A DNA stretch of 64,000 bases, taken from contig NW_027062665.1 in assembly GCF_032884065.1 (NCBI RefSeq), positions 248,001 to 312,000 on the forward strand, in the 5' to 3' direction. The notes under the pieces are model-generated. The model made no database searches. It worked only from the letters and a program-made list of their open reading frames with translations, and was not told where the DNA came from. Every line of letters starts with the position of its first letter. The first letter of the stretch is position 1. Made by a program: the position numbers and the translations under genes. This document shows positions 1 to 64,000 of this stretch, in pieces. Origin of the DNA: Artemia franciscana. Its lineage: Eukaryota > Arthropoda > Branchiopoda > Anostraca > Artemiidae.

Positions 1-454
1 TGTGTAATAAATAACCCTTGAGGAAACTACTATTTAAAGGAAGAATGACTTTTATTACCGAAAAATGTGCTTTAATTAAAACACCCAACAAATGCCTTTT
101 GTATAAGAAGAGTGGAAGGAAATTATTACACTTGACAGATATAACGATTTTGAAAGTTTCAGATTACACCTGAAGATCACAATGTCGGATTTCAGACTCA
201 TGAAAGGTTACCACCCATTTTATGGATTAACCAATCACAATGTAGGATCTCGGCCACAGATTTTAAGAGATAACCAATCACAATGCAGGATATCGACGGC
301 TCAGTGATAAATATATAATTATTACAAGCTCGATTATTTTGTCAAATAATTTTTTTATGTAATTAGTACAAACTCGATTATTTCATCAAATAGCTTACTG
401 AAAATTAAAACACTATAAATGTACAGCCAAATGTATTTCTATCCAAAGAAAAGA
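1..454. other. Gene-free flank with short local duplications
   Basis: No coding segment or known element is recognised. A short phrase (aaccaatcacaatg followed by aggat) occurs twice, near 228 and 270, and a second phrase (ctcgattattt) twice, near 332 and 373. These look like small slippage duplications in AT-rich intergenic DNA. Confidence 0.4.
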
Positions 455-2200
455 TGCAATTTTTTTTTTATTATTATTACGAATAGTGGTAGGCATCAAT
501 GCTTGTCGCAAAACCACAAAATCATAATACGAATCTAAAGTAAATTGGCAACGACAAACTAAACAGCAAAAACTTATAAATAACACGAAACTACACAACA
601 AAAGTGTGTAAATAAAGGCGTATTTACTAATACACTCTTCAAAATTCGAACAATCTCTGCCTCGACAACCTCCAAAGGAAAACCATTCCACGGTCCGGCA
701 ACTCTACTAACGAAAGATAATTGACCAATTTTTTCAGTGGTTTTGGGGGATATAATTTATAATCATGCTGACAAGTAGAGTGATAATGGCTAAATTTAAA
801 AAATAAATTTGGATCAACATCATCCACTCCTTTAATTATACAAAACACACTTACAAGGTCACTGCGACGTCTACGAAACTTCAACGACGGGGGTTGAAGC
901 CTAGAAAGTCTCTGCGGATAGGAAAGGCGCTGAAGGTATGGGACCAATCTAGTGTCCCTTCTTTGAACCTTTTCTATCTTATGCTCATCCGTTAGACTTA
1001 ATGGAAACCAAACAGAAGTATTATACTCAAAAATAGGGCGGACCATTGATTTATATAGCAGTAAGAATTTACGAAGGTTAAACCTGCTAAAACTTCTCTT
1101 TATAGACGATAAACGATAATTTGCATTTTTTACAATTTCCGAAACATGCTTATCAAATTTCAATTGGGTATCAAAGTAAACGCCAAGGTCACGCACTATT
1201 TCGTTAGAAGGGATTCGTATCCCAGACAGCTGGTAAATATGCCAAGGTGGGAGTTTACGAGCAAAGTGTAAAACAACACACTTAGAAGGGTGTATGAACA
1301 TGGAATTAGATTCGCATCAGTAAGTTAGAGAGTCAAGATCCTCTTGTAAAAGTTGCACATCGTTTTGGTCTCGTATTGGTAGATAAAATTTTAAATCATC
1401 CGCGAACATCTTGACAGTAGAATGCTAAAAATAGGAAGGCAAATCATTAATAAATAAGCAAAATAAAATTAAACCAAGGTAGCTACCCTGGGGGACTCCG
1501 CTTAACACATTAATTGAGGATGACATAGTTTTATTAACAACAACCTGCTGAGTTCTTCCATGTAGATAATCAGCAAAAAATGCAATTGTTTTTTTTTACC
1601 CGATTTATAAGCTGCACATTTTCAAAGAAGGATGGATATTGAAACTTTGTCGAATGCCTTCGAGAAGTCGATATAAATGCAGTCAAAGGGTATAGCTAAA
1701 TCGGCAAAATGTTGAAAATCCAAAATAACCTCAAGAAGCTGAGTATTACAAGACCTATTTTTTCGAAAACCATGCTGAGCAGGATTCCAAAGACAATTTT
1801 CATCAAATTACTTTTGAACGCGTAAAATAATGAACTTTTCCATCACTCGGGAAAAAATAGACGTAATTGAAATCGGCCGATAATTTTTAAAATTCGACTT
1901 GGAGCCTCTTTTGTGAAGTGGCCTTACCTAGGCCTTCTTCCACCCTGAAGGACACAGTCCATGCGCCAAAGATAAGTTAAATGTGTAAGTAAATGGTATT
2001 GTAATTTCATGAGCAATTTTTCTTATCATTATTTTCGGGAAACCGTCTATATCCGGCGCTTTGGACGTATCCAATTTTATAAGAATAGTATAAACTTCAG
2101 TCAATGAGAAATCCGAATCATCAAATGGAACAAGAATGTCCGACGACGCAATCAACTCTATTTGAGATGTCGATCTCAATGTCAATATGTCAATATTGTC
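455..2200 (-). mobile_element. Degraded CR1-like non-LTR retrotransposon (LINE), 5' truncated
   Basis: This is a minus-strand LINE whose reverse transcriptase can be followed from about 2180 down to 640. The 3' end, near 461-482, is a short TAA-repeat/A run on the minus strand (seen as tttttttttattattattac on the plus strand), a tail style usual for CR1-type LINEs. The 5' end stops where a plus-strand Penelope-like sequence begins, near 2180-2200, so the endonuclease and ORF1 are missing. Several frame changes and stops interrupt the coding part. Confidence 0.85.
639..2190 (-). pseudogene. LINE reverse transcriptase pseudogene (CR1-like)
   Basis: The product would copy LINE RNA at the target site. 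In minus-strand order I see the fingers start of the RT domain (LDTSKAPDIDGFPKIMIRK, near 2040-2080), then GVPQGSYLGLILF near 1455-1500, then the catalytic box in the form FADD at about 1397-1408, then a long thumb/C-terminal part at 639-1301 with RDLGVYFDTQLKFDKHV and SMVRPIFEYNTSVWF. The last segment reads on in another frame as AGPWNGFPLEVVEAE near 640-700, the usual C-terminal WN.LP.EVV pattern of CR1/L2-type LINEs. The stretch between 1301 and 1928 is broken by stops and frame changes. Domain order and motifs are seen directly; the clade is inferred from memory of the family and could be another member of the Jockey/CR1 group. Confidence 0.85.
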
Positions 2201-2800
2201 TATCTTCCGTATATCCAAAAGATCACAACAAAATTAAAAAATATTTGCACAAAAAATAATCTGTACGTAGTTTTTACTAATAATTTTAAAATCATCAATT
2301 TCTTAAACTCGGGTAAAGATAAGACCCCAGTTACTCGCCAAAGAGGGGTCTATCAAATACCATGTGATTGCGGAAAATACTATGTCGGCAGGACCCATCA
2401 GAATCTAGACAAACGGTTACAACAGCATAAAAATGACATAGACAAGGCCTTAATTTCAAATAGTTCCAACAACTCCTTTGATTCTGCTTTAGGTTGGCAT
2501 ATATTTAATAATCCGTCCCACATGATACTTTTTGGAAACTCTTCACTCATTAGTAATGATTTGGGAATAAAACAGGTGGTTCGAGAATCAATCGAAATTA
2601 ATCTCAAAATAAATAATAATATTTCTTTGAACAGGGACTTGGGGGAATACTCACTAAATTCTTCATACTCAAATTTAATTAAAAATCATCTAACAAAATA
2701 TTTTACTAAACCGATTTATAATAGTACTGAACCAACTACGAAAAGGTCTTTGAGACAGGCTGCTAAACAAGCAAGATTAGCTTTAAGAAATTGCATCTAA
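2190..2800 (+). CDS. GIY-YIG endonuclease domain of a Penelope-like element (partial)
   Basis: In Penelope-like elements this C-terminal nuclease is thought to nick the target for reverse transcription. The frame is open for about 200 residues. The nuclease signature is GVYQIPCDCGKYYVGRT, with GVYQI in place of GIYKI and YYVGRT as the YIG strand, followed by LDKRLQQHKND. The CDCG pair of cysteines just before YYVG is a recognised variant of the family. The C terminus is basic and Ala-rich (RSLRQAAKQARLALRN). The open frame continues upstream to 2162, but the first residues belong to neighbouring sequence, so the start given is the limit of similarity rather than an initiator codon. No break is visible inside the domain, suggesting a fairly young insertion. 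Confidence 0.85.
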
Positions 2801-3006
2801 TCATTTTATTCTCTTCAATTTGAATGAGCTTATATTCTCATTTCATTCTTTTCGCCAGTCCTGGTTGAACTTCGTTGAAGTAAGGATGCTAGGGCTATTT
2901 TTAAAAAAGTTTTAAAAAGTGTTTTTAATTATTCAGTTTTAATCCTCACAATTTGATGTAAGTTCTTTTATATATATATATATATAGTTTCTCTCTTATT
3001 CTTGTA

Positions 3007-3051
3007 TTGTGCTGAAGACGGCCCTTGGACATAGGGCCGAAATATCTACAG
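3007..3051 (+). ncRNA. Minimal hammerhead ribozyme motif in Penelope tail
   Basis: The conserved hammerhead core can be laid out by hand. CTGAAGA (3012-3018) fits CUGANGA. Stem II is GGCCC (3020-3024) with GGGCC (3034-3038) and a 9-base loop. GAAA follows at 3039-3042, and TATC (3043-3046) would give a two-base-pair stem III ending at the cleavage cytosine 3046. Stem I pairs 3007-3011 with 3047-3051, including two G-U wobbles. Penelope-like elements are known to carry such minimal hammerheads with very short stem III. C3019 is an extra unpaired base between core and stem II, so activity is uncertain. Confidence 0.65.
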
Positions 3052-3112
3052 AAATAATTTCCACTGTCTTGAAATTTTCCCTATTGTCTCTACGTTGTAT
3101 TTGTTTGTTATG

Positions 3113-3360
3113 GAAAGGCAGTGTGGTCTTCGTCACTATTTTAAACTATGGGTCATGACCTCAAATTGGGTCGCAAAAGATTTTAAGTTAAATATTTAAT
3201 TACACGATTTTATAACATCTAGGTGTGTATTTTTGTCAGCTCCACTTATACAGATTCATGGAAGAAGAATTATTATTTTGTCGTTAGAACAGATCAACTC
3301 TTTACTCGTGATGATTTAGATCAATGTGAGCTCACCGATAAATTTAAACGTGAGTTTTTC
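3113..3360 (+). repeat. hAT-terminus-like fragment ending in a splice-donor-like site
   Basis: The sequence from 3113 has the look of a ZBED-type hAT end: AAACTATGGGTCATGACC with GGGTCGCAAAAG, and it matches the R1 copy at 4300-4450 up to the residues MEEELLF. It then diverges into a short open segment that could read RTDQLFTRDDLDQCELTDKF and ends at a good donor, gtgagt, near 3350. The intron-like sequence after this donor repeats the one after the exon at 3594-3799, so the block is probably a partial duplication of the R1 unit. Confidence 0.45.
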
Positions 3361-3593
3361 CTTTAAATATGCAATACCTTTAATTAAGGTTATAACATAT
3401 TGTCAAAAGTGCCATATTAGCTCTTAGCTCTTGTTTTTTTTGACAAAAACTTCCAGAGCTAAAGTAGTTCAGTATTCCTTATTATATACTGTGGTAATTT
3501 TTGTTTTGCCAACTGCTTTTTGTTGAAATATTATTGTAGTTTTTTTTTATTTTGCCATTTGCATTAATACATAAATTATAATTTTAAATTAGG

Positions 3594-3799
3594 TCATTCT
3601 GAGGGTATTATTCGTTGTCCCCCAAAAAACGCCCCCCATAATGGATATATGGGATACGTTTTAGTGGAAGATACAGCAAGGAAATGTTAAAGACCATTAA
3701 AAACAGCAAGATGTTTTGCATCATCTCTCACAAAATAAGAACGGATCTGGTCTACGTTAATAAGAGCACGAATTTACTAGAACTGCAATATTTTTTTCA
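3594..3799 (+). pseudogene. Unknown conserved exon-like segment of R1 (frameshifted copy)
   Basis: An acceptor-like ttttaaattag precedes, and a donor-like gtgagt follows, a segment of about 205 bases that reads HSEGIIRCPPKNAP, then NGYMGYVLVEDTA. Relative to the inverted copy near 50490-50697, which is open for about 70 codons, this copy lacks one base after VEDTA and so shifts frame. I do not recognise the protein. The splice-like borders and the codon-preserving match between copies suggest an exon carried by a repeat. Confidence 0.5.
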
Positions 3800-4290
3800 A
3801 AGTGAGTTTTTCCTTTAAATATTCAATTTTTTTAATTAAATTTACAAACATTTTCATTTAGATTAGAGTGAAGTGAAGTAGGGAGAGAGATCTAATGAGG
3901 AGTGCATTGGTAGTATAGCCTTGCTTTAGTTCAGGCTAAAGTTGAACTAGTAGATGGTGCTGGAAAAAGTCACGATAATTTTCTCTGATTGTTGCTAACA
4001 GTGTGAAATTCTTACTCACTATTTCTTTTGTTTTCTTCGTTTTTGATTACATAGCAACTAAAACAATTAAGTAGTTTCTGGAATTCTTAAATGTTTATTA
4101 TGTACAACCAAAATTATTCACGCTAAAGTATTCAAGTTCTTAAAAAAAAAAAAAAAAAAAAAACGTTAAAATTCTTTATCCTTTGAGGTGAAAGAGTCTT
4201 TCTGAAATAATTATGCATAAGAAATAACTAAATAAGGACGAAAGACCCTAAAATCACCGAAAAAGGTGTTATAGTTTTAAGATAGACTAG

Positions 4291-4715
4291 GGCGTCTTAA
4301 ACTATTGGTTGCGACCTCAAGTTGGGTCGCGTGGCAAAATTTTTCGGTCGCAAAAGATTTCAAAGTTAAATATTTAAATACGCGATTTTATAACATCCAG
4401 ATGTTTATTTTTGTCAGCTGAACTTATAAAGATTCATGGAAGAGGAATTGTTATTCTGTCTTCCTATAAAAGACCTTACTAGAGGGAAGGACATAAATTG
4501 TAAAGTTTGCAAATTTTTATTACTGAAGGTTTAAAGGAAAAATTACTGTTGATCTTACTCAGATGATGTAATTGCAATAACAGTCAAAAATATTGGTTAC
4601 AGCTAATCATAATAGCCGCTCATAATGATAAGCAAAAACAATTCCAACAACAGCTCCAGAATCGAATGATTTGCTTCAGGATGCGGTTAAGGTTATAAAT
4701 TTTATCAAGATAATA
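4291..4715 (+). mobile_element. ZBED-type hAT transposon relic, 5' end
   Basis: The left end has the pattern typical of hAT elements with ZBED-like transposases: CTTAAACTATTGGTTGCGACC followed by GGGTCGCG. Inside, one frame reads MEEELLFCLPIKDLTRGKDI near 4437-4496, matching the EELLFC.PL...T.G.DIF strand of ZBED transposases. Further on, APESNDLLQDAVKVINFIK near 4660-4710 matches the conserved AVKVVN.IK segment. Most of the protein is deleted, and the copy ends abruptly at about 4715. Confidence 0.7.
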
Positions 4716-5294
4716 TAAATTCTCAAGAGGTTCTATGCTCAACCTTTATCCATTTTCATATTAAACCATAAACCTATATGAAATTTATAGTGTTTTGCCT
4801 AATCATTCAGAAGCCTAGTTTAAGAACAAATGCTGTATAATATTGGCTAATAGCCTAGCCTATATTTTACATTTGAATTTGGCATAAAATTGACTTAAGT
4901 TACGGCACAACAAGTAAAGAGGCTCATTGCTCTTACCTAGTAAGAGATTCAGTGTGTTTCAAACAAATAAAATTGCATTCATTATCCAGCTTTGACTTAT
5001 CATAAATATCCTGTTTTTGCATCAGATTCAGAGTATTTGTTTCACAGCTACCAGTCCCAGAGTATTTTGTATGTTGATACTTTCTAAAATATTACTCCTG
5101 ACCTTCAGCTGAATTATAAAGGTATAATATACTAGCCTGGTTTGATAGGTTAAATTCTAGATGATGACCTTTTTACTATATCAGAAAGTACCTGAGCTTG
5201 CTAAGTAAAATTTTTAGGAATAGATCTGGAGGCCAACAGTAGTATCATTTATATAGGGTTTCCCTTCTAGATTTTGAAAAATTATAGTTTTGGC
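4716..5294. other. AT-rich stretch without recognised gene
   Basis: No coding segment, structured repeat or element end is recognised between the R1 block and the R2 copy. Confidence 0.4.
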
Positions 5295-6215
5295 GAGTTT
5301 TTATGGTGCTTGGTATTAACCAAGTGACATATAGCAATTACCAATTCTGTCGGTCTGTTGGTCCTGGTTTTGCTACTTTAGGCATTTCCAGGTAAGCCAG
5401 GACAATGAAATTTGGCAGGCGAATCAGGGACGGCACCAGCTTAAATAAGAAATAGTCGTTTTCCCAATTGGACCATCTGGGGGGGGGGGGGAATGGGGGG
5501 CCTGTTAGTTTGGAAAAAATAGAAAAATTGAGGTATTTTTAATTTGCCAACTGTTGATCAGATCTTAATGAAATTTGATGTTTGGAAGGATATTGTGTCT
5601 CAAAGCTGTTATTTTAAATCCCGACCGGATTTGGTGACATTAGGGGGGATATGGGAGGGGGAAACCTAAAATCTTGGAAAACACTTAGAGTGGAGGGATT
5701 GGGATGAAACTTGGTGGGAAAAATAAGCACAAGTCCTAGATACATGATTGACATAACCGGAACGGATCCTCTCTCTTTGGGGTGGCTGGGGGGGGGGGTA
5801 ATTCTGAAAAATTAAAAAAATGAAGTATTTTTAACTTACAAATGGGTGATTGGATCTCAATGAAATTTGTTATTTAGAAGGATATGGTGTCTTAGAGCAC
5901 TTATTTTAAATCCCGACCTGATCTGGTGACATTGGGGGGAGTTGGGAGGGGGAAACCTAAAACTTGGAAAAAACTTAGAGTGGAGGGATCAGGATGAAAC
6001 TTGGTGAGAATATGAAGCACAAGTCCTAGATACATGATTGACTTACCGGAACGGATCCACTCATTTTGGGGAAGTTGGGGGGGGGGGGGGGGTAATTCTG
6101 AAAAATTAGAAAAAATGAGGTATTTTTAACTTACAAACAGGTGATTGGATCTCAATGAAATTTGATATTTAGAAGGATATCATGTCTCAGAGCTCTTATT
6201 TTAAACCTTTTTTTA
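5295..6215 (-). repeat. Repeat R2, copy A, 3' end with hairpin, truncated
   Basis: R2 is read here on the minus strand. Its 3' end has the hairpin CTTGGT/ACCAAG (5309-5324), then a short A-rich tail ending near 5295. The body consists of degenerate units of about 290 bp (5460-5760, 5760-6060, 6060-6215) containing the phrases ggatgaaacttggtg, ttttaaatcccgacc and long G runs (C runs on the repeat strand). The 5' part of R2 is missing. Matching copies lie at 47051-48949, 50802-52480 and 59860-60986. Confidence 0.8.
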
Positions 6216-6469
6216 GTCTTGCTGATTCATGGACATCCCAGTATTATTTTGACTACTTGGTCTATGCATTAAATTCCCCTATAGTTAGTTGCAAAATTGT
6301 CAGAAGAGCTGTTCCATAATTTTATCAAGTATGTTTTTTGATGTTCCCTTGTTACCAAATTACTTGTCATATCATAACAAAATTAATTTGTTTTTCATTT
6401 TGTTTCTTATGTTTCAATAAGAAAAATTTCCTCCTACTCAAAGAATTGATTCTCTTCTAGCTTGGAAAA

Positions 6470-9400
6470 ATGACTACCATAACTACCATAAAGCAGTCAG
6501 TCTATGTGAATTTGATTGTCTTGGTACAAAACCATCCTTGTTTATATGATACAAGTAATTCACTATATAAGAATACAAAATACAAAAATGACAGATGGTC
6601 TGAAATAGCCAACAGTCTTGGAGAGCAAGGTAAGCTTCAATAGGCTAGGCATATAACTATTTTTATTCATTTACACTATTGCAAACATATTGATAAAGAA
6701 CTTCTTGTCATCTTGGAAATAAGGTGACTCAGAAAATAAAACTTTAGTTTAAACTCATGCCAACTTGAAGAGCTTCCAAAATTTGATTCATTTTCCTGAG
6801 ACTTTCGTCTATAATGCTTAAATCATTAGCATAATCAAAGCCTAGGCAAGTTTTACATCTCCATTGACTCTTAATTCTCCCATTGCTTTGGATATGCTCC
6901 TTAGAAAAAAAGTCCATCAAAATGGCCACAAATGAGAATAGAAAGCAAATTCTACTCGACTCCTAATTTGATAAAGAAACAAAAAAAGCTACTAACCTTA
7001 TTTCTTAACTTAATGAGAAACTGTCATAGAAGACAGGTGTAAATCTGTCCTTGCCTCAGAAAGATTGTGTTTTTCCTTAATTTTTTATTAGGTCTCCTTT
7101 TCTTTGAAAAAAAAAATGGTTTCAGTTGAGGTTAAAGCTATACAACATTTTTTTTTCAACTTAATATGACATGGCCATTTCACTACGATTGGTTTTATGA
7201 TAGGAAATGTTTACAAAAGTAAAATTGGTATTGTCTAATACTTATTACAAAATGACACCTTATTTATAATGTAAACATACCCTGGAATGGGTAACTTAAG
7301 AAAATGGAAAAATAGCAGTGATTTTCTTTAATTTGTTTGTTAAGTCTCCTTTTCTTAGAAGAAAATAATTGTTGTAGTTTGAGTTTAAGGTTATACAGTT
7401 TTTTTCTTCAATTTAATATGACATGTGCATTTGGCTAAAATTGGTTTTATAATAGGATATTTTGACAAAAATAAAATTGGTATTATCTATAGTATTTATT
7501 ACAAAATGACAATTTATTTATAAAGCAAACATACCCTCAAACAGGTAACTTAAGGAAATGAAAATATACCACTGATAAGCTTTCATACCTTTAGATCATT
7601 AAGAAGATTTAAACCCGATGTATTTTCGATTTTTAGGAAGTGCTAGAATCAAAAAAATTATATTAAGTTTAGCTCTACAAACTAAGAATATGCATCTACC
7701 ATCCTATGTAAATAAGTCAAGGTTAGCATATTCATGGTTTTTTGGTAATCTTGTGTTGCTTCTTTTTGGATGCAAAGATCTCATCAAATTCCTGAATTTA
7801 TGAAATATATTACATAGCATTTTGCTTTAAATGATGCTTGCATGATCTTCAGGGTAAGCAATGTCAAAGTCTGAGGCAGAACAGATCTTACAAATCCTGT
7901 AAAATTATGAAATTGAGCTTATGATTGAAACACACTTTTGTCAAATTATTTAGTCTCTAAGCCAAAAGGGGTCTTGAAGTGAGATCTTTTGTCTAAAATA
8001 CAAGACTATCAAGACCCCTAGTTAGAGTTATTGAATTCACATTCTTCTCAATCTTTGTGAAACTTGGAATGTTATTTTTGAACCTACTGAAAACATGCTA
8101 CCATTGTTGCATGATTTTATACAATAAAACTGCAATATCTCCTTTCATCTGTCCCCTTCATCTATGTTTAATAATTCCTTATTTATGCTACCTTTCTCAT
8201 TGATTTTATAGTGGAATGGTGTAAATCCACTTGGACCTACCTGCGGAATCAGTTTATGAAAAGACTGAATGCAAACAATTTCAAAAGAAGTGGAGATGGT
8301 GGGGACAGTCTTGATTTTCAGAAATGGCCTCATTTCAGAGCAATGCAGTTTCTAAGAAAGTATCATAATCCTCGAAAGTAAGTTTTCCATTTTGTTAGTA
8401 TTTTTGCAGCATATTTTAGTCTTATTTATAATTTAATGTAACATCTTTATTCTTATTTTTTATTCTTTGCTATATGAAATTTATGGTGAAAATAATAGCT
8501 AAGTGTCTTTGCAGGAAAGCAGCTAAAAAAATGATGGAAGGGAATCTAGTTTCCCTCTGGTAATTTTGTAATACCCCCTCAACATGTACTGAAGGTTTCA
8601 TCTTACCAACCTGAGTTGTTCTTAAGATATATTGGATATGCCTTTTAGTCTCAAGTCTCTTTCAACTTGTTTTTTTTTGGGGGGGGGGATGTCAACCCCA
8701 CAGGTATAGTTATTTGATGTTTGGACTATTTTTAATAAAAAGGTTATCTAAAATTTGATACATGCTTAATAAAGAAAGGGAATAAAACGGGTACTGGTTG
8801 CCTTCCAATCATGTTTAAATCTTAAAAAGAGCACAAATATTTTTTTTTGTATTTCCAAGTGAATGAACCCTCTCAAAAGTTTGTGATCACCTCTTCTGTA
8901 TGAATTGACTATGAAATAAAAAAATGGCTTAGAATTGCTTCTTATAAATGCATCACCTATTTAGTGTATGAATGATTTGTTCAACCCCAGTAAAATATTA
9001 CCAGAATTAGACAGAATTTTGGCTAATCCAATTCAAGAAGATCAAGAGGTAAAACTTAAGCTTAATACTTCAAAGTTAGACATCATATTTTTCAACCAAG
9101 TTCTGGTTCTCAAAGTATTTTAGTTTAGTCTTGATGGCTTATAAGAAAAGAGCAATATGTAAAATTAGTGACGTAGAACAGCTAGAAAGCTCCTAGTATG
9201 TAAGTTTCAGTGTAATGTTTAATAGCTGTAGCAGTATAGTATCTAATCAACTTAATTTTCATCCCCAAATACTAGCTAAACTGTGCAATGCCAGGTCAAT
9301 TCCAAGGTTTTCCTGCCAAATTCTGGCGTACTTTCTTGGTAAAAGGAAACAAGCAACTCCTAAAAATTGAATTCTAGATTACAAATTATCTTCTCAGCGA

Positions 9401-10489
9401 ACAATTTTTGAGTCATAGCAGTCAGCTAATTATGAGTGCAAAAAAAATTAATAATTCATTGCACTAGTAATACATTTCCTTGATAAAAAAGTGTATTTCT
9501 ATAATGATGCAGCATTCCTTAAACATATACTGTATGAACAAATTAAATGATCCTCATCCAGCTGTACATTCTTCACAAAGTTTTCACAAGTTTTACTTTG
9601 CAGGACATCAGGAAATTTTGACAATGAAGAAGATACTATTACAATTCAGCTATCTGATGGTGATTTTACTTCAAGCCAGCCTGATGTGAAGTTTGATGAA
9701 ACTAATTTTGGATCATCTTCTACCTCATCTCCTATAGTATCAACAGCATCAAATACCTACCTTTTCAGAATAATTTAACTACTTCAAACACTTTCACAGT
9801 ATTTGAAGGTGACTCCACTGCTAACTTCCCTCATAAGAAAAATCATATACTTACACCAGATTCTGAATCTTCCACTTCCAACTTTCCTAGTGCTCTTACT
9901 ACATCAAAGTCCAATCCTATCATTATTCAACCAAAAAATCCTTTTGCCAACACAATCTATGTGCAAAGTTCCTCACCAACCATGCAATACCCTGTTGCAC
10001 CATTAACTTTTGTGCAACTTGAGTCACCTCCAAATCCCCTGTGTTCTACATCCAATATACAAAACAAACATGCTTCTGGTAAATCTTCAAAATTGTCCAG
10101 CTATAACCTTTCACACCCTATCCACTCCAGCCCCCCTTTCCACACACCAGTCACAAAACCAGAATACTCTTCAAAACTTGATATTTTTGAACCCTCAAAT
10201 TCACCTTCAGTAGCTCCTACAACTCCTCTCTCTTCTGGTCACAAAAAAAAATAAGAAAAGAGTGCACCCAGTTCAATCAACAGAGACACCAGTAGAGGAT
10301 ACCATAAAAGTATTCTTGGAGGATAGAATGAAGAGAAAGATTAATTTGGAGAATTCATGTAATTATGGGTTTTGCTACACCTTAGCCCAAAATTTGGATC
10401 AATTACCTATTTTCAATCAAGTTCGTATTCAGAAAGAAATTTTAGAATTATTAGAAAAAGAATTTTCTTCTGTTGATACAACCCAGTGA
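6470..10489 (+). CDS. MADF-BESS protein gene of a PIF/Harbinger transposon (four exons, frame-broken)
   Basis: The product resembles the DNA-binding partner that many PIF/Harbinger elements encode beside the transposase. Exon 1 (6470-6629) starts at ATG and encodes the front of a MADF domain, with LIVLVQNHPCLYDTSN and WSEIANSLG, ending at donor gtaagc. Exon 2 (8212-8377) completes MADF with CKSTWTYLRNQFMKRLN, WPHFRAMQFLRKY and donor gtaagt. Exon 3 (8991-9048) reads NKILPELDRILANP. Exon 4 (about 9604-10489) is Ser/Thr/Pro-rich and ends in a BESS-like motif (FCYTLAQNLDQLPIFNQVRI). Splice phases agree for exons 1-3. Exon 4 has one frame mismatch at its entry and two inside, one near 9757 and one in the A run at about 10246-10254. 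So the gene is an aged copy, or a small exon is missed. It converges on the transposase gene at 11694-17242. Confidence 0.8.
6744..6929 (-). pseudogene. LINE reverse transcriptase fragment inside MADF-gene intron 1
   Basis: On the minus strand a short open segment reads GFDYANDLSIIDESLRKMNQ, close to the YADD box and following helix of non-LTR reverse transcriptases, with YAND in place of YADD. Nothing else of a LINE is recognised nearby. It is a small insertion fossil in the 1.6-kb first intron. Confidence 0.6.
7076..7574 (+). repeat. Tandem duplication of about 245 bp in intron 1
   Basis: Two diverged copies lie head to tail (about 7085-7318 and 7343-7574). Shared phrases include gtctccttttctt, aatatgacatg, attggttttat, attacaaaatgaca and aacataccct. 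The copies differ at many positions, so the duplication is old. No coding content is seen. Confidence 0.65.
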
Positions 10490-11693
10490 ATAGTTTCTTT
10501 GATTCAAATACATCAATATTGGATTTATTTTGATTCAATATTCATTATCAAACTTGTGCCTCATCTTTGATTTACAATTTTGTCTAATTGTTTTGATTAA
10601 ACATTTTATCTGATCTCTAGTCTCCAATTTTGTTTATTTTCATTACTTGAGGAGAATTGAAGGTGCAGATAATTTTCTTCCTGTGCTGTTTAGATTAAAA
10701 AGAATAGAAAATAGATTACCATATATATTAAACTGATACTGAATACAAATATGTTAATGCAAATTAATTGAAGTACCAAGGCCACTAAAGCCAAATGTAA
10801 TTTTTTAAACTTGCAGAAAGTTACAAAACCATACACTTCTTAAAATATTAGCAAAAACCAGCAATTAAATTTTTGAAATCATACAAAATTCTGGTTTTAA
10901 GCAATGAATACACCTAAAATTGAGTCAGGTTGCAAAAATGTTTTTGTTTTGAAGTTTTTGGTGCTTCAACAGTTTTCAAATGTTAAGGTTAAGAAAATTG
11001 ATAGTTAAATACACCGTATCTTAAATTTTCATAGAGATAATAAACATTGTAGGACCTCTTAGAATGAAGAATATTTAATCATCTTTATTAGATGGATAAT
11101 GTGATGTTTGATGTAGTAGCACAATTATTAACTAGAAGAAGATTAAAAAGTGTGTTAATCAAATTGAATACAGGAATAATCTTATTAAAGTTTTTAATAG
11201 TTAATATAATTATAAAATAAAACAGTCCTTTCAAAAAGCAGCTGAAAACTGGAGGATATTTAAAAAATATTTTCTGAAATACTTATGTGTGAAAAAGACT
11301 ATTTTAATTCAAGGAAATAAAACAATTTAAATAAATGTCGTTATTAACTTTACCATATAATTAAACTAAAGTTTAGGAACTGCTAAAAAATACACATCAA
11401 GTCAAAGTGTAAGCAGGTATGATTTAAGTAAACTTGGAGCCAATTATTCTATTCTAGTTGAGTCTATATTTAAAAATAAACTCCAATTTTAGTTTTAGAT
11501 GAAGTTTTTAAGTATGCTGAAGGAAATTTAAAAATTCAAAGAAAAAGACTTGACAATATTAAATTCTCTTGCAGCTAGTTTTGGTTCAGCTAATTCTAAA
11601 TTAGACCAATTATCCCAAAAGTGATCAAAATTAGTTAAAAAAAAAATTAAAAAAGAACGATTTTTATTTCATTTAACCTTTTTTATTTCATTA
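10490..11693. other. Spacer between convergent Harbinger genes
   Basis: About 1.2 kb of AT-rich sequence separates the 3' ends of the MADF-BESS gene and the transposase gene. No coding segment is recognised. It presumably holds both 3' untranslated regions. Confidence 0.4.
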
Positions 11694-14600
11694 CTAAAAA
11701 AGACCATTTTGTACTGAAAGATTTTGCCATGGAACTGCTCCTGGACAAGAAAAATATTCCATGAACATATTACGCACTTGGATGGCATTAGGGCTAGCAG
11801 CATTTCCTGATAAATTTTCTGATGGTTGTAAAAAAGAGCTGTTACGCCAAGTTCCAGGAATAATATTTCCATCTACTTCTCGGTCAACAACTATTGACAG
11901 AGAGTATCTGGATGAATTTGTAGTTATCAGAAAATTGCGCAGCACACAAGTAGCTTTAACAATATGGTCCATTGCATCAAGCTTACAATTAACACTACTT
12001 CTCAGTATCCTAAACTTTACAGACATAATTCCAAATGCGTTTTCTACCACCCTTCTAGCCCGTGTCAAACGATAATTGAAAATTCTTTGCTGTGTGGTTA
12101 GGCTTGAATACCTTGGGTATGGTCGCATAAGATTTTTTTGAAGAGGAAAAGCCTCATCTCCAACAAAAATGAATTGAAAAAGATTCTCAGAGTTTAACAA
12201 AGATGAGGGATCTGGAATTGGGAGGGTGGCATTCCGCAAAGCAGCACCAAAACCAGATCTTGCAAAAATACTACTATCATTTTCTTTACCCTTTGCACCT
12301 ACATCTACATAAATAAATTTGTAATGAGCATCTGCAACAGCCATTAAAACAATACTATGAAATTCGTGAAAATTATTAAAGTCAGATCCAGAGTTGGCTG
12401 GGCATTGGATTCGACAGTGCTTCCCATCTATTGCCCCAATACAATGAGGAAAGTTCCAAATTTCATAAAAATCCCTAGCAATTGCATAAAAGTCATCTTT
12501 TTCGGGTGGCTTCATGTATATCGGCTGCAAATTCTTCCAAATTGCTTGGTATGTTTGAGCAATAATACCAGAAATGGTGGATCGTCCCATCCTATAACAC
12601 AATGACAGAGAAGCCATTGAATTTCCAGTTACAAGATATCTAAAAGTAAAAAGAAAATTGTTCAGTGGTTGACAAACCAAGATCTTCTTTCAAGTAGGTG
12701 CTTAGGTTTAATCACTCTAGTCAGTCCAGCGTTCGGACTCGCCTATAAACTCCAATAAATTCCTATATTTTAATGCACTCCTATAAAATGCCTATATTTT
12801 GGCTAAAATCCTATTATTCCTATATTTTCGGCTGAAGAGCACTAAGAAATTTATTCGTGATTTGGAATTTTCACTGCTCATTAAGTAAGCCAAGAAGTGC
12901 TTCTCTTTGCTTTTGACTCTGCTTGTAGACTGTGCTTTCTTTTGGTCTAGATTGATAGTTACAAAAGTTGAGCTGTCTGAACTTAACCAATGCTTTGTGT
13001 TGGGCTTAGTAAGCTGCTTCTGCCTGGGCTATGCTGTTGTGTTGACTTAACAGCCTATGTTTTTTTTGTCATGTTGGGCTCGTCCAAAATGAGCGAAAAT
13101 CAGTATATAGGCTAGCAGTCTCTGCTTAATGAGACTGGAGTTCTTGTGACTTATGCATTTCCTGGCTGAACGCTATTTAAAAGGCTGATGCAAATACGGC
13201 CGAGTTTCGGATATATCCACATTTTTTCTTCTTATGGTCTTTAAATCTTGGGGTGCTATTTTGCAGGTGATGCTTGGTAATTAAGTATGGGGCCTACCAA
13301 GTTTAACAGTTCATGGCCTGCTAAGACGGATTGCAGCGGTAGAAAGATTGGCGAATGGTGTAAGACTGGGAATGACCAGTACTCGTCCTTTTGCAAACTA
13401 CTTGGAAAGCCGTAGTTGCTGCTCAACTACATCCACTGCAGCTTCATCTGACCGGACAATTTCGATTTGATGAAACATCCAAGGATAAGCCATTAGTTGG
13501 TACAAACATGTTCTGTGAGCGTGATGCCGCTTATAAAGCTGAGTTAATATGGGCACTTCAGACGGTACAGAGTTCCATGTCTGCTGACTCTTCTGACCAT
13601 ATTGTCGGAACCTTCCATGCGATGTTCCCCAGTAAGATCCGGGACGGAATGTGCCTAAGTGCGAAGAAGCTCACGTATCTGATCACCGACGCGCTGCATC
13701 CTTACTTTAATCAAATGCTTGTGAAGGACATTTAGTCGTATTCTGTACTAGAATATGATGAGACAACCAACAACGCTGATATGAAAGAGTTACAGATACG
13801 TGCTCAATATTGGTCCTCATACGGAAACGAAATCCAGAGCAGACATTTATGCACAAGTTTTATGGGCCAAGCGACAAGTGATGACCCGTATAGGAAGATT
13901 ATGTCAGCCATTGAGCAGAATCAGCTGCCACTTGAAACTGATCACGCTTGGAAGTGACGGACCAAACGTCAACAAAAGCGTTTGGAACAAGTTCGATGCC
14001 GACAAAAAGAAATTTATGGAAAAAGGAATGTTGAACATTGGTACTTGCAACATCCATATAATCCATAACGCTTTCTTGAAAGGTCTTCAGGTTTTCGGAG
14101 AAGAAAGTTTCGACTTTGTTATTCTTGTGCATTCATTTTTTGATGGCTTGCCTGCATGTTGTGAAGACTATCGAAAGTGCCAAATAAAGTGAGAGTACCA
14201 GAGAATGCTTTTTATAAAGCATGTCCCAAGCCGCTGGCTGACGATTCGACGTGCCCTTACTAGGATCATGCAGCAGTGGCCGGCAATCTTTCCTGAACTT
14301 CGTGCCGAGAGAGAAAAAACTGAAGAAACTTCTGCCCACTCCCAAATTGCTGAAGATTATGACTTACATCAAAAGTGCTATGATGAAGGCGCAACTTGAG
14401 TTTGTTCTAGCCTCAGTAGAATTGTTCACGAGTTTCACTCAACTGTTCCAGAAAGAAGAGCCTCTCATTCATGTTCTGCACTCGCAGATCAAAAAACGGG
14501 TTGTGACACTTTTTGGACGGATCTTTACTCCAGATTTCGTGACCGAGACAGAAAATTTCTCGCCAGAAATGTTGAATCTTGCTGTAAAAATTTTCAGAAA

Positions 14601-17242
14601 ATCCCATAGTATCAGAAAATGTGGAGCGAGCTTCCCGTGAAAAAGCAACACTGAAAAACAAGGCCATTTTTTATGTCAGTGTGCGAAAACATTTTATTGC
14701 GGGTATTCGCCATATTTTAAACAAATGTCCTCTGTAAAAGGATGGTTTTCTAGAGGCTTTACGCTGCTTGAGTCCGACCAACATGAAAGATTCAAGAAGC
14801 ATTGCAGACGTAGCGTTTGTGGTACGCGAGATTGCGATTTGAGTAAGCTCAGACATCGCCCAGGCTGAGTGGCTGCTTTTGTGAACGGAAACTGGACCCC
14901 GGGAGGACATTACTCGGATCAATCATTTTGGGAGCCATTATTTTTGACTGGTGAATTAGCGCAGGGACAGCAAGTACCCGGAACTTACCAAACTTATCAA
15001 AGTGGGCCGATTTTATCGCATGGTAGCGCAGATATTGAGTGTGGGTTCTCGCGTTCTGGTAGGATTTTCGGTGAATACCAGGCGTTATTTGTCAGAACGC
15101 GTTCTGGATGCGAGACTCATGGTATATGACACGTTGAGACTTTATGGAAGAAAACCAGAACGGTTTTTATTTCAAAAGAACTCTTGAATCTTGCACGTTC
15201 CGTACGGTCTCGGTATCAACAATATCTGGACGAAAAGAAAAAAGAAGAGCTATCCGAGAAGGGCAAAGCAGCTTTCGAAAAGGATAACCTGCAGAAGTTG
15301 CAGGAGGTCAATGAAAAAAAGAAAGAAATAGAAGACCTGGAAAGCAAAAAAAAACATCAAACATCAGATTAAGAAAAGAGAACTGTAGCAGATACTATAC
15401 TTCAGGAAGCGACTGACAGAATGAAGAAGGCTGCCGAGTCCAAGAGTTCCATAGACATTGCCCTAGCTGTTTCTTTGCTCGAAGGAGCTGCGAAGTCCAG
15501 AACAGGTGAAAGAGAGCAGATGGTGTAATTTGTGAGAATGGAGCAGTCTCGTGCAAAGAAAAAAACCGACCTCATATCGAAATCGATGCCCAAGAAGCAG
15601 CAAGAGTGATTCCAAGTATTTTACCTGTAGCAGTCAATCGTTGGCACAGTATGTGTATCTGATTTTTTTTTTTTTTTTTTTTTACTTTTTTTACTTTTTT
15701 TATTATTTGTACGGTTTGTATTTGAAGTAAATAAATAAAAAAAAAAAAAAACAGAAATCCGAGAAATAACGAATGTATGTGACCAAGCATCCCGCGCCAT
15801 CTACTACAGATGTGGTCCCGAAGACTTCCAAATCCTATATTTGGCCTATATTTGGGCTCGGGAAATCCTATAAAAATAGGACAGAGCCTATAATTTGAAA
15901 CGAACCGACCTGTCCGAACCCTGTCAGTCATTTATTTAAGCATATACATCATTTACCTAAATCATAGACAAAAATTTATTTAGGCATATAGCTTTTGTTT
16001 GTTCAGTAATTTAAGGATTAGTTAACTTAACACAATTTTTAATCCATGTTCAATCTACAGTGAAAGTTGTTTTTATGGAAAGTTGAAAGTTGTTTTGGGT
16101 ACAATATGTTGTATCCAACAAGTTCTGCAAATGACTTCTAATTTTCATTTAGATGCACCTATTAGCCTGGATAAATTCATTTTATTGCTTTTCTGGTTCC
16201 ATCTGAATTATAAATTTAACATTTTAACACTGAATTATTTGGTTATATTTGCCAAAAGGACTAGTAAGTTCTTTTGTAACTTGAGACATGGAACCAAGGG
16301 TTCTATTCCATTGTTGTACAGCAGTTACTGATTTAATCCGTGGAAGATAGCAATAACTTGTTTTTATTTTATGAATAAATTGATGGTGCACCAACTATTA
16401 TAAAATCAATGATAAGCAGGAAGATGGATTGAAAAGGGGCATAAGTGACAACCTAAACTATAATAGGCTTCCAACAACAAAAGATTTTATTGTGTTTATG
16501 ATCACAGACAAAATTTGGTTTGTTACTAAATAATAGGAAAGATCTTTGGAAAATATTCCCATCTTGTGCTGCACCCCATTTTATGTGTTTGTTGAAAGCA
16601 GTCCTCCTCCTAAAGAGATATGCTGCATCTTAGTAAAAAATACTTTGATTTTGTAAATATTTCCTATATCTTCCTTCTAAGCACATTTATTCAAAATGAG
16701 TCAGAATTTCCATGACTGGGATCCTTTTCATCATTTAGATGGTATTAACCTCCATGCTGAGCATAAATCAGCATTAGCAAAGCTGTGCCTTGTGCCTCTT
16801 TTTTGTGAATAGTGCTTTAAGTGATTTCAAATTTTAATTTTTTTTTCTTGTTTCTTATGCTTATTCAAGTTTGATTTCTGTATAGAGTGTTATAACTGTG
16901 TTCTGATAAACTAAAAAAATAGTAATTGCAAAAGTTACAAATGTAAGCTACTCTAGACCCTTCTTCTTTATTTAAGACAAATTAATTTTATATTGAGCCA
17001 AAGTACAGGTCCAAAAACATGAAATACTAAACATATTCACCTAAGTGTAACAGCTAGACGGGCTTTGGCTAATATAGATGGCCTCATTACTGTATCCTGT
17101 TTTTGAATATCAGCTTTGATCAAAGTTACAATTGAATCCAATTGTTCTTTGTCCATCCTGTATGTTTGAAAAAAAACAGTTCAGAGTCCATCTGTTACAT
17201 TTCTTTAGTGAGGGCTCCATAAAACCCATGGATGTCTCTCAA
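11694..17242 (-). CDS. PIF/Harbinger DDE transposase (HARBI1-like), at least two exons
   Basis: The enzyme would cut and join transposon ends. The last exon (12639 down to 11694) is open, and its DDE_Tnp_4 triad is in place: D in CIGAIDGKH, D in KGKENDSSIF and E in RRVVENAFGIMSVKFR (residues 85, 135 and 213 of the open frame that starts upstream at 12680). Its true start is the acceptor tttttacttttag, giving YLVTGNSMASLSLCYRMG. The preceding exon lies 4.4 kb away at 17041-17242 and reads DIHGFYGALTKEM, then MDKEQLDSIVTLIKADIQKQ, then ARLAVTLR before donor gtgaat. The two exons join in phase as TLR-YLVTG. The upstream exon has one stop and a T-run frameshift. The intron is swollen by a hAT insertion (12727-15923). 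The initiator exon was not found. The length is near that of HARBI1 relatives (about 350 aa). Confidence 0.85.
12721..12726. repeat. Left flanking direct repeat of the nested hAT
   Basis: TCAGTC occurs directly outside the left terminal inverted repeat and again directly outside the right one (15924-15929). It is likely all or part of the target-site duplication. hAT elements usually make 8 bp; here only 6 match. Confidence 0.5.
12727..15923 (+). mobile_element. hAT-superfamily DNA transposon, full span, coding region broken
   Basis: The ends are inverted repeats: CAGCGTTCGGAC at 12727-12738 and, reversed, CAGGGTTCGGAC at 15912-15923 (11 of 12 match). Both subterminal regions hold several copies of cctata/cctatattt-like words, possible transposase-binding sites. 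The element is nested in the large intron of the Harbinger transposase gene on the opposite strand. A long T run and A run lie near 15664-15755. The 3.2-kb size, CAG ends and transposase remains all fit hAT. Confidence 0.8.
13287..15620 (+). pseudogene. hAT transposase pseudogene
   Basis: Reading starts at ATG 13287 with a BED-like zinc-finger region (GEWCKTGNDQYSSFCKLLG, near 13345-13410). Later pieces read TDALHPYFNQMLV (near 13700), LGSDGPNVNKSVWNKF and GTCNIHIIHNAFLKGL (13950-14090), FIKHVPSRWLTIRRALTRI (14210-14265), and SHGSADIECGFSRSGRIFGE (15015-15075), which matches the hAT C-terminal dimerisation segment (H.NADVERGFS). A Lys/Glu-rich coiled-coil tail follows (15190-15360). The pieces fall in different frames with several stops, so at least six breaks separate them. 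The protein resembles a lineage of arthropod hAT proteins with an IHNAF..GL motif; the subfamily name is not known to me. Confidence 0.75.
15924..15929. repeat. Right flanking direct repeat of the nested hAT
   Basis: This is the second copy of TCAGTC, immediately outside the right terminal inverted repeat. It pairs with 12721-12726. Confidence 0.5.
15930..17040. other. Remaining intron of the Harbinger transposase gene
   Basis: AT-rich sequence with no recognised coding content. The short open frame near 16083-16331 has no similarity that I can name. This is intron between the two transposase exons. Confidence 0.4.
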
Positions 17243-17392
17243 CTGTAAAGTAACAAATAATAACTCATATTATAGCTAAAAAGCCGTTCAGAGTCCATCT
17301 GTTCCATTTCTTTAGTGAGGGCTCCATAAAACCCATGGATGTCTCTCAACTGTAAAGTAACAAATAATAACTCATATTAAAGCTAAAAAGCC
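17179..17392 (-). repeat. 107-bp tandem duplication that copies part of a transposase exon
   Basis: Two units (17179-17285 and 17286-17392) are nearly identical. Each holds, on the minus strand, the acceptor-like ttactttacag and the exon words DIHGFYGALTKEM. The unit joined to the rest of the exon carries a stop (ATGTAAC), while the outer unit reads ATGGAAC and is open. So the duplication preceded the stop, or the outer copy preserves the older sequence. Confidence 0.75.
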
Positions 17393-19386
17393 ACATATAA
17401 AGTTTGTTTTACAAAATTTCAGAACAAGGCAAATTCCAAGAAATACAGACATTTTTTTGTTATATACAAATTTTATCATTTATTCTATAATAATCAGCTA
17501 ATAAGAACTAACTTAAAATCTAGCAAAAAAATTTTGGAAGTGTTACCTTAACCTCAAAGAACATCTCTTTCAGATATCCTTTGTAATCTTACAACAAAGA
17601 ACATAGTACAGATGGGTCTACGAGTCTGAAAAACCCTTTCCAGCATAAGATAAAGGCTTTAGATTAATTTTTAAAGCTATATTTGTCTCAGAAATGGATT
17701 TTCTAAGATAGTGAGAATACCCTATTAGTCATTTTTCAGATTAAAGTAAAAAAGCTGACAAAATTTGGCCTAAAGTTATTTGAGGTTATTTTTAAACAGA
17801 GGACAAGAGAAAATCCAAAAACTATAACAAAATCTATTCCACAAAATTTAATAAAAAATACCAATTGCTTTCAAAAAGGCAAAAAAAGAGCTTAATTGCA
17901 TCTCTCATGAAGAAAATTGGGTAGCATTTTATGCAGGTGGAACAACCTTATAGAAGATATTGTCCCTGCACTGTCTGTTAAGGTATTAAAGGCTACATTA
18001 GAAAAGAAACCATCCACAAAGCTGTAGAATTGTGACTAAGAGGCTTTTTGTTTAACCAATCAAATATGAAAGAACAGTTGGGTTAATTGTGTAAGAAGCT
18101 TCTACTTTGCATTTGGTCATTTTAATCAAGTGAGTCTATAGAATGGCAAAATATGAAATCACTCCTGGATGTGATTTAAGGGAAGTTAACTGTCTTATGC
18201 AACAATCCTTGGTAACACTCTTGCATTTAGCTTCATCTGAGCTAAATGCTACAAGGACAAATTGACCCTAGAATAATGGGGTTAGATATAGTGGTAGAAT
18301 ATATAAAAGTTTTTGTTTACTAATTTGGTGAGTATTTATTCTTTTTATGTCTACTTACTTCTGACCCAAAGTTGATTCTTATTACTGAATAATACCACAT
18401 TAAAAAAGATCAAGTAAGTTCTTCAGTCTACACAGGCTAGGCTGAAACTTAGTCTAAAGTTTATTTAATCCTAATCAGAGTAATTCCAATGGTTGGCAAA
18501 GTCCAGGGCAAAATAGGTTCAAGACTTCTCTTGACTCAAATATAAGCACAAAAAAAGCTGTGACTTGATTTAATGACAAATTAAAAAACAATATATATAC
18601 TATTTCCTGTAGGCTACTGCAAAGAAACTAGAGTGAAGACTACCAAAACTTTTGTCAAACTTTCCTAATAATTGTTCACTTAAACTTACCCTCCCCTCTA
18701 AAAAGTTATTTGCTGAATTTGTAAATGACAACATAACTTGGGTAGGATGAAAATATACATCAATATATCCCTTAATACTTTTTTTATTTTGTTTCATTTT
18801 TTTTTAAATTGATTCTGTAGGAAATCACATTTTGATTTGTTATTTAGGAAAGTACAAAAAGAGGCATCATACTATGTAGGCTATTAAATTATATCCTAGC
18901 TAAATTATGTTATCAATTAAGAGACAAATTAGCTAGTTTTAACTCTATTTCTCTTAACTCCTTCATTTGCAAATATATAGCCTAAATTGTATATGTTTTA
19001 TACATTTTCATATTTCCTCATTTTATGTACCTTCTTAAATCTATTAAAGCTATTAAATATATTTGAACAAAATAGGGACAATAGCAAAATGTATGAGACA
19101 TATATAGATTAAGCTCATTAAGTGGAGAGGTGTTGACAAAGTAAAGTGAAGTAGCCTACCTTTAGAAACCATTTAGTCTACACAAAGTAGTCTATGTACT
19201 TTATGATTTTTTACAGTTGTTTTAACAATATTATAGTATTTCCTTTGAATGGGCAAAGCAGTACATTAATATTATTTTGTAAATTAGGATGAGTTTCTTT
19301 CTGTATTGTCACTGTACTCCCACATAAAAATGTTGATGACAGGCTGAGTGTTTTTAGCATCTTAATAGCCTAAAATTATAAAAATA
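17393..19386. other. AT-rich stretch without recognised gene
   Basis: About 2 kb with no convincing coding segment. It may hold the 5' end and right terminus of the Harbinger element, but I could not identify an initiator exon or terminal inverted repeats. Confidence 0.35.
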
Positions 19387-19389
19387 ATG

Positions 19390-19600
19390 GAATTAACCCC
19401 TTACAGCACATACTGGACGCACCCACCACCTCTTTTTTTCCTAATTCTTCTACTACGTTCAGAATTGCGTCGTCTTTCATCTAAAAGAGCACCTACAATT
19501 GCCAAATCTTCCAAATCAGAATCCATGTTTGAACTTTTCAAATATTCCAACATCAAAAATATTTTCGGCACTAACTTCGTGCTTACCCTATACATATAGA
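19390..19600 (-). pseudogene. N-terminal fragment of a second PIF/Harbinger transposase
   Basis: The minus strand reads MDSDLEDLAIVGALLDERRR, then RSRRIRKKR. In the next frame the sequence continues as RWWVRPVCAVRG. The acidic start, the basic RKKR stretch and the WWVRP motif are typical of the first exon of PIF/Harbinger nucleases. The rest of the protein is absent; neighbouring sequence changes near 19600-19690. A frameshift lies just before WWVRP. It is unrelated in sequence to the larger element at 6.5-17.4 kb. Confidence 0.65.
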
Positions 19601-19696
19601 CGCTTTTTGGCGTGTGAACACTTTTTCTTGGAACCTTTAAGAATTTCGCTATAGGATTTTTATAAAATCTTATGCGTGTAAACTTGGCATAAACAG

Positions 19697-19917
19697 GTAT
19701 GATCGATGTGAAAATTTTAAATGCATTTGTACCAAGTCGAAATCTGTCGCAAATCCTCCAAGAATTGGAATCTGCCAAACGCATGAATTATAGAGGTATG
19801 AGTGGTTATCTATCTTTACCACCAGAACTAAAAAGAGTTCTATCTAAAGCAGAAAATATTTATCACAGAGATATTGGGAATATTGGGAAACGCTACATTG
19901 GCACCATCGAATGACGG
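19697..19917 (+). pseudogene. Partial copy of cullin-5-like exon
   Basis: This segment is almost identical to the first 220 bases of the exon at 20269. It starts at the same acceptor (aaacag) and reads MIDVKILNAFVPS, then SGYLSLPPELKRVLSKAE. Similarity stops sharply at GAATGACG. Few substitutions separate the copies, so the duplication is recent. No function is expected. Confidence 0.75.
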
Positions 19918-19974
19918 ATTTCCTAATCTCTAATTTCCTAATCTCGAACGAATTTCTGGATTTCCTAAATGTTT

Positions 19975-20150
19975 AATATTTACAATCAAAATTATTCACG
20001 CTAAAGTATTCAAATTTAAAAAAAAACTCGTTGAAATTCTTTATCCCTTGTGGTGAAAGTCCTTCTGAAATAACTATGCATAAGAAATAACTAAATAAGG
20101 ACAAAAGACCCTAAAATCGTCGAAAAAGGTCTTGTTTAGGAGTGAAGACT
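19975..20150 (+). repeat. Short third copy of an R1 segment
   Basis: The sequence matches R1 at about 4085-4275, including attattcacgctaaagtatt and atgcataagaaataacta. The exon-like part and the hAT relic of R1 are absent. It lies between the two cullin-like copies. Confidence 0.65.
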
Positions 20151-20268
20151 TAACCAAATTAGACAAGAAATTGATGAAAGAAGGAGAATTTTGAACATAT
20201 TCCATTGCATAGCTCAATTAGGATTCTGTTGTGTTTATTTTGTATTCGTCGGGACAAGTACTAAACAG

Positions 20269-20905
20269 GTATGATCGATGTGAAAATTTTAAATGCATTT
20301 GTACCAAGTCCAAATATGTCGCAAATCCTCCAAGAATTGGAATCTGCCAAACGCATGGATTATAGAGGAATGAGTGGTTATCTATCTTTACCACCAGAAC
20401 TAAAGAGAGTTCTATCTAAAGCAGAAGATATTTATCACAGATATATTGGGAATATTGGGAAAACGCTCCATTGGCACCATCGAATGACGTCTGCAACTAT
20501 CCATTTTACTAATGAATCTGGTGAGTATTACTTGGATGTAACTGCTTTTCAAATGGCATTGCCATTTGCTTGGAATGAAACGAAAGACAAAATATCATTT
20601 GAAACTCTGCTATCTATAACAGGATTGACTGATGCTGACTTGCGGAACACTTTATGGTCAATCGTGGGGCTTCCAAAACGAAAGCAGCAAGTGCTATTAT
20701 ATTCTCCAACGTGCCAAAGTCAGGAAGACTTCACCTATTCTAGTAATTTTCGGATCAATGAGAATTTTGCTCTTATCAGAAATGGGAAGGTTCAAAAGTT
20801 TGGCCAATTAAAGTGAATTTAATTGGGCGATCACGGTTAGTGACAAAAGAAGAGAAAGATGAACTAGATAAGGCAATTATGAAGCAGAGAGCTACTATAG
20901 TACAG
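20269..20905 (+). pseudogene. Cullin-5-like exon, orphan and frameshifted
   Basis: Cullin-5 is the scaffold of an E3 ubiquitin ligase. After acceptor aaacag the exon reads IDVKILNAFVPS, then YLSLPPELKRVLSKAEDIY, then TLHWHHRMTSATIHFTNESG, YYLDVTAFQMALPFAWNET, KISFETLLSITGLTDADLR, TLWSIVGLPKRKQQVLLY and [16 protein letters not shown]. These follow the C-terminal cullin region of CUL5 step by step (FAWNQ, KISFENL, RRTLWSLV in that family). One frame change near 20805 precedes VNLIGRSRL, and the exon ends at donor-like cag/gtattt (20905). The final winged-helix part with the neddylation site is missing, and no other cullin exon was found in the window. It is probably a captured or duplicated gene fragment. 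Confidence 0.8.
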
Positions 20906-21399
20906 GTATTTGATCAAGAGTTGGATGCTCTGGAAGTTGAAACTGTTGAAAAAGAAACAATTCACCCCCAAAAGAGTTACAAGATGAATTAGTTCTGTGC
21001 TGATATTTTTGTATTTGCTGTTTATAAAGTGAACATTTCCCGACCTTATACTTTTCACTGATAGAAAAAGATATGCAATACAATACAAAAAAAAACGCAA
21101 AAAAGTATTGTAATAAGCATGACTAAATGAAAATAAACTATTATTGATTAAATGTTAAAAACCATTCCTTTCCAAAAATCTAATTAATAAATCTTTAGCA
21201 AGTTTTAGCCGATTCGACGCACGTCATTAAACCACAGAAAAATACCTGGCTGGAAAAATGTGGTTTTTTGGGAAAGTATAAAAAGTAAAGTTTTCTAGCT
21301 TTGGTGGTTTTGTTGTTCTTAAGTCATTTGTCGTCTAAAAAGGATATAGCATAAGTAAGTGTGATTTAGGTTTTGTTGAGCGTCTTTATAAATTTTAAT
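20906..21399. other. Sequence between cullin fragment and gypsy element
   Basis: A short open stretch continues past the cullin exon ([17 protein letters not shown]) to a stop near 20991, but I cannot name it. The rest is AT-rich. Part of it may be the 5' LTR of the following gypsy element, whose left edge cannot be fixed because no second LTR is visible. Confidence 0.35.
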
Positions 21400-24300
21400 G
21401 GTTGTATAGTGCTTGTCCTGCATTTTCAGTTAATACAGTAGTTGAGAGATAACCTTGGATTTCCTTAGTTTGAACTCAGACAGGACCAACGCATACTTTT
21501 CTAGGAATTTGGGATCGACTGTGGTGTTGCAGTTATCTACGCCTGCGGCTGCTAGCACTGGGTGTTTCGAACCCGGAGGGCTCGCCTTAACAAGCGTTAA
21601 GGCCCCCGAAAAAGATTCACGCCAGGCAGTTGACCGTTGGGCTAGTACAGTCTTCAGGCGCAGCGAACCGAGTGACCTAAGAACATTACAGTGGTGGCAG
21701 CGGTACTGAGTTAAAAAAGGGACATCCAAGGGCTAGGTCTCTTCCGTCATGTCTTTGACAGAAGAGCAGGAAAAGAAAATATCCTCTCTCACGACGGTAT
21801 TAGGGATAGCAAAAAGTATTCCTGAATATGCGGGAACAAGCGACGTAGATGAGTTCATTGAAAGTCTCGAAATCTTCAATGAACTTGCACAGCCGTATGA
21901 CTTTAAGACTAAGAAGCAGCGTCTAGCGACTAGGCTAAGAGGAAGTGCCTTGCAATATTTTGATTCTGTTAGAGATATGGAAACTGTATATGACTGTATG
22001 AACAAATTAATTGAGACTTTTAAAGCTAGGTTTATTGAAACAAGTTCGACCGAAAAACTAAAAACAGAAGTAGTAACATTTGATAGCTCCATGAGCATTA
22101 GGGAGTATGCAGACAAAATTTGTAGAGCAGTATGTTTACAGCTAGGAAAAACTGGGGCAGATGAAACAATCCAAAAAGTACAATTACACGCATTTACGCA
22201 GGGATTGTCGAAAAAATTAATTAGACTTTTACTGTCTCGAAAACCAGATTCACTGGATGAAGCCACAAGGCTCATAGAGAGAGAAATACAAATAGATGAA
22301 ACAATGAAAAAATTTGAACAAATGTCGATCAATATAACAGAAGGAGAGAATAACAGGGATCGGGGTAGAAAGCGAGTAAGATTTTTTAAGGAAACTCAGA
22401 AGGACGGGTCTAGAAGCTTTTTTCGACCCAGATTTGAGGAGACAACTGGAGATTGGAAGCGATTTCATAAGAAAGACAAAAGAGGAGACCAAAGGACGAA
22501 TCTGAAAAGACAGGGGATCACCTGCTATTATTGCGGAAAGCCTAGTCATTGTGCTTCTGAATGTCGTACCAGAATTCGTAATGGAGACAGAGGTTACAGA
22601 GAATATGGATCCCAAAGGCAGGTAAATCAGACAAATTGTGGACCCAGAGGAGAAGAATCCAAAGGGTCTCCTCGAGGAAGGGTCAAAGGACGATTTTTCA
22701 GACCATTTAGCGCCAACAGGGACATCCCAGGACCAAGCAACAAATGCACACCTGGAAGAGATGGAGGAAATTTTGTTAGAGAATTCATCCCCAGAAACCA
22801 AAGAATGGTTCAGGCAAATGCAACAGAGGAGTCATGGGACGATCCTACACCAAGCTCATTTTGGCCAAACTACATATCAGGAAACGGTCATGGGGGAAAT
22901 TTAAACGAAATGCCAAGCCTTTGAGGGTCGTAAAGGCTGCGAGTCGCACTAGACCCTTATACAGTGTTCAATGTGGTGATTTTCATAATTCTACGAATTT
23001 ACCCATAGTTCGATGTTTTAGTATAAAGTGTTTTAAAAATGTACCTTGTCTAATTGATACGGGGGCTTCGACTTCAATGATCAGAGAGGAAATATTTAGG
23101 AGACTACCGTCAAATATACAAAATAAAATTCAAAAATGTACGAACAGCCTAACATCAATCACAGGTCATCAGTTGAGCATTTTGGGGGAATGCCATTTAA
23201 AACTTCATACAGACAAAGAAGGGATCATTGTGCGGATGATTATTTGCAGGAAACTGCCATTTCCATGCATACTAGGGGTAGATACACTTCGAAAATATGG
23301 TATAATTTGGAATCCGACCAGTAATGAAATCAAAATCACTAGCCCCACAATAAAAAGGGATTTTAATTGCACAACTTCACAGGATACCAATCCTTGCCAA
23401 ACATATGAATTACAGCTTAATAATAAGGTAACAATAGAGGCAAGGACTTGCATTCAGGTTTTAGCAACAACAAATACTGAACCCAATCAGCGAATAACTG
23501 CTTTAATAGAAGGCTATGCGATAGACAAATAGCCTTCTATTTTTGTTGAAAGTCAGCTTTTGACCATAGAAAGGGGGACAGCGTTCTTGAAAATGTCAAA
23601 TATGACCAATCAAAAGGTCAAGATTCCAAAAATTAAGCTAGGAGTAGCAGAACAGATTTCTCATGAAAATATCAGGTCACTTGAAAATTTCAAGTTATGG
23701 GCAAATAGTGTACAGGATACATCTTTCAATACACCACGATCAAAGCAGGAGGAATATGGCATGACAAAAACTGAATTCTTGGCACAGTTTGACCTTAAAC
23801 ATTTGTCGCAGAGCACCATACAGCAAGTTGGTGAGATTTTGTGGGAATACACAAATAATCATACTCAGATAATCAGACACAAGTCTGATTATGCTTAACA
23901 CATTTATTTACACACAAAATACCCACAGAAGGCCCCCCGATTAGAAAGCAACCATACTAAACACCTTATCATTTACGATTGTGGCTAGATAAACAAATTA
24001 AAGACATGGAAACACAAGGGGTCATCAAAGAAGCTGTTAGCGAATGGTGTTTTCCATTGGTTATTGTGCGAAAGAAAGATAACACATGGCGATGTTGTGT
24101 GGATTTTAGAGCCTTGAACGCTGTTACAGTGAAAGATGTAATGAAATTTCCCCGCATAGATTCCATTTTGGACTCACTAGGAGGATCTAATTTCTACACT
24201 AGTTTCGATCTGATGGCTGGTTACTGGCAAATAGCACTAGATCCCGAATCCAAGCATAAGGCTACTGTCATATTAGACGATGGTAGGACATTCACATTTC

Positions 24301-27095
24301 AGCGGATGCCTTTCGGTTTATCTTTCAGTCCGAATTGCTTCAGCAGACTCATGAATTTGGTTCTGAAAGAGAACGATCAGGAAAATGTTTCTCACACTAA
24401 CACCAAAAAGAAAACAGACACACTGATCTATTTGGATGATGTCATTTTGTTCACTGAAACAAATGAAAGTCAGTTGGATGGACTGAAAAGAATTTTGGGA
24501 AAATTCGAGAGAGCAGGTTTGAAATTAAAACCCCAAAAACTACAAATATTGGTGCAGAAGCTGGTCTTCTTAGGTCATCAAATAAATCAAGGGACCATCT
24601 CTCCAAACCCAGATAAACTAGAAATTATCAAGGAACTAAAGCCTCCAATTAATAAGAAAACCTGTAGATCAGTGTGTGGATTATTAAGCTATTTCTGGCG
24701 CTACGTTCAAAATTATGCTGCTATCGCTAAACCTCTTACCGACCTCCTTAAGAAATCTGGAAATTTCGAATGGCCTCCAGCAGCAGTAGAAGCCCTTTCA
24801 AGGCTGAAACAGGAATTGTTAAAAGCTCCTGTCTTAGAGCTTCCCAACCTTTCTCATGATTTTTGCTTACAAACGGATACATCATCAGTAGGTATAGGAG
24901 CCGTGCTCTTCAATATTAATCCTAATGGAAAGGAGTCGATTGTTCAATATGCGAGTCGTGCTTTAACTGAGGCTGAAAGAAAGTATTCCACAGTTGAACG
25001 AGAATGTTTAGCTGCCGTCGTGTATATAGAACATTTTCGACAATTTCTCTTGGTGAAGAAACTTACCTTGAGGGTAGACCAAAAATCGCTAATTTGATTG
25101 CATACCATGCAAAACAGCTCCGCAAGGTTAACACGATGGGTGCTTCGTCTTCAAGCTTTTGACTATAATCCAATCTACATCAAAGGGCGTAGTACTATAT
25201 TGCCAGATTTTTTGTCTCGAAATCCAAAGGAAATATCAGAACAATCTTTGACTATAGCCGAAATATAAGAGGAGAGCGCCAGCTTTTCGATAAGAAACAT
25301 AGCACTTCATCAGGACAAAGACAATTTTTGCTCATCAATGAAAAAATTTATAGCGGAGGGTAAGGAATTACCCGAACACTACAAGCATCATATGAAGGAC
25401 ATAGATCATTACGAACTAGACGAAGACAAAAATGTCTTAGGAAGATACTACAGGCCATTACAGACGTATAGGCAAAATGACACCCGATTAATACCAGATA
25501 TACCAAAGAGTATGGAGGGAGAAGTTATTTATTTCTCACATGTCGTAAATGGGTGCCATATAGGAGAAGCAAAACCATGGGTAGAATCAAGGGAAATTTC
25601 CATTTTCCAAATATGTATAAAAAGGTCAAAGAATTTATTCAGAGCTGCGAGAATTGCGCAAAACACAAATCACCACAAACAATGCCACGAGCAGAATTGG
25701 GGACTTATGGAGTACCAGCAGAAGTTGGAGACTATATCAATTGACATCTGGGGCTCAGGTGGTGGGCTTCCAGTATCAGCTCAAGGAAACAGGTGTGTTC
25801 TCACCATCGTGGACCATTTCAACTCAGTTTTATACGCCTACCCTGTGCCCGATGAAAAAGCAAGCACTATTGCAAAAACTCTAGTCACTCGCTTATTTTT
25901 GGAACATGGTATTTTTCCCAAAACCATTCTAACAGATAATGGGCATTGCTTTCGGGCCAAACTGCTAGACGAAGTCACCAGCTACCTTAAGATAAAGAGG
26001 TGGTATACATCAGCTTATATGGGCATGTGTAATGGGAAAGTAGAACGTAAACACCGTGAGCTTGCATACATGTTGGGTATTCATGCTAAGCAAGAACCAA
26101 ATCATTGGGACGATCACCTACCGTTTGCAGTATTCGCAATAAATACCGCTTATTCTGCTACTTTAAGAGACACGCCGTTTTTCATACAGCACTTGCGGGA
26201 TCCCAAGATTTGTATGGAGTCTATAGGTAATGAGCGTGTATACTATAATCTGGATCAGTATAAACAAGAAATGATTATGAGAATGAAAAAGGCAATGGAA
26301 CAGGTAGCTAAAAACTTAGAAAAAGCTAAGGTAAAACAAAAAGATAAATATGATCGTAGAGTTAAAAATACACGGGAATATAAAATAGGAGATATAGTCT
26401 GGGTTCAAAAACCAAATTTGGAAGGAACAAAAAAGCTAAAAGAAAAATGGGATGGACCTTTTCGTGTGATAAAAATTCTTTCCAACAATTTAACATATAT
26501 CTTGAGGCATTCAAAAAAGCAAACAGAGGAAATAGTACACCATAACCGCATCAAACCTGGTTTCTATCCCGAGCCATGGAAAGTGAAACCTGTGCGGGAA
26601 AATTATTTAGATACTGATGAAATGGCAGCCCCGGTTCTAACACATCAGCCATATCAGTTCTTAAGTCTTTTAACAATTATAACAAATGGGAGGAATTATA
26701 GTATCTAGCACGCACTTGGATGGACTACCTCAAACAATACAACCCGAAGGAAGACTTGTCAGATTCACCCGAATCGATTGACGTCGAATCTGGAGACGAG
26801 AATCCAAAGCAACATTTCTTTCCAACTAAACAGAGTTCACCGATTCCTCCGGCAGTCAATCCCTCCACCATTACAGAAGCTATCAGCCCAATAGCTCACC
26901 CACCAAATAGTTTGCAAATGGGGGAACAGGCGAACACACCAAACATCAAACTTACCACAGGAAGAAAATTACTAACTTGTCCGGATTGTGGGCGACGTCG
27001 CATGCAAGACTGCGAGGAGCATGCACATGAAGGATTTCTGGACAGTGGTGATTACACTTGTGGCCCCAGCACCAGTGGAGCCAAAGAACCAAAGA
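21400..27095 (+). mobile_element. Ty3/gypsy LTR retrotransposon fossil, broken, 3' end missing
   Basis: Parts appear in the usual order: an LTR-like leader ending near 21688 with a primer-binding-site-like TGGTGGCAGCGG; gag (about 21750-22925) with the zinc knuckle CYYCGKPSHCASEC; an aspartic protease with LIDTGAS; reverse transcriptase with YLDDVILF; RNase H; and integrase with a DDE core and a C-terminal chromo/GPY-like region to about 26600. A Pro/Ser-rich tail follows, then a LINE cuts in at about 27095, so no 3' LTR is seen. Integrase lies downstream of RT, which fits Ty3/gypsy. It is broken, with about half a dozen breaks. Long open stretches suggest moderate age, but LTR dating is impossible here. 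Confidence 0.85.
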
Positions 27096-29330
27096 CGGAG
27101 TTCAATAGATTTCTAAAAGCTCTTCCATCAACTTTCTTGGTCCCTCTTCTTTACTTGTTTAATGGATGTTGGGAACGTGGTTATGCCCCAATAGCTTGGA
27201 AGTCTTCAACCATAGTCCGAATAAATACAGGTAAAGGAGATAGTTCTAATCCAGCTTCATATCATCCCATTGGCTTAACCACATGCATTGCTAAACTCTT
27301 TGAAAATATGATTAAGCTGAGATTTGTAGCCCCTTATTGATAATCTACTTATTGCTGAACAAGCAAGTTTTGGAAATGTAGATCAACCTTGGTATCTTAA
27401 TCACATCTTGACCATGATATTAAGAAAGCTTTTACAAGAAAGACAGTTGTATCTGCAGTCTTCTTTGACATTAAGAAAGCGTATGATACTTTGGACCCAT
27501 TTGTAATCCTTCGGCAGGTTCACAAATTTAAAGATGAAAATTTTTTCTGGAATTGGTATAGGGCAGTGCTTTCTAATAGGCCTATCAAAACTAGAGTTGG
27601 ATCTACTAAAATAGTCTCATTAGGCGTTCCTCAAGGAGGGTTCTGAGTCTTATTCTTTTCAACATAGTGATTATTGATATTATTTTCACTGATATGCCCT
27701 CAATAAAATTTGCCTTATATGCAGATGGCTAAGTCCTTTGGACTGAAGGTGCTTCTCCTGAAACTTGTCAACCCAAGCTCCAAGGAGCTATTGATAAACT
27801 GTCAATATGGCTTAATACAAAAAAGTGTGCTCTTTTTATCCCAAAAACTACTGGCATGTTTTTTTCTAGGATAAATGATCATAGACAAGATCGTCCCTCA
27901 ACTAATCTGACTCTATATAAATAGCACATTCATTTTGCCAGGAATGTGAAGTTTCTAGGTATTTGACTTGATAATAAGTTAAATTGGAATGTTCATATTT
28001 CTTAACTGACAGATGTACTCAAAAAACGGCTGAATTTTATGTATGCTGTTACTGGCCAAAAGTGGGGTGTTAGCCGAGATGGTCTTCGAAAACTATTCAT
28101 GTCCATAATATATGGAAAGATTGAATATTGTCTCCCTGTGTATTACTCAGCTTCAAAAAATTTAATTTCTAAAAATGAATCAATAGTGCACCATGGCATG
28201 AGACTAATCATGAGACTAATTGCAGCTCTCTTCAATGAGATTAATATCCCTTCTTTAGAAGAAATATTCTTGAAACTTTCCTCTAATTATTTCATGAGAG
28301 TAAATACTAATCAAAACCACCATGTTCTCAAGAAGTGTCCCATAAATCACACATTTTTCCTGTGAAAATTAGAAGCCACATAGTAGTCCAGCCATTGTCA
28401 AGTTAACTTCCTTACTGAATGGTATATGTGTTCCCAAGAACCTAATCTTTTCTTGCCAGACCCAAATATTCTCCAATACTCCTAATACCACTGATAATGT
28501 TATAGATATAAATATTCCTGGCATGGATTGCCCTAAGAATAAAATGAAGAGTCTAATCCTTTGTCAACTAAAATTATCTAAAATGGTAGAATTTTGTAAT
28601 TGGAAAGATATTTACTGATGGATCAGTCTAAAAAAAGATGGAAAGGCATCCATAGGCATTATTTCTGAGTAGAATGGTTCATCAGTTGGAATTAGGGTTT
28701 CAGATAGAATTTTAATTTTTCATGCGGAATGCCTTGCTCTCCAAAAAGCTCTGGACATAGTGCCGGAAGCAGGATCAGGTGTATTTGTTATCTTTCCTGA
28801 TTCTAAAATTGTTTGTTCTGATCTAGGCAAGGGAGAGTTATTCCAATCATTGTATATCTACAGAAGAAGATTCAGAAAAAAATGTCTTCTCATGCTGTTC
28901 AACTGAAAATGATTTGGGTTCCTTCTTACATAACGATTAGGGGAAACAAAATTGCTGACAGTATTGCAAAACAGGCTATTAACCATCCAATTATTTGGAA
29001 GATTGCTCCCACAGTAAATGAATCCACAAACTTAATAACCTCTACTGCAAATTCTCTTAGAATCAATAATTTCTGTATTGTAACAACAAATATATATGTT
29101 TGGTCTTTTGCAGGTTACTGTATCATAAATCACCTTATCCACCCAAACAGGAAACTCTATTGTCAATCTGAGGACAGGACATGCAATGACCAGATCTTGT
29201 CAAGCACAACATCATCTTACAGATAGCAAGTCAGGCCTTTTTATAGGTGTGTAGATATTGATGAAACAATTGATCACATTCTCTCAGAATGTCCTGTTTC
29301 ACAATTGAGAGAAATATTCTAATCAGAAAA
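27096..29330 (+). pseudogene. LINE reverse transcriptase / RNase H pseudogene
   Basis: RT pieces in order: LPSTFLVPLLYLFNGCWERG and NPASYHPIGLTTCIAKLFEN (27120-27320), FFDIKKAYDTLDP (27460-27500), LGVPQGGF (27620-27645) and ALYADG near 27714-27730 in place of YADD. Then KLFMSIIYGKIEYCLPVYYS (28090-28150). RNase H follows: FTDGSV (28615), HAECLALQKALDIVP (28718-28760) and IWVPSYITIRGNKIADSIAK (28912-28970). The YADD box has lost its second aspartate in this copy and the frame is interrupted repeatedly, so no activity is expected. Confidence 0.8.
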
Positions 29331-29665
29331 ATTGAATCATTGGGCCTGAAGACTTCCATCCCTCTTTTTTTAGGTTTTAACCATGTTAGTAAAGATAAAG
29401 AGAGAAAAATAATAGAGGCAGTGGGAATTTTTGTGTCTTCAATGAGTATCATCAACAGGTTGTAGTTTCATTTGATATTATTAGGTTTGTTGCTTTTTTA
29501 CCAGTCAAAAGAGTGTGATGAGAAGAGAAGATGATTTGTAGTATATATTTTCTTTCTTTGTATTTATTTTATTTTTATTTTGTTTCTATGATACTTGTTT
29601 AATTATTGTTTGATGATCAAGAGGGCAAAAGCCAAGCATATTTTCTCTACAACAACAACAGGTAC
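27096..29665 (+). mobile_element. I-like LINE (RT plus RNase H), 5' truncated, decayed
   Basis: The element begins within the reverse transcriptase, directly after gypsy sequence, and ends with a CAACAACAACA tail near 29650-29662. The order RT then RNase H, then a Cys/His end (ETIDHILSECP), places it in the I/R1/LOA group, which uniquely combines these in LINEs. No endonuclease or ORF1 is present. It has many stops and frame changes and is therefore older than the GIY-YIG Penelope copy. Confidence 0.8.
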
Positions 29666-29689
29666 TATCCAATCTCCTTAAAAATACAA

Positions 29690-30560
29690 ATAGTTTTGCC
29701 ATCTAGTTGGATAATTTGATCAATCTCTTTTGCAATAATCAAATTTGTCAACTAGCTGACAAGTAAATTTACCCCAAAAAACTATTCCTTTCTCAACTAG
29801 TTGACAAGAAATTTCTCCCTAACAACACTTTCTTTCCAACTAGCTAGAAAAAAAACATTACCTCAGAAACACTTTGGTTAACCTTCTAGTTGGTAAGTAA
29901 CTTTTCCCCAGAAAATTTTTTATTAACCAACTAACTGATGAAAACTTTGCCCCAGAAAACATTTCCTTTTCCAAATAGCTGGAAAAAGCGGTTGCCCCAG
30001 AAACAATTCTGTTAACCATCTAGTTGGCAAATAACATTGCCCCATAAACTCTTCTGTTAACCATCTAGTTGGCAAGTAGCATTTCCCCAGAAAATGTTCA
30101 TTACCCAACTAGCTTTAGCAAAAATCCAAAGTGAAGTTTTAGGTAGCCTATAAGCTATTTTAATAGGCTAGATTAGCAGTTTATCTTAATTTTAGACAAG
30201 ACACAAACATAAGGCAGGATGGAGGTAACCTAGATCTGAGTAGGGCTGTGATGGGACACCACCCTTTGAAAAATGGAAAAAAATTAGCATATAGTTTTAT
30301 ATTAACTAGTTGACAAGTAATTCTCCCCAGCAACACTTTCATTGCAACTAGCTAAAAACAAGCATTGCTCCAGAAACTCTTCTGTTAACCATCCAGTTGG
30401 CAAGTAAATTTTTCCCAGAAAAATTTTCATTAACCAACTAGGTGATGATAAACTTTGCCCCAGAAAGAATTTCCTTTTGCAACTAGCTTGAAAAAGAGGT
30501 TACCTCAGAAACTCTTCAGTAAACCAACTAATTAAAAACAACATTGCCCCAGATATGCTA
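29690..30560. repeat. Degenerate minisatellite with units of about 45-50 bp
   Basis: Units share the words aactagttgacaagtaa or ctagttggcaagtaa followed by ttgccccagaaac and cttctgttaacc. Roughly fifteen units can be picked out in two blocks (29700-30120 and 30300-30560), separated by about 180 bp of unrelated sequence. The units vary strongly, so the array is old. Confidence 0.75.
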
Positions 30561-31040
30561 ACTTAATCAAATTAGCCGTGAAATCATTTGGACATAACTT
30601 TGGCCCTGGAAAAACAAGTTTCACTCATTAATTTCTATTGGGTGTAGTTTATTTTCTAAGATATAAGTTTATGCTTGGTGGCGCTAGGGTCGTATTCGGT
30701 GCCATTAACCTTTCCTGTGGAAAAAATCTGACGTTATTCTGGCATTACGAATTCTTTCAGAATTCTGCCATGAATACGAGATGAAGAGCTATTCACAAGC
30801 TTCTTAAAAACGTTATTTTTCTGCATTTTCATACATGGTGGCATAATATAAGATATTAAGATATGGTGGTATAAATGTTTTTTTTTTTTTTTGGCTTTTT
30901 ACCGTATTTTTTAAACAGCCTTATAACACTTTTAGTTAGGATTACATGAAACCAAAGAATGAAAACATGTGTTTTCGAAGTATCAATAAAGGCTACCAAA
31001 CGAATATACCTATTTTATACGTGATCTTCTAGCTCTTTCA
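30561..31040. other. Stretch without recognised gene
   Basis: No coding segment or element is recognised. A 16-base T run lies near 30876-30891. Confidence 0.35.
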
Positions 31041-31640
31041 CTGTATGACGCAATTATTTGGATTTTCAACTATACTCAGCAGAACGGATATCTTCAAATT
31101 TTGATCAGATAATTTTGAGGGAAAATGGGTGTTGGAGTGGGCTCAGTTGCCCTCTAGTCCTCTTGATCACTTACAAAGGACACTAGAACCTTAATTTTCG
31201 TTCGAATGCGCCCTCTTTCGATCTTCTAGGTTCCATATGTCAATACGATCACCCCTGAACGAAAAAAGTATCCCTCATTGGCCTTCTGGCAAAAATAGCG
31301 AGATTCTGCAATTTTGAATATCAGAGCGTGAAACTTCTATAGTACGATTATCGGAAACGCTGAATCTGATGATGTGATTTTCATCAATGCTCATTGAATT
31401 TTGGGGGGGCGTTCTCCCCAATATCAAAAATCATGTAAATTTTTTCAGGCTCCTAACTTTTGATGGGCAACTCAAACATGATGAATCTTATGTTATTTGG
31501 AATCAGCATAATAAGATGATTCTTTTGATGTCAAAATTTTCAATATCAAAATCAAACATGGTCAATTAAATTTCCCAAGAAAATATTTTCAAAATTGAGG
31601 GGGGGGGAGGCAAAACAATAAGACGGATGTCCCCTTTTTA
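31041..31640 (+). repeat. Repeat R3, copy 1
   Basis: The sequence shares with 35430-35650 and 37230-38200 the consecutive words ttttgat..gataattttgaggg, gggtg.tggagtgggc, gttgccctc, actagaacctt and gaatg.gccctct, then caatacgatcacccctgaa. R3 is built of degenerate units of a few hundred bases with G runs, as in R2, but I see no sequence match between R2 and R3. Confidence 0.65.
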
Positions 31641-33190
31641 ACAGATTTCACTGAACGGGGAGCTTCATGGAGAAAAGTGACTCAGGCAAAAAAAATCTTA
31701 CCTTTTTATTATATCTCACTTTTGTCCCCTCATCAACTTTTTTCATCATTTTTTTTTGCTTTTTCTATTATTTGTTTGCTGTATAAGATTATTTCAATTG
31801 GCTTACCCGAATCCAAGCTGTATTACATTACTGTAAAGATTAGGCGTTAGCACAAATAAGTTTGTTAGTCTTAACCCCAAAAATGATTCCGCTTTCCAGA
31901 TATCGATATAGCCAAAATTTGAGCTCGATTAAACAACGTTAACCCGTGTCACTCGTCACTCGAAGTTCGAAAAAATCCTAATTTTTGGCCTAAAAGCCAA
32001 CACGTCGAACCATAGCTCCAGAAAGGTAAATATCAAAACCCCGCTTAATATCTCAAAAGAAAGCCAATATTGTTCTTGAAAAAAATATTTTTAACATAAT
32101 AAGCAGAACTGCAGCTGCCTTTAGCTCCAGTGACGTGAATTGACACCACTAGGAAACAGTTTGGGAGTATACTAAGCATTTTTTGGGTTTCTACATTCTC
32201 CATCTCGTAACTAGCATTTTTTTTTTTTTTATTATTAAAAATATTTATGAACTCAATTCTCAAACATAATGAGCCTTTTGTCAAACAGGGGAACTTTTTC
32301 TGACAACAGGGGAGATCCCTTTTCGAATTTGTTTAGATCGACTTATTATTTTGGCAATGAAAATCAGGAAGCTGTATGGTGTCAAGCGATGATACAGTGA
32401 GTCATAAGAGAAAAAATAACACATCGTGCTAATACTATGCGCTGTTTAAGCAAAAACGTAGACAATATCAGTGCCTACTAAGAGTAAAATTATAGTTATT
32501 TATTGGTTATATTATCGAAAAACAGTTCTCAATTAACTATTAAAAGAGGAAAGAAATATATTATTTTTCGATTGAATTGATTTCTTAGAGGATTATTACT
32601 GAAAGTCCTCCTTCGAGTTAATAAATCTATGAATGTTCATTACCTACTTGATTAGAAAAACAGTTTATTTTTGGTAGTTGTCTAATTGTATTATTTTATC
32701 CCGATACTCCCATAATTCTCTGCTACCCGTTCCTGGCATAAATTTCTCTATGAATTGCCCTTTATGCAACTGAAAGCCAATGTTTTTACACAAAATCCGT
32801 TATTTTCAGCAAAAAATCGCAAAAATCCTATTGTAACAGTAAATAATCCAAAATTTGTTCTGGAAAGCGTAGACTATTAAGAAACTATTTCCTGCTTACA
32901 TATACTCGTTTTTTAATGTTGCAATATAAGCTCTTAATCCAAACCTGGCAATAAGACAGTTCAAAGAGCCTAGCCGCCTGATATGTTTGACATTTCAAAG
33001 CCAGAAAAGAAAAAAAAAATCATTTATTCTTTTGGGCACAAAAAGAACAAAAACAAAATTAACTCAAGAAATGAAAATAGAATCTCATGGAAAAAATTAG
33101 TCCTCATATTCATTTTCTGTAGCTAGTGCTTTGGCTTCTTCAATTTTTTCAGAAGACTTTCCAATTTCTTAAGAAGAATTTTGTCAGGAA
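31641..33190. other. AT-rich stretch without recognised gene
   Basis: No convincing coding segment. Short T and A homopolymer runs occur (near 32219-32230 and 33010-33020). Nothing else is recognised. Confidence 0.35.
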
Positions 33191-33239
33191 ACAGCAACCA
33201 AGCTTCGCTCTCTTCGAGCTGACCCCGTCCTAAACTAAA

Positions 33240-33345
33240 TAATTGGGTACACAAGGATTTGAACCCTCGCCCTATCGGACAAAGGATCCTGAATACAGTG
33301 CATTCTTCGAGCCTTCTTGGACCTGTGGCATCGATCTCAAATTGA
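33240..33345 (-). other. tRNA-like (SINE-head-like) sequence
   Basis: On the minus strand the segment reads GGCTCGAAGAATGCACTG, then AGGATCC, then GAGGGTTCAAATCCTTG. The last part is a good B box and T-arm analogue, and the first resembles a D-arm/A box. The 5' acceptor strand that should pair with TGTACCC is not found, so this is not a working tRNA. It may be a SINE head or tRNA pseudogene. Confidence 0.35.
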
Positions 33346-33479
33346 CAGTTTTCAGGCTACTTCTTTTCACAGTCGTCACATATTTGACTAAGCTAAAAAT
33401 GGGCTCGACAATCAAATTCAAAAAGGGAAAGTTTAAAAAGTAAAGTACAATTTGCAATACAACAAAAAAGACCAAAAGA

Positions 33480-34130
33480 AACAGTTGCTATTTTTGTATC
33501 AAAATTGTTTTTGAAACTTATTTCAACGTTTCGGATTAGTATTTTTCACAATAAAATCATTTTTATCAATGAGCAGTAATTCTCTCTTGTTTTCTCGATT
33601 TCAACCATTTCTGAGATCTGCTAGCTAGCGAGGATGCGACGTAAGAAAATCTGTAAGCAAAATATCTCACGAGCTCAATATAAAGCTTATTCTGTTTCTA
33701 AGAAAACAAATGTTTTAATATTGTCTGTTTATTTCTTTCAAAGCAACGTTTACAAATTTTGAAAAATTCGCCATCTTTTTCCAGGTTTGCAGATTTAATT
33801 TTTAAAAAAAATTGATTTTGGCTAAAATTTTGGTACGCAAGTGGGGAATTTGGAAGATAAAGAAAGTTATAATATTTAACACAGTCTATGTTTTGGAGAA
33901 AAGTGCTTGACATTTTTATTCTTTGATGATTTTTTTCTTCGCCGAAGAAAGACACACATTTTCCTTCGGCATTTTTCTTGAGTGTACTATTTTTTCGCGC
34001 TGAAGAAGAGGGGTGGTTATCTTCTCGAAGTATTCACTTTGTGTGTGTGTTTTTTTTTGCAGTTTTCTCTTTTGGCCTTAAAAACCCCTATTTTTGATCG
34101 TTTTCTTTCTCTATAGTGTGGCAAGACAAT
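33480..34130. other. AT-rich stretch without recognised gene
   Basis: No recognised gene. A short gtgtgtgtgt tract followed by a T run lies near 34041-34058. Confidence 0.3.
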
Positions 34131-34136
34131 GTGGTT

Positions 34137-34536
34137 TTAGACATTATCAATATCACTTAAGATTAGTGGCAAATATTTGTCTACAAGGATTGCAGTAATC
34201 ATGGTTAGTGTGATTTTAACTTCATTGATATTGACTCCGTGTCGTTCTAGCCGTGTGGCTGGTGCGCTGTATTTGGCATCCTTTATCCGAATGGCGGTGT
34301 TTTGATTTCTGGCATGGTTGACTCCGTGTCGTTCTAGCCGTGTGGCTGGTGCGCTGTATTTGGCATCCTTTATCCGAATGGCGGTGTTTTGATTTCTGGC
34401 ATGGTTGATTATTTGGTTTGGAACGGGGGTCAGTGGCATGACTATAAGATCAGTTAAGAGTCGAACTAGCTCTAAGTCAGAATCTGAAGAAATCTGGGGA
34501 AGATAGACAGGATGGGTGCTCTAAAGCACAGGATGG
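34137..34536 (-). CDS. Unknown ORF with exact in-frame 29-residue duplication
   Basis: On the minus strand the frame is open from about 34536, where ctttag before AGCACCC could be an acceptor, to a stop at 34137. It reads HPVYLPQISSDSDLELVRLL, then VMPLTPVPNQ, then two copies of a 29-residue unit beginning NHARNQNTAIRIKDAKYSAP, then NINEVKITLTMITAILVDKY. An internal ATG lies at 34439. The protein is not recognised. Its mix of acidic and hydrophobic residues looks like genuine coding sequence, and the duplication length (87 bp) keeps the frame. No neighbours suggest a role. It could be the last exon of a gene or part of an element. Confidence 0.45.
34231..34404. repeat. Exact 87-bp tandem duplication
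   Basis: Units 34231-34317 and 34318-34404 are identical base for base and begin ttgactccgtgtcgttctag. Identity implies a very recent duplication, or an assembly artefact. It lies inside the unknown ORF and preserves its frame. Confidence 0.9.
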
Positions 34537-34539
34537 TTG

Positions 34540-35425
34540 GTCCCCAGCCCCTAATTGTCTTTCCTGGCTTAAGGGCCTTGAAACGGATATCAGCACAGCC
34601 GGTTTTTACTTTAAGGCTCTACTGCCGTATTTTCTCTTTACCTATTGATACCACAGACTCGAAACAGTGAAAAACTGGCTTGCTTTAATGAATATTGGCT
34701 TTTGACATCAGTTTTGTGATGGCCAGAACCCACATACTTTCTCAACTCCAATCTTCTACCGTCTAAAGATTTTTCGCAGTAGCATAGAAATAGAACAGAC
34801 TACTAAAATAGTGCAGGTCTTACTTTATAACATACAATATCTTTTTTATAGTTCATTTTATCATGTTTCCTTCCATTGTCACCACTATTTATAAATCATT
34901 CTTAAATTACTTTGGAATCGGATAGGGCAAATGCTTTCGATGAGCCAAGGATGTGGGGTTCATTGTCAGAGCAAAAATTATTATATTAGGAAAGAACGTT
35001 TATCGGAATATAAAATGGTACTACTTTCTTTATTAGTGTTTCTGTCAGATGAGCCGCTTTCCTAAGCTATTCCCAATATTTTTTTCCCTCTAAGAAAAAT
35101 TTAACTTCACCTTTGTTTTTATCAACGGCACACTATATTCATTCTGCTAAAAATTGTTCATATTGGGCCAATGGCCAGGAAAATAAACCAAAGAAGGGGT
35201 ACTGATTGAGGGTATATGCCCCCAATACTTTGAAAAACAACTTTTTTCGCCTTTTCATCTTAAAATCGAGAATAATCCTTACCCTCCCTCTGTCATTTTC
35301 ATGAATTAGTGCCCCTATAGAAGAAGGGGCTTCAAATCAAGTCCTCTGTGAAAAGTTAGAGATGTTTACAATTATCTTAACAATTCGGTGATTTAAAATT
35401 TTTTTTTGGTTATTTTTCTCGAAAA
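34540..35425. other. Stretch without recognised gene
   Basis: No recognised coding segment or element. Confidence 0.3.
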
Positions 35426-35429
35426 AAAA

Positions 35430-35650
35430 TGGCTATTAGACTTTTTGACTATGTTGAACAAAATGGCTATCTCAAAGTTTTGATCCGGTGACTTTGGGGG
35501 GAAATGAGCGTGGGAGGGTGCCTAGTTACCCTCCAATTTTTTGGTCTCTGAAAAGGGGAACTAGAACTTTTTATTACCATTCAAATGAGTCCTCTTGCGA
35601 TATTCTAGGACCACTGGGTCAATACAATCACCCCTGAAAAAAAAACTTTA
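35430..35650 (+). repeat. Repeat R3, copy 2 (single unit)
   Basis: One unit of R3: gactatgttgaacaaaatggctatctcaaa, gttttgatccggtgactttgggg, gtgggagggtgcctagttaccctcc, ggaactagaact, and gtcaatacaatcacccctg. It matches copy 1 at 31041 and the array at 37230-38200. Confidence 0.7.
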
Positions 35651-36590
35651 CATGTCTTGATTGCTCTTTCAAAACATATCCAACAAGTCGCTTCCTTCAC
35701 AAACTCCATCGTAAGCTCTTAGAGAACGCTTAAATGAAGCATCCTATTCCTTGTTATTTGCTTTAAGAAACTGGTATCCAAAATAGCAAAAAACAAAACT
35801 TAAAAACTATAGAATTTACCCAGGCTGGTATGTTCTGGTCAAACCTCAGGCCCGGTGGTGCCAGAATGGCATTTAAACCATCTAAATTACCTTTTTTAAT
35901 TTTAAATGAATTTTTTTTTTGTATTTTCATAGAAAACATTAAAAGAATCGCCTGTTAAATTCGTAGTAGCTGCCCTCATCCAAAGGGAACTTGCTAATAG
36001 AAGTAGTACTATTAGATTCCTTACTGTATACAAATATCCTGATCAATTTGCTTACAGTGCAACCCCGCGCTTACGATTCAAATATAGCTTAAGGAGATAG
36101 GCATGGGAAAGATATATTTGAAAAGAGCATAAAATAGAGAATATAACGATAATATCTGTATTATATTAGTATGCTCCCTTTTGATGTTGTAAAATCGCAA
36201 TACTTTTACCGTTTGCCCCCCTCCCCCCCAAAGCAAAAAAAAAATAAAATAACAAATATTTTAACCTCTCCACACTTCCATGAATTGATGTAACTGTTTA
36301 ACCCATTTTCTATCTGAAAATCAAGATATTTTCATAATGAGATATTCTTATATTGTATATAGACACTTTACAGGCCTATAGATGGTTTTCTTAAATTCTC
36401 ACCTGAACTTATCTACAAACAAATTTTCCTCCACTCTTCAATTTTTCATGCTCCATTGCTCGACTCTTTACCTGTTGTGCCGAATGCCTGATATGAGATG
36501 GCGCATCAAGGGAAGCGAAACTAAACAATCGGCGTATTTTGCTTTTTCGGGTGTTGTGGCTTAGAAATCCCGGAAAAATTAGATAGTGCA
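35651..36590. other. Stretch without recognised gene
   Basis: No recognised gene. There are C and A homopolymer runs near 36215-36245, and an open frame near 36382-36564 for which I see no similarity. Confidence 0.3.
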
Positions 36591-36593
36591 GAC

Positions 36594-36858
36594 ATGAGTG
36601 GAAAATACCAAGGGAAAAACAATGAAGTCAGAGAAAATGTTACAAGATGGGACCCAAATAGTATGAAATTTACCTTTCAGAAAGTTAGAACTCAAAGTAA
36701 AAAGTAGAAGTCAACTAAAATTCAGTCTTTATTGAAAGGTTTCGGCACTAGATTCCGAAATCTGGACAGTGAAGAATTTTTGACAGATAAGTCGAAAGTC
36801 CCAGAAGACCAACAAGTCGCGAGTATTTTCCAGAAAACACATTGTCCGAGAAAGGGGA
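36594..36858 (+). pseudogene. Unknown exon-like segment with one internal stop
   Basis: A single frame starting at ATG 36594 reads MSGKYQGKNNEVRENVTRWD, then MKFTFQKVRTQSKK, one TAG, then KIQSLLKGFGTRFRNLDSEE and DKSKVPEDQQVASIFQKTHC. It ends at a perfect donor, gtaagt (36859). Frame continuity on both sides of the stop and the strong donor point to a former first or internal exon. The protein is not recognised. Upstream, the same frame reads GLEIPEKLDSAD without a stop for about 20 codons. Confidence 0.45.
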
Positions 36859-37011
36859 GTAAGTGCCTATCCCAGTTTTAGCTATAGTTCTATTCTATTT
36901 TCTGTTTTTCGTTTCTTTTTGAAGCTCTGTGGAAAAGTCTATTGACACTGTTGAAGCATCTTCATTTTCCCTTTTGCTATTACCCATATGTTTCAATCAG
37001 TTGTAAAATGT

Positions 37012-37215
37012 TATTGCAGAGGGAGCTGGTGTTTGCCCCTCCCCTATAAAATATCCTGTGGAAATTAGGCCTCCCCCCACCCCACAAATAAACAGTGAAA
37101 ATATCCCATTTTCACTTTAACTTTTATTACAGCTCATAATGTTTAACAAGTTCTAATGAATTACTGCAGTGGGAGCTGGTGTTTACCCCCTCCCTTAAAA
37201 TATTCTTCCAGAAAA
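37012..37215 (+). repeat. Diverged tandem pair of about 145 bp
   Basis: Two segments share attcagttgta/ttctaatg, attgcag.gggagctggtgttt.cccc, tcccttaaaatat and tccag/tcctg. They lie at about 37012-37070 and 37155-37210. They directly precede the R3 array. Confidence 0.5.
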
Positions 37216-37229
37216 CACCGACCTGCAGA

Positions 37230-38215
37230 CATTAGATCAACGTTTTGACTGGATACCTCTTGGGAAAAGAGGAGAGGAAAGGAGGACTGGTTATTTCAAA
37301 ATTTTAATAGGAAGCATTTAGAGAAAAAAAAGGTGAAGAAGGGTCTTCCTTTATCAATTTTGACTCTTAAAAAGGGCTCGAGAACTTTTGAATTCCAATT
37401 GAATGAGCCTCCTTAAAAGTTTATACGACCACACCTTCCATAAGAGCTTTATATGCTAATGATGGGTAACTAGCAGAGCTTATAGCGCTTTTACTGATGG
37501 CTGGGGGGGGCCCAACTCCAAAGCCATGTTTATTCGACTTTTTAACTATTATAAGCAAAATAGACAAATTAAATTTTTATCCAAAGTGTAGGGAAAAGGG
37601 TGTCTGATGGGGTGACTTGTTGCCGTTCGGTTAGTTTTGACTTTTCAAATAGAGTTAGAACTTTTAATTTCTAAATAAATGAACCTCCTTCAAGATTAAG
37701 ATGATCAACCCTACTATCAAACCTTATATGCCCCCTAGATATAACTTAAAACCAGTACTTCCAGGCTCCATAGGGTTGTTTTAATCCCAGGGGCATTGCC
37801 ATATAATCATTGAATGATTTTGGACAAAATGACTATCTCAAAATTGCTATTGGATTCATTTGAGGAAGAGATGACATCGCGGGGAAGGGGGCAACTTTTC
37901 CTCCGATCACTTTAGTCTCCTTAAAAGGGAAACAGAACCTTCAATTTTCAATAAGAGTTTATACGGACGTCTTTTTCATATAGACCAGACATAACTTGAA
38001 ACCCTTTCCTTTGGGCTCTGAAGAATGTATCCACTCCAAAGGTACTGTTTGTAATCTTTGGACTATCTTGAACAGACTGGTTATTTTCCAATTTTGATAG
38101 AATATATTTGGGGAAAAAGAGTGTGAAGGAGGGGTGACGGGTTACCCTCTAATCCCTATCGACTCTGGAAACTTGCTTAAGAAACTTCAAAAGAAGGGAC
38201 TAGGAACTTTTACTC
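37230..38215 (+). repeat. Repeat R3, multi-unit array
   Basis: Three to four degenerate units of about 270-290 bp, starting near 37240, 37535, 37825 and 38060. Each has the word order gactatt..gaacaaaat, ctatctcaaaattt, gatggggg/aagggggcaac, ctttag/ttttgact, aaaaagggaaaca/ggctcga, gaacctt and gaatgagcctcctt. It is the longest R3 copy in the window. Confidence 0.65.
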
Positions 38216-40290
38216 TGTTTGAGATAGAGTGACTCAAAGTTTAATATTCAGGAAATTAACAAAAATCATAAGCTGCCAAGACAGCTTTAGCGAATTATAT
38301 CATACGTCCAGGCTTTTAAAACCAAATTAGAGTAGCAAATGGCAATAAACGGAAAATGGTCCATCGTATGCCAAATATGAATTTTTGGTGGAATATAGTA
38401 TTATCTTGCAAATTGACAGATTAACTACAAAAGGGTAATATATTACAATTTTATTTAATTACTTTTGTACTTACAAAGCCATAATTACACAAATTTTTAA
38501 ATGTTTGCCAGGAGTCTTGAGTTGACTTAGACACAAACAGTGGATCCAAGGCTAAGACAAACCTCACCTAAAATCCATAAAAAGAATTAGAAAATGACAT
38601 TTAGTATACTGAAAAAAACAAAAAAAAACAGAAAAACGCAGATATTCAAAATAAACTATTTCAGTCAGTAATTTTTTTTTCAACAATACTAACAATCTCC
38701 GTACAAACACCTGCCATCAAATATTATAATTGAATTATTCAATAGACGAGTCATCACAATGAAAATAGTATTTAAGCTCACCTAAGGCAGATATTTCCCC
38801 GACTTTAGATGATCTTCTTAGGCAATGCTGCCACTGTAGCATTGCTTGTTTAGGTACTTGTAACTTTTAGAATTTCATAAAGAGACCATCACAAAAGAAG
38901 TAACTTTGTTTAAAGCTAGGCAGGGTTGGGAAGAGTGTGGCGGCTATCATATTGGTATATTCACTTGAAAAAAAGCCAAATAGTTAAATAGTTCTCTTTG
39001 ATTTTTTAATGGCTGGTATTATCCTCGTTGTTTCTTCTTTACGCCTGTTTGTTTTGTCATGATTAGCCAGTGTGGTCTCACGAATTATTTTTGGCAGCTA
39101 TAAAACATTCAATACAACAGAAAAGCAATCAGAAATCAAATGAAAATAAATAGTACCATAAAACATAGACACAATTGGTATTTGAGGAAATATGAACCCT
39201 AAAGGGAATAAAAATTAAAATAAATACCTAGTCAAGTACACATCAACAGAAGTTACAACGGACAGGGGTTTGGCTATTTGCACCTCGCTACCTGTAAGCC
39301 CAAAACCCTTCCAAGGGCTGGTAGTACCCGTGAAATTACAGAATCCCCATCTTAACACAAATATAAAAAAGGAAGCAAAATAAAAATTCAATCAAATTGG
39401 TTAACCCCTAGGTGCGACTTCCTCCATTTTCCTCAATCAGGATACCAAGTCAATTGTGCAACTCCCCCTGCCCCCTCCAAGTAGCTTTGCAATAAATTTT
39501 TCTAGCCCATTTAGTCGTTTTTGGATATCGAAAATTGTGTGGATTTTGGACCATTTGCTTAGTTCTTCGGAATTTCAACAGAAACTAAACTAATATTTCT
39601 CTGACTGTTAAGGTGATTTAAAAGGAGCAATAAAAACAAATTAAAAAAAATCTTACTAAATAATGATTTTAATTCCTTAAGAGTTACGCAGTTCAAGACT
39701 CCATATTTTATTAAACATATTTTTTGTTTTATAATTTAAAGAAGAATCATACAAGGCTTTGCTTCTCTCTTCTTCTGTTTTAATTTTGAAACAAAAATGA
39801 CCATGAATTGTCAGTTTAACATAAATATAGGGCCTGCAGATATTTGTCTATGAAAGTTTGAAATTTTTTTTTATATTAAAATAAAAAAGTGAAAATATTC
39901 GAAATTTATTTTGTATCTAGTAGCAGCAGCAGCAGTAGTAGCAGAATTAATAGTAGTAGCTTGTGGTAGAGTATAAGCAATAGTTTTAGCAGCTGCAAAA
40001 AAAAGAAGTGACATAAATGTATTAAAAACTATGACTGAAATTAGTCGCATTTCACGCAACATCAGCGCCACTTGTGGGACATTTATTTTTGCATCAGCAT
40101 CTGTACAAAATGTCCTCCAAGAATAGAAGAGAGAGAATTTAAACAAAGTATATATATTTTTCTTACAATTTAGAAATTTTGTGAGCCCACAATCTGTAAA
40201 AAAATAATGGTCAGCATTCTGTGATGATACTTTGACTTATCCTGTATTATTACTTAGTTTTTACTCGAGTTTATTATTACTCGAGTCAAA
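38216..40290. other. AT-rich stretch without recognised gene
   Basis: About 2 kb with no recognised gene. A trinucleotide (agc/agt) tract lies at about 39920-39960 inside an open frame that I consider accidental. Confidence 0.3.
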
Positions 40291-40295
40291 ATCCA

Positions 40296-41098
40296 TTCAA
40301 GATTGCTGAGTTAAAACTGAATAGTAAGGTATCCGGGCTATAAAATAGCGCTAGTTTCAACTATGAGATTGAACATCCCGTTTTGGGCCTCATGGAAACG
40401 AAGGGGGACAGGAACTGCTGCATTAATGATGAATGTGGCTAAAAAAAAAGCCGAGTGTATACATTCACCTTCACCCACCTAAGAGGTCGTTTACACTATA
40501 CTACTGTCGTCTGCAACAGCTCATTGCTAACAATCGTGATTGCAGTAGATGCAAGCTAGTAAAGAGTGAACCATAGCCCATAGTAACCAAAATTTGAAAA
40601 ATGCGTTTTCAAAAAAACTGCCAAGTGAGAAACATTGCCAACTAACACTGATTTAGGAATGGGCACCATTGTTTCAGTTAGTCTTAAAAGTAAAAAATTT
40701 GCTCAAAATTGCTGAGTTAAAACTGAACTTTATGGTACCCGGGCTATAAAATACCGCTAGTTTGAACTATGAGACCTAACCTCATGGAAACGAAGGAGGA
40801 TAGGAACTGCAGCATTGATGATGAGTGGCTAAGAAAAAAGCCGAGCGTATACATTCACCTTCACCCACCCAAAGGGTTGTTTACACTATACTACTGTCGT
40901 CTGCAACAGCTCTTTGCTTACAATCGTGGTTGCAGCAATAGATGCAAGCTAGTAAAGAGTGATCCATAGCCCATAGTAACCAAAATTTGAAAAATACGTT
41001 TTCAAAATATCTGCCAAGTGAGAAAAATTGTCAACTAACACTGATTTAGGAATGGTAACCATTGTTTCAGTTAGTCTTAAAAGTAAAAGTTTACTGTG
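40296..41098. repeat. Tandem duplication of about 406 bp
   Basis: Two copies (about 40296-40701 and 40702-41098) share the series gctgagttaaaactgaa, cccgggctataaaata, ctcatggaaacgaagg, tatacattcaccttcaccca, gtttacactatactactgtc, tgcaagctagtaaagagtg and aactaacactgatttagg. They differ by scattered substitutions and small indels. No long open frame is conserved in both copies, so coding function is unlikely. Confidence 0.85.
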
Positions 41099-41283
41099 AA
41101 AACAAATTTATAGTGAATTCACGAAGTCTGAAACCCCTTGGAATTAGTGCTGGATCGAAATAGAAAGTGGACCATTGGCATCATCATGGTCAAAAACCTT
41201 GATAATCAATCATCCGTCTCAAGTGGGTGATAATATATATTTTATTTTTAATGTGTTTGTCCAGTTGCATTGGTGATTTCTCT

Positions 41284-41287
<4 letters not shown>

Positions 41288-41360
<73 letters not shown>
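41288..41360. repeat. (TA)n microsatellite, left part
   Basis: An almost pure TA tract of about 70 bases. It continues after the Helitron at 42682-42713, so the Helitron lies inside it. Confidence 0.95.
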
Positions 41361-41363
<3 letters not shown>

Positions 41364-41408
41364 ATATATATAAAAATAAGTTGTCTGTCTGTCTGTCTAT
41401 GGATCAGG

Positions 41409-41480
41409 TGACGTCATGTTTCTGTGTCGACTGACGTCATGAAGTTAGTTGTCGTCATTTTTGCTATGACGGTGACGTCA
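41409..41480 (+). promoter_or_regulatory. Three palindromic TGACGTCA (CRE/ATF-type) sites in Helitron leader
   Basis: TGACGTCA occurs exactly at 41409-41416, 41432-41439 and 41473-41480, within the first 120 bases of the element and just before a tatttaaga word. This octamer is the full CREB/ATF binding consensus. Three exact copies in 72 bases are unlikely by chance in AT-rich DNA. A promoter role is inferred. Confidence 0.55.
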
Positions 41481-41933
41481 TTAACGGTATTTAAGACATT
41501 TGTTCACGGAAAAATGTTTAATTGTAAAATGACTGAAGAACCTACAATGGCAACAGCTGAGGAAGCTGCTCAAAGAGTTTATGCCAAAAAACTTGCTGCT
41601 GATAGAGAAAGTAAGAAAAGAAAGCGTTCCGAGGAATCACAAGAACAGCAAGAAAACAGGCTTGCAGCTGATAGAGAAAGTAAGAAAAGAAAGCGTGCCG
41701 GGGAATCACAAGAACAGCAAGAAAACAGGCTTGCGGCTAAAGAATGCAAAACCGCGCAGTTAGATGAAAATCCACCTGGACAGCGAGAGTCAAAACATAT
41801 CAAAACTGAAAATGATAGCGATGATGATTGGGTTTGGGATTTTGACTTGGATAAGGTCATCAACGCCTACCAGATTTACGTTAAAAAAACAAAGGTTCGT
41901 CGATATGTACTTCATAGTGACGCTGAAAAATAA
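41439..41933 (+). CDS. Lys/Arg-rich ORF of the Helitron (truncated Rep-ORF N terminus?)
   Basis: The first ATG of the open frame is at 41439, overlapping the second TGACGTCA. About 164 codons are open. The middle holds two copies of a 23-residue unit (LAADRESKKRKR, then EESQEQQENR) encoded by a 69-bp tandem duplication, followed by KECKTAQLDENPPGQRESK, an acidic patch (ENDSDDDWVWDFDLDKV) and a basic end. Proteins of autonomous Helitrons often begin with similar R/K-E-Q-rich repeats, so this may be a leftover N terminus cut off by internal deletion. The Rep and helicase motifs are absent. A function in trans is not supported. Confidence 0.55.
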   Translation: MKLVVVIFAMTVTSLTVFKTFVHGKMFNCKMTEEPTMATAEEAAQRVYAKKLAADRESKKRKRSEESQEQQENRLAADRESKKRKRAGESQEQQENRLAAKECKTAQLDENPPGQRESKHIKTENDSDDDWVWDFDLDKVINAYQIYVKKTKVRRYVLHSDAEK

Positions 41934-41999
41934 AGAAGAAAAAGAAAACTGAAAAAAGAAAAAAGGTAAAAAACTAAAAAAAAACTAAAAAGAAAAAAA

Positions 42000-42350
42000 C
42001 ACTCAAAGAGAAATTACAGACCGGGACACAAATGACGACCGAGACAGAGGGAATATAAGTGACGACCGGGAACCTCAAAGAGAAATTACAGACTGGGACA
42101 CCCGGACACAAATCACGACCGGGACACAGGGAATATAAATGACGACCGGGACACAGGGACACAACTACAACGGGGACGCCGGGGGCACAGGCCGGATATA
42201 TAGACACCGGGACACAAATGACGACCGGGACACAGGGAATATAAATGACGACCGGGACACTCAAAGAGAAATTACAAACTGGGACACCGGGACACAAATG
42301 ACGACCGGGACACAGGGAATATAAATGAGGACCGGGACACAGGGACACAT
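42000..42350 (+). repeat. GC-rich tandem repeat block in Helitron
   Basis: Units of about 30-40 bases with the words gaccgggacacagggaatata, aatgacgaccgggaca and ctcaaagagaaattacaga repeat irregularly. The block lies between the ORF and the 3' hairpin. Confidence 0.8.
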
Positions 42351-42612
42351 CATTAGAATAATGAGGTATAGATCTGAATACGGATTGTTTTTCCCATGGA
42401 CAATTATATGTTGCATGTTCAAGAGTCAGTAAACCTGACAATCTATTTATATGCACAGACAATGGGACAGCGAAGAATGTTGTATATTCGCATGTTTTAC
42501 GTAGTTAAAAACATATATTTATATCTATCTCTATTCACAGGTGGGACACAGGGACACAACTACAATGGCGCGTAACTAATATGGCGCGTAACGACTTACG
42601 CGCGCGGGGGGG

Positions 42613-42680
42613 CTTGGGGGGGCGCGAAGCGCCTCACCAACTAGGTGTTGGGGTGGCGCGAAGCGCCACCCCAACAGCTA

Positions 42681-42681
<1 letters not shown>
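42613..42681 (+). terminator. Helitron 3' hairpins and CTAG end
   Basis: Two GC-rich hairpins with GAA loops occur in tandem: GGCGC-GAA-GCGCC near 42621-42633, and the long TGTTGGGGTGGCGC-GAA stem at 42646-42676, directly followed by G and CTAG. In Helitrons the last hairpin plus CTRR acts as the rolling-circle termination signal. The duplicate hairpin may be a reserve terminator. Confidence 0.75.

Positions 42682-42713
<32 letters not shown>
42682..42713. repeat. (TA)n microsatellite, right part
   Basis: TA repeats continue on the far side of the Helitron insertion. Confidence 0.9.
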
Positions 42714-42716
<3 letters not shown>

Positions 42717-43555
42717 TTATGTGTTTTTCCACTCGTGTCCCAATATCCTTACTTCATTTTCTTATTTTAACTTCTTTATACTCACTATGAGACATCTGTG
42801 TTGTTTATCTTTGATAGATTTATTTACTCAAGAGGCTATACCACGGAGATAAAGATCTTCTTTTTACGACCAGGTTATCTACTTTATCTATGTCTAGATC
42901 ATATTAGGTGAAGATGACACATGAGCTCCCTCCGCCTATTCCCCAAACACATAAAATTACATTGAAACTCATCCATTAGCCATTCATCACCAAACAAAAT
43001 ATTTTTCATTATTTTTACCTCTTGCAAAATGACTTGAACAACCCAAACCCCTCATGTCAAACTTAAACCAATAAATATAACTTCTTAATAACATAAAAAT
43101 TAATTTTAAGAAGAGCAAGATTATACAAAACAATTTTCGTAAATACAGAATGTAAAATCACTAACATAAATGTAAATAAACCCACCTTCCCCACCAAAAA
43201 AAAAGATTCATTAAAAAAATTTTAAACCTGAGCAATTATCCTTTGTGCAGCCGTCTTAAGGATCTTCGGGAACTCAAGAATATCGCACCCCAGAAATTAA
43301 TTATCAATAAAATATTATAAAAAAAAAACAATGGTACAAAGAAAAAGTGTCTTTTTATGAGTACGTCTATAGCATTATTATTATAATATCTACATTTTTG
43401 TAAATATAAAAGTACCTTCAATAGGTTCCCCAACCTCATCATTTGAGCCTTTTGGTCTGCCAAAGTTGCTAGAACAGGCTCATTTGAAAGTTTCACATGT
43501 TTACGATTGGATAAAGGAGTCACAAGGCCATCCAAATTTCTGTGCTGAACGAGGA
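42714..43555. other. Stretch without recognised gene
   Basis: No recognised element. The minus-strand open frame at 43236-43565 overlaps the edge of the R4 copy but shows no similarity of its own. Confidence 0.3.
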
Positions 43556-43985
43556 ACATTCGCAACGATAACTATGATCCTAAATACGTTTCCCTTTAAT
43601 CGTAAAAATGATTTTATTTTTCTAATATCTTCTTCTTTGTCTGTTGCCTGTAGCATAATGTGTAGCTCCCAATCACTGACGTTTACAATACATTCAGTCA
43701 CGAGTGAATGATAAAATGAAAAAACTATGATGACTCCGAGAAGGACCCATGATACATATTTTGGGTATATACGCCTGAAAGATGGAGCTCAGAATCTATT
43801 TACAGGTAAGTTAAATTCCCTTATTTTTCAAGATTACTTGAAAGATCTGTCGGTAGGGTTCATATTCAGAGTTAATGTGGATAGTATTGAATTTGACACT
43901 GGTAAAAAAAAAAAGTCAGTTATGTTCCTTGTGCTAATGAGGGTTTGGAAAGAGACTGTTTGGAATCATTATGCTAAAGAATTGT
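43556..43985 (-). repeat. Repeat R4, solitary copy, inverted relative to the array at 61.5-64 kb
   Basis: Minus-strand sequence 43701-43556 reads NVSDWELHIMLQATDKEED, then LRLKGNVFRIIVIVANV, matching the forward exon of the array. Plus-strand sequence 43727-43910 reads MTPRRTHDTYFGYIRLKDGA, then KLNSLIFQDYLKDLSVGFIF and RVNVDSIEFDTGKKK, matching the opposite-strand ORF of the array. After these parts the copy diverges. It shows that the two divergent ORFs travel as one unit. Confidence 0.75.
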
Positions 43986-44124
43986 GATACTGTTAAAAAG
44001 ACTGTTAAATAGTTAGATACTGTTAATTAATATGCAAATTCCGTTTTAATTATTTATTTGTGGAGAGCCAAGATCAAAACATGAATGAATTAAAAAACGT
44101 CCAGAAATTAAATTAAAAAAAACA

Positions 44125-44340
44125 GGTTTTTTTAAATGAAAGTAAGGAGCGACATTAAAACTTAAAACGAACAGAAATTACTCCATATATGAAAGAGGCT
44201 TTTCTTCCTCAACGCCCCGCTCTTTACGCTAAAGTTTTTTCCTTTTTTAAAAAGTAGAGCTAAGAGAGAGAGTCAAACTTTAGCGTAGAGAGGGAGGCGT
44301 TGAGGAAAAAAAGCCCCTTTCATTTACGGAGTAATAATCA
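44125..44340. mobile_element. Foldback/MITE-like element (R5) with long imperfect hairpin
   Basis: The left arm (44185-44250: catatatgaaagaggctttt, cctcaacgcc, gctctttacgctaaag) is followed by its reverse complement (44268-44330: ctttagcgtagagaggg, ggcgttgagg, agcccctttcatttacgg), giving a stem of about 60 bases with a short loop. The outer left part, aatgaaagtaaggagcgac, recurs at 55840, and related phrases occur at 54505-54620. It is a non-coding DNA-transposon-like foldback element. Confidence 0.7.
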
Positions 44341-45070
44341 AACTGAGAAGAGCATGTCTTGGCCAATTTGGCCGAGAGGGCATTTATAACAAAGTTTTGT
44401 CCCTTTTAAATCATTATTGTTCAGTCCAATAAAACTTTAAGTGTCACCAGACCGGACGACCAATTAGCTTCTAAAAAATACATTAAAAAATTAACCTAAT
44501 TTATTTTTTGAATTGCTATTAAATAATAAAATTTTTATTCATTTATCATTTCACCATTCCAGGGAAATGTTTCGCTTATTTTAGTGGTTTCAGTTTGTTT
44601 TGTCTTTTATTATTCTTCCATTTTTGCAATGAACGGCTGAGCGAAGGTCTCAAAAGGAGGGAAGGAAAAATTTGCATTTCATTATCTCTTTTGCACTGGC
44701 AGGAAATATCTTCGTTTTTTCTTCTACAGTCGTTGCACATCTTGTAAAACGTTATTTCGTCTCGACATAGATTATGAGACGTTAAAAATACGTCAGATAG
44801 CACTAAATGGCGACTCAGAACACTTAATTACATAGGAAAGGTCATATCATCTTGGAATAATCTAGAACACACTAGAGGTATATCTGATATAAATAAATCA
44901 GAGCGAAAAACACTAAAAATATTAGAAAAGCTCTATCTTTTTGAAATACACTAGTAGATGCTAGAAGTACATCAAAAAGCCATAACTAAGAACCGAATAC
45001 ACTGAAAACATCTGAAAAGATCTAATCCTTTTGAAATAAGCTAGGAGATCCCAGAAAAAAATAGGATAGA
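44341..45070. other. AT-rich DNA with weak tandem pattern
   Basis: From about 44840, weakly similar units of roughly 75-100 bases repeat (aaaacactgaaaa/atctgaaaagatct, ttttgaaata.actag.agat). No gene is recognised. Confidence 0.35.
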
Positions 45071-47050
45071 ACTATATCTGGGTGTTAGAAACTAAAATAC
45101 AGAAAAGCTCGAAAAAATTTACAATACTTCTTAGGACAGCAAACAGAACTCCCACGGGTTGAATTAGGAGAAGATTAGAGTAAGTAGCTTGAAAAAGACT
45201 AACACGACTCGTGATCCAGAAAAAATCAACATAAAAGCCATTGAGAAATAGGAGAAATTGGAAAGAATGAGATGAAACAGATGGAATATCACAGTGAAAG
45301 AAACTAAAAGATGCCCAGGTGAGCCAAGAAGCTTTGCATAAAGACTGGAATAAGACTTGAGCTAAGGAATTGAAGTCAGACAGGTGAAAGGATGGTAAAA
45401 ATTTCCCACAGACAAGACAAACTTTGAAACACAATGTTAGATACATCAAAGCATTTTCCTCAAACACTTAAAAACATGAAACTCAGCAAATCCAAATTTC
45501 AAACAAAGCCACACTGAACATATCAGGTAACAAATTTTGATCAAGAAAGCTTCAAAATAAACAGAAAGCAGCCACTAGTTGAAGCATGAAAGAAAACAAA
45601 CAATAATTTCACACTTAAGTTGCCCAACGAATTTTCAAACGAATATTTCGAACAAAGCCACATTCTGAAAACTAACAACACAATAACCAGTCAAGGAATG
45701 AAACATTAGGCTTTCTCCAAAATTGAAAAGTCAAAGCATGGAATATACCAAATCATAATTTCAAAGCCATTTTCAGAATTCTAAGAAAGCTATTACAGTA
45801 GCTGCAAAAAGGCAAAAGGAAATATTCGAAACTATATTCTTCAAACGAGTCAAATTCAAAATTATAAGAAATCTACCACAGAAGCCAATGAACAGCCAAC
45901 TTAGCATAACAAACCCTAAGTTTTTTATTTATAGTTTCTAAAAATTAAAAGAAAGCACGGACAAGTAAAAGTATGGAACCAAGAAAAAAAAAACAGTTGT
46001 ACACAAAGTCATCATAAGAGTCCCCCAAAAATTCAAAGCCCTAAACACGGTCCATAATAAATACAAATTAACCCACTTTCGGAATTTCAAGAAACATACT
46101 GCAGAAACGATCTAACCCGCAAAGTATATAAACCAGAGCGTATCTGAAATAAATTCACTTCCAGTATGCTAAAAATAACACGGAAAACAAGGAATTGCAT
46201 AATAAATATTCAAGACCATGAGATTTAAAAACCAACCCACAGAACACAAAAAATCTGGTAAAAAACAACAAAAAAACAGCAAACTATATGTCCCCCGTTA
46301 TAAGGTTCAAGCTACACATCTACAAAATACTATAAAGCCCAGTACAGGTAACTCCAACGAGGAGACAACATTCTTTCACGCTCACCCCTCAATCTATGGA
46401 AATATAGCCCTTCAGTGTCTGAAGATTTTTCAACTTTACGTTTTATTTTGGGTAGCATGGACTAGTTCTTTTGAATATCAAACAAACCTAAAAGGAACAC
46501 TGACTCCTTCTTTGACTGTTTCACAAAAAGATTGTGTGAGGAAATTTGTAGTAAATTAGGTGGTATTCTACGAATAAAATTTGTGACTATGTCAGTCAAT
46601 AGTAACCGAAATGAGATTCTACTGTTAGAGGAAGAGAACGAAATTCCTAAAACTTATAATAGTACCATTAGTACTATCACCTTACAAAGTGTATTATCTT
46701 GGCCAAAGAAGCTTCATTTAACATACTTCATAATAAGAGAAAGAAAGCAGTGCATACCACCCTGGAAATGATTTTTTCAATGCAAATCTACAACATCAAA
46801 CATGTACTCTCTTTTGTACTTTTGTCTTTCCGCTATATTCAATTTCTTTTTTCGTCTCATATGTTTGATTCAACCAGTATAGACTAGTTGGTTTTCACAA
46901 ACTGAGAAAGCCTTCCAAGGAAATACAAGACTGAAAAGTTTAACAGAAACTTGACAACTCAAAAACACAGAGAAACAATAAAAACATCCCAAATCAAAGA
47001 TCTCTAACAAAATATAACTATGAAAAGCAACGCATCATAGCAAAGAATAA
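45071..47050. other. A-rich stretch without recognised gene
   Basis: Open frames here (e.g. 45072-45467 minus, 46218-46559 plus) show no similarity that I can name. From 45480 to 46150 a faint repeating pattern of about 110-120 bases appears (aaagccacattctgaaaactaa, aaagccattttcagaattctaagaa), too diverged to define units. Confidence 0.3.
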
Positions 47051-48949
47051 GAGCTAAGAGCTCATATGGTACTTGTGGCGAGGCAAGAAGAGCTAAGAGC
47101 CAAGAGCTCATGTGGTATGAGCTCTAACAAAATCCTAAGAATCAATAGATTGATTTAAAAGGAAAATCAGAGGCTTAACGCCGGTCAGGATTTAAAATAA
47201 GAGCTCTGAGTCACATATCCTTCTAAATATCAAAATTCATAAAGATCCGATAACCCACTCGTAAGATATAAATACCTCATTTTTTCAAAATTTTTCTCTC
47301 CCTTTAGCCCCCCAGATGGTCAAATCTGGAAAAAAAAACTTTATCAAGTCAATTTGTGCAGCTCCCTGACACGCCTACCAATTTTCATCGTCCTAGCACG
47401 TCCAAAAGCACCAAGCTCGCCAAATCACTGAACCCCTCCCCAAACTCCCCCAAAGAGAGCGAGCCCAGTACGGTTACGTCAATCACATATCAAGGAAATT
47501 TGCTTATTCTATCCCCCGAGCTTCATCCCGATTCCTCCACTCCAAGTATTTTCCAAGATTTTCCCCCAGAATTCCCCCTCCAACTCCCCCCAATGTCAAA
47601 AGATCTGGTCAGGATTTGAAATAAGAGCTCTGAGACATGAATTCCTTCTAAATATCCAATTTCATTAAGATCCGATCACCTATTCGTTAGATAAAAATAC
47701 CCTAATTTTCAAATTTTTTCAAGAATTCCGGTTTCCCCCTCCAGCTCCCCCCAATGTCACATAATCTGGGTGGAATTCAAAATTAGAGCTTTAAAGCACA
47801 AGATCCTTCAAAATATCAAATTTCATTAAGATCTGGTCACCCTTTCGCAAGATACAAATACCTAAATTTTCAAAATACCACCCCCCCCCCAACTCCACCA
47901 AAGAGAGCAGATCCAGTCCGATTATGTCAGACACGTATCTTAGACAGGTTTTTATTCTTCCCTTCCAGTTTCATCCTGATCTCTCCGCTTTAAGTATTTT
48001 CTAAGATTTCCGGTCCCCCCAACTGCCCCCCCCCCAATGACGCTGGATCTAGTAGAGATTTAAAATAAGAGATCTGAGTTACGAGGTCCTTCTAGATATG
48101 AAGTTTCATGAAGATCCGATCACTCCTTCGTAACGTATTTTTTTCTCATTTTTCAAAATTAACCCCCCCCCCCCATCAATAGAGCGGATCCGTTCCAAAT
48201 ATGTAAATCACGTATCTAAGTTATTTTTCCCACCAAGTTTTATCCCGATCCCTCCAATCTAAGCGTTTTCCATGATTTTAAGTTCCCCCACCCGAAAATC
48301 CCCTCAATGTCACCAGATCCGGTTGTGATTTAAAATAAGGGCTTTGAGACACGATTTCCTTCTAAATATCAAAGTTCGTTGAGATCCGATCACCCGTTCG
48401 TAATTAAAAGATAACTCATTTTTTTCTAATTTTTCAGAAGTACCCCTCCCCCCCCCCCAACTACCCCAAAGAGAGCGGATCCGTTCCAGTTATGTCAATC
48501 ATGTATCTAGAACTTGTGCTAATTTTTCCCACCAAGTTTCATCCTGATCCCTCAACTCTTAACGGTTTCCAAGATTTTAGGTCTCCTCCTTTCAACTCCC
48601 CCCAATGTCACCAGATCCGGTCGGGATTTAGAATAAGAGCTCTGAGACACGATATAGTTCTAAACATCATATTTCATTAAGATCTGATCAACCATTCGTA
48701 AGTTAAAAATATTTCTATTTTTCTATTTTTTCCGAATTAACAGGCCCCCCATTCCCCCCCCCAGATTGTCAAATCAGGAAAACGACTATTTCTAATTTAA
48801 TTTGGTCCGGTCCCTGATAGGCCTACCAAATTTCATCATCCTAGCTTACCTGGAAGTGCCTAAAGTAGCAAAACCAGGACAGACCAACAGACCGACAGAT
48901 TTTGCGATTGCTATGTCACTTGGTTAATACCAAGCGCCATAAAAACTAA
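47051..48949 (+). repeat. Repeat R2, copy B, nearly full length
   Basis: It starts with the tip gagctaagagctcatatgg and agagctaagagccaagagc, followed by a leader with tcaatttgtgcagctccctga and cacgtccaaaagcacc. The body has about six degenerate units of about 290 bp with the fixed order atgtcaatcacgtatct, tttcatcccgatcc, gttttccaagatttt, C-rich run, aatgtcaccagatccgg, aaaataagagctctgagaca, tttcattaagatccgatcac. It ends with agcttacctggaagtgcc, the hairpin CTTGGT-TAAT-ACCAAG (48919-48934) and an A-rich tail ending in act. No open frame is conserved among units. Confidence 0.85.
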
Positions 48950-49205
48950 ATAACAAAACGAACACCCTAAATCATAAGCTCTAAACAAACAAAAAAACCT
49001 GGTAGATGTCGACATTTAGTTTTCTGCCGTTTATTCGGATCAGTCGTCCAAGCTCTATAATTTAAGACAGGACAATTCCATCAATTCTCGAGTTTGGCCA
49101 TAAAAACTATAAGTTTTTATAATGGACAAGATAGGCTGATTCTTTTGGTATCCCCATAACTGATCTATAATAATTTTTGCAATAGAAGTATAAAAATGGT
49201 GTTTC
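48950..49205. other. Short AT-rich spacer
   Basis: Sequence between the end of R2 copy B and the hAT relic. Nothing recognised. Confidence 0.3.
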
Positions 49206-50022
49206 TGGTTTATAAAATTGTTGACACTGGAAAATAATTCGAAGGATTTTTTTCAACCATAATTTTCCAAATGTCGATCCTTTTGTTATGTAAAACTTTC
49301 AATTTCATTATTTGAAGTAAATATATTGCACAGACAAGTTGATTACTTTGTGTAATTTTACAAAGATATCTGAAATATGACACAACTTGGATAGCCAGGT
49401 CGTTTTGAAGAAAACTAGCAGTTTCACATTATCCTTTGTTAAAATATATTTCAATTTCGTCCTTTAATAACAATAATCATCTTAACCTTAGACCTCTTGA
49501 CAACAACTTTACTTTCGCATGTAACAATAGAGTTGTGTAGTTGGAAGCCGTATCCCTACAGAGATTTGAAAATAATGATTGTCAAGAACGTGGCCCTTAA
49601 TAAAATTTATAACCTTAACAGCATCCTGAAGCAAATCATTCGATTCTGGAGCTAATTGTTTTCGCTTATCATTATGAGCGGCTATTATGACTAGCTGTAA
49701 CCAATATTTTTGACTGTTATTGCAATTACATCATCTGAGTATAATCAACAGTAATTTTTCTTTATTAAACCTCCAGTAATAAAAATTTGCAAACTTTACA
49801 ATTTATGTCCTTCCCTCTAGTAAGGTCTTTTATAAGAAGACAAAATAACAATTCCTCTTCCATGAATCTTTATGAGTTCAGCTGACAAAAATAAACATCT
49901 AGATGTTATGAAATCGCCTATTTAAATATTTAACTTTAAAATCTTTTGCGACCAAAAAATTTTGCCACGCGACCCAACAGGAGGTCGCAACCAATAGTTT
50001 AAGACGCCCTGGTCTATCTTAA
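49206..50022 (-). mobile_element. ZBED-type hAT transposon relic, minus-strand copy
   Basis: The 5' end (AAACTATTGGTTGCGACC on the minus strand) lies at 49985-50022. Transposase pieces follow downwards: APESNDLLQDAVKVINFIK (near 49610-49665), LLLHAKVKLLSRG (near 49490-49530), FFKTTWLSKLCHISDIFVK (near 49365-49420) and KRIDIWKIMVEKNPSNYFP (near 49225-49285). These match ZBED transposases in order (LLLHTEVRWLSRG, WLAKLAYLADIF, KIELW in that family). The frame is interrupted many times. This copy extends further into the transposase than the one at 4291-4715. Confidence 0.75.
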
Positions 50023-50775
50023 AACTATAACACCTTTTTCGGCGATTTTAGGGTCTTTCGTCCTTATTTAGTTATTTCTTATGCATAATTATTTCAGAAA
50101 GACTCTTTCACCTCAAAGGATAATGAATATCAATAAGTTTCTTTTTTCTTTTTTTTTTAAGAACTTGAATACTTTAGCGTGAATAATTTTGGTTGTACAT
50201 AATAAACATTTAAGAATTCCAGAAACTACTTAATTGTTTTAATTGCTATATAATCAAAAACGAAGAAAACAAAAGAAATAGTGAGTAAAAATTTCACACT
50301 GTTAGCAACAATCAGAGAAAATTGTCGTGACTTTTTCCAGCACCATCTACTAGTTCAACTTTAGCCTGAACTAAAGAAAGGCTATACTACCAATACACTC
50401 CTCATTATATCTCTCTCCCTACTTCACTCCACTCTAATCTAAATGAAAATGTTTTTAACTTTAATTAAAAAAATTTAATATTTAAAGGAAACACTCACTT
50501 TGAAAAAAATATTGCAGTTCTAGTAAATTCGTGCTCTTATCAACGTAGACCAGATCCGTTCTTATTTTGTGAGAGATGATGCAAAACATCTTGCTTTTTT
50601 TAATGGCCTTTAACATTTCCCTGGCTATATCTTCCACTAAAACGTATCCCATATATCCATTATGGGGGGCGTTTTCTTGGGGACAACGAATAATACCCTC
50701 AGGATGACCTAATAAAAATTATAATTTATGTATTAATGCAAATGGCAAAATAGAAAAAAAACTACAGTGATATTA
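49600..50775 (-). repeat. Composite repeat R1, inverted copy
   Basis: It matches 3545-4715 in reverse orientation through the exon-like ORF, the intron-like DNA, the segment with atgcataagaaataacta and the hAT relic. It is followed directly by the 5' tip of R2 copy C at 50802. The two R1 blocks are about 45 kb apart in opposite orientation. Confidence 0.75.
50490..50697 (-). CDS. Unknown conserved exon-like ORF of R1 (open copy)
   Basis: On the minus strand, after acceptor-like tag, the frame is open for about 70 codons: GHPEGIIRCPQENAPHNGY, MGYVLVEDIAREMLKAIKKS, KMFCIISHKIRTDLVYVDKS, TNLLELQYFFQ. It ends at a donor-like gtgagt. The other copy (3594-3799) agrees at nearly all positions but has a one-base loss. 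I do not recognise the protein. It has no signal peptide or membrane segment and looks like a small globular alpha/beta piece. It could be an exon of a host gene spread by the repeat, or of the repeat's own lost gene. Confidence 0.5.
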
Positions 50776-50801
50776 AAAAAAAGCAGTCGACAAAACAACA
50801 G

Positions 50802-52480
50802 GAGCTAAGAGCTCATATGGCACTTGTGGCGAGCCAAGAAGAGCTAAGAGCCAAGAGCTTATATGGTATGAGCTCTAACAAAATTCTAAGAATCAATAGA
50901 TTAATTTAAAAGGAAAATCAGAGGCTTAATGCCCTTCAGGATTTAAAATAAGAGCTCTGAGTCACGATATTCTTCTAAATATCAAAATTCATTAAGATCC
51001 TATCACCCACTCGTAAGTAATAAATACCTCATTTTTTCTAATTTTTTCTCTCCCTTTAGCCCTCCAGAAGGTCGAATATGGGAAAACGACTTTATCAAGG
51101 CAATTTGTGCAGCTCCTTGTCGCGCCTACCAATTTTCCTCGTCCTAGCACGTCCAGAAGCACCAAACTCGCCAAATCACTGAACCCCTCCCACCAACTCC
51201 CCCAAAAAGAGCGAATCCAGAACGGTTACGTCAATCACGTATCAAGGAGATTTGCTTATTCTATCCACCAAGCTTCATCCAGATTCCTCCACTCAAGTGT
51301 TTTCCCAAATTTCCCCCTCCAGCTCCTCCCAATGTAAAAAGATCTGGTCGGGATTTGAAATAAGAGTTCTGAGACATGAATTCCTTCTAAAAATTAAATT
51401 TCATTAAGATCCGATCACCTATTCGTAAGATGAAAATACCCCAATTTTCACGTTTTCCAAGAATTCCGGTTTCACCCTCCAACTCCCCCCAATGTCACAG
51501 GATCTTGTCAGAGTTTAAAATTAAAGCTTTAAAGCACAAGATCCTTCTATATAACAAATTTCATTAAGATCTGATCACCCTTTCGTAAGTTACAAATACC
51601 TCATTTTTCCAAATTCCCCCCCCCCACTCCACCAGAGACCAGATCCGGTCCGGTTTTGTCAGTCACGTATCTTAGACAGGTTTTATTCTTGCCATCCAGT
51701 TTCGTCCTGATCCTGATTTTTCAGAGTTAACCCCCCCAACTACCCCAAAGAGAGCTTGAAGTATTTCCTAAGATTTCTGCCCCCCCCCCTCAACTGCCCC
51801 TCACTGACGCTGAATCAGACTGAAATTTAAAATAAGAGATCTGAGTTACGAAGTTCTTCTAAATATGAAATTTCATAAAAATCTGATCATATCTTCGTAA
51901 GTTAAAAATACCTAATTTTTTAATGTTTAAGAAATAATCCCCCCCGCCAACTCCCCCAAAGCAAGTGGATCCGTTCCAGTTATGTCAATCATGTATCTAG
52001 GACTTGTGTTTGTTTTCCCACCAAGTTTCATCCCGATCCCTTCACTCTAAGCGTTTTCCAAAATTTTAGGTACCCCCCCCCCAACTCCCACCAATGTCCT
52101 CGGGTCCAGTCAAGATTTAAAATAAGAGCTCTGAGACGCAATTTCCTTCCAAAATCAAATTTCATTACGATCTGATTACTCCTTAAGTTAAAAATGACTT
52201 ATTTTTTCAAATTTTTCAGAATTTACCCCCCCCCCCCACACTCCCCCAAACAGAGTGGATCCGTTCCAGTTATGGCAATGACGTATCAAGAACTTGTATT
52301 TATTTTCCCACCAAGTTTCATCCTGATTCTCCACTCTAAGCGTTTTCCAAGATTTTAGGTTTCATCATTCCAACTCCCCCCAATGTCACCTGATCCGGTC
52401 CAGAATTAAAATAAGAGCTTTGAGACATGATATCTTTCCCAACATCAAATTTCATCAAGATCCGATCACTCGTTTCAGCT
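50802..52480 (+). repeat. Repeat R2, copy C, lacking the terminal hairpin
   Basis: The 5' tip (ggagctaagagctcatatgg) and leader are as in copy B, then about five to six degenerate 290-bp units with C runs. The copy breaks off at about 52480, inside a unit, before the hairpin end. A small internal rearrangement near 51720-51780 brings two unit phases together. Confidence 0.82.
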
Positions 52481-52725
52481 TAATGCTCTAAGCTGTCCTC
52501 AAAATGTAGCTGTTACGGACTTGACAGCAAGCATCCACATCGCGTGGTTAAATTCAGCAAACCACTCTCTTCAATGTTCTCTGAAAATTTAATTATAATA
52601 CCTTTCCCGTCAGTAGCACTAGTAGTGTGTTAATCTGACCAATTAAGTAACATTTGTGGTCCATAAAATCGTGGTTGGACGTAGCCTGTATAGGTTACAC
52701 TTTGCTGTAAATTGTTACTTTTTTC
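52481..52725. other. Short stretch without recognised gene
   Basis: Sequence between R2 copy C and the palindromic array. It could still be part of the mitochondrial insert, but I see no mitochondrial gene in it. Confidence 0.3.
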
Positions 52726-52730
52726 TGGAT

Positions 52731-52900
52731 CTGGTCTACACAGTATCTGGTCTACACAGTAGACTGTGTAGACCAGTCTGGTCTACTGACCAGACTGTGT
52801 AGACCAGACTGGTAGACCAGACTGTGTAGACCAGATACTGTGTAGACACAGTATCTGGTCTACACAGTCTGGTCTACACAGTAGATCTGGTCTACACAGT
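52731..52900. repeat. Dense direct and inverted array of a 14-bp motif
   Basis: CTGGTCTACACAGT occurs in full at 52731, 52747, 52855, 52869 and 52887. Its reverse complement occurs in full at 52763, 52794 and 52821. Partial copies lie in between. The 170 bases can fold into several alternative long hairpins. There is no coding content. It directly adjoins the 3' edge of the mitochondrial insert. Confidence 0.9.
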
Positions 52901-52944
52901 ATGTTGGATTGTTTTCTGCCACCTGAAAAATATACAAGAAGAGT

Positions 52945-53640
52945 TTACACCAAATTTCATTCCAGAAGTAAGGGTGGAAGGGAAGCTTGTCAAGATCGGC
53001 ATTAATAACAAGAAGGTTATTAGAACTTCTCAGGTGGAGGAACAAAAGATGAATTATGGTCAAACCGGCGACTAAAAAGAGGTTGAAAAAATTGAAGGGG
53101 AATAATCACGTTAAAATCGGGTGGGTTTATCTACAGCAAATCCACCTCACAGCCATTGTTCTACATCATTGTCATTGTAGGGCAGCGCTGAAACCAGATT
53201 TGTAATTACTGTAGCTCCCCAAAAGGACATCTGGCCCCATGGAATGACGTAGCCTAGATAAGCAGTGGCTATCACGAGAAACAACAGGGTGATCACTGTC
53301 ATTCATGTCTCAAAGTAGTGGAAGAACCCATGATATATCCCTCCACCAATGTGAAAAAAAAAATAAAAAAAAGATGCCCCATCACCATGGACAGTTTGAA
53401 GAAAACAGTCATAAGTAATGTTTCGATAAATATGAGCAACTCTCAAAAATGCTAAATCAACTCTCTCCGTGCAATACATCGCTTAAAAAAAGGCAAGTGA
53501 CGATCTGAATCATCACACAGAGACTTAGGAGGGATCCAAAGTTTCATCAAATAGAAATATTTGCTGGTAGAGGTAGGTAGAGAGAGCGGATTTGATAGTT
53601 TTGAGGGTAGATTATCTTGTGTAAAAATAGCGTTGCAATT
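52945..53640 (-). pseudogene. Nuclear mitochondrial insert (NUMT): cytochrome b, N-terminal to middle part
   Basis: Reading the minus strand with the invertebrate mitochondrial code gives, in order, LPLPANISIWWNFGSLLSLC (near 53525-53580), VDLAFLRVAHIYRNITYDC (near 53410-53470), QTVHGDGASFF (near 53380-53410), [20 protein letters not shown] and [17 protein letters not shown] (53200-53300), WGGFAVDKPT (near 53110-53145) and [20 protein letters not shown] followed by [11 protein letters not shown] (52960-53060). These follow cytochrome b from about residue 20 to 220. TGA stands at four tryptophan sites, so the source used mitochondrial code. Frame changes and an A/T-run expansion near 53353-53372 show decay in the nucleus. 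The C-terminal third is absent. Confidence 0.88.
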
Positions 53641-54130
53641 CTTAAAAGTTGGTAAGTTACTAAACTATTGATCGGAAGGGCTTCTTATTTCTGTTAAAAA
53701 ATTAATAACCAGTAAGAGGGCCAGAAATAGATATACTAACACGCACGAATAGGCTAAGAGGGTATGAAAACTAACATTTAAATTGATCACTATGTAGTCA
53801 TTAAGGCCTCGATGCCCTGTTGGAGGGCCTACAGATACCTCAACCCTAGTTAAAATTGATAAAAGGTCCTCAAGAAGTAAACATCTTTTATTGACCCCGC
53901 TGTGATTAGAATTCCTTATTCTTTTAATATTTAGACTGCTGATGTACTCAAAGTATATAATAATAATTAAAACATTTTTTTTCTTCGGTATCTTATTTGG
54001 TGAAGGAGCGTTAGATTATCAGTCTCAGTATGTTTAGTACGTTCATCAAGATCAGACCAAAAACAGTTTTTAAATGATTAAGTGTTTTTTTCTTACAAAA
54101 TGATTTCTGTCTAACTTTTCACAAGTCTCC
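53641..54130. other. Stretch without recognised gene
   Basis: No recognised gene or element, and no further mitochondrial gene seen. Confidence 0.3.
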
Positions 54131-54203
54131 GACAGCGCAAATTTGTAGAGCACTTGACTCGGAAAAGAATGGTCTTTGGTTCAATTTTGGAAGTCTGCAA
54201 CAT
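54131..54203 (+). other. tRNA-derived SINE head
   Basis: The segment gcgcaaatttgtagagcact resembles a tRNA D-arm/A box (compare TGGCnnAGnnGGTAGAGCAC), and tggttcaattttgg resembles the B box and T-arm, at tRNA-like spacing of about 35 bases. The acceptor stem does not pair, so it is a SINE or tRNA pseudogene. It is followed by an R3-like word in reverse (agccattttgttcagcatagtc) at 54225-54250. Confidence 0.5.
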
Positions 54204-54504
54204 TTTTTTATGAATTTTAATATAGCCATTTTGTTCAGCATAGTCAAAAAATCTAACAACTATATCGTTGAGGACGACTTAATCCCTCAGAGTCCTCGGG
54301 GAAAGTGCTGCAAGGTCGAAATTTGGACCATTGTTTACATATAGTATTGGTTATTCGGACGTATACAGTCGTTTTAGAAGGAATATTTCTGGTGGTGGTG
54401 GTTTTGGGGGTCTTTTTTGGCGGTTACGAGGGAGGATTTATTCATTGAGGAATTTTTACAGGGGAAGAGAATTTCCATCACTTGAGCTCTGCAGCATTAT
54501 TTAA

Positions 54505-54625
54505 AAAAATTAATGAGAAATTTGAACTTTAGTATAAAGAGCGAGGTATTGACGGGGGGGCGACCCACCTCGTATACGTAACAAAAATATACAAACATAG
54601 AAGTTTGCAATTTGATTCACTGGCA
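54505..54625. repeat. R5-related fragment
   Basis: The words aactttagtataaagagcgagg and tatacgtaacaaaaatatac are variants of the foldback element at 44125-44340. No hairpin partner is present. Confidence 0.4.
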
Positions 54626-54685
54626 TATGCAAAAAAAAAACGATTTTCAAACGTGGAGGCGGATCTTCGATAAGCACTGAGGGAG

Positions 54686-55164
54686 TCAACAAGAGCATAA
54701 CTGGGGATTTATTTTAAGTCCCTTCTCTAAAATCATTGCATGCAATAAGCCTTGTCTCTGTTCATCAAAATTATTATTGAAGTATCTCTTGTTGCTTGAA
54801 ACTGTATCTTTTAGAGATGTCACATTTTTTATCTCTCTGTGGTTATAATCTATCCAATCTTTTAAATGTTCAATTGTTCTATTTTTAAATAACTCTAGTA
54901 GAGGTTTCAACATAGTCTTATACATGGAAGAAGCTTCATCTTTAATACATTTTATAGAGGTATCACATTTTTGCATTATGTATCTTCTATTAATACTTCT
55001 ATTAAACTGATATTTCTCTTATTCGTTTCAAAATTGTTTTCAGGAATCTTAATAACTTTTAAAATCCTGGTTAATTTGTCTTTTTTCTGATGTTCTAATG
55101 TCAACTTTTGTCTTTCTCTACTTTCTTGGTTTCTACTTATTTCTATTATTATAACTACTACCAA
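54686..55164 (-). CDS. Hypothetical charged ORF segments, possibly exons of one gene
   Basis: Two minus-strand open segments adjoin. The upstream one (55164-54976) reads ISRNQESRERQKLTLEHQKK, then KVIKIPENNFETNKRNISLI. The downstream one (54976-54686) reads CIKDEASSMYKTMLKPLLEL, then NRTIEHLKDWIDYNHREIKN and DEQRQGLLHAMILEKGLKIN. They lie in different frames and meet at a stop/ATG overlap. The composition looks like soluble, helical coding sequence, but I do not recognise it. Two small exon-like segments lie upstream at 55393-55714 on the same strand, so a host gene on the minus strand is conceivable. Confidence 0.35.
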
Positions 55165-55392
55165 GTTGTTTTTTCTTTTTTATTTCTACTGTATGCTAGT
55201 GTTTATTCTTCCTCATCTTCATTTCATATTTATTGTTTGATTTAGGGTATTATTTATGGTTCTTTTAGCGCTCTATTATTGTGTTGTATGGCCCATAACA
55301 AACATATAATAGTGAACATATAATACAAATAGTGAATAAATGAATTAATGAATAAGGTAAAAAAATAATAGAAATTAACTAAAAATACTTAC

Positions 55393-55518
55393 ATTCCTGA
55401 AATAATCCACCTCATCTTCAGTCATCTTTATTTTTGGATTCACATCTGCCAGGCAACAAGCGCAGCACAAAATGCTCAGATAATAGCCCAAAGAAAGTGC
55501 AAATTGTTTGAATAATAT
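55393..55518 (-). CDS. Small exon-like segment b (cysteine-containing), unknown
   Basis: After acceptor-like tttttcctgatag, 42 codons are open: ILFKQFALSLGYYLSILCCA, then CCLADVNPKIKMTEDEVDYF, ending RN before donor gtaagt (minus strand). It begins with a hydrophobic, Cys-rich part and ends acidic. It is homologous to segment a just upstream (shared ILF, GY, a cysteine pair, VN.K and DE.D). The protein is not recognised. Confidence 0.45.
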
Positions 55519-55559
55519 CTATCAGGAAAAACATCATGGCTTAGTGTTTAAAGATTATT

Positions 55560-55714
55560 TAAGGGTTTATATAATTAGCCATTGTAGCATCTAACTCATC
55601 CTTGGAAACATTGGATTTTACGTTAGACTTTGCTGAGCACCAAGTGCACATGACCAACCCCCTAATTTTGTTCAGCCCATAGCCAATATCAATTGGAAAC
55701 GAACTGAACAAAAT
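55560..55714 (-). CDS. Small exon-like segment a, paralogue of segment b, unknown
   Basis: After acceptor-like ttgttctcattag the minus strand reads ILFSSFPIDIGYGLNKIRGL, then VMCTWCSAKSNVKSNVSKDE and LDATMANYINP, to a stop near 55560. The intron before it is also homologous to that before segment b (aataatctttaaa), so the pair arose by tandem duplication that included intron sequence. It lacks the donor site seen in b, so it is either terminal or decayed. Confidence 0.4.
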
Positions 55715-55834
55715 CTAATGAGAACAAAAAAATAATGTCTAAGCATTTAAAGATTATTAACGAATTATAAGAGTAACGAAATTCATTGGTTCTCATTTGA
55801 AAGTGAATTGACCGCATAAATAACAAAAAAACTA

Positions 55835-55905
55835 GTTTTTTTTTAAATGAAAGTAAGGAGCGACATTACTTAAAACGAAAACGAACAGAAATTATATTTT
55901 CAATA
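55835..55905 (+). repeat. R5 end fragment
   Basis: tttttaaatgaaagtaaggagcgacatta followed by aaacgaacagaaatta matches the left end of the foldback element at 44125-44180. Confidence 0.6.
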
Positions 55906-57355
55906 TCTAAAGGATAATTCTTTAATTCAAGTAAACTTTCCCCCAAAGAGTTAATACCACTCTGGCCACTAATAGAAATGGCCAAATTACTCATGGTGGA
56001 TGGCAGTTCCCCTCCACGACTAAATCCACCAGACCACAGGTATAAAGAAAAAATGTAAGGAAAAAAAAGTAAAAAATAATATAACCAAGGTAAGGATAAA
56101 TAAAATTATATAATCAAGGTGAGGATAAATAAGAAAAATCAGGAAAAGAGAAGAAAAAAGAAACAAGGAAAAACTAAGAAATAGACAAATAATCAGCACT
56201 GGAAATATAGACCATTCATTCATAATCATGATAATAATATACGAAAATAATCAGTTTGCGAATCACTATAAACGCAAAAAAAATGTTCTCCATAGGGGGG
56301 GGGGGGATTAGCCAACGAGACAAATCAGAAAAAAACAACAACAAAAGAAAATAAGCAAAATACGGCCTAGGAACTTTTTGAATGGGAGTTCTATTGTATT
56401 TTCTAAGGGTTAAAACTAAATGGAGGATTAACAGCCCTCCCAAGGCCCATAATTCCAAAAAACATTCTATTAAAACTTTGAAAGAGCTTTCTTGTTTCGC
56501 ACTGTTGACTTATTCAGTGCTTATTTGTTTGGGGATGTCAATCTCATCATAGTTATCAGGACAAGAGTAGTACTTTCGGGAATTCATTCATTATTCACAT
56601 ATAGTATATATGTTGCTGATAAAGGTATGATTGTTTGAACTTCACTTTACAAAAACATGAAGGACATTCAGACAAGCCTTACAAAGAATGCTCAGGGTAG
56701 TGTTTAAATGAATATATGTGTATATATAGATTGTCAACAGGACGTAACTCAGCAATGACTGAATATATTAATTTAAAACTTTCAGAAAATGATAAGGGAG
56801 TTGATTAAAAAGACAAAATTTGCGTGCAACCAATACAACTACAGCTACTGACACTACTACTGCTACAATTACTACACTACTTCATTTAAAATATTTAGGA
56901 GCAATTAGAACCAAATAAAAATACTATGTGCATTTACTTTGTAAAAGGACCGTATGTCAAGAATTCATTTGGGTATTAAGTTAAAACTTTCGGAGAATAC
57001 TTAAACGGGAAGATTATCTATACAAAAGACAATATATGCACACTGATGATAAATAAAACTGCTACTGCTATATTTAATACTACTATTTCAACTTCTTCGA
57101 CAACTAATCCTTTTTCAACTACTAGTAAGGCTGAGAGTATTACGATAAGAAGTACAAGAATACTCAGGTTATAAATAGGACATATCAGCAATGTCAGAGC
57201 AATGGCTAAATGTATTAAGTTGACACTTTAAGGACTTGACGAGAGGGCTTTTAGACTGACCCAACAGAAATCCGTTCAAATACTGCTGCTACTAGCATTA
57301 CCACTATTATTATTAATACTACTACTAGCAATACTAATAATAATGGGGTTAAAAT
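55906..57355. other. AT-rich DNA with short triplet tracts
   Basis: No gene is recognised. A G run lies at 56296-56307. Imperfect tac/tta triplet tracts lie near 56840-56880 and 57285-57340. Confidence 0.35.
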
Positions 57356-58030
57356 GGGTAAAACCAATGTGCCTGGTGCTGACGACATGTAGTCAAATGC
57401 AGGACGACAACCAGTATTCAGGTATAGGGTAACGACATGTAGTCAGCAATTGAACGTTGACATATTTATCTTTGAATTTGAGTGAGGATATAAAACCTTG
57501 ATGAAGCGTTGTTTAGTGTCGGAGTTCTAGATTGGACATTGATTGACTAGTAACCAATATTGAACCAAATAAATTATGTGGATTAGAAGGACTGTGGATA
57601 TTACTTATAATACGTTTATGGTACAGGTTAGCAATCTAACATTATTTTTCTTATGCTTATACAGGGCTAGGGCCATTCTTATTATAAGAAAAAAAAGAGC
57701 GACAATTTATAGTCAAAAACAAGGTAAAGAAATATATTCTGAAAAAAGGGGACGACATGCAGTCAGGAATAAGTTGACAACATAAAACCAGGAAAAGGGC
57801 AATGATTCGCTGTCAGATACATGACCTCAACTTCTAGTCAGTGACAATATGACGACAAACAGTCAGGAACTGGGCGACGACTCAAAGTTAAGTGCAGTGA
57901 GACGCCATTCAGTCAGAAACAAGGTTATGGCATGTTTACAGGTACAGGGTGACAACTTACAGTCTAAAACCAGGCTAAGCCAAGCAGCTAGGTTCACGGC
58001 GACGACATACAGGACAACCTCTATAGGAGG
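57356..58030 (+). repeat. Degenerate minisatellite, units of about 30 bp
   Basis: The words gacgacatgtagtcag, ggtacagggtgac and cgacatgcagtcaggaa recur at 57380-57440 and again at 57745-58015, with many variants (gacgacaaacagtcaggaac, gacaacttacagtctaaaac). Units are too diverged to count exactly. There is no coding content. Confidence 0.65.
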
Positions 58031-58487
58031 GTGACATTGCATATACTTTTGACAAAAAAGCGGTTATGATATTTTTGGAAAAAGAAATAAAAGCGGTTTT
58101 CGTATGATGGATTTGCTTTGTTTGTTCTAGTTGAAGATGAACAGAATATTTTGTGTGTGGTAGTTTGTTTGTTATCAGCAGTGTTAGAGTCAGTCTCAGG
58201 AATTGTGATTCTGTTAAATAGTTCGAGTATGTTTAAATATTACAGATAACCAATAAAGATGTTAAGGATTGCCTATTATGATTTAGAGCTGCAGTATTAT
58301 GTAACAATTAAAAGTTTTTCCCGTCTATATGGATAAAAAATTTGAAGGCACAGGCTAAATGCACATTAATATTACTTTATAGTAAGTAAATAAAAATAAT
58401 ACGGTATTAGACTTTACAGTCCCTACCGGCAGTGCTGATCTCTGTTTCTTGGTCTTTCATCCAGGAAGTGCCATGGTGGGTTGGGGG
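58031..58487. other. Spacer without recognised gene
   Basis: Nothing recognised between the minisatellite and the hAT end at 58488. Confidence 0.3.
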
Positions 58488-59865
58488 CAGAGGCGCCATT
58501 TGGGCATAATCTTGGGGTGGGCATGAACTCCATCTGCCCCCCCCCCCCGATTCACTTAGTGTCATGTAAGAAAAATGCGGGTTTTAGCAGCACATAGATC
58601 AAATATTCTAAGTAAAAACGCATTTTCAGCACCCGTGTGTTGCTTGGAAATGTACTGTAACCAAAGGTGCAACTCAGCCACACTGACCTCTAAGATTAAT
58701 TATAACAACGAAGAATACCATCAACGAGGTTAAGTGATTAAACTGAAAGTGGAAAATTCAAGCAGACTACAGGCTGGCATTCCTCAGCGAGAAACTTTCT
58801 TATTTAAGTAAACAATACGTCGGTGAAAGTAATCTTCATTGCTATGCTGGGGATTGTAACCAAAATCTCGGTTTTCCTTCAGAAAAAATCTTCCAGATCA
58901 AATATATTAAAAAAAAGCAAAAACATAAAAAAATAAAAAAATATTACAACACTCAAGGTAACAAGGGGAACCGCCGAGGTTTCATTTTTGCAAAATCATA
59001 AACAAGCTGGTCGTAGTCCAAATTTTTTACTAAGTCCTTCTCTGCAAATATCAAAAGAAGGTGACTGAGACGATCATCTCCTGTTGTAGACCGCAAGTAG
59101 TTTTCCACTATTTCTAGGCTAGAAAAAAAACGCTCATTGCTCGCTGTTGTCACAGGAAGTGTGGCAGCAATACGAAGTACTTTAATTACTTCTGAGTAAG
59201 CCACTGGTAATGCCTGAAGATGGTCGACAATGTCTAGGAAGTTTTCCAGTGTTTTCTCCTCATCGAGCAAGAAACGCTTGGCAATACCAGCTTGAGATTC
59301 AAGCCAGCTCGCCGTAAAGAGCAGAGAAACGCTTGAGCGGCTCTGTGTCCATAAACTTGGTTGAGCTTGGATCCAAGGCTTCGAGTGTACTCAGCACTGG
59401 CAAGTTATCTTTAAACCTTCTGTAGAAGGTTTTTCGGCTAGTAGACAGTCAAAAGTTTCGAAGTATTCTCGCTTCATTTCATCTGCCAAAGTAGTAGAGC
59501 GATTTCCAGATTCGATGAAATTCTTTCCTAGCGTCAAAGTTGTCACAAATTGTTTCAGATGCTTGGTTATCTTTTGAGTTCTTTGAGGTCGTCCTTTCTG
59601 ACCAACAGAGGAGGGTCTAGTTGCGGGTTCATTCACAGCAGGTACTTCGATTTCGAGTTCTGTTGCAAACTCTTTAGGCTTTTCGAAAGGCGATACGAAT
59701 GAAGCATCTGAACGCAGGTCTGTGAGTTCGCTTCTTGTGGCCTGAATCAGGGTGCGCGATCGAGAAATAACCAAGTCGACGGCCTGGAGATGCTGAGACA
59801 GCGAGTTCGTCACTCGCATAATTGCTTCTACATCGTGCAATTGGAAGATAACAAGAAACGATCAC
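58488..59865 (-). mobile_element. hAT transposon relic (TTF-zinc-finger/DUF4371 type), 5' part lost
   Basis: The element's 3' terminus is probably CAGAGGCGCCATTTGGGCA at 58488, a CAG-starting end typical of hAT, with a nearby C run. The transposase C-terminal half follows at 58953-59865. Repeat R2 copy D begins at about 59860 and cuts the element off, so the N-terminal part and the other terminal repeat are missing. Confidence 0.7.
58953..59865 (-). pseudogene. hAT transposase pseudogene, C-terminal half
   Basis: In minus-strand order: TNSLSQHLQAVDLVISRSRT (near 59740-59815), a low-complexity insert with GQKGRPQRTQKITKHL, GNRSTTLADEMKREYFETFD (near 59440-59510), then LDEEKTLENFLDIVDHLQAL (59205-59270), LRIAATLPVTTASNERFFSS (59110-59180) and LSHLLLIFAEKDLVKNLDY (59020-59070). 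The LPVTTA.NERFFS segment is the hAT C-terminal dimerisation motif in the form used by TTF-type zinc-finger/DUF4371 proteins. The frame changes between about 59270 and 59400. The N-terminal zinc finger and first catalytic aspartate are missing. Confidence 0.8.
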
Positions 59866-60986
59866 GTATCAAGGACATTTGCTTATTCTATCCACCAAGC
59901 TTCATCCCGATTCCTCCACTTTTTTTCAATTTTTTTTTAATTACTCGCAGATGGTCCAATCTGGGAAAACGGCATTATCAAGTCAATTTGAGCAGCTCCC
60001 TGACACGCCTACCGATTTTCATCGTCCAAACACGTCCAGAAGCACCAAACTCACCAAATCACTGAACCCCTCCACCCCAACTCCCCCGAAGAGAGCGAAT
60101 CCGGTACGGTTACGTCAATAACGTATCAAGGACATTTGCTTATTCTATCCACCAAGCTTCATCCCGATTCCTCCACTCCAAGTGTTTTCCAAGATTTCCC
60201 TCTCCAACTCCCCCCAATGTCAAAAGATCTAATCGGGATTTGAAAAAGCTCTGAGACATGAACTCCTTTTAAATATCAAATTTCATTAAGATCCGATCAC
60301 CTATTCGTGTTTTCCAAGATTTTAGGTTTCCCCCTCCCAGCTTCCCCCCCCAATTTCACCAGATCCGGTCGGCATTTGAAATAAAAGCTCTGAGACACGA
60401 TATCTTTCTAAATATCAAATTTCATTGAGATCCAATCACCCGTTCGTAAGTCATAAATGCCTTATTTTTTCTAATTTTTCAGAATTAACCCCCTCCCCCC
60501 AACTACCCCAAAGAGAGCGGACCCATTCGGTTATGTCAATCATAGATCTAGGACTTGTGCTTATTTTTCCCACCTAGTTTCATCCCGATCCCTCCACTCT
60601 AAGTGTTTTCCAAGATTTTAGGTTTCCCCCTCCCAATTCCCCCCCCAATGTCACCAGATCCGGTCAGGATTAAAAAAACAGCTCTGAGACACGATATCCT
60701 TCCGAACATCAAATTTCATTAAAATCTGATCAATAGTTAGTAAGTTAAAAATACTTCATTTTTTCTATTCTTTTCCAAATTAATGGGTCCCCCACCCCCC
60801 CTCAGATGTTCAAATAGGGAAAACGACTATTTCTAATTTAATTTGGTCTGGTCCCTGATACGCCTGCCAAATTTCATCGTCCTAGCTTACCTGGAAGTGC
60901 CTAAAGTAGCAAAACAAGGACTGACAGACTGACAGAATTTGTGATTGCTATATGGCACTTGGTTAATACCAAGTGCCTTGAAAACT
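59860..60986 (+). repeat. Repeat R2, copy D, 5' truncated, with perfect terminal hairpin
   Basis: It starts inside a unit (cacgtatcaaggacatttgc), has about three degenerate 290-bp units, and ends with the hairpin GGCACTTGGT (60954-60963), loop TAAT, ACCAAGTGCC (60968-60977), then ttgaaaact. The 10-bp perfect stem is the best preserved of the copies. The leader words cgtccagaagcaccaaact occur near 60032. Confidence 0.85.
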
Positions 60987-61059
60987 AACATCACTTTTTT
61001 ATATCTGCCATTATAGGCCTTATATAGAAAGAAGAAGGTCGATGAGTCTCATCACTGTT

Positions 61060-61430
61060 AAATATGATTTTATTAATACTTTGGACCTTTTCTGTATACC
61101 TATACAAATTAATTAATCCTTTTTAATGCAAATATAGCAAATATTCTCATAATTGAAATATAACAAGCAAATAAAGCAATACTCTATGCCAACTGCCCAT
61201 CCAAACGATATACATACGGCCAAAGGGTTCGCGTTGAACACAGGGTCGTATGCGAAAACCAAAGTCTGAGCAATTTTTACACCAACATTTAGAAGAAAAA
61301 CTAAAAATGTAAACAAAAAACTTGATTTCAATAATTGATTTCAATAAAATATGATTTTATTAATACTTCGGACATTTTCTATTATGCAACTTTCCTATGC
61401 AAATTAATTTAAACCCCTTGTTTGAAGCAT
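61060..61430 (-). repeat. Diverged inverted R4 copies flanking the array
   Basis: The minus strand reads FLLNVGVKIAQTLVFAYDPV, then FNANPLAVCISFGWAVGIEY, a diverged form of the array exon (compare LLTTLKTWFFAYDPIF and HPVSV.SSF.L..AIE). The non-coding words aattaatttgtat, cagaaaagg and aaagtattaataaaatcatat also match the array in reverse. A second small inverted piece follows at 61345-61430. Confidence 0.65.
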
Positions 61431-61639
61431 ATATACCAAACATTCTTGTAATTTAAATGGAATGAATAACTAAAGGTTGCATAACTGCAGAATGCAAAAA
61501 ACAGGATCTTAAGTATTAGTAAGTTTTAAGTCAGGCAGTTAGACTTAATTCAGGCGTATATACCCAAAATATGTGTCATGGGTCCTTCTCGGAGTCATCT
61601 TTATTTTTTCATTCTCTCATTCACTCGTGACTAAATGTA

Positions 61640-61890
61640 TAGTTAACGTCAGTGATTGGGAGCTGCACATTATGCTTCAGGCAACAGTCAATGAAGGAGA
61701 TGTTAGAAAAGTAAAATCAATTCTACGGTTAAAAGGAAATGTATATAGGATCATAGTGGTCATTGCGAATGTTCTTCTGACAACCTTAAAGACATAGTTT
61801 TTCGCATATGATCCTATTTCTAAGGAACACCCTGTTTCAGTTCTTTCATCTTTTGTACTGACATTTGCGATCGAAATGATTATTCCAAAG
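61640..61890 (+). pseudogene. R4 array exon, unit 1 (one stop)
   Basis: Same segment as in unit 2: VNVSDWELHIMLQATVNEGD, then VRKVKSILRLKGNVYRIIVV. Here the tryptophan codon before FFAYDP is a stop (acatag instead of acatgg), so this copy is likely inactive. The acceptor-like and donor-like borders are the same. Confidence 0.6.
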
Positions 61891-62180
61891 GTATGTAAAC
61901 TTTATTTGCTCATTGTATTTAAACTATGTGAATGTTTTGTATATTTGATTTAAAAAAGGATTAATTAATTTGTATCGGTACAACAGAAAAGGACAAAGTA
62001 TTAATCAAATCATATTTCTTGTTCTAACAGAACAAGAAAAGAAAGCTGCAAGTTAACGCAAGTACTAGCTTCTGGTCAGTTTCGACTAGGTGGGACAGGA
62101 TTCAAAACAACTGTGATGAGACTCGTCACAATTCTTTAGCATAATGATTCCAAACACTCTCTTCCCAACCCCTCATTAGC

Positions 62181-62381
62181 TCAAGGAACATAACATATTT
62201 TTTTTTTACCAGTGTCAAAGTCAATACTATCCACATTAACTCTGAATATGAACCCTACCGACAGATCTTTCACATAATCTTGAAAAATAAGGGAATTTAA
62301 CTTCCCTGTAAATTCATTCTGAGCTCCATCTTTCAGGCGTATACACACAAAATATGTGTCATGGGTCCTTCTCGGAGTCAT
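62181..62381 (-). CDS. R4 array reverse-strand ORF, unit 1/2 boundary, unknown
   Basis: The minus strand reads MTPRRTHDTYFVCIRLKDGA, then QNEFTGKLNSLIFQDYVKDL and SVGFIFRVNVDSIDFDTGKK. The ATG lies about 20 bases from the pyrimidine tract of the forward exon, so the two ORFs are divergent and nearly touching. The same ORF occurs at 63700-63900 and at 43727-43910; the copy near 62950-63150 has a one-base change of frame. Some copies carry a donor-like caggtaagt after QNxF/YT and others cagggaagt. Function unknown. Confidence 0.45.
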   Translation of the reverse strand: MTPRRTHDTYFVCIRLKDGAQNEFTGKLNSLIFQDYVKDLSVGFIFRVNVDSIDFDTGKKKICYVP

Positions 62382-62425
62382 CTTTATTTTTTCATTCTCT
62401 CATTCACTCGTGACTGAATGTATAG

Positions 62426-62673
62426 TTAACGTCAGTGATTGGGAGCTGCACATTATGCTTCAGGCAACAGTCAATGAAGAAGATGTTAGAAAAGTAAAAT
62501 CAATTCTACGGTTAAAAGGAAATGTATATAGGATCATAGTGGTCATTGCGAATGTTCTTCTGACAACCTTAAAGACATGGTTTTTCGCATATGATCCTAT
62601 TTTTAAGGAACACCCTGTTTCAGTTCTTTCATCTTTTGTACTGACATTTGCGATCGAAATGATTATTCCAAAG
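62426..62673 (+). CDS. R4 array exon, unit 2: unknown two-membrane-segment protein piece
   Basis: A pyrimidine-rich tract (ttattttttcattctctc) and tatag precede 62426, and donor gtatgt follows 62673. The 248-base segment reads VSDWELHIMLQATVNEEDVR, KVKSILRLKGNVYRIIVVIA, NVLLTTLKTWFFAYDPIFKE, HPVSVLSSFVLTFAIEMIIP. It has a charged amphipathic front, one hydrophobic stretch around RIIVVIANVLL and a second around SSFVLTFAIEM. Changes between units are few and mostly conservative. I do not recognise the family. Without a search I cannot say whether it is a receptor-like host gene exon or part of an element. The open frame extends upstream through the pyrimidine tract, but splice-like borders make an internal exon more likely. 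Confidence 0.5.
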
Positions 62674-63208
62674 GTATGTAAACTTTATTTGCTCATTGTA
62701 TTTAAACTATGAGAATGTTTTGTATATTTGCTTTAAAAAAGGATTTATTAATTTGTATCGGTACAACAGAAAAGGACAAAGTATTAATAAAATCATATTT
62801 CTTGTTCTAACAGAACAAGAAAAGAAAGCTGCATGTTAACGCAAGTACTAACTTCTGGTCAGTTTCGACTAGGTGGGACAGGATTCAAAACAACTGTGAT
62901 GAGACTCGTCACAATTCTTTAGCATAGTGATTCCAAACACTATCTTCCCAGCCCCTCATTAGCTCAAGGAACATAACTTACTTTTTTTTTTACCAGTGTC
63001 AAAGTCAATTCTATCCACATTAACTCTGAACATGAACCCTACGACAGATCTTTCACGTAATCTTGAAAAATAAGGGAATTTAACTTACCTGTATATTGAT
63101 TCTGAGCTCCATCTTTCAGGCGTATATACCCAAAATATGTGTCATGGGTCCTTCTCGGAGTCATCTTTATTTTTTCATTCTCTCATTCACTCGTGACTGA
63201 ATGTATAG

Positions 63209-63456
63209 TTAACGTCAGTGATTGGGAGCTGCACATTATGCTTCAGGCAACAGTCAATGAAGAAGATATTAGAAAAGTAAAATCAATTCTACGGTTAAAA
63301 GGAAATGTATATAGGATCATAGTGGTCATTGCGAATGTTCTTCTGACAACCTTAAAGACATGGTTTTTCGCATATGATCCTATTTTTAAGAAACACCCTG
63401 TTTCAGTTTTTTCATCTTTTGTACTGACATATGCGATCGAAATGATTATTCCAAAG
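63209..63456 (+). CDS. R4 array exon, unit 3
   Basis: Same structure as the unit 2 exon with a few substitutions: EEDIRKVKSIL, YDPIFKKHPVSVFSSFVLTY. It is open throughout and followed by donor gtatgt. The preserved frame in units 2 and 3 contrasts with the stop in unit 1. Confidence 0.5.
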
Positions 63457-63699
63457 GTATGTAAACTTTATTTGCTCATTGTATTTAAACTATGAAAATG
63501 TTTTGTATATTTGCTTTAAAAAAGGATTAATTTATTTGTATCGGTACAACAGAAAAGGACAAAGTATTAATAAAATCATATTTCTTGTTCTAACAGAACA
63601 AGAAAAGAAAGCTGCATGTTAACGCAAGTACTAACTTCTGGTCATTTTCGACTAGGGGGGACAGGATTCAAAACACTTTCTTCCCAACCCCTCATTACC

Positions 63700-63900
63700 T
63701 CAAGGAACATAACTTACTTTTTTTTTACCAGTGTCAAAGTCAATACTATCCACATTAACTCTGAATATGAACCCTACCGACAGAACTTTCACGTAATCTT
63801 GAAAAATAAGGGAATTTAACTTCCCTGTAAATTGATTCTGAGCTCCATCTTTCAGGCGTATATACCCAAAATATGTGCCATGGGTCCTTCTCGGAATCAT
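63700..63900 (-). CDS. R4 array reverse-strand ORF, unit 3/4 boundary, unknown
   Basis: The minus strand reads MIPRRTHGTYFGYIRLKDGA, then KLNSLIFQDYVKVLSVGFIF and RVNVDSIDFDTGKKK. It is open for about 66 codons. It is the counterpart of 62181-62381 and of the solitary copy at 43727-43910. No function is recognised. Confidence 0.45.
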   Translation of the reverse strand: MIPRRTHGTYFGYIRLKDGAQNQFTGKLNSLIFQDYVKVLSVGFIFRVNVDSIDFDTGKKKVSYVP

Positions 63901-63939
63901 CTTTATTTTTTCATTCTCTCATTCACTCGTGACTGAATG

Positions 63940-64000
63940 TATAGTTAACGTCAGTGATTGGGAGCTGCACATTATGCTTCAGGCAACAGTCAATGAAGAA
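63940..64000 (+). CDS. R4 array exon, unit 4, cut by window end
   Basis: The start of a fourth forward exon (VNVSDWELHIMLQATVNEE) is present and runs to the last base of the window. Confidence 0.5.

Follow-up and report, generated by a model that had tools for sequence, protein, structure and literature searches.

The end of a 64,000-nt window of DNA (this whole stretch being the window referred to below) from Artemia franciscana, a brine shrimp known for its life in brine, carries near-identical 783-bp units in tandem, each with a forward exon-like segment and a reverse-strand open reading frame (ORF). Matches to pieces of artemin, at up to 99%, agree with Artemia as the host. The question raised by this locus is what the units encode, if anything, and how they came to be repeated. 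They had been read from the letters of the window either as an expanding gene family with a bidirectional promoter or as a mobile unit. The tandem array itself was confirmed both in the window and on extension beyond it. It consists of ~11.6 head-to-tail units with 12 exon copies and spans 9,056 bp (C79:309549-318604, on the contig that carries the window), reaching ~6.6 kb past the window end. The part within the window comprises a partial unit of 577 bp, a single complete unit of 783 bp, a junction that is 47 bp short and the start of a further unit (Table 1). The units are 95-99% alike, with a pairwise divergence of 0.8-4.6% among the 12 compared. C3 (~2.5 units) and C12 (~1.5 units) also carry a segment that includes both the tandem junction and the array's right edge. 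The diverged inverted copies described at the array edge are likewise present, as remnants of older exon and intron copies. The inverted copy that the original prediction placed at 43556-43985 exists with slightly different limits but is not alone: C19, C146 and two sites on C79 (453 kb and 500 kb) each have a copy of the same extent, and a partial one was located at C79:325 kb.

Table 1. Features of the CNNM-like family in the window (window coordinates; a slash marks an exon border)
Feature	Position	Strand	Remarks
Second CBS-region exon copy	3592..3797	+	Adjoins/overlaps inverted duplication 3677-4643 / 49654-50623
Inverted partial copy	43551..43987	-	Left flank and first two thirds of exon, breakpoint inside exon; unit positions 1-435, 91%
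CBS-region exon	50503..50709	-	84-85% to intronless C11 copies; 49 codons translated, open
Third-exon match, short	52885..52922	-	38 bp; 87-92% to two intronless C11 copies
Second-exon variant E2a	55393..55518	-	126 nt, 42 codons; acceptor TGATAG/A, donor AAT/GTAAGT
Second-exon variant E2b	55559..55714	-	Acceptor CATTAG/A, no donor recognised; open up to stop 55561-55559
Missing transmembrane-exon block (deletion)	58196..58200	-	C79:345 kb and C181 have the block
Remnants of transmembrane exons with their intron, diverged	61060..61486	-	61332-61194 81% to type II intronless copy
Array, part in window	61549..64000	+	783-bp units; unit starts in natural register 62126 and 62909; third, short junction near 63665
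Exon copy 1, CNNM-like transmembrane exon	61554..61890	+	337 nt; in-frame TAG
Exon copy 2	62337..62673	+	Open; acceptor TTTCAG/G, donor CCAAAG/GTATGT
Exon copy 3	63120..63456	+	Open
Exon copy 4	63856..64000	+	Truncated by window end
Reverse ORF of full unit	62210..62381	-	57 codons; judged not a gene

The splice-like borders claimed for the forward segment proved sound. A TTCAG acceptor is present in 12/12 array copies and a GTATGT donor in 11/12, the remaining donor being GTATAT; all 12 exon copies are full-length (337 nt) and nine of them are open. Both borders are backed by an intronless copy on C11, which matches all 12 array units over 341 bp, in agreement with the 337-nt exon give or take a few bases, and leads straight on to matches to E2a, the third exon and the CBS-region exon of the window. 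A second intronless copy, on C17, provides the same support for the borders of the type II exon. For the left border the evidence consists of one C11 copy together with the C17 copy (type II), all further copies in the C11 stretch covered beginning within the exon. These and the following matches identify the forward ORF as a genuine exon, from a divergent CNNM (cyclin M)-like gene; the exon is predicted to code for about the first half of the protein's transmembrane domain. An open intronless ORF on C72 matches CNNM4 in PDB (E 6.2e-7, residues 8-327 of 339), and a profile built from five transmembrane exons also matches CNNM4 (E 0.0014). The C72 alignment includes the CBS region (Pfam CBS E 0.028, under the cut-off), a region that the array unit itself lacks. 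The Pfam CNNM score of the C72 relative, 21.0 bits, falls under the curated cut-off of 28.4 bits, and a Pfam search with the forward exon alone returned no match. An ankyrin-repeat reading of the forward ORF was dropped on account of this lack of a Pfam match and of the CNNM match of the C72 relative.

The CNNM (cyclin M or ancient conserved domain) metal transporters, defined by PF01595 and a CBS pair, have a transmembrane domain followed by a CBS region, an order that the Artemia gene appears to share, and the 3' end of the array exon shares its codon boundary with the canonical Artemia CNNM gene (GEIIPQ/GTATGT on C3, EMIIPK/GTATGT in the array). The Artemia gene is a putative transporter gene. 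The C72 relative differs from CNNM proteins in being short (350 codons) as well as in its low Pfam score. In CNNM, an acidic residue three positions before a conserved proline is thought to bind metal; the canonical Artemia CNNM has this Glu three before the Pro, whereas in the array and type II exons, as in the C72 relative, the acidic residue has moved by one position, to four before it in those exons. A literature search for Artemia with CNNM found no work on CNNM in Artemia, its sole match concerning a bacterium, and among the matches listed for CNNM with arthropod or expansion terms there was no mention of CNNM. Within the main text, the part of the 2021 Artemia genome paper that was covered, magnesium and cyclin M are absent.

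Further exons of the CNNM-like gene were located on the opposite strand of the window, between 55.7 and 50.5 kb, so that the array is inverted relative to them and lies beside the 58.2-kb gap where the local gene is missing its transmembrane-exon block. The window has no match to positions 1756-1858 of the C11 copy, which fall between the third-exon and CBS-region matches, and a first exon of the gene further upstream was not identified. Between the window and C11, the CBS-region exon exhibits a dN of 0.17 and a dS of 0.10, calculated from few changes.

The origin of the repeat is indicated by copies of the unit that are not repeated. The unit occurs singly at C79:520714-521497 and on C5269, in both cases with ends identical to those of the tandem unit; at the tandem junction these two ends meet in a shared TC dinucleotide. 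We therefore consider it highly probable that a 783-bp gene fragment was amplified in tandem in Artemia via this 2-bp microhomology, and that the resulting array is neutral. The amplified fragment consists of one exon of the divergent CNNM-like gene, with ~210 bp of intron on its upstream side and ~235 bp on its downstream side; the first duplication would have occurred at the microhomology, by template switching or through an excised circle, with later lengthening by unequal exchange.

The array exon evolves neutrally. Across the 12 units its pN/pS is 0.86 with stops in three copies, the variable columns by codon position (20/15/14) display no third-position excess, and the variable fraction is similar in the exon (49/336) and the downstream intron (29/235). 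Comparison of one array unit with older copies at dS >0.1 yielded a dN/dS of 0.24-0.45 in six comparisons. A ratio near 1, named in the original prediction as counting against it, is thus seen within the array but not between the older copies; similarly, the forward ORF does belong to a many-copy CNNM-like family, as an expanding gene family would require, but the array copies themselves show no constraint. The open state of 9/12 exons, the full length of 12/12 and the 11/12 GTATGT donors count against neutrality, and are probably unsurprising at ~3% divergence. The array would presumably make no protein: on its own the exon amounts to part of the protein, it has inverted orientation to the window's further exons, and the local gene is without it. 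The array copies look like non-working by-products.

A product other than protein is conceivable. In Drosophila, the Su(Ste) repeats are gene-derived tandem repeats that silence Stellate via antisense or small RNA, and the Artemia array is likewise tandem and gene-derived with both exon and intron included. If the array acted as such a source of silencing for its parent genes, coding constraint would not be required; its units are antisense to the local gene, and parent-type units 96-97% alike exist elsewhere. The sequence bears no sign of selection, however, and this role appears improbable. Use of the array by the neighbouring gene as a functional bank of alternative exons, comparable to the mutually exclusive exon clusters of the Dscam type, would be consistent with the conserved acceptors and donors, with the 337-nt length, which would break the frame if two array exons were included, as expected for mutually exclusive splicing, and with the presence of tandem variant exons at two positions of the Artemia gene (transmembrane types II and I on C181, E2b and E2a in the window). 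Several of these variants are decayed or truncated, unlike those of Dscam-type clusters. The array is also inverted to the exons that it would serve, its pN/pS and stops do not suggest selection, and its units are nearly identical, so that little diversity is on offer. Such a bank is thus very unlikely.

Equally little probability attaches to the unit being a mobile element with a captured gene fragment. Copies are found on several contigs, a near-palindrome, TGTGATGAGACTCGTCACA, was seen by eye at the junction, and unit position 1 recurs as a boundary beyond which there are two kinds of left flank: it coincides with the tandem junction and with the switch to the second left flank in the 43.5-kb type, and lies within ~10 bp of the 58.2-kb deletion. 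This recurrence would also fit a mobile or recombinogenic end. However, the left and right flanks of the single copies are common to colinear paralogous loci rather than being unrelated DNA (17 left and 17 right boundaries, array-internal ones included), and intron sequence of the same kinds adjoins the transmembrane exons of types II and III. The single empty site that was inspected, at 58.2 kb, has no target-site duplication and looks like a deletion, leaving the mobile unit of the original prediction without support.

The reverse-strand ORF is present in the unit, at natural unit positions 85-256. The first in-frame forward ATG lies ~118 nt into the forward exon, and for this reason the initial 45 nt of the reverse ORF are antisense to that exon. 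Two divergent genes sharing one bidirectional promoter would find some encouragement in the dN/dS of 0.44-0.69 for the reverse ORF in four comparisons with C181 copies, in a weak third-position excess among four old copies (7/6/13 variable columns in 128), which is not a significant coding signal, and in the absence of stops from 27 of 36 genome matches. All 36 matches fall within the repeat family of the array unit, with no homologues found outside it, and nine contain a stop. The reverse ORF also has stops at C79:520 kb, on C5269 and in one C3 copy. The proposal is scarcely credible, given that the forward ATG is internal to an exon whose start, an acceptor, lies upstream, and that the reverse ORF lacks a Pfam match, has a pN/pS of 1.55 in the array and is not whole in 4/12 array units.

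The CNNM-like gene family from which the array derives is itself unusual, in that its introns resemble one another more than its exons do. At paralogous loci the introns are 78-93% alike while the transmembrane exons differ at about half of their bases, silent sites included. Between exon types, the p-distance of the transmembrane exon is 0.38-0.52 compared with 0.07-0.23 for the right flanks. A weaker discordance is seen at the second exon, with 85% identity upstream (111/130) and 67% in the exon (69/103 aligned positions, gaps excluded). At codons with the same amino acid in a type I array unit and the type II copy C181x, silent differences are present in 21/33, and at four-fold sites in 6/8. 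Positive selection as the sole cause was rejected, as silent sites are saturated even at codons whose amino acid is unchanged. An introner-like insertion seems implausible, because in each of three exon types both flanks would need to have inserted at identical places. Nor is the discordance uniform, as exon and flank distances are about equal within type III (0.26 and 0.20 between C5 and C79:3148 kb). Constraint on the introns may contribute to their likeness, despite the unrelated left flanks of the type III loci at C79:3148 and 3199 kb. The topologies of exon and flank trees are largely concordant, with shorter flank branches, a concordance that does not point to free conversion between types.

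One tentative reading, which we consider possible but on balance doubtful, is that the Artemia CNNM-like family has a shared intron frame with swapped transmembrane exons, the array being a by-product of the recombination that drives the swapping. Second exons would be swapped too, less clearly, and the process would be either exon-precise replacement or an intron-homogenising conversion with selection holding the exons apart. A literature search on exon/intron discordance under one set of terms gave no matches. A similar pattern is known as accelerated segment switch in exons (ASSET) in snake three-finger toxin genes, where intron segments of paralogues are >85% alike, with some exon segments 12.5-50% identical and others 60-100% (PMC2474615). 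In sequence, the Artemia transmembrane exons are likewise strongly different between types and the introns conserved, but the Artemia protein is a non-venom membrane protein, the difference spans an entire exon instead of short segments, and the transmembrane exon is saturated at silent sites. If true, the exon-switching reading would provide a non-venom case of exon switching, and these intron-alike, exon-saturated paralogues would allow exon replacement or intron homogenisation to be studied in genes other than those of venom and immunity. As a case of an exon-born tandem repeat, the array is ordinary and well resolved, and it is useful because the single-copy form, the junction and the intronless copies that support the exon are all found in one genome.

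Several results for other family members count against a living family. The intronless copies on C72 and C172 have a dN/dS of 1.12 over 280 codons, and for this reason no function is claimed for them. Four type II exon copies on C181 were translated, of which C181x and C181w are open and C181y and C181z frameshifted; the C181 second exon contains a stop and no donor was seen. Stops are also present in the type III copies at C79:3148 and 3199 kb. The exon copy at C79:487 kb contains a TAG, and that at C79:472 kb is open.

The 783-bp array is a neutral, exon-derived tandem repeat. As originally observed, its units lie in tandem, head to tail, starting at window position 61549; they continue beyond the window to C79:318604 (C79 being the contig of the window), for a total of 9056 bp, or ~11.6 units with 12 exon copies. 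In its natural register the unit begins with TCACAATTC and ends with GAGACTCG, the left edge of the array falls at natural position 207, and deletions are present at two internal junctions. Pairwise differences among the 12 units range from 0.8 to 4.6%, many being ~3%, and the three middle units (A03-A05) differ from one another by 0.8-1.4%, which points to local exchange at a later time. The window spans C79:248001-312000 and has a G+C content of 35%, and the genome searched comprised 1.27 Gb in 6468 contigs.

The forward segment with splice-like borders proved to be a real exon, as it is matched by an intronless copy on contig C11. In 12 of 12 units this match covers 341 bp and fits the 337-nt exon within a few bases, running from the base after TTTCAG to ~4 bases beyond the donor junction; the remaining C11 copies in the fetched stretch start within the exon, and at the right they reach the identical end or stop short of it. 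Past the exon the C11 copy is uninterrupted, and its later stretches match the minus strand of the window in order (Table), with no counterpart found in the window for the stretch between the second and third of these matches. A second intronless copy, on C17, does likewise for another exon type (type II), with matches to C181 exons over positions 589-923 and 920-1000. These copies stand in for the spliced reads originally proposed as a check. Directly upstream of the C17 copy is an ORF with an AKAP7 2'-5' RNA ligase-like domain (L038, C17:44133901-44135300, minus strand, Pfam E 1e-19), either a fusion or a chance neighbour.

Table. Transmembrane-exon types and features of the CNNM-like gene (coordinates without a contig name are window positions)
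Feature	Location	Strand	Remark
Type I exon	array, 43.5-kb copy, C11
Type II exon	C181, C79:472 kb
Type III exon	C5, C79:3148 and 3199 kb, C10
Diverged transmembrane-exon remnants	61486-61060	-
Second exon E2b	55714-55559	-	tandem with E2a
Second exon E2a	55518-55393	-	tandem with E2b
Short third exon	52922-52885	-
CBS-region exon	50709-50503	-
C11 follow-on match	55520-55391	-	95%
C11 follow-on match	52922-52885	-	87%
C11 follow-on match	50709-50503	-	85%

The exon by itself has no Pfam match. A profile built from five transmembrane exons matches CNNM4 (E 0.0014), and one of its relatives in the genome, a 350-codon open ORF without introns on C72, gives matches to CNNM4 in the PDB (E 6.2e-7, residues 8-327 of 339) and to Pfam CNNM (E 3e-4, positions 3-99 of 181, under the curated cut-off). 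In the canonical CNNM gene of this genome (C3:19472432-19477345, Pfam E 6.2e-15) the corresponding exon ends GEIIPQ/GTATGT and the next starts TTTCAG/AICSRHG; the array exon ends EMIIPK/GTATGT, and the intronless copy goes on with ILFKKFPLSLG. On this sequence evidence the array exon is taken to be a diverged CNNM transmembrane exon. Its acidic residue before the proline is one place off, making conservation of the metal site doubtful. The intronless CNNM-like copies on C72 and C172 (L035, L036) share 97% identity with each other over 2.4 kb, flanks included, with a dN/dS of 1.12 between the copies.

Within the array, the pN/pS of the exon is 0.86 (66 pairs pooled), stops occur in 3/12 copies, variable columns are distributed 20/15/14 by codon position, and the exon varies much like the downstream intron (49/336 and 29/235 columns), from which we conclude that its evolution is neutral. 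When one array unit is compared with older copies (dS > 0.1, n=6), dN/dS is 0.24 for C11, 0.33, 0.31 and 0.45 for three copies of the 43.5-kb type (partial units with the extent of the inverted copy at window 43551-43987), and 0.36 and 0.31 for two C181 copies. Close copies (C79:345 kb, C5269, C12) give 0.85 to 2.7 on few changes, and the ratio is undefined for C79:520 kb and C3, with 0 silent changes. The proposal that two opposed ORFs are kept open, perhaps around a bidirectional promoter, finds partial support in the forward ORF and none in the promoter or the 57-codon reverse ORF. The latter has a within-array pN/pS of 1.55, is not whole in 4/12 units (two truncated, two interrupted) and carries a stop in 9 of its 36 genome matches, all of which fall within the same repeat family; it also has stops at C79:520 kb, on C5269 and in one of the copies on C3. 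Pfam gives no match for this ORF, and its third positions are slightly more variable among four old copies (7/6/13).

Single 783-bp copies with ends identical to those of the tandem unit are present at C79:520714-521497 and on C5269, with the left flank ...TTTAACAGTA and the right flank TCCACCTTC..., both of which recur at paralogous loci, C181 for example. At the tandem junction the right end of the unit meets the left end at a common TC, the pattern of a microhomology-mediated duplication. The right edge of the array (breakpoint natural 103) is common to C3 (~2.5 units) and C12 (~1.5 units); over most of the 10 kb fetched, the loci on C3 and C12 share 96-99% identity, and between C79 and C12 a 96% block extends ~400 bp past the array, where the fetched sequence ends. 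A segment that includes the tandem junction and this edge has thus been copied from one chromosome to another.

The CNNM-like gene on the minus strand of the window is colinear with a paralogous locus at C79:340-350 kb (91-94% over ~6 kb), which has a type I transmembrane-exon piece that the window lacks at 58196-58200. No duplication was found at this gap site, and because C181 also has a transmembrane exon at the corresponding place, the absence is read as a loss. The array stands past the diverged exon remnants and on the other strand, so the local gene has no correctly oriented copy of this exon. An inverted duplication (window 3592-4643 and 49654-50709, 94-96%) adjoins and overlaps the CBS-region exon.

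The CNNM-like family seems to undergo tandem duplication readily, on several scales. The same gene region on C2003 (L020, ~5090-3760) holds a 421-bp tandem array of 3.2 copies (99%) built from pieces of the type II transmembrane exon, some of which contain stops, and C181 (L017, L018) has tandem units of roughly 5.0-5.4 kb. In two of these units a type II exon precedes a type I exon that is truncated, and the intron downstream is the same for both exons. On C11:44569421-44584982, five 229-bp matches mark repeated intronless copies, spaced 3526 bp apart in 3/4 intervals.

What deserves specialist attention is that exons and introns of the parent family are discordant. At least three types of transmembrane exon exist, and from one type to another 38-52% of the exon bases differ, against 7-23% in the right flanks; left flanks differ by 7-17% among type I, type II and C5, those at C79:3148 and 3199 kb being unrelated, and inside type III exon and flank differences are about equal. 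Similarity changes at the splice sites, and past the transmembrane exon ~1 kb of intron shows 78-80% identity. The next exon presents a weaker contrast: between the window and C181, identity is 85% (111/130) in the upstream 131 nt and 67% in the second exon itself (103 aligned positions, gaps left out), which carries a stop in C181. Between C79:342 kb and C181, the E2b remnant and intron keep ~81% identity up to a point no more than 8 nt from the acceptor. Between types I and II silent sites are saturated even where the amino acid is unchanged: of 33 codons for the same amino acid 21 carry silent differences, and 6/8 four-fold sites differ. Candidate causes are homogenisation of introns while the exons stay distinct, exon replacement and intron constraint; the trees of flanks and of exons have largely the same shape, evidence against free conversion from type to type. 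Positive selection as the sole cause is ruled out, as it cannot saturate silent sites. Snake three-finger toxins are described as having a similar pattern (PMC2474615).

Elsewhere in the window, ORFs of a Ty3/gypsy-type LTR element occupy 21749-27340 (plus strand), with reverse transcriptase, RNase H and integrase, and with capsid-like and zinc-knuckle matches under the Pfam cut-off. A 328-codon DDE_Tnp_4 transposase ORF, presumably Harbinger-like, lies at 11694-12680 (minus strand, E 1.4e-30). A minisatellite-like repeat is present in many diverged copies, spaced ~160-300 bp apart, at 47.0-52.5, 59.9-60.9 and 5.3-6.3 kb, and adjoins a 24-bp palindrome, GGCACTTGGTTAATACCAAGTGCC, at ~60.95 kb. 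Artemin, a protein to our knowledge peculiar to Artemia, has four partial matches of 76-99% identity at C2:41536064-41542575, and the host is therefore taken to be an Artemia brine shrimp; another, weaker group of artemin matches lies near C2:41574000.
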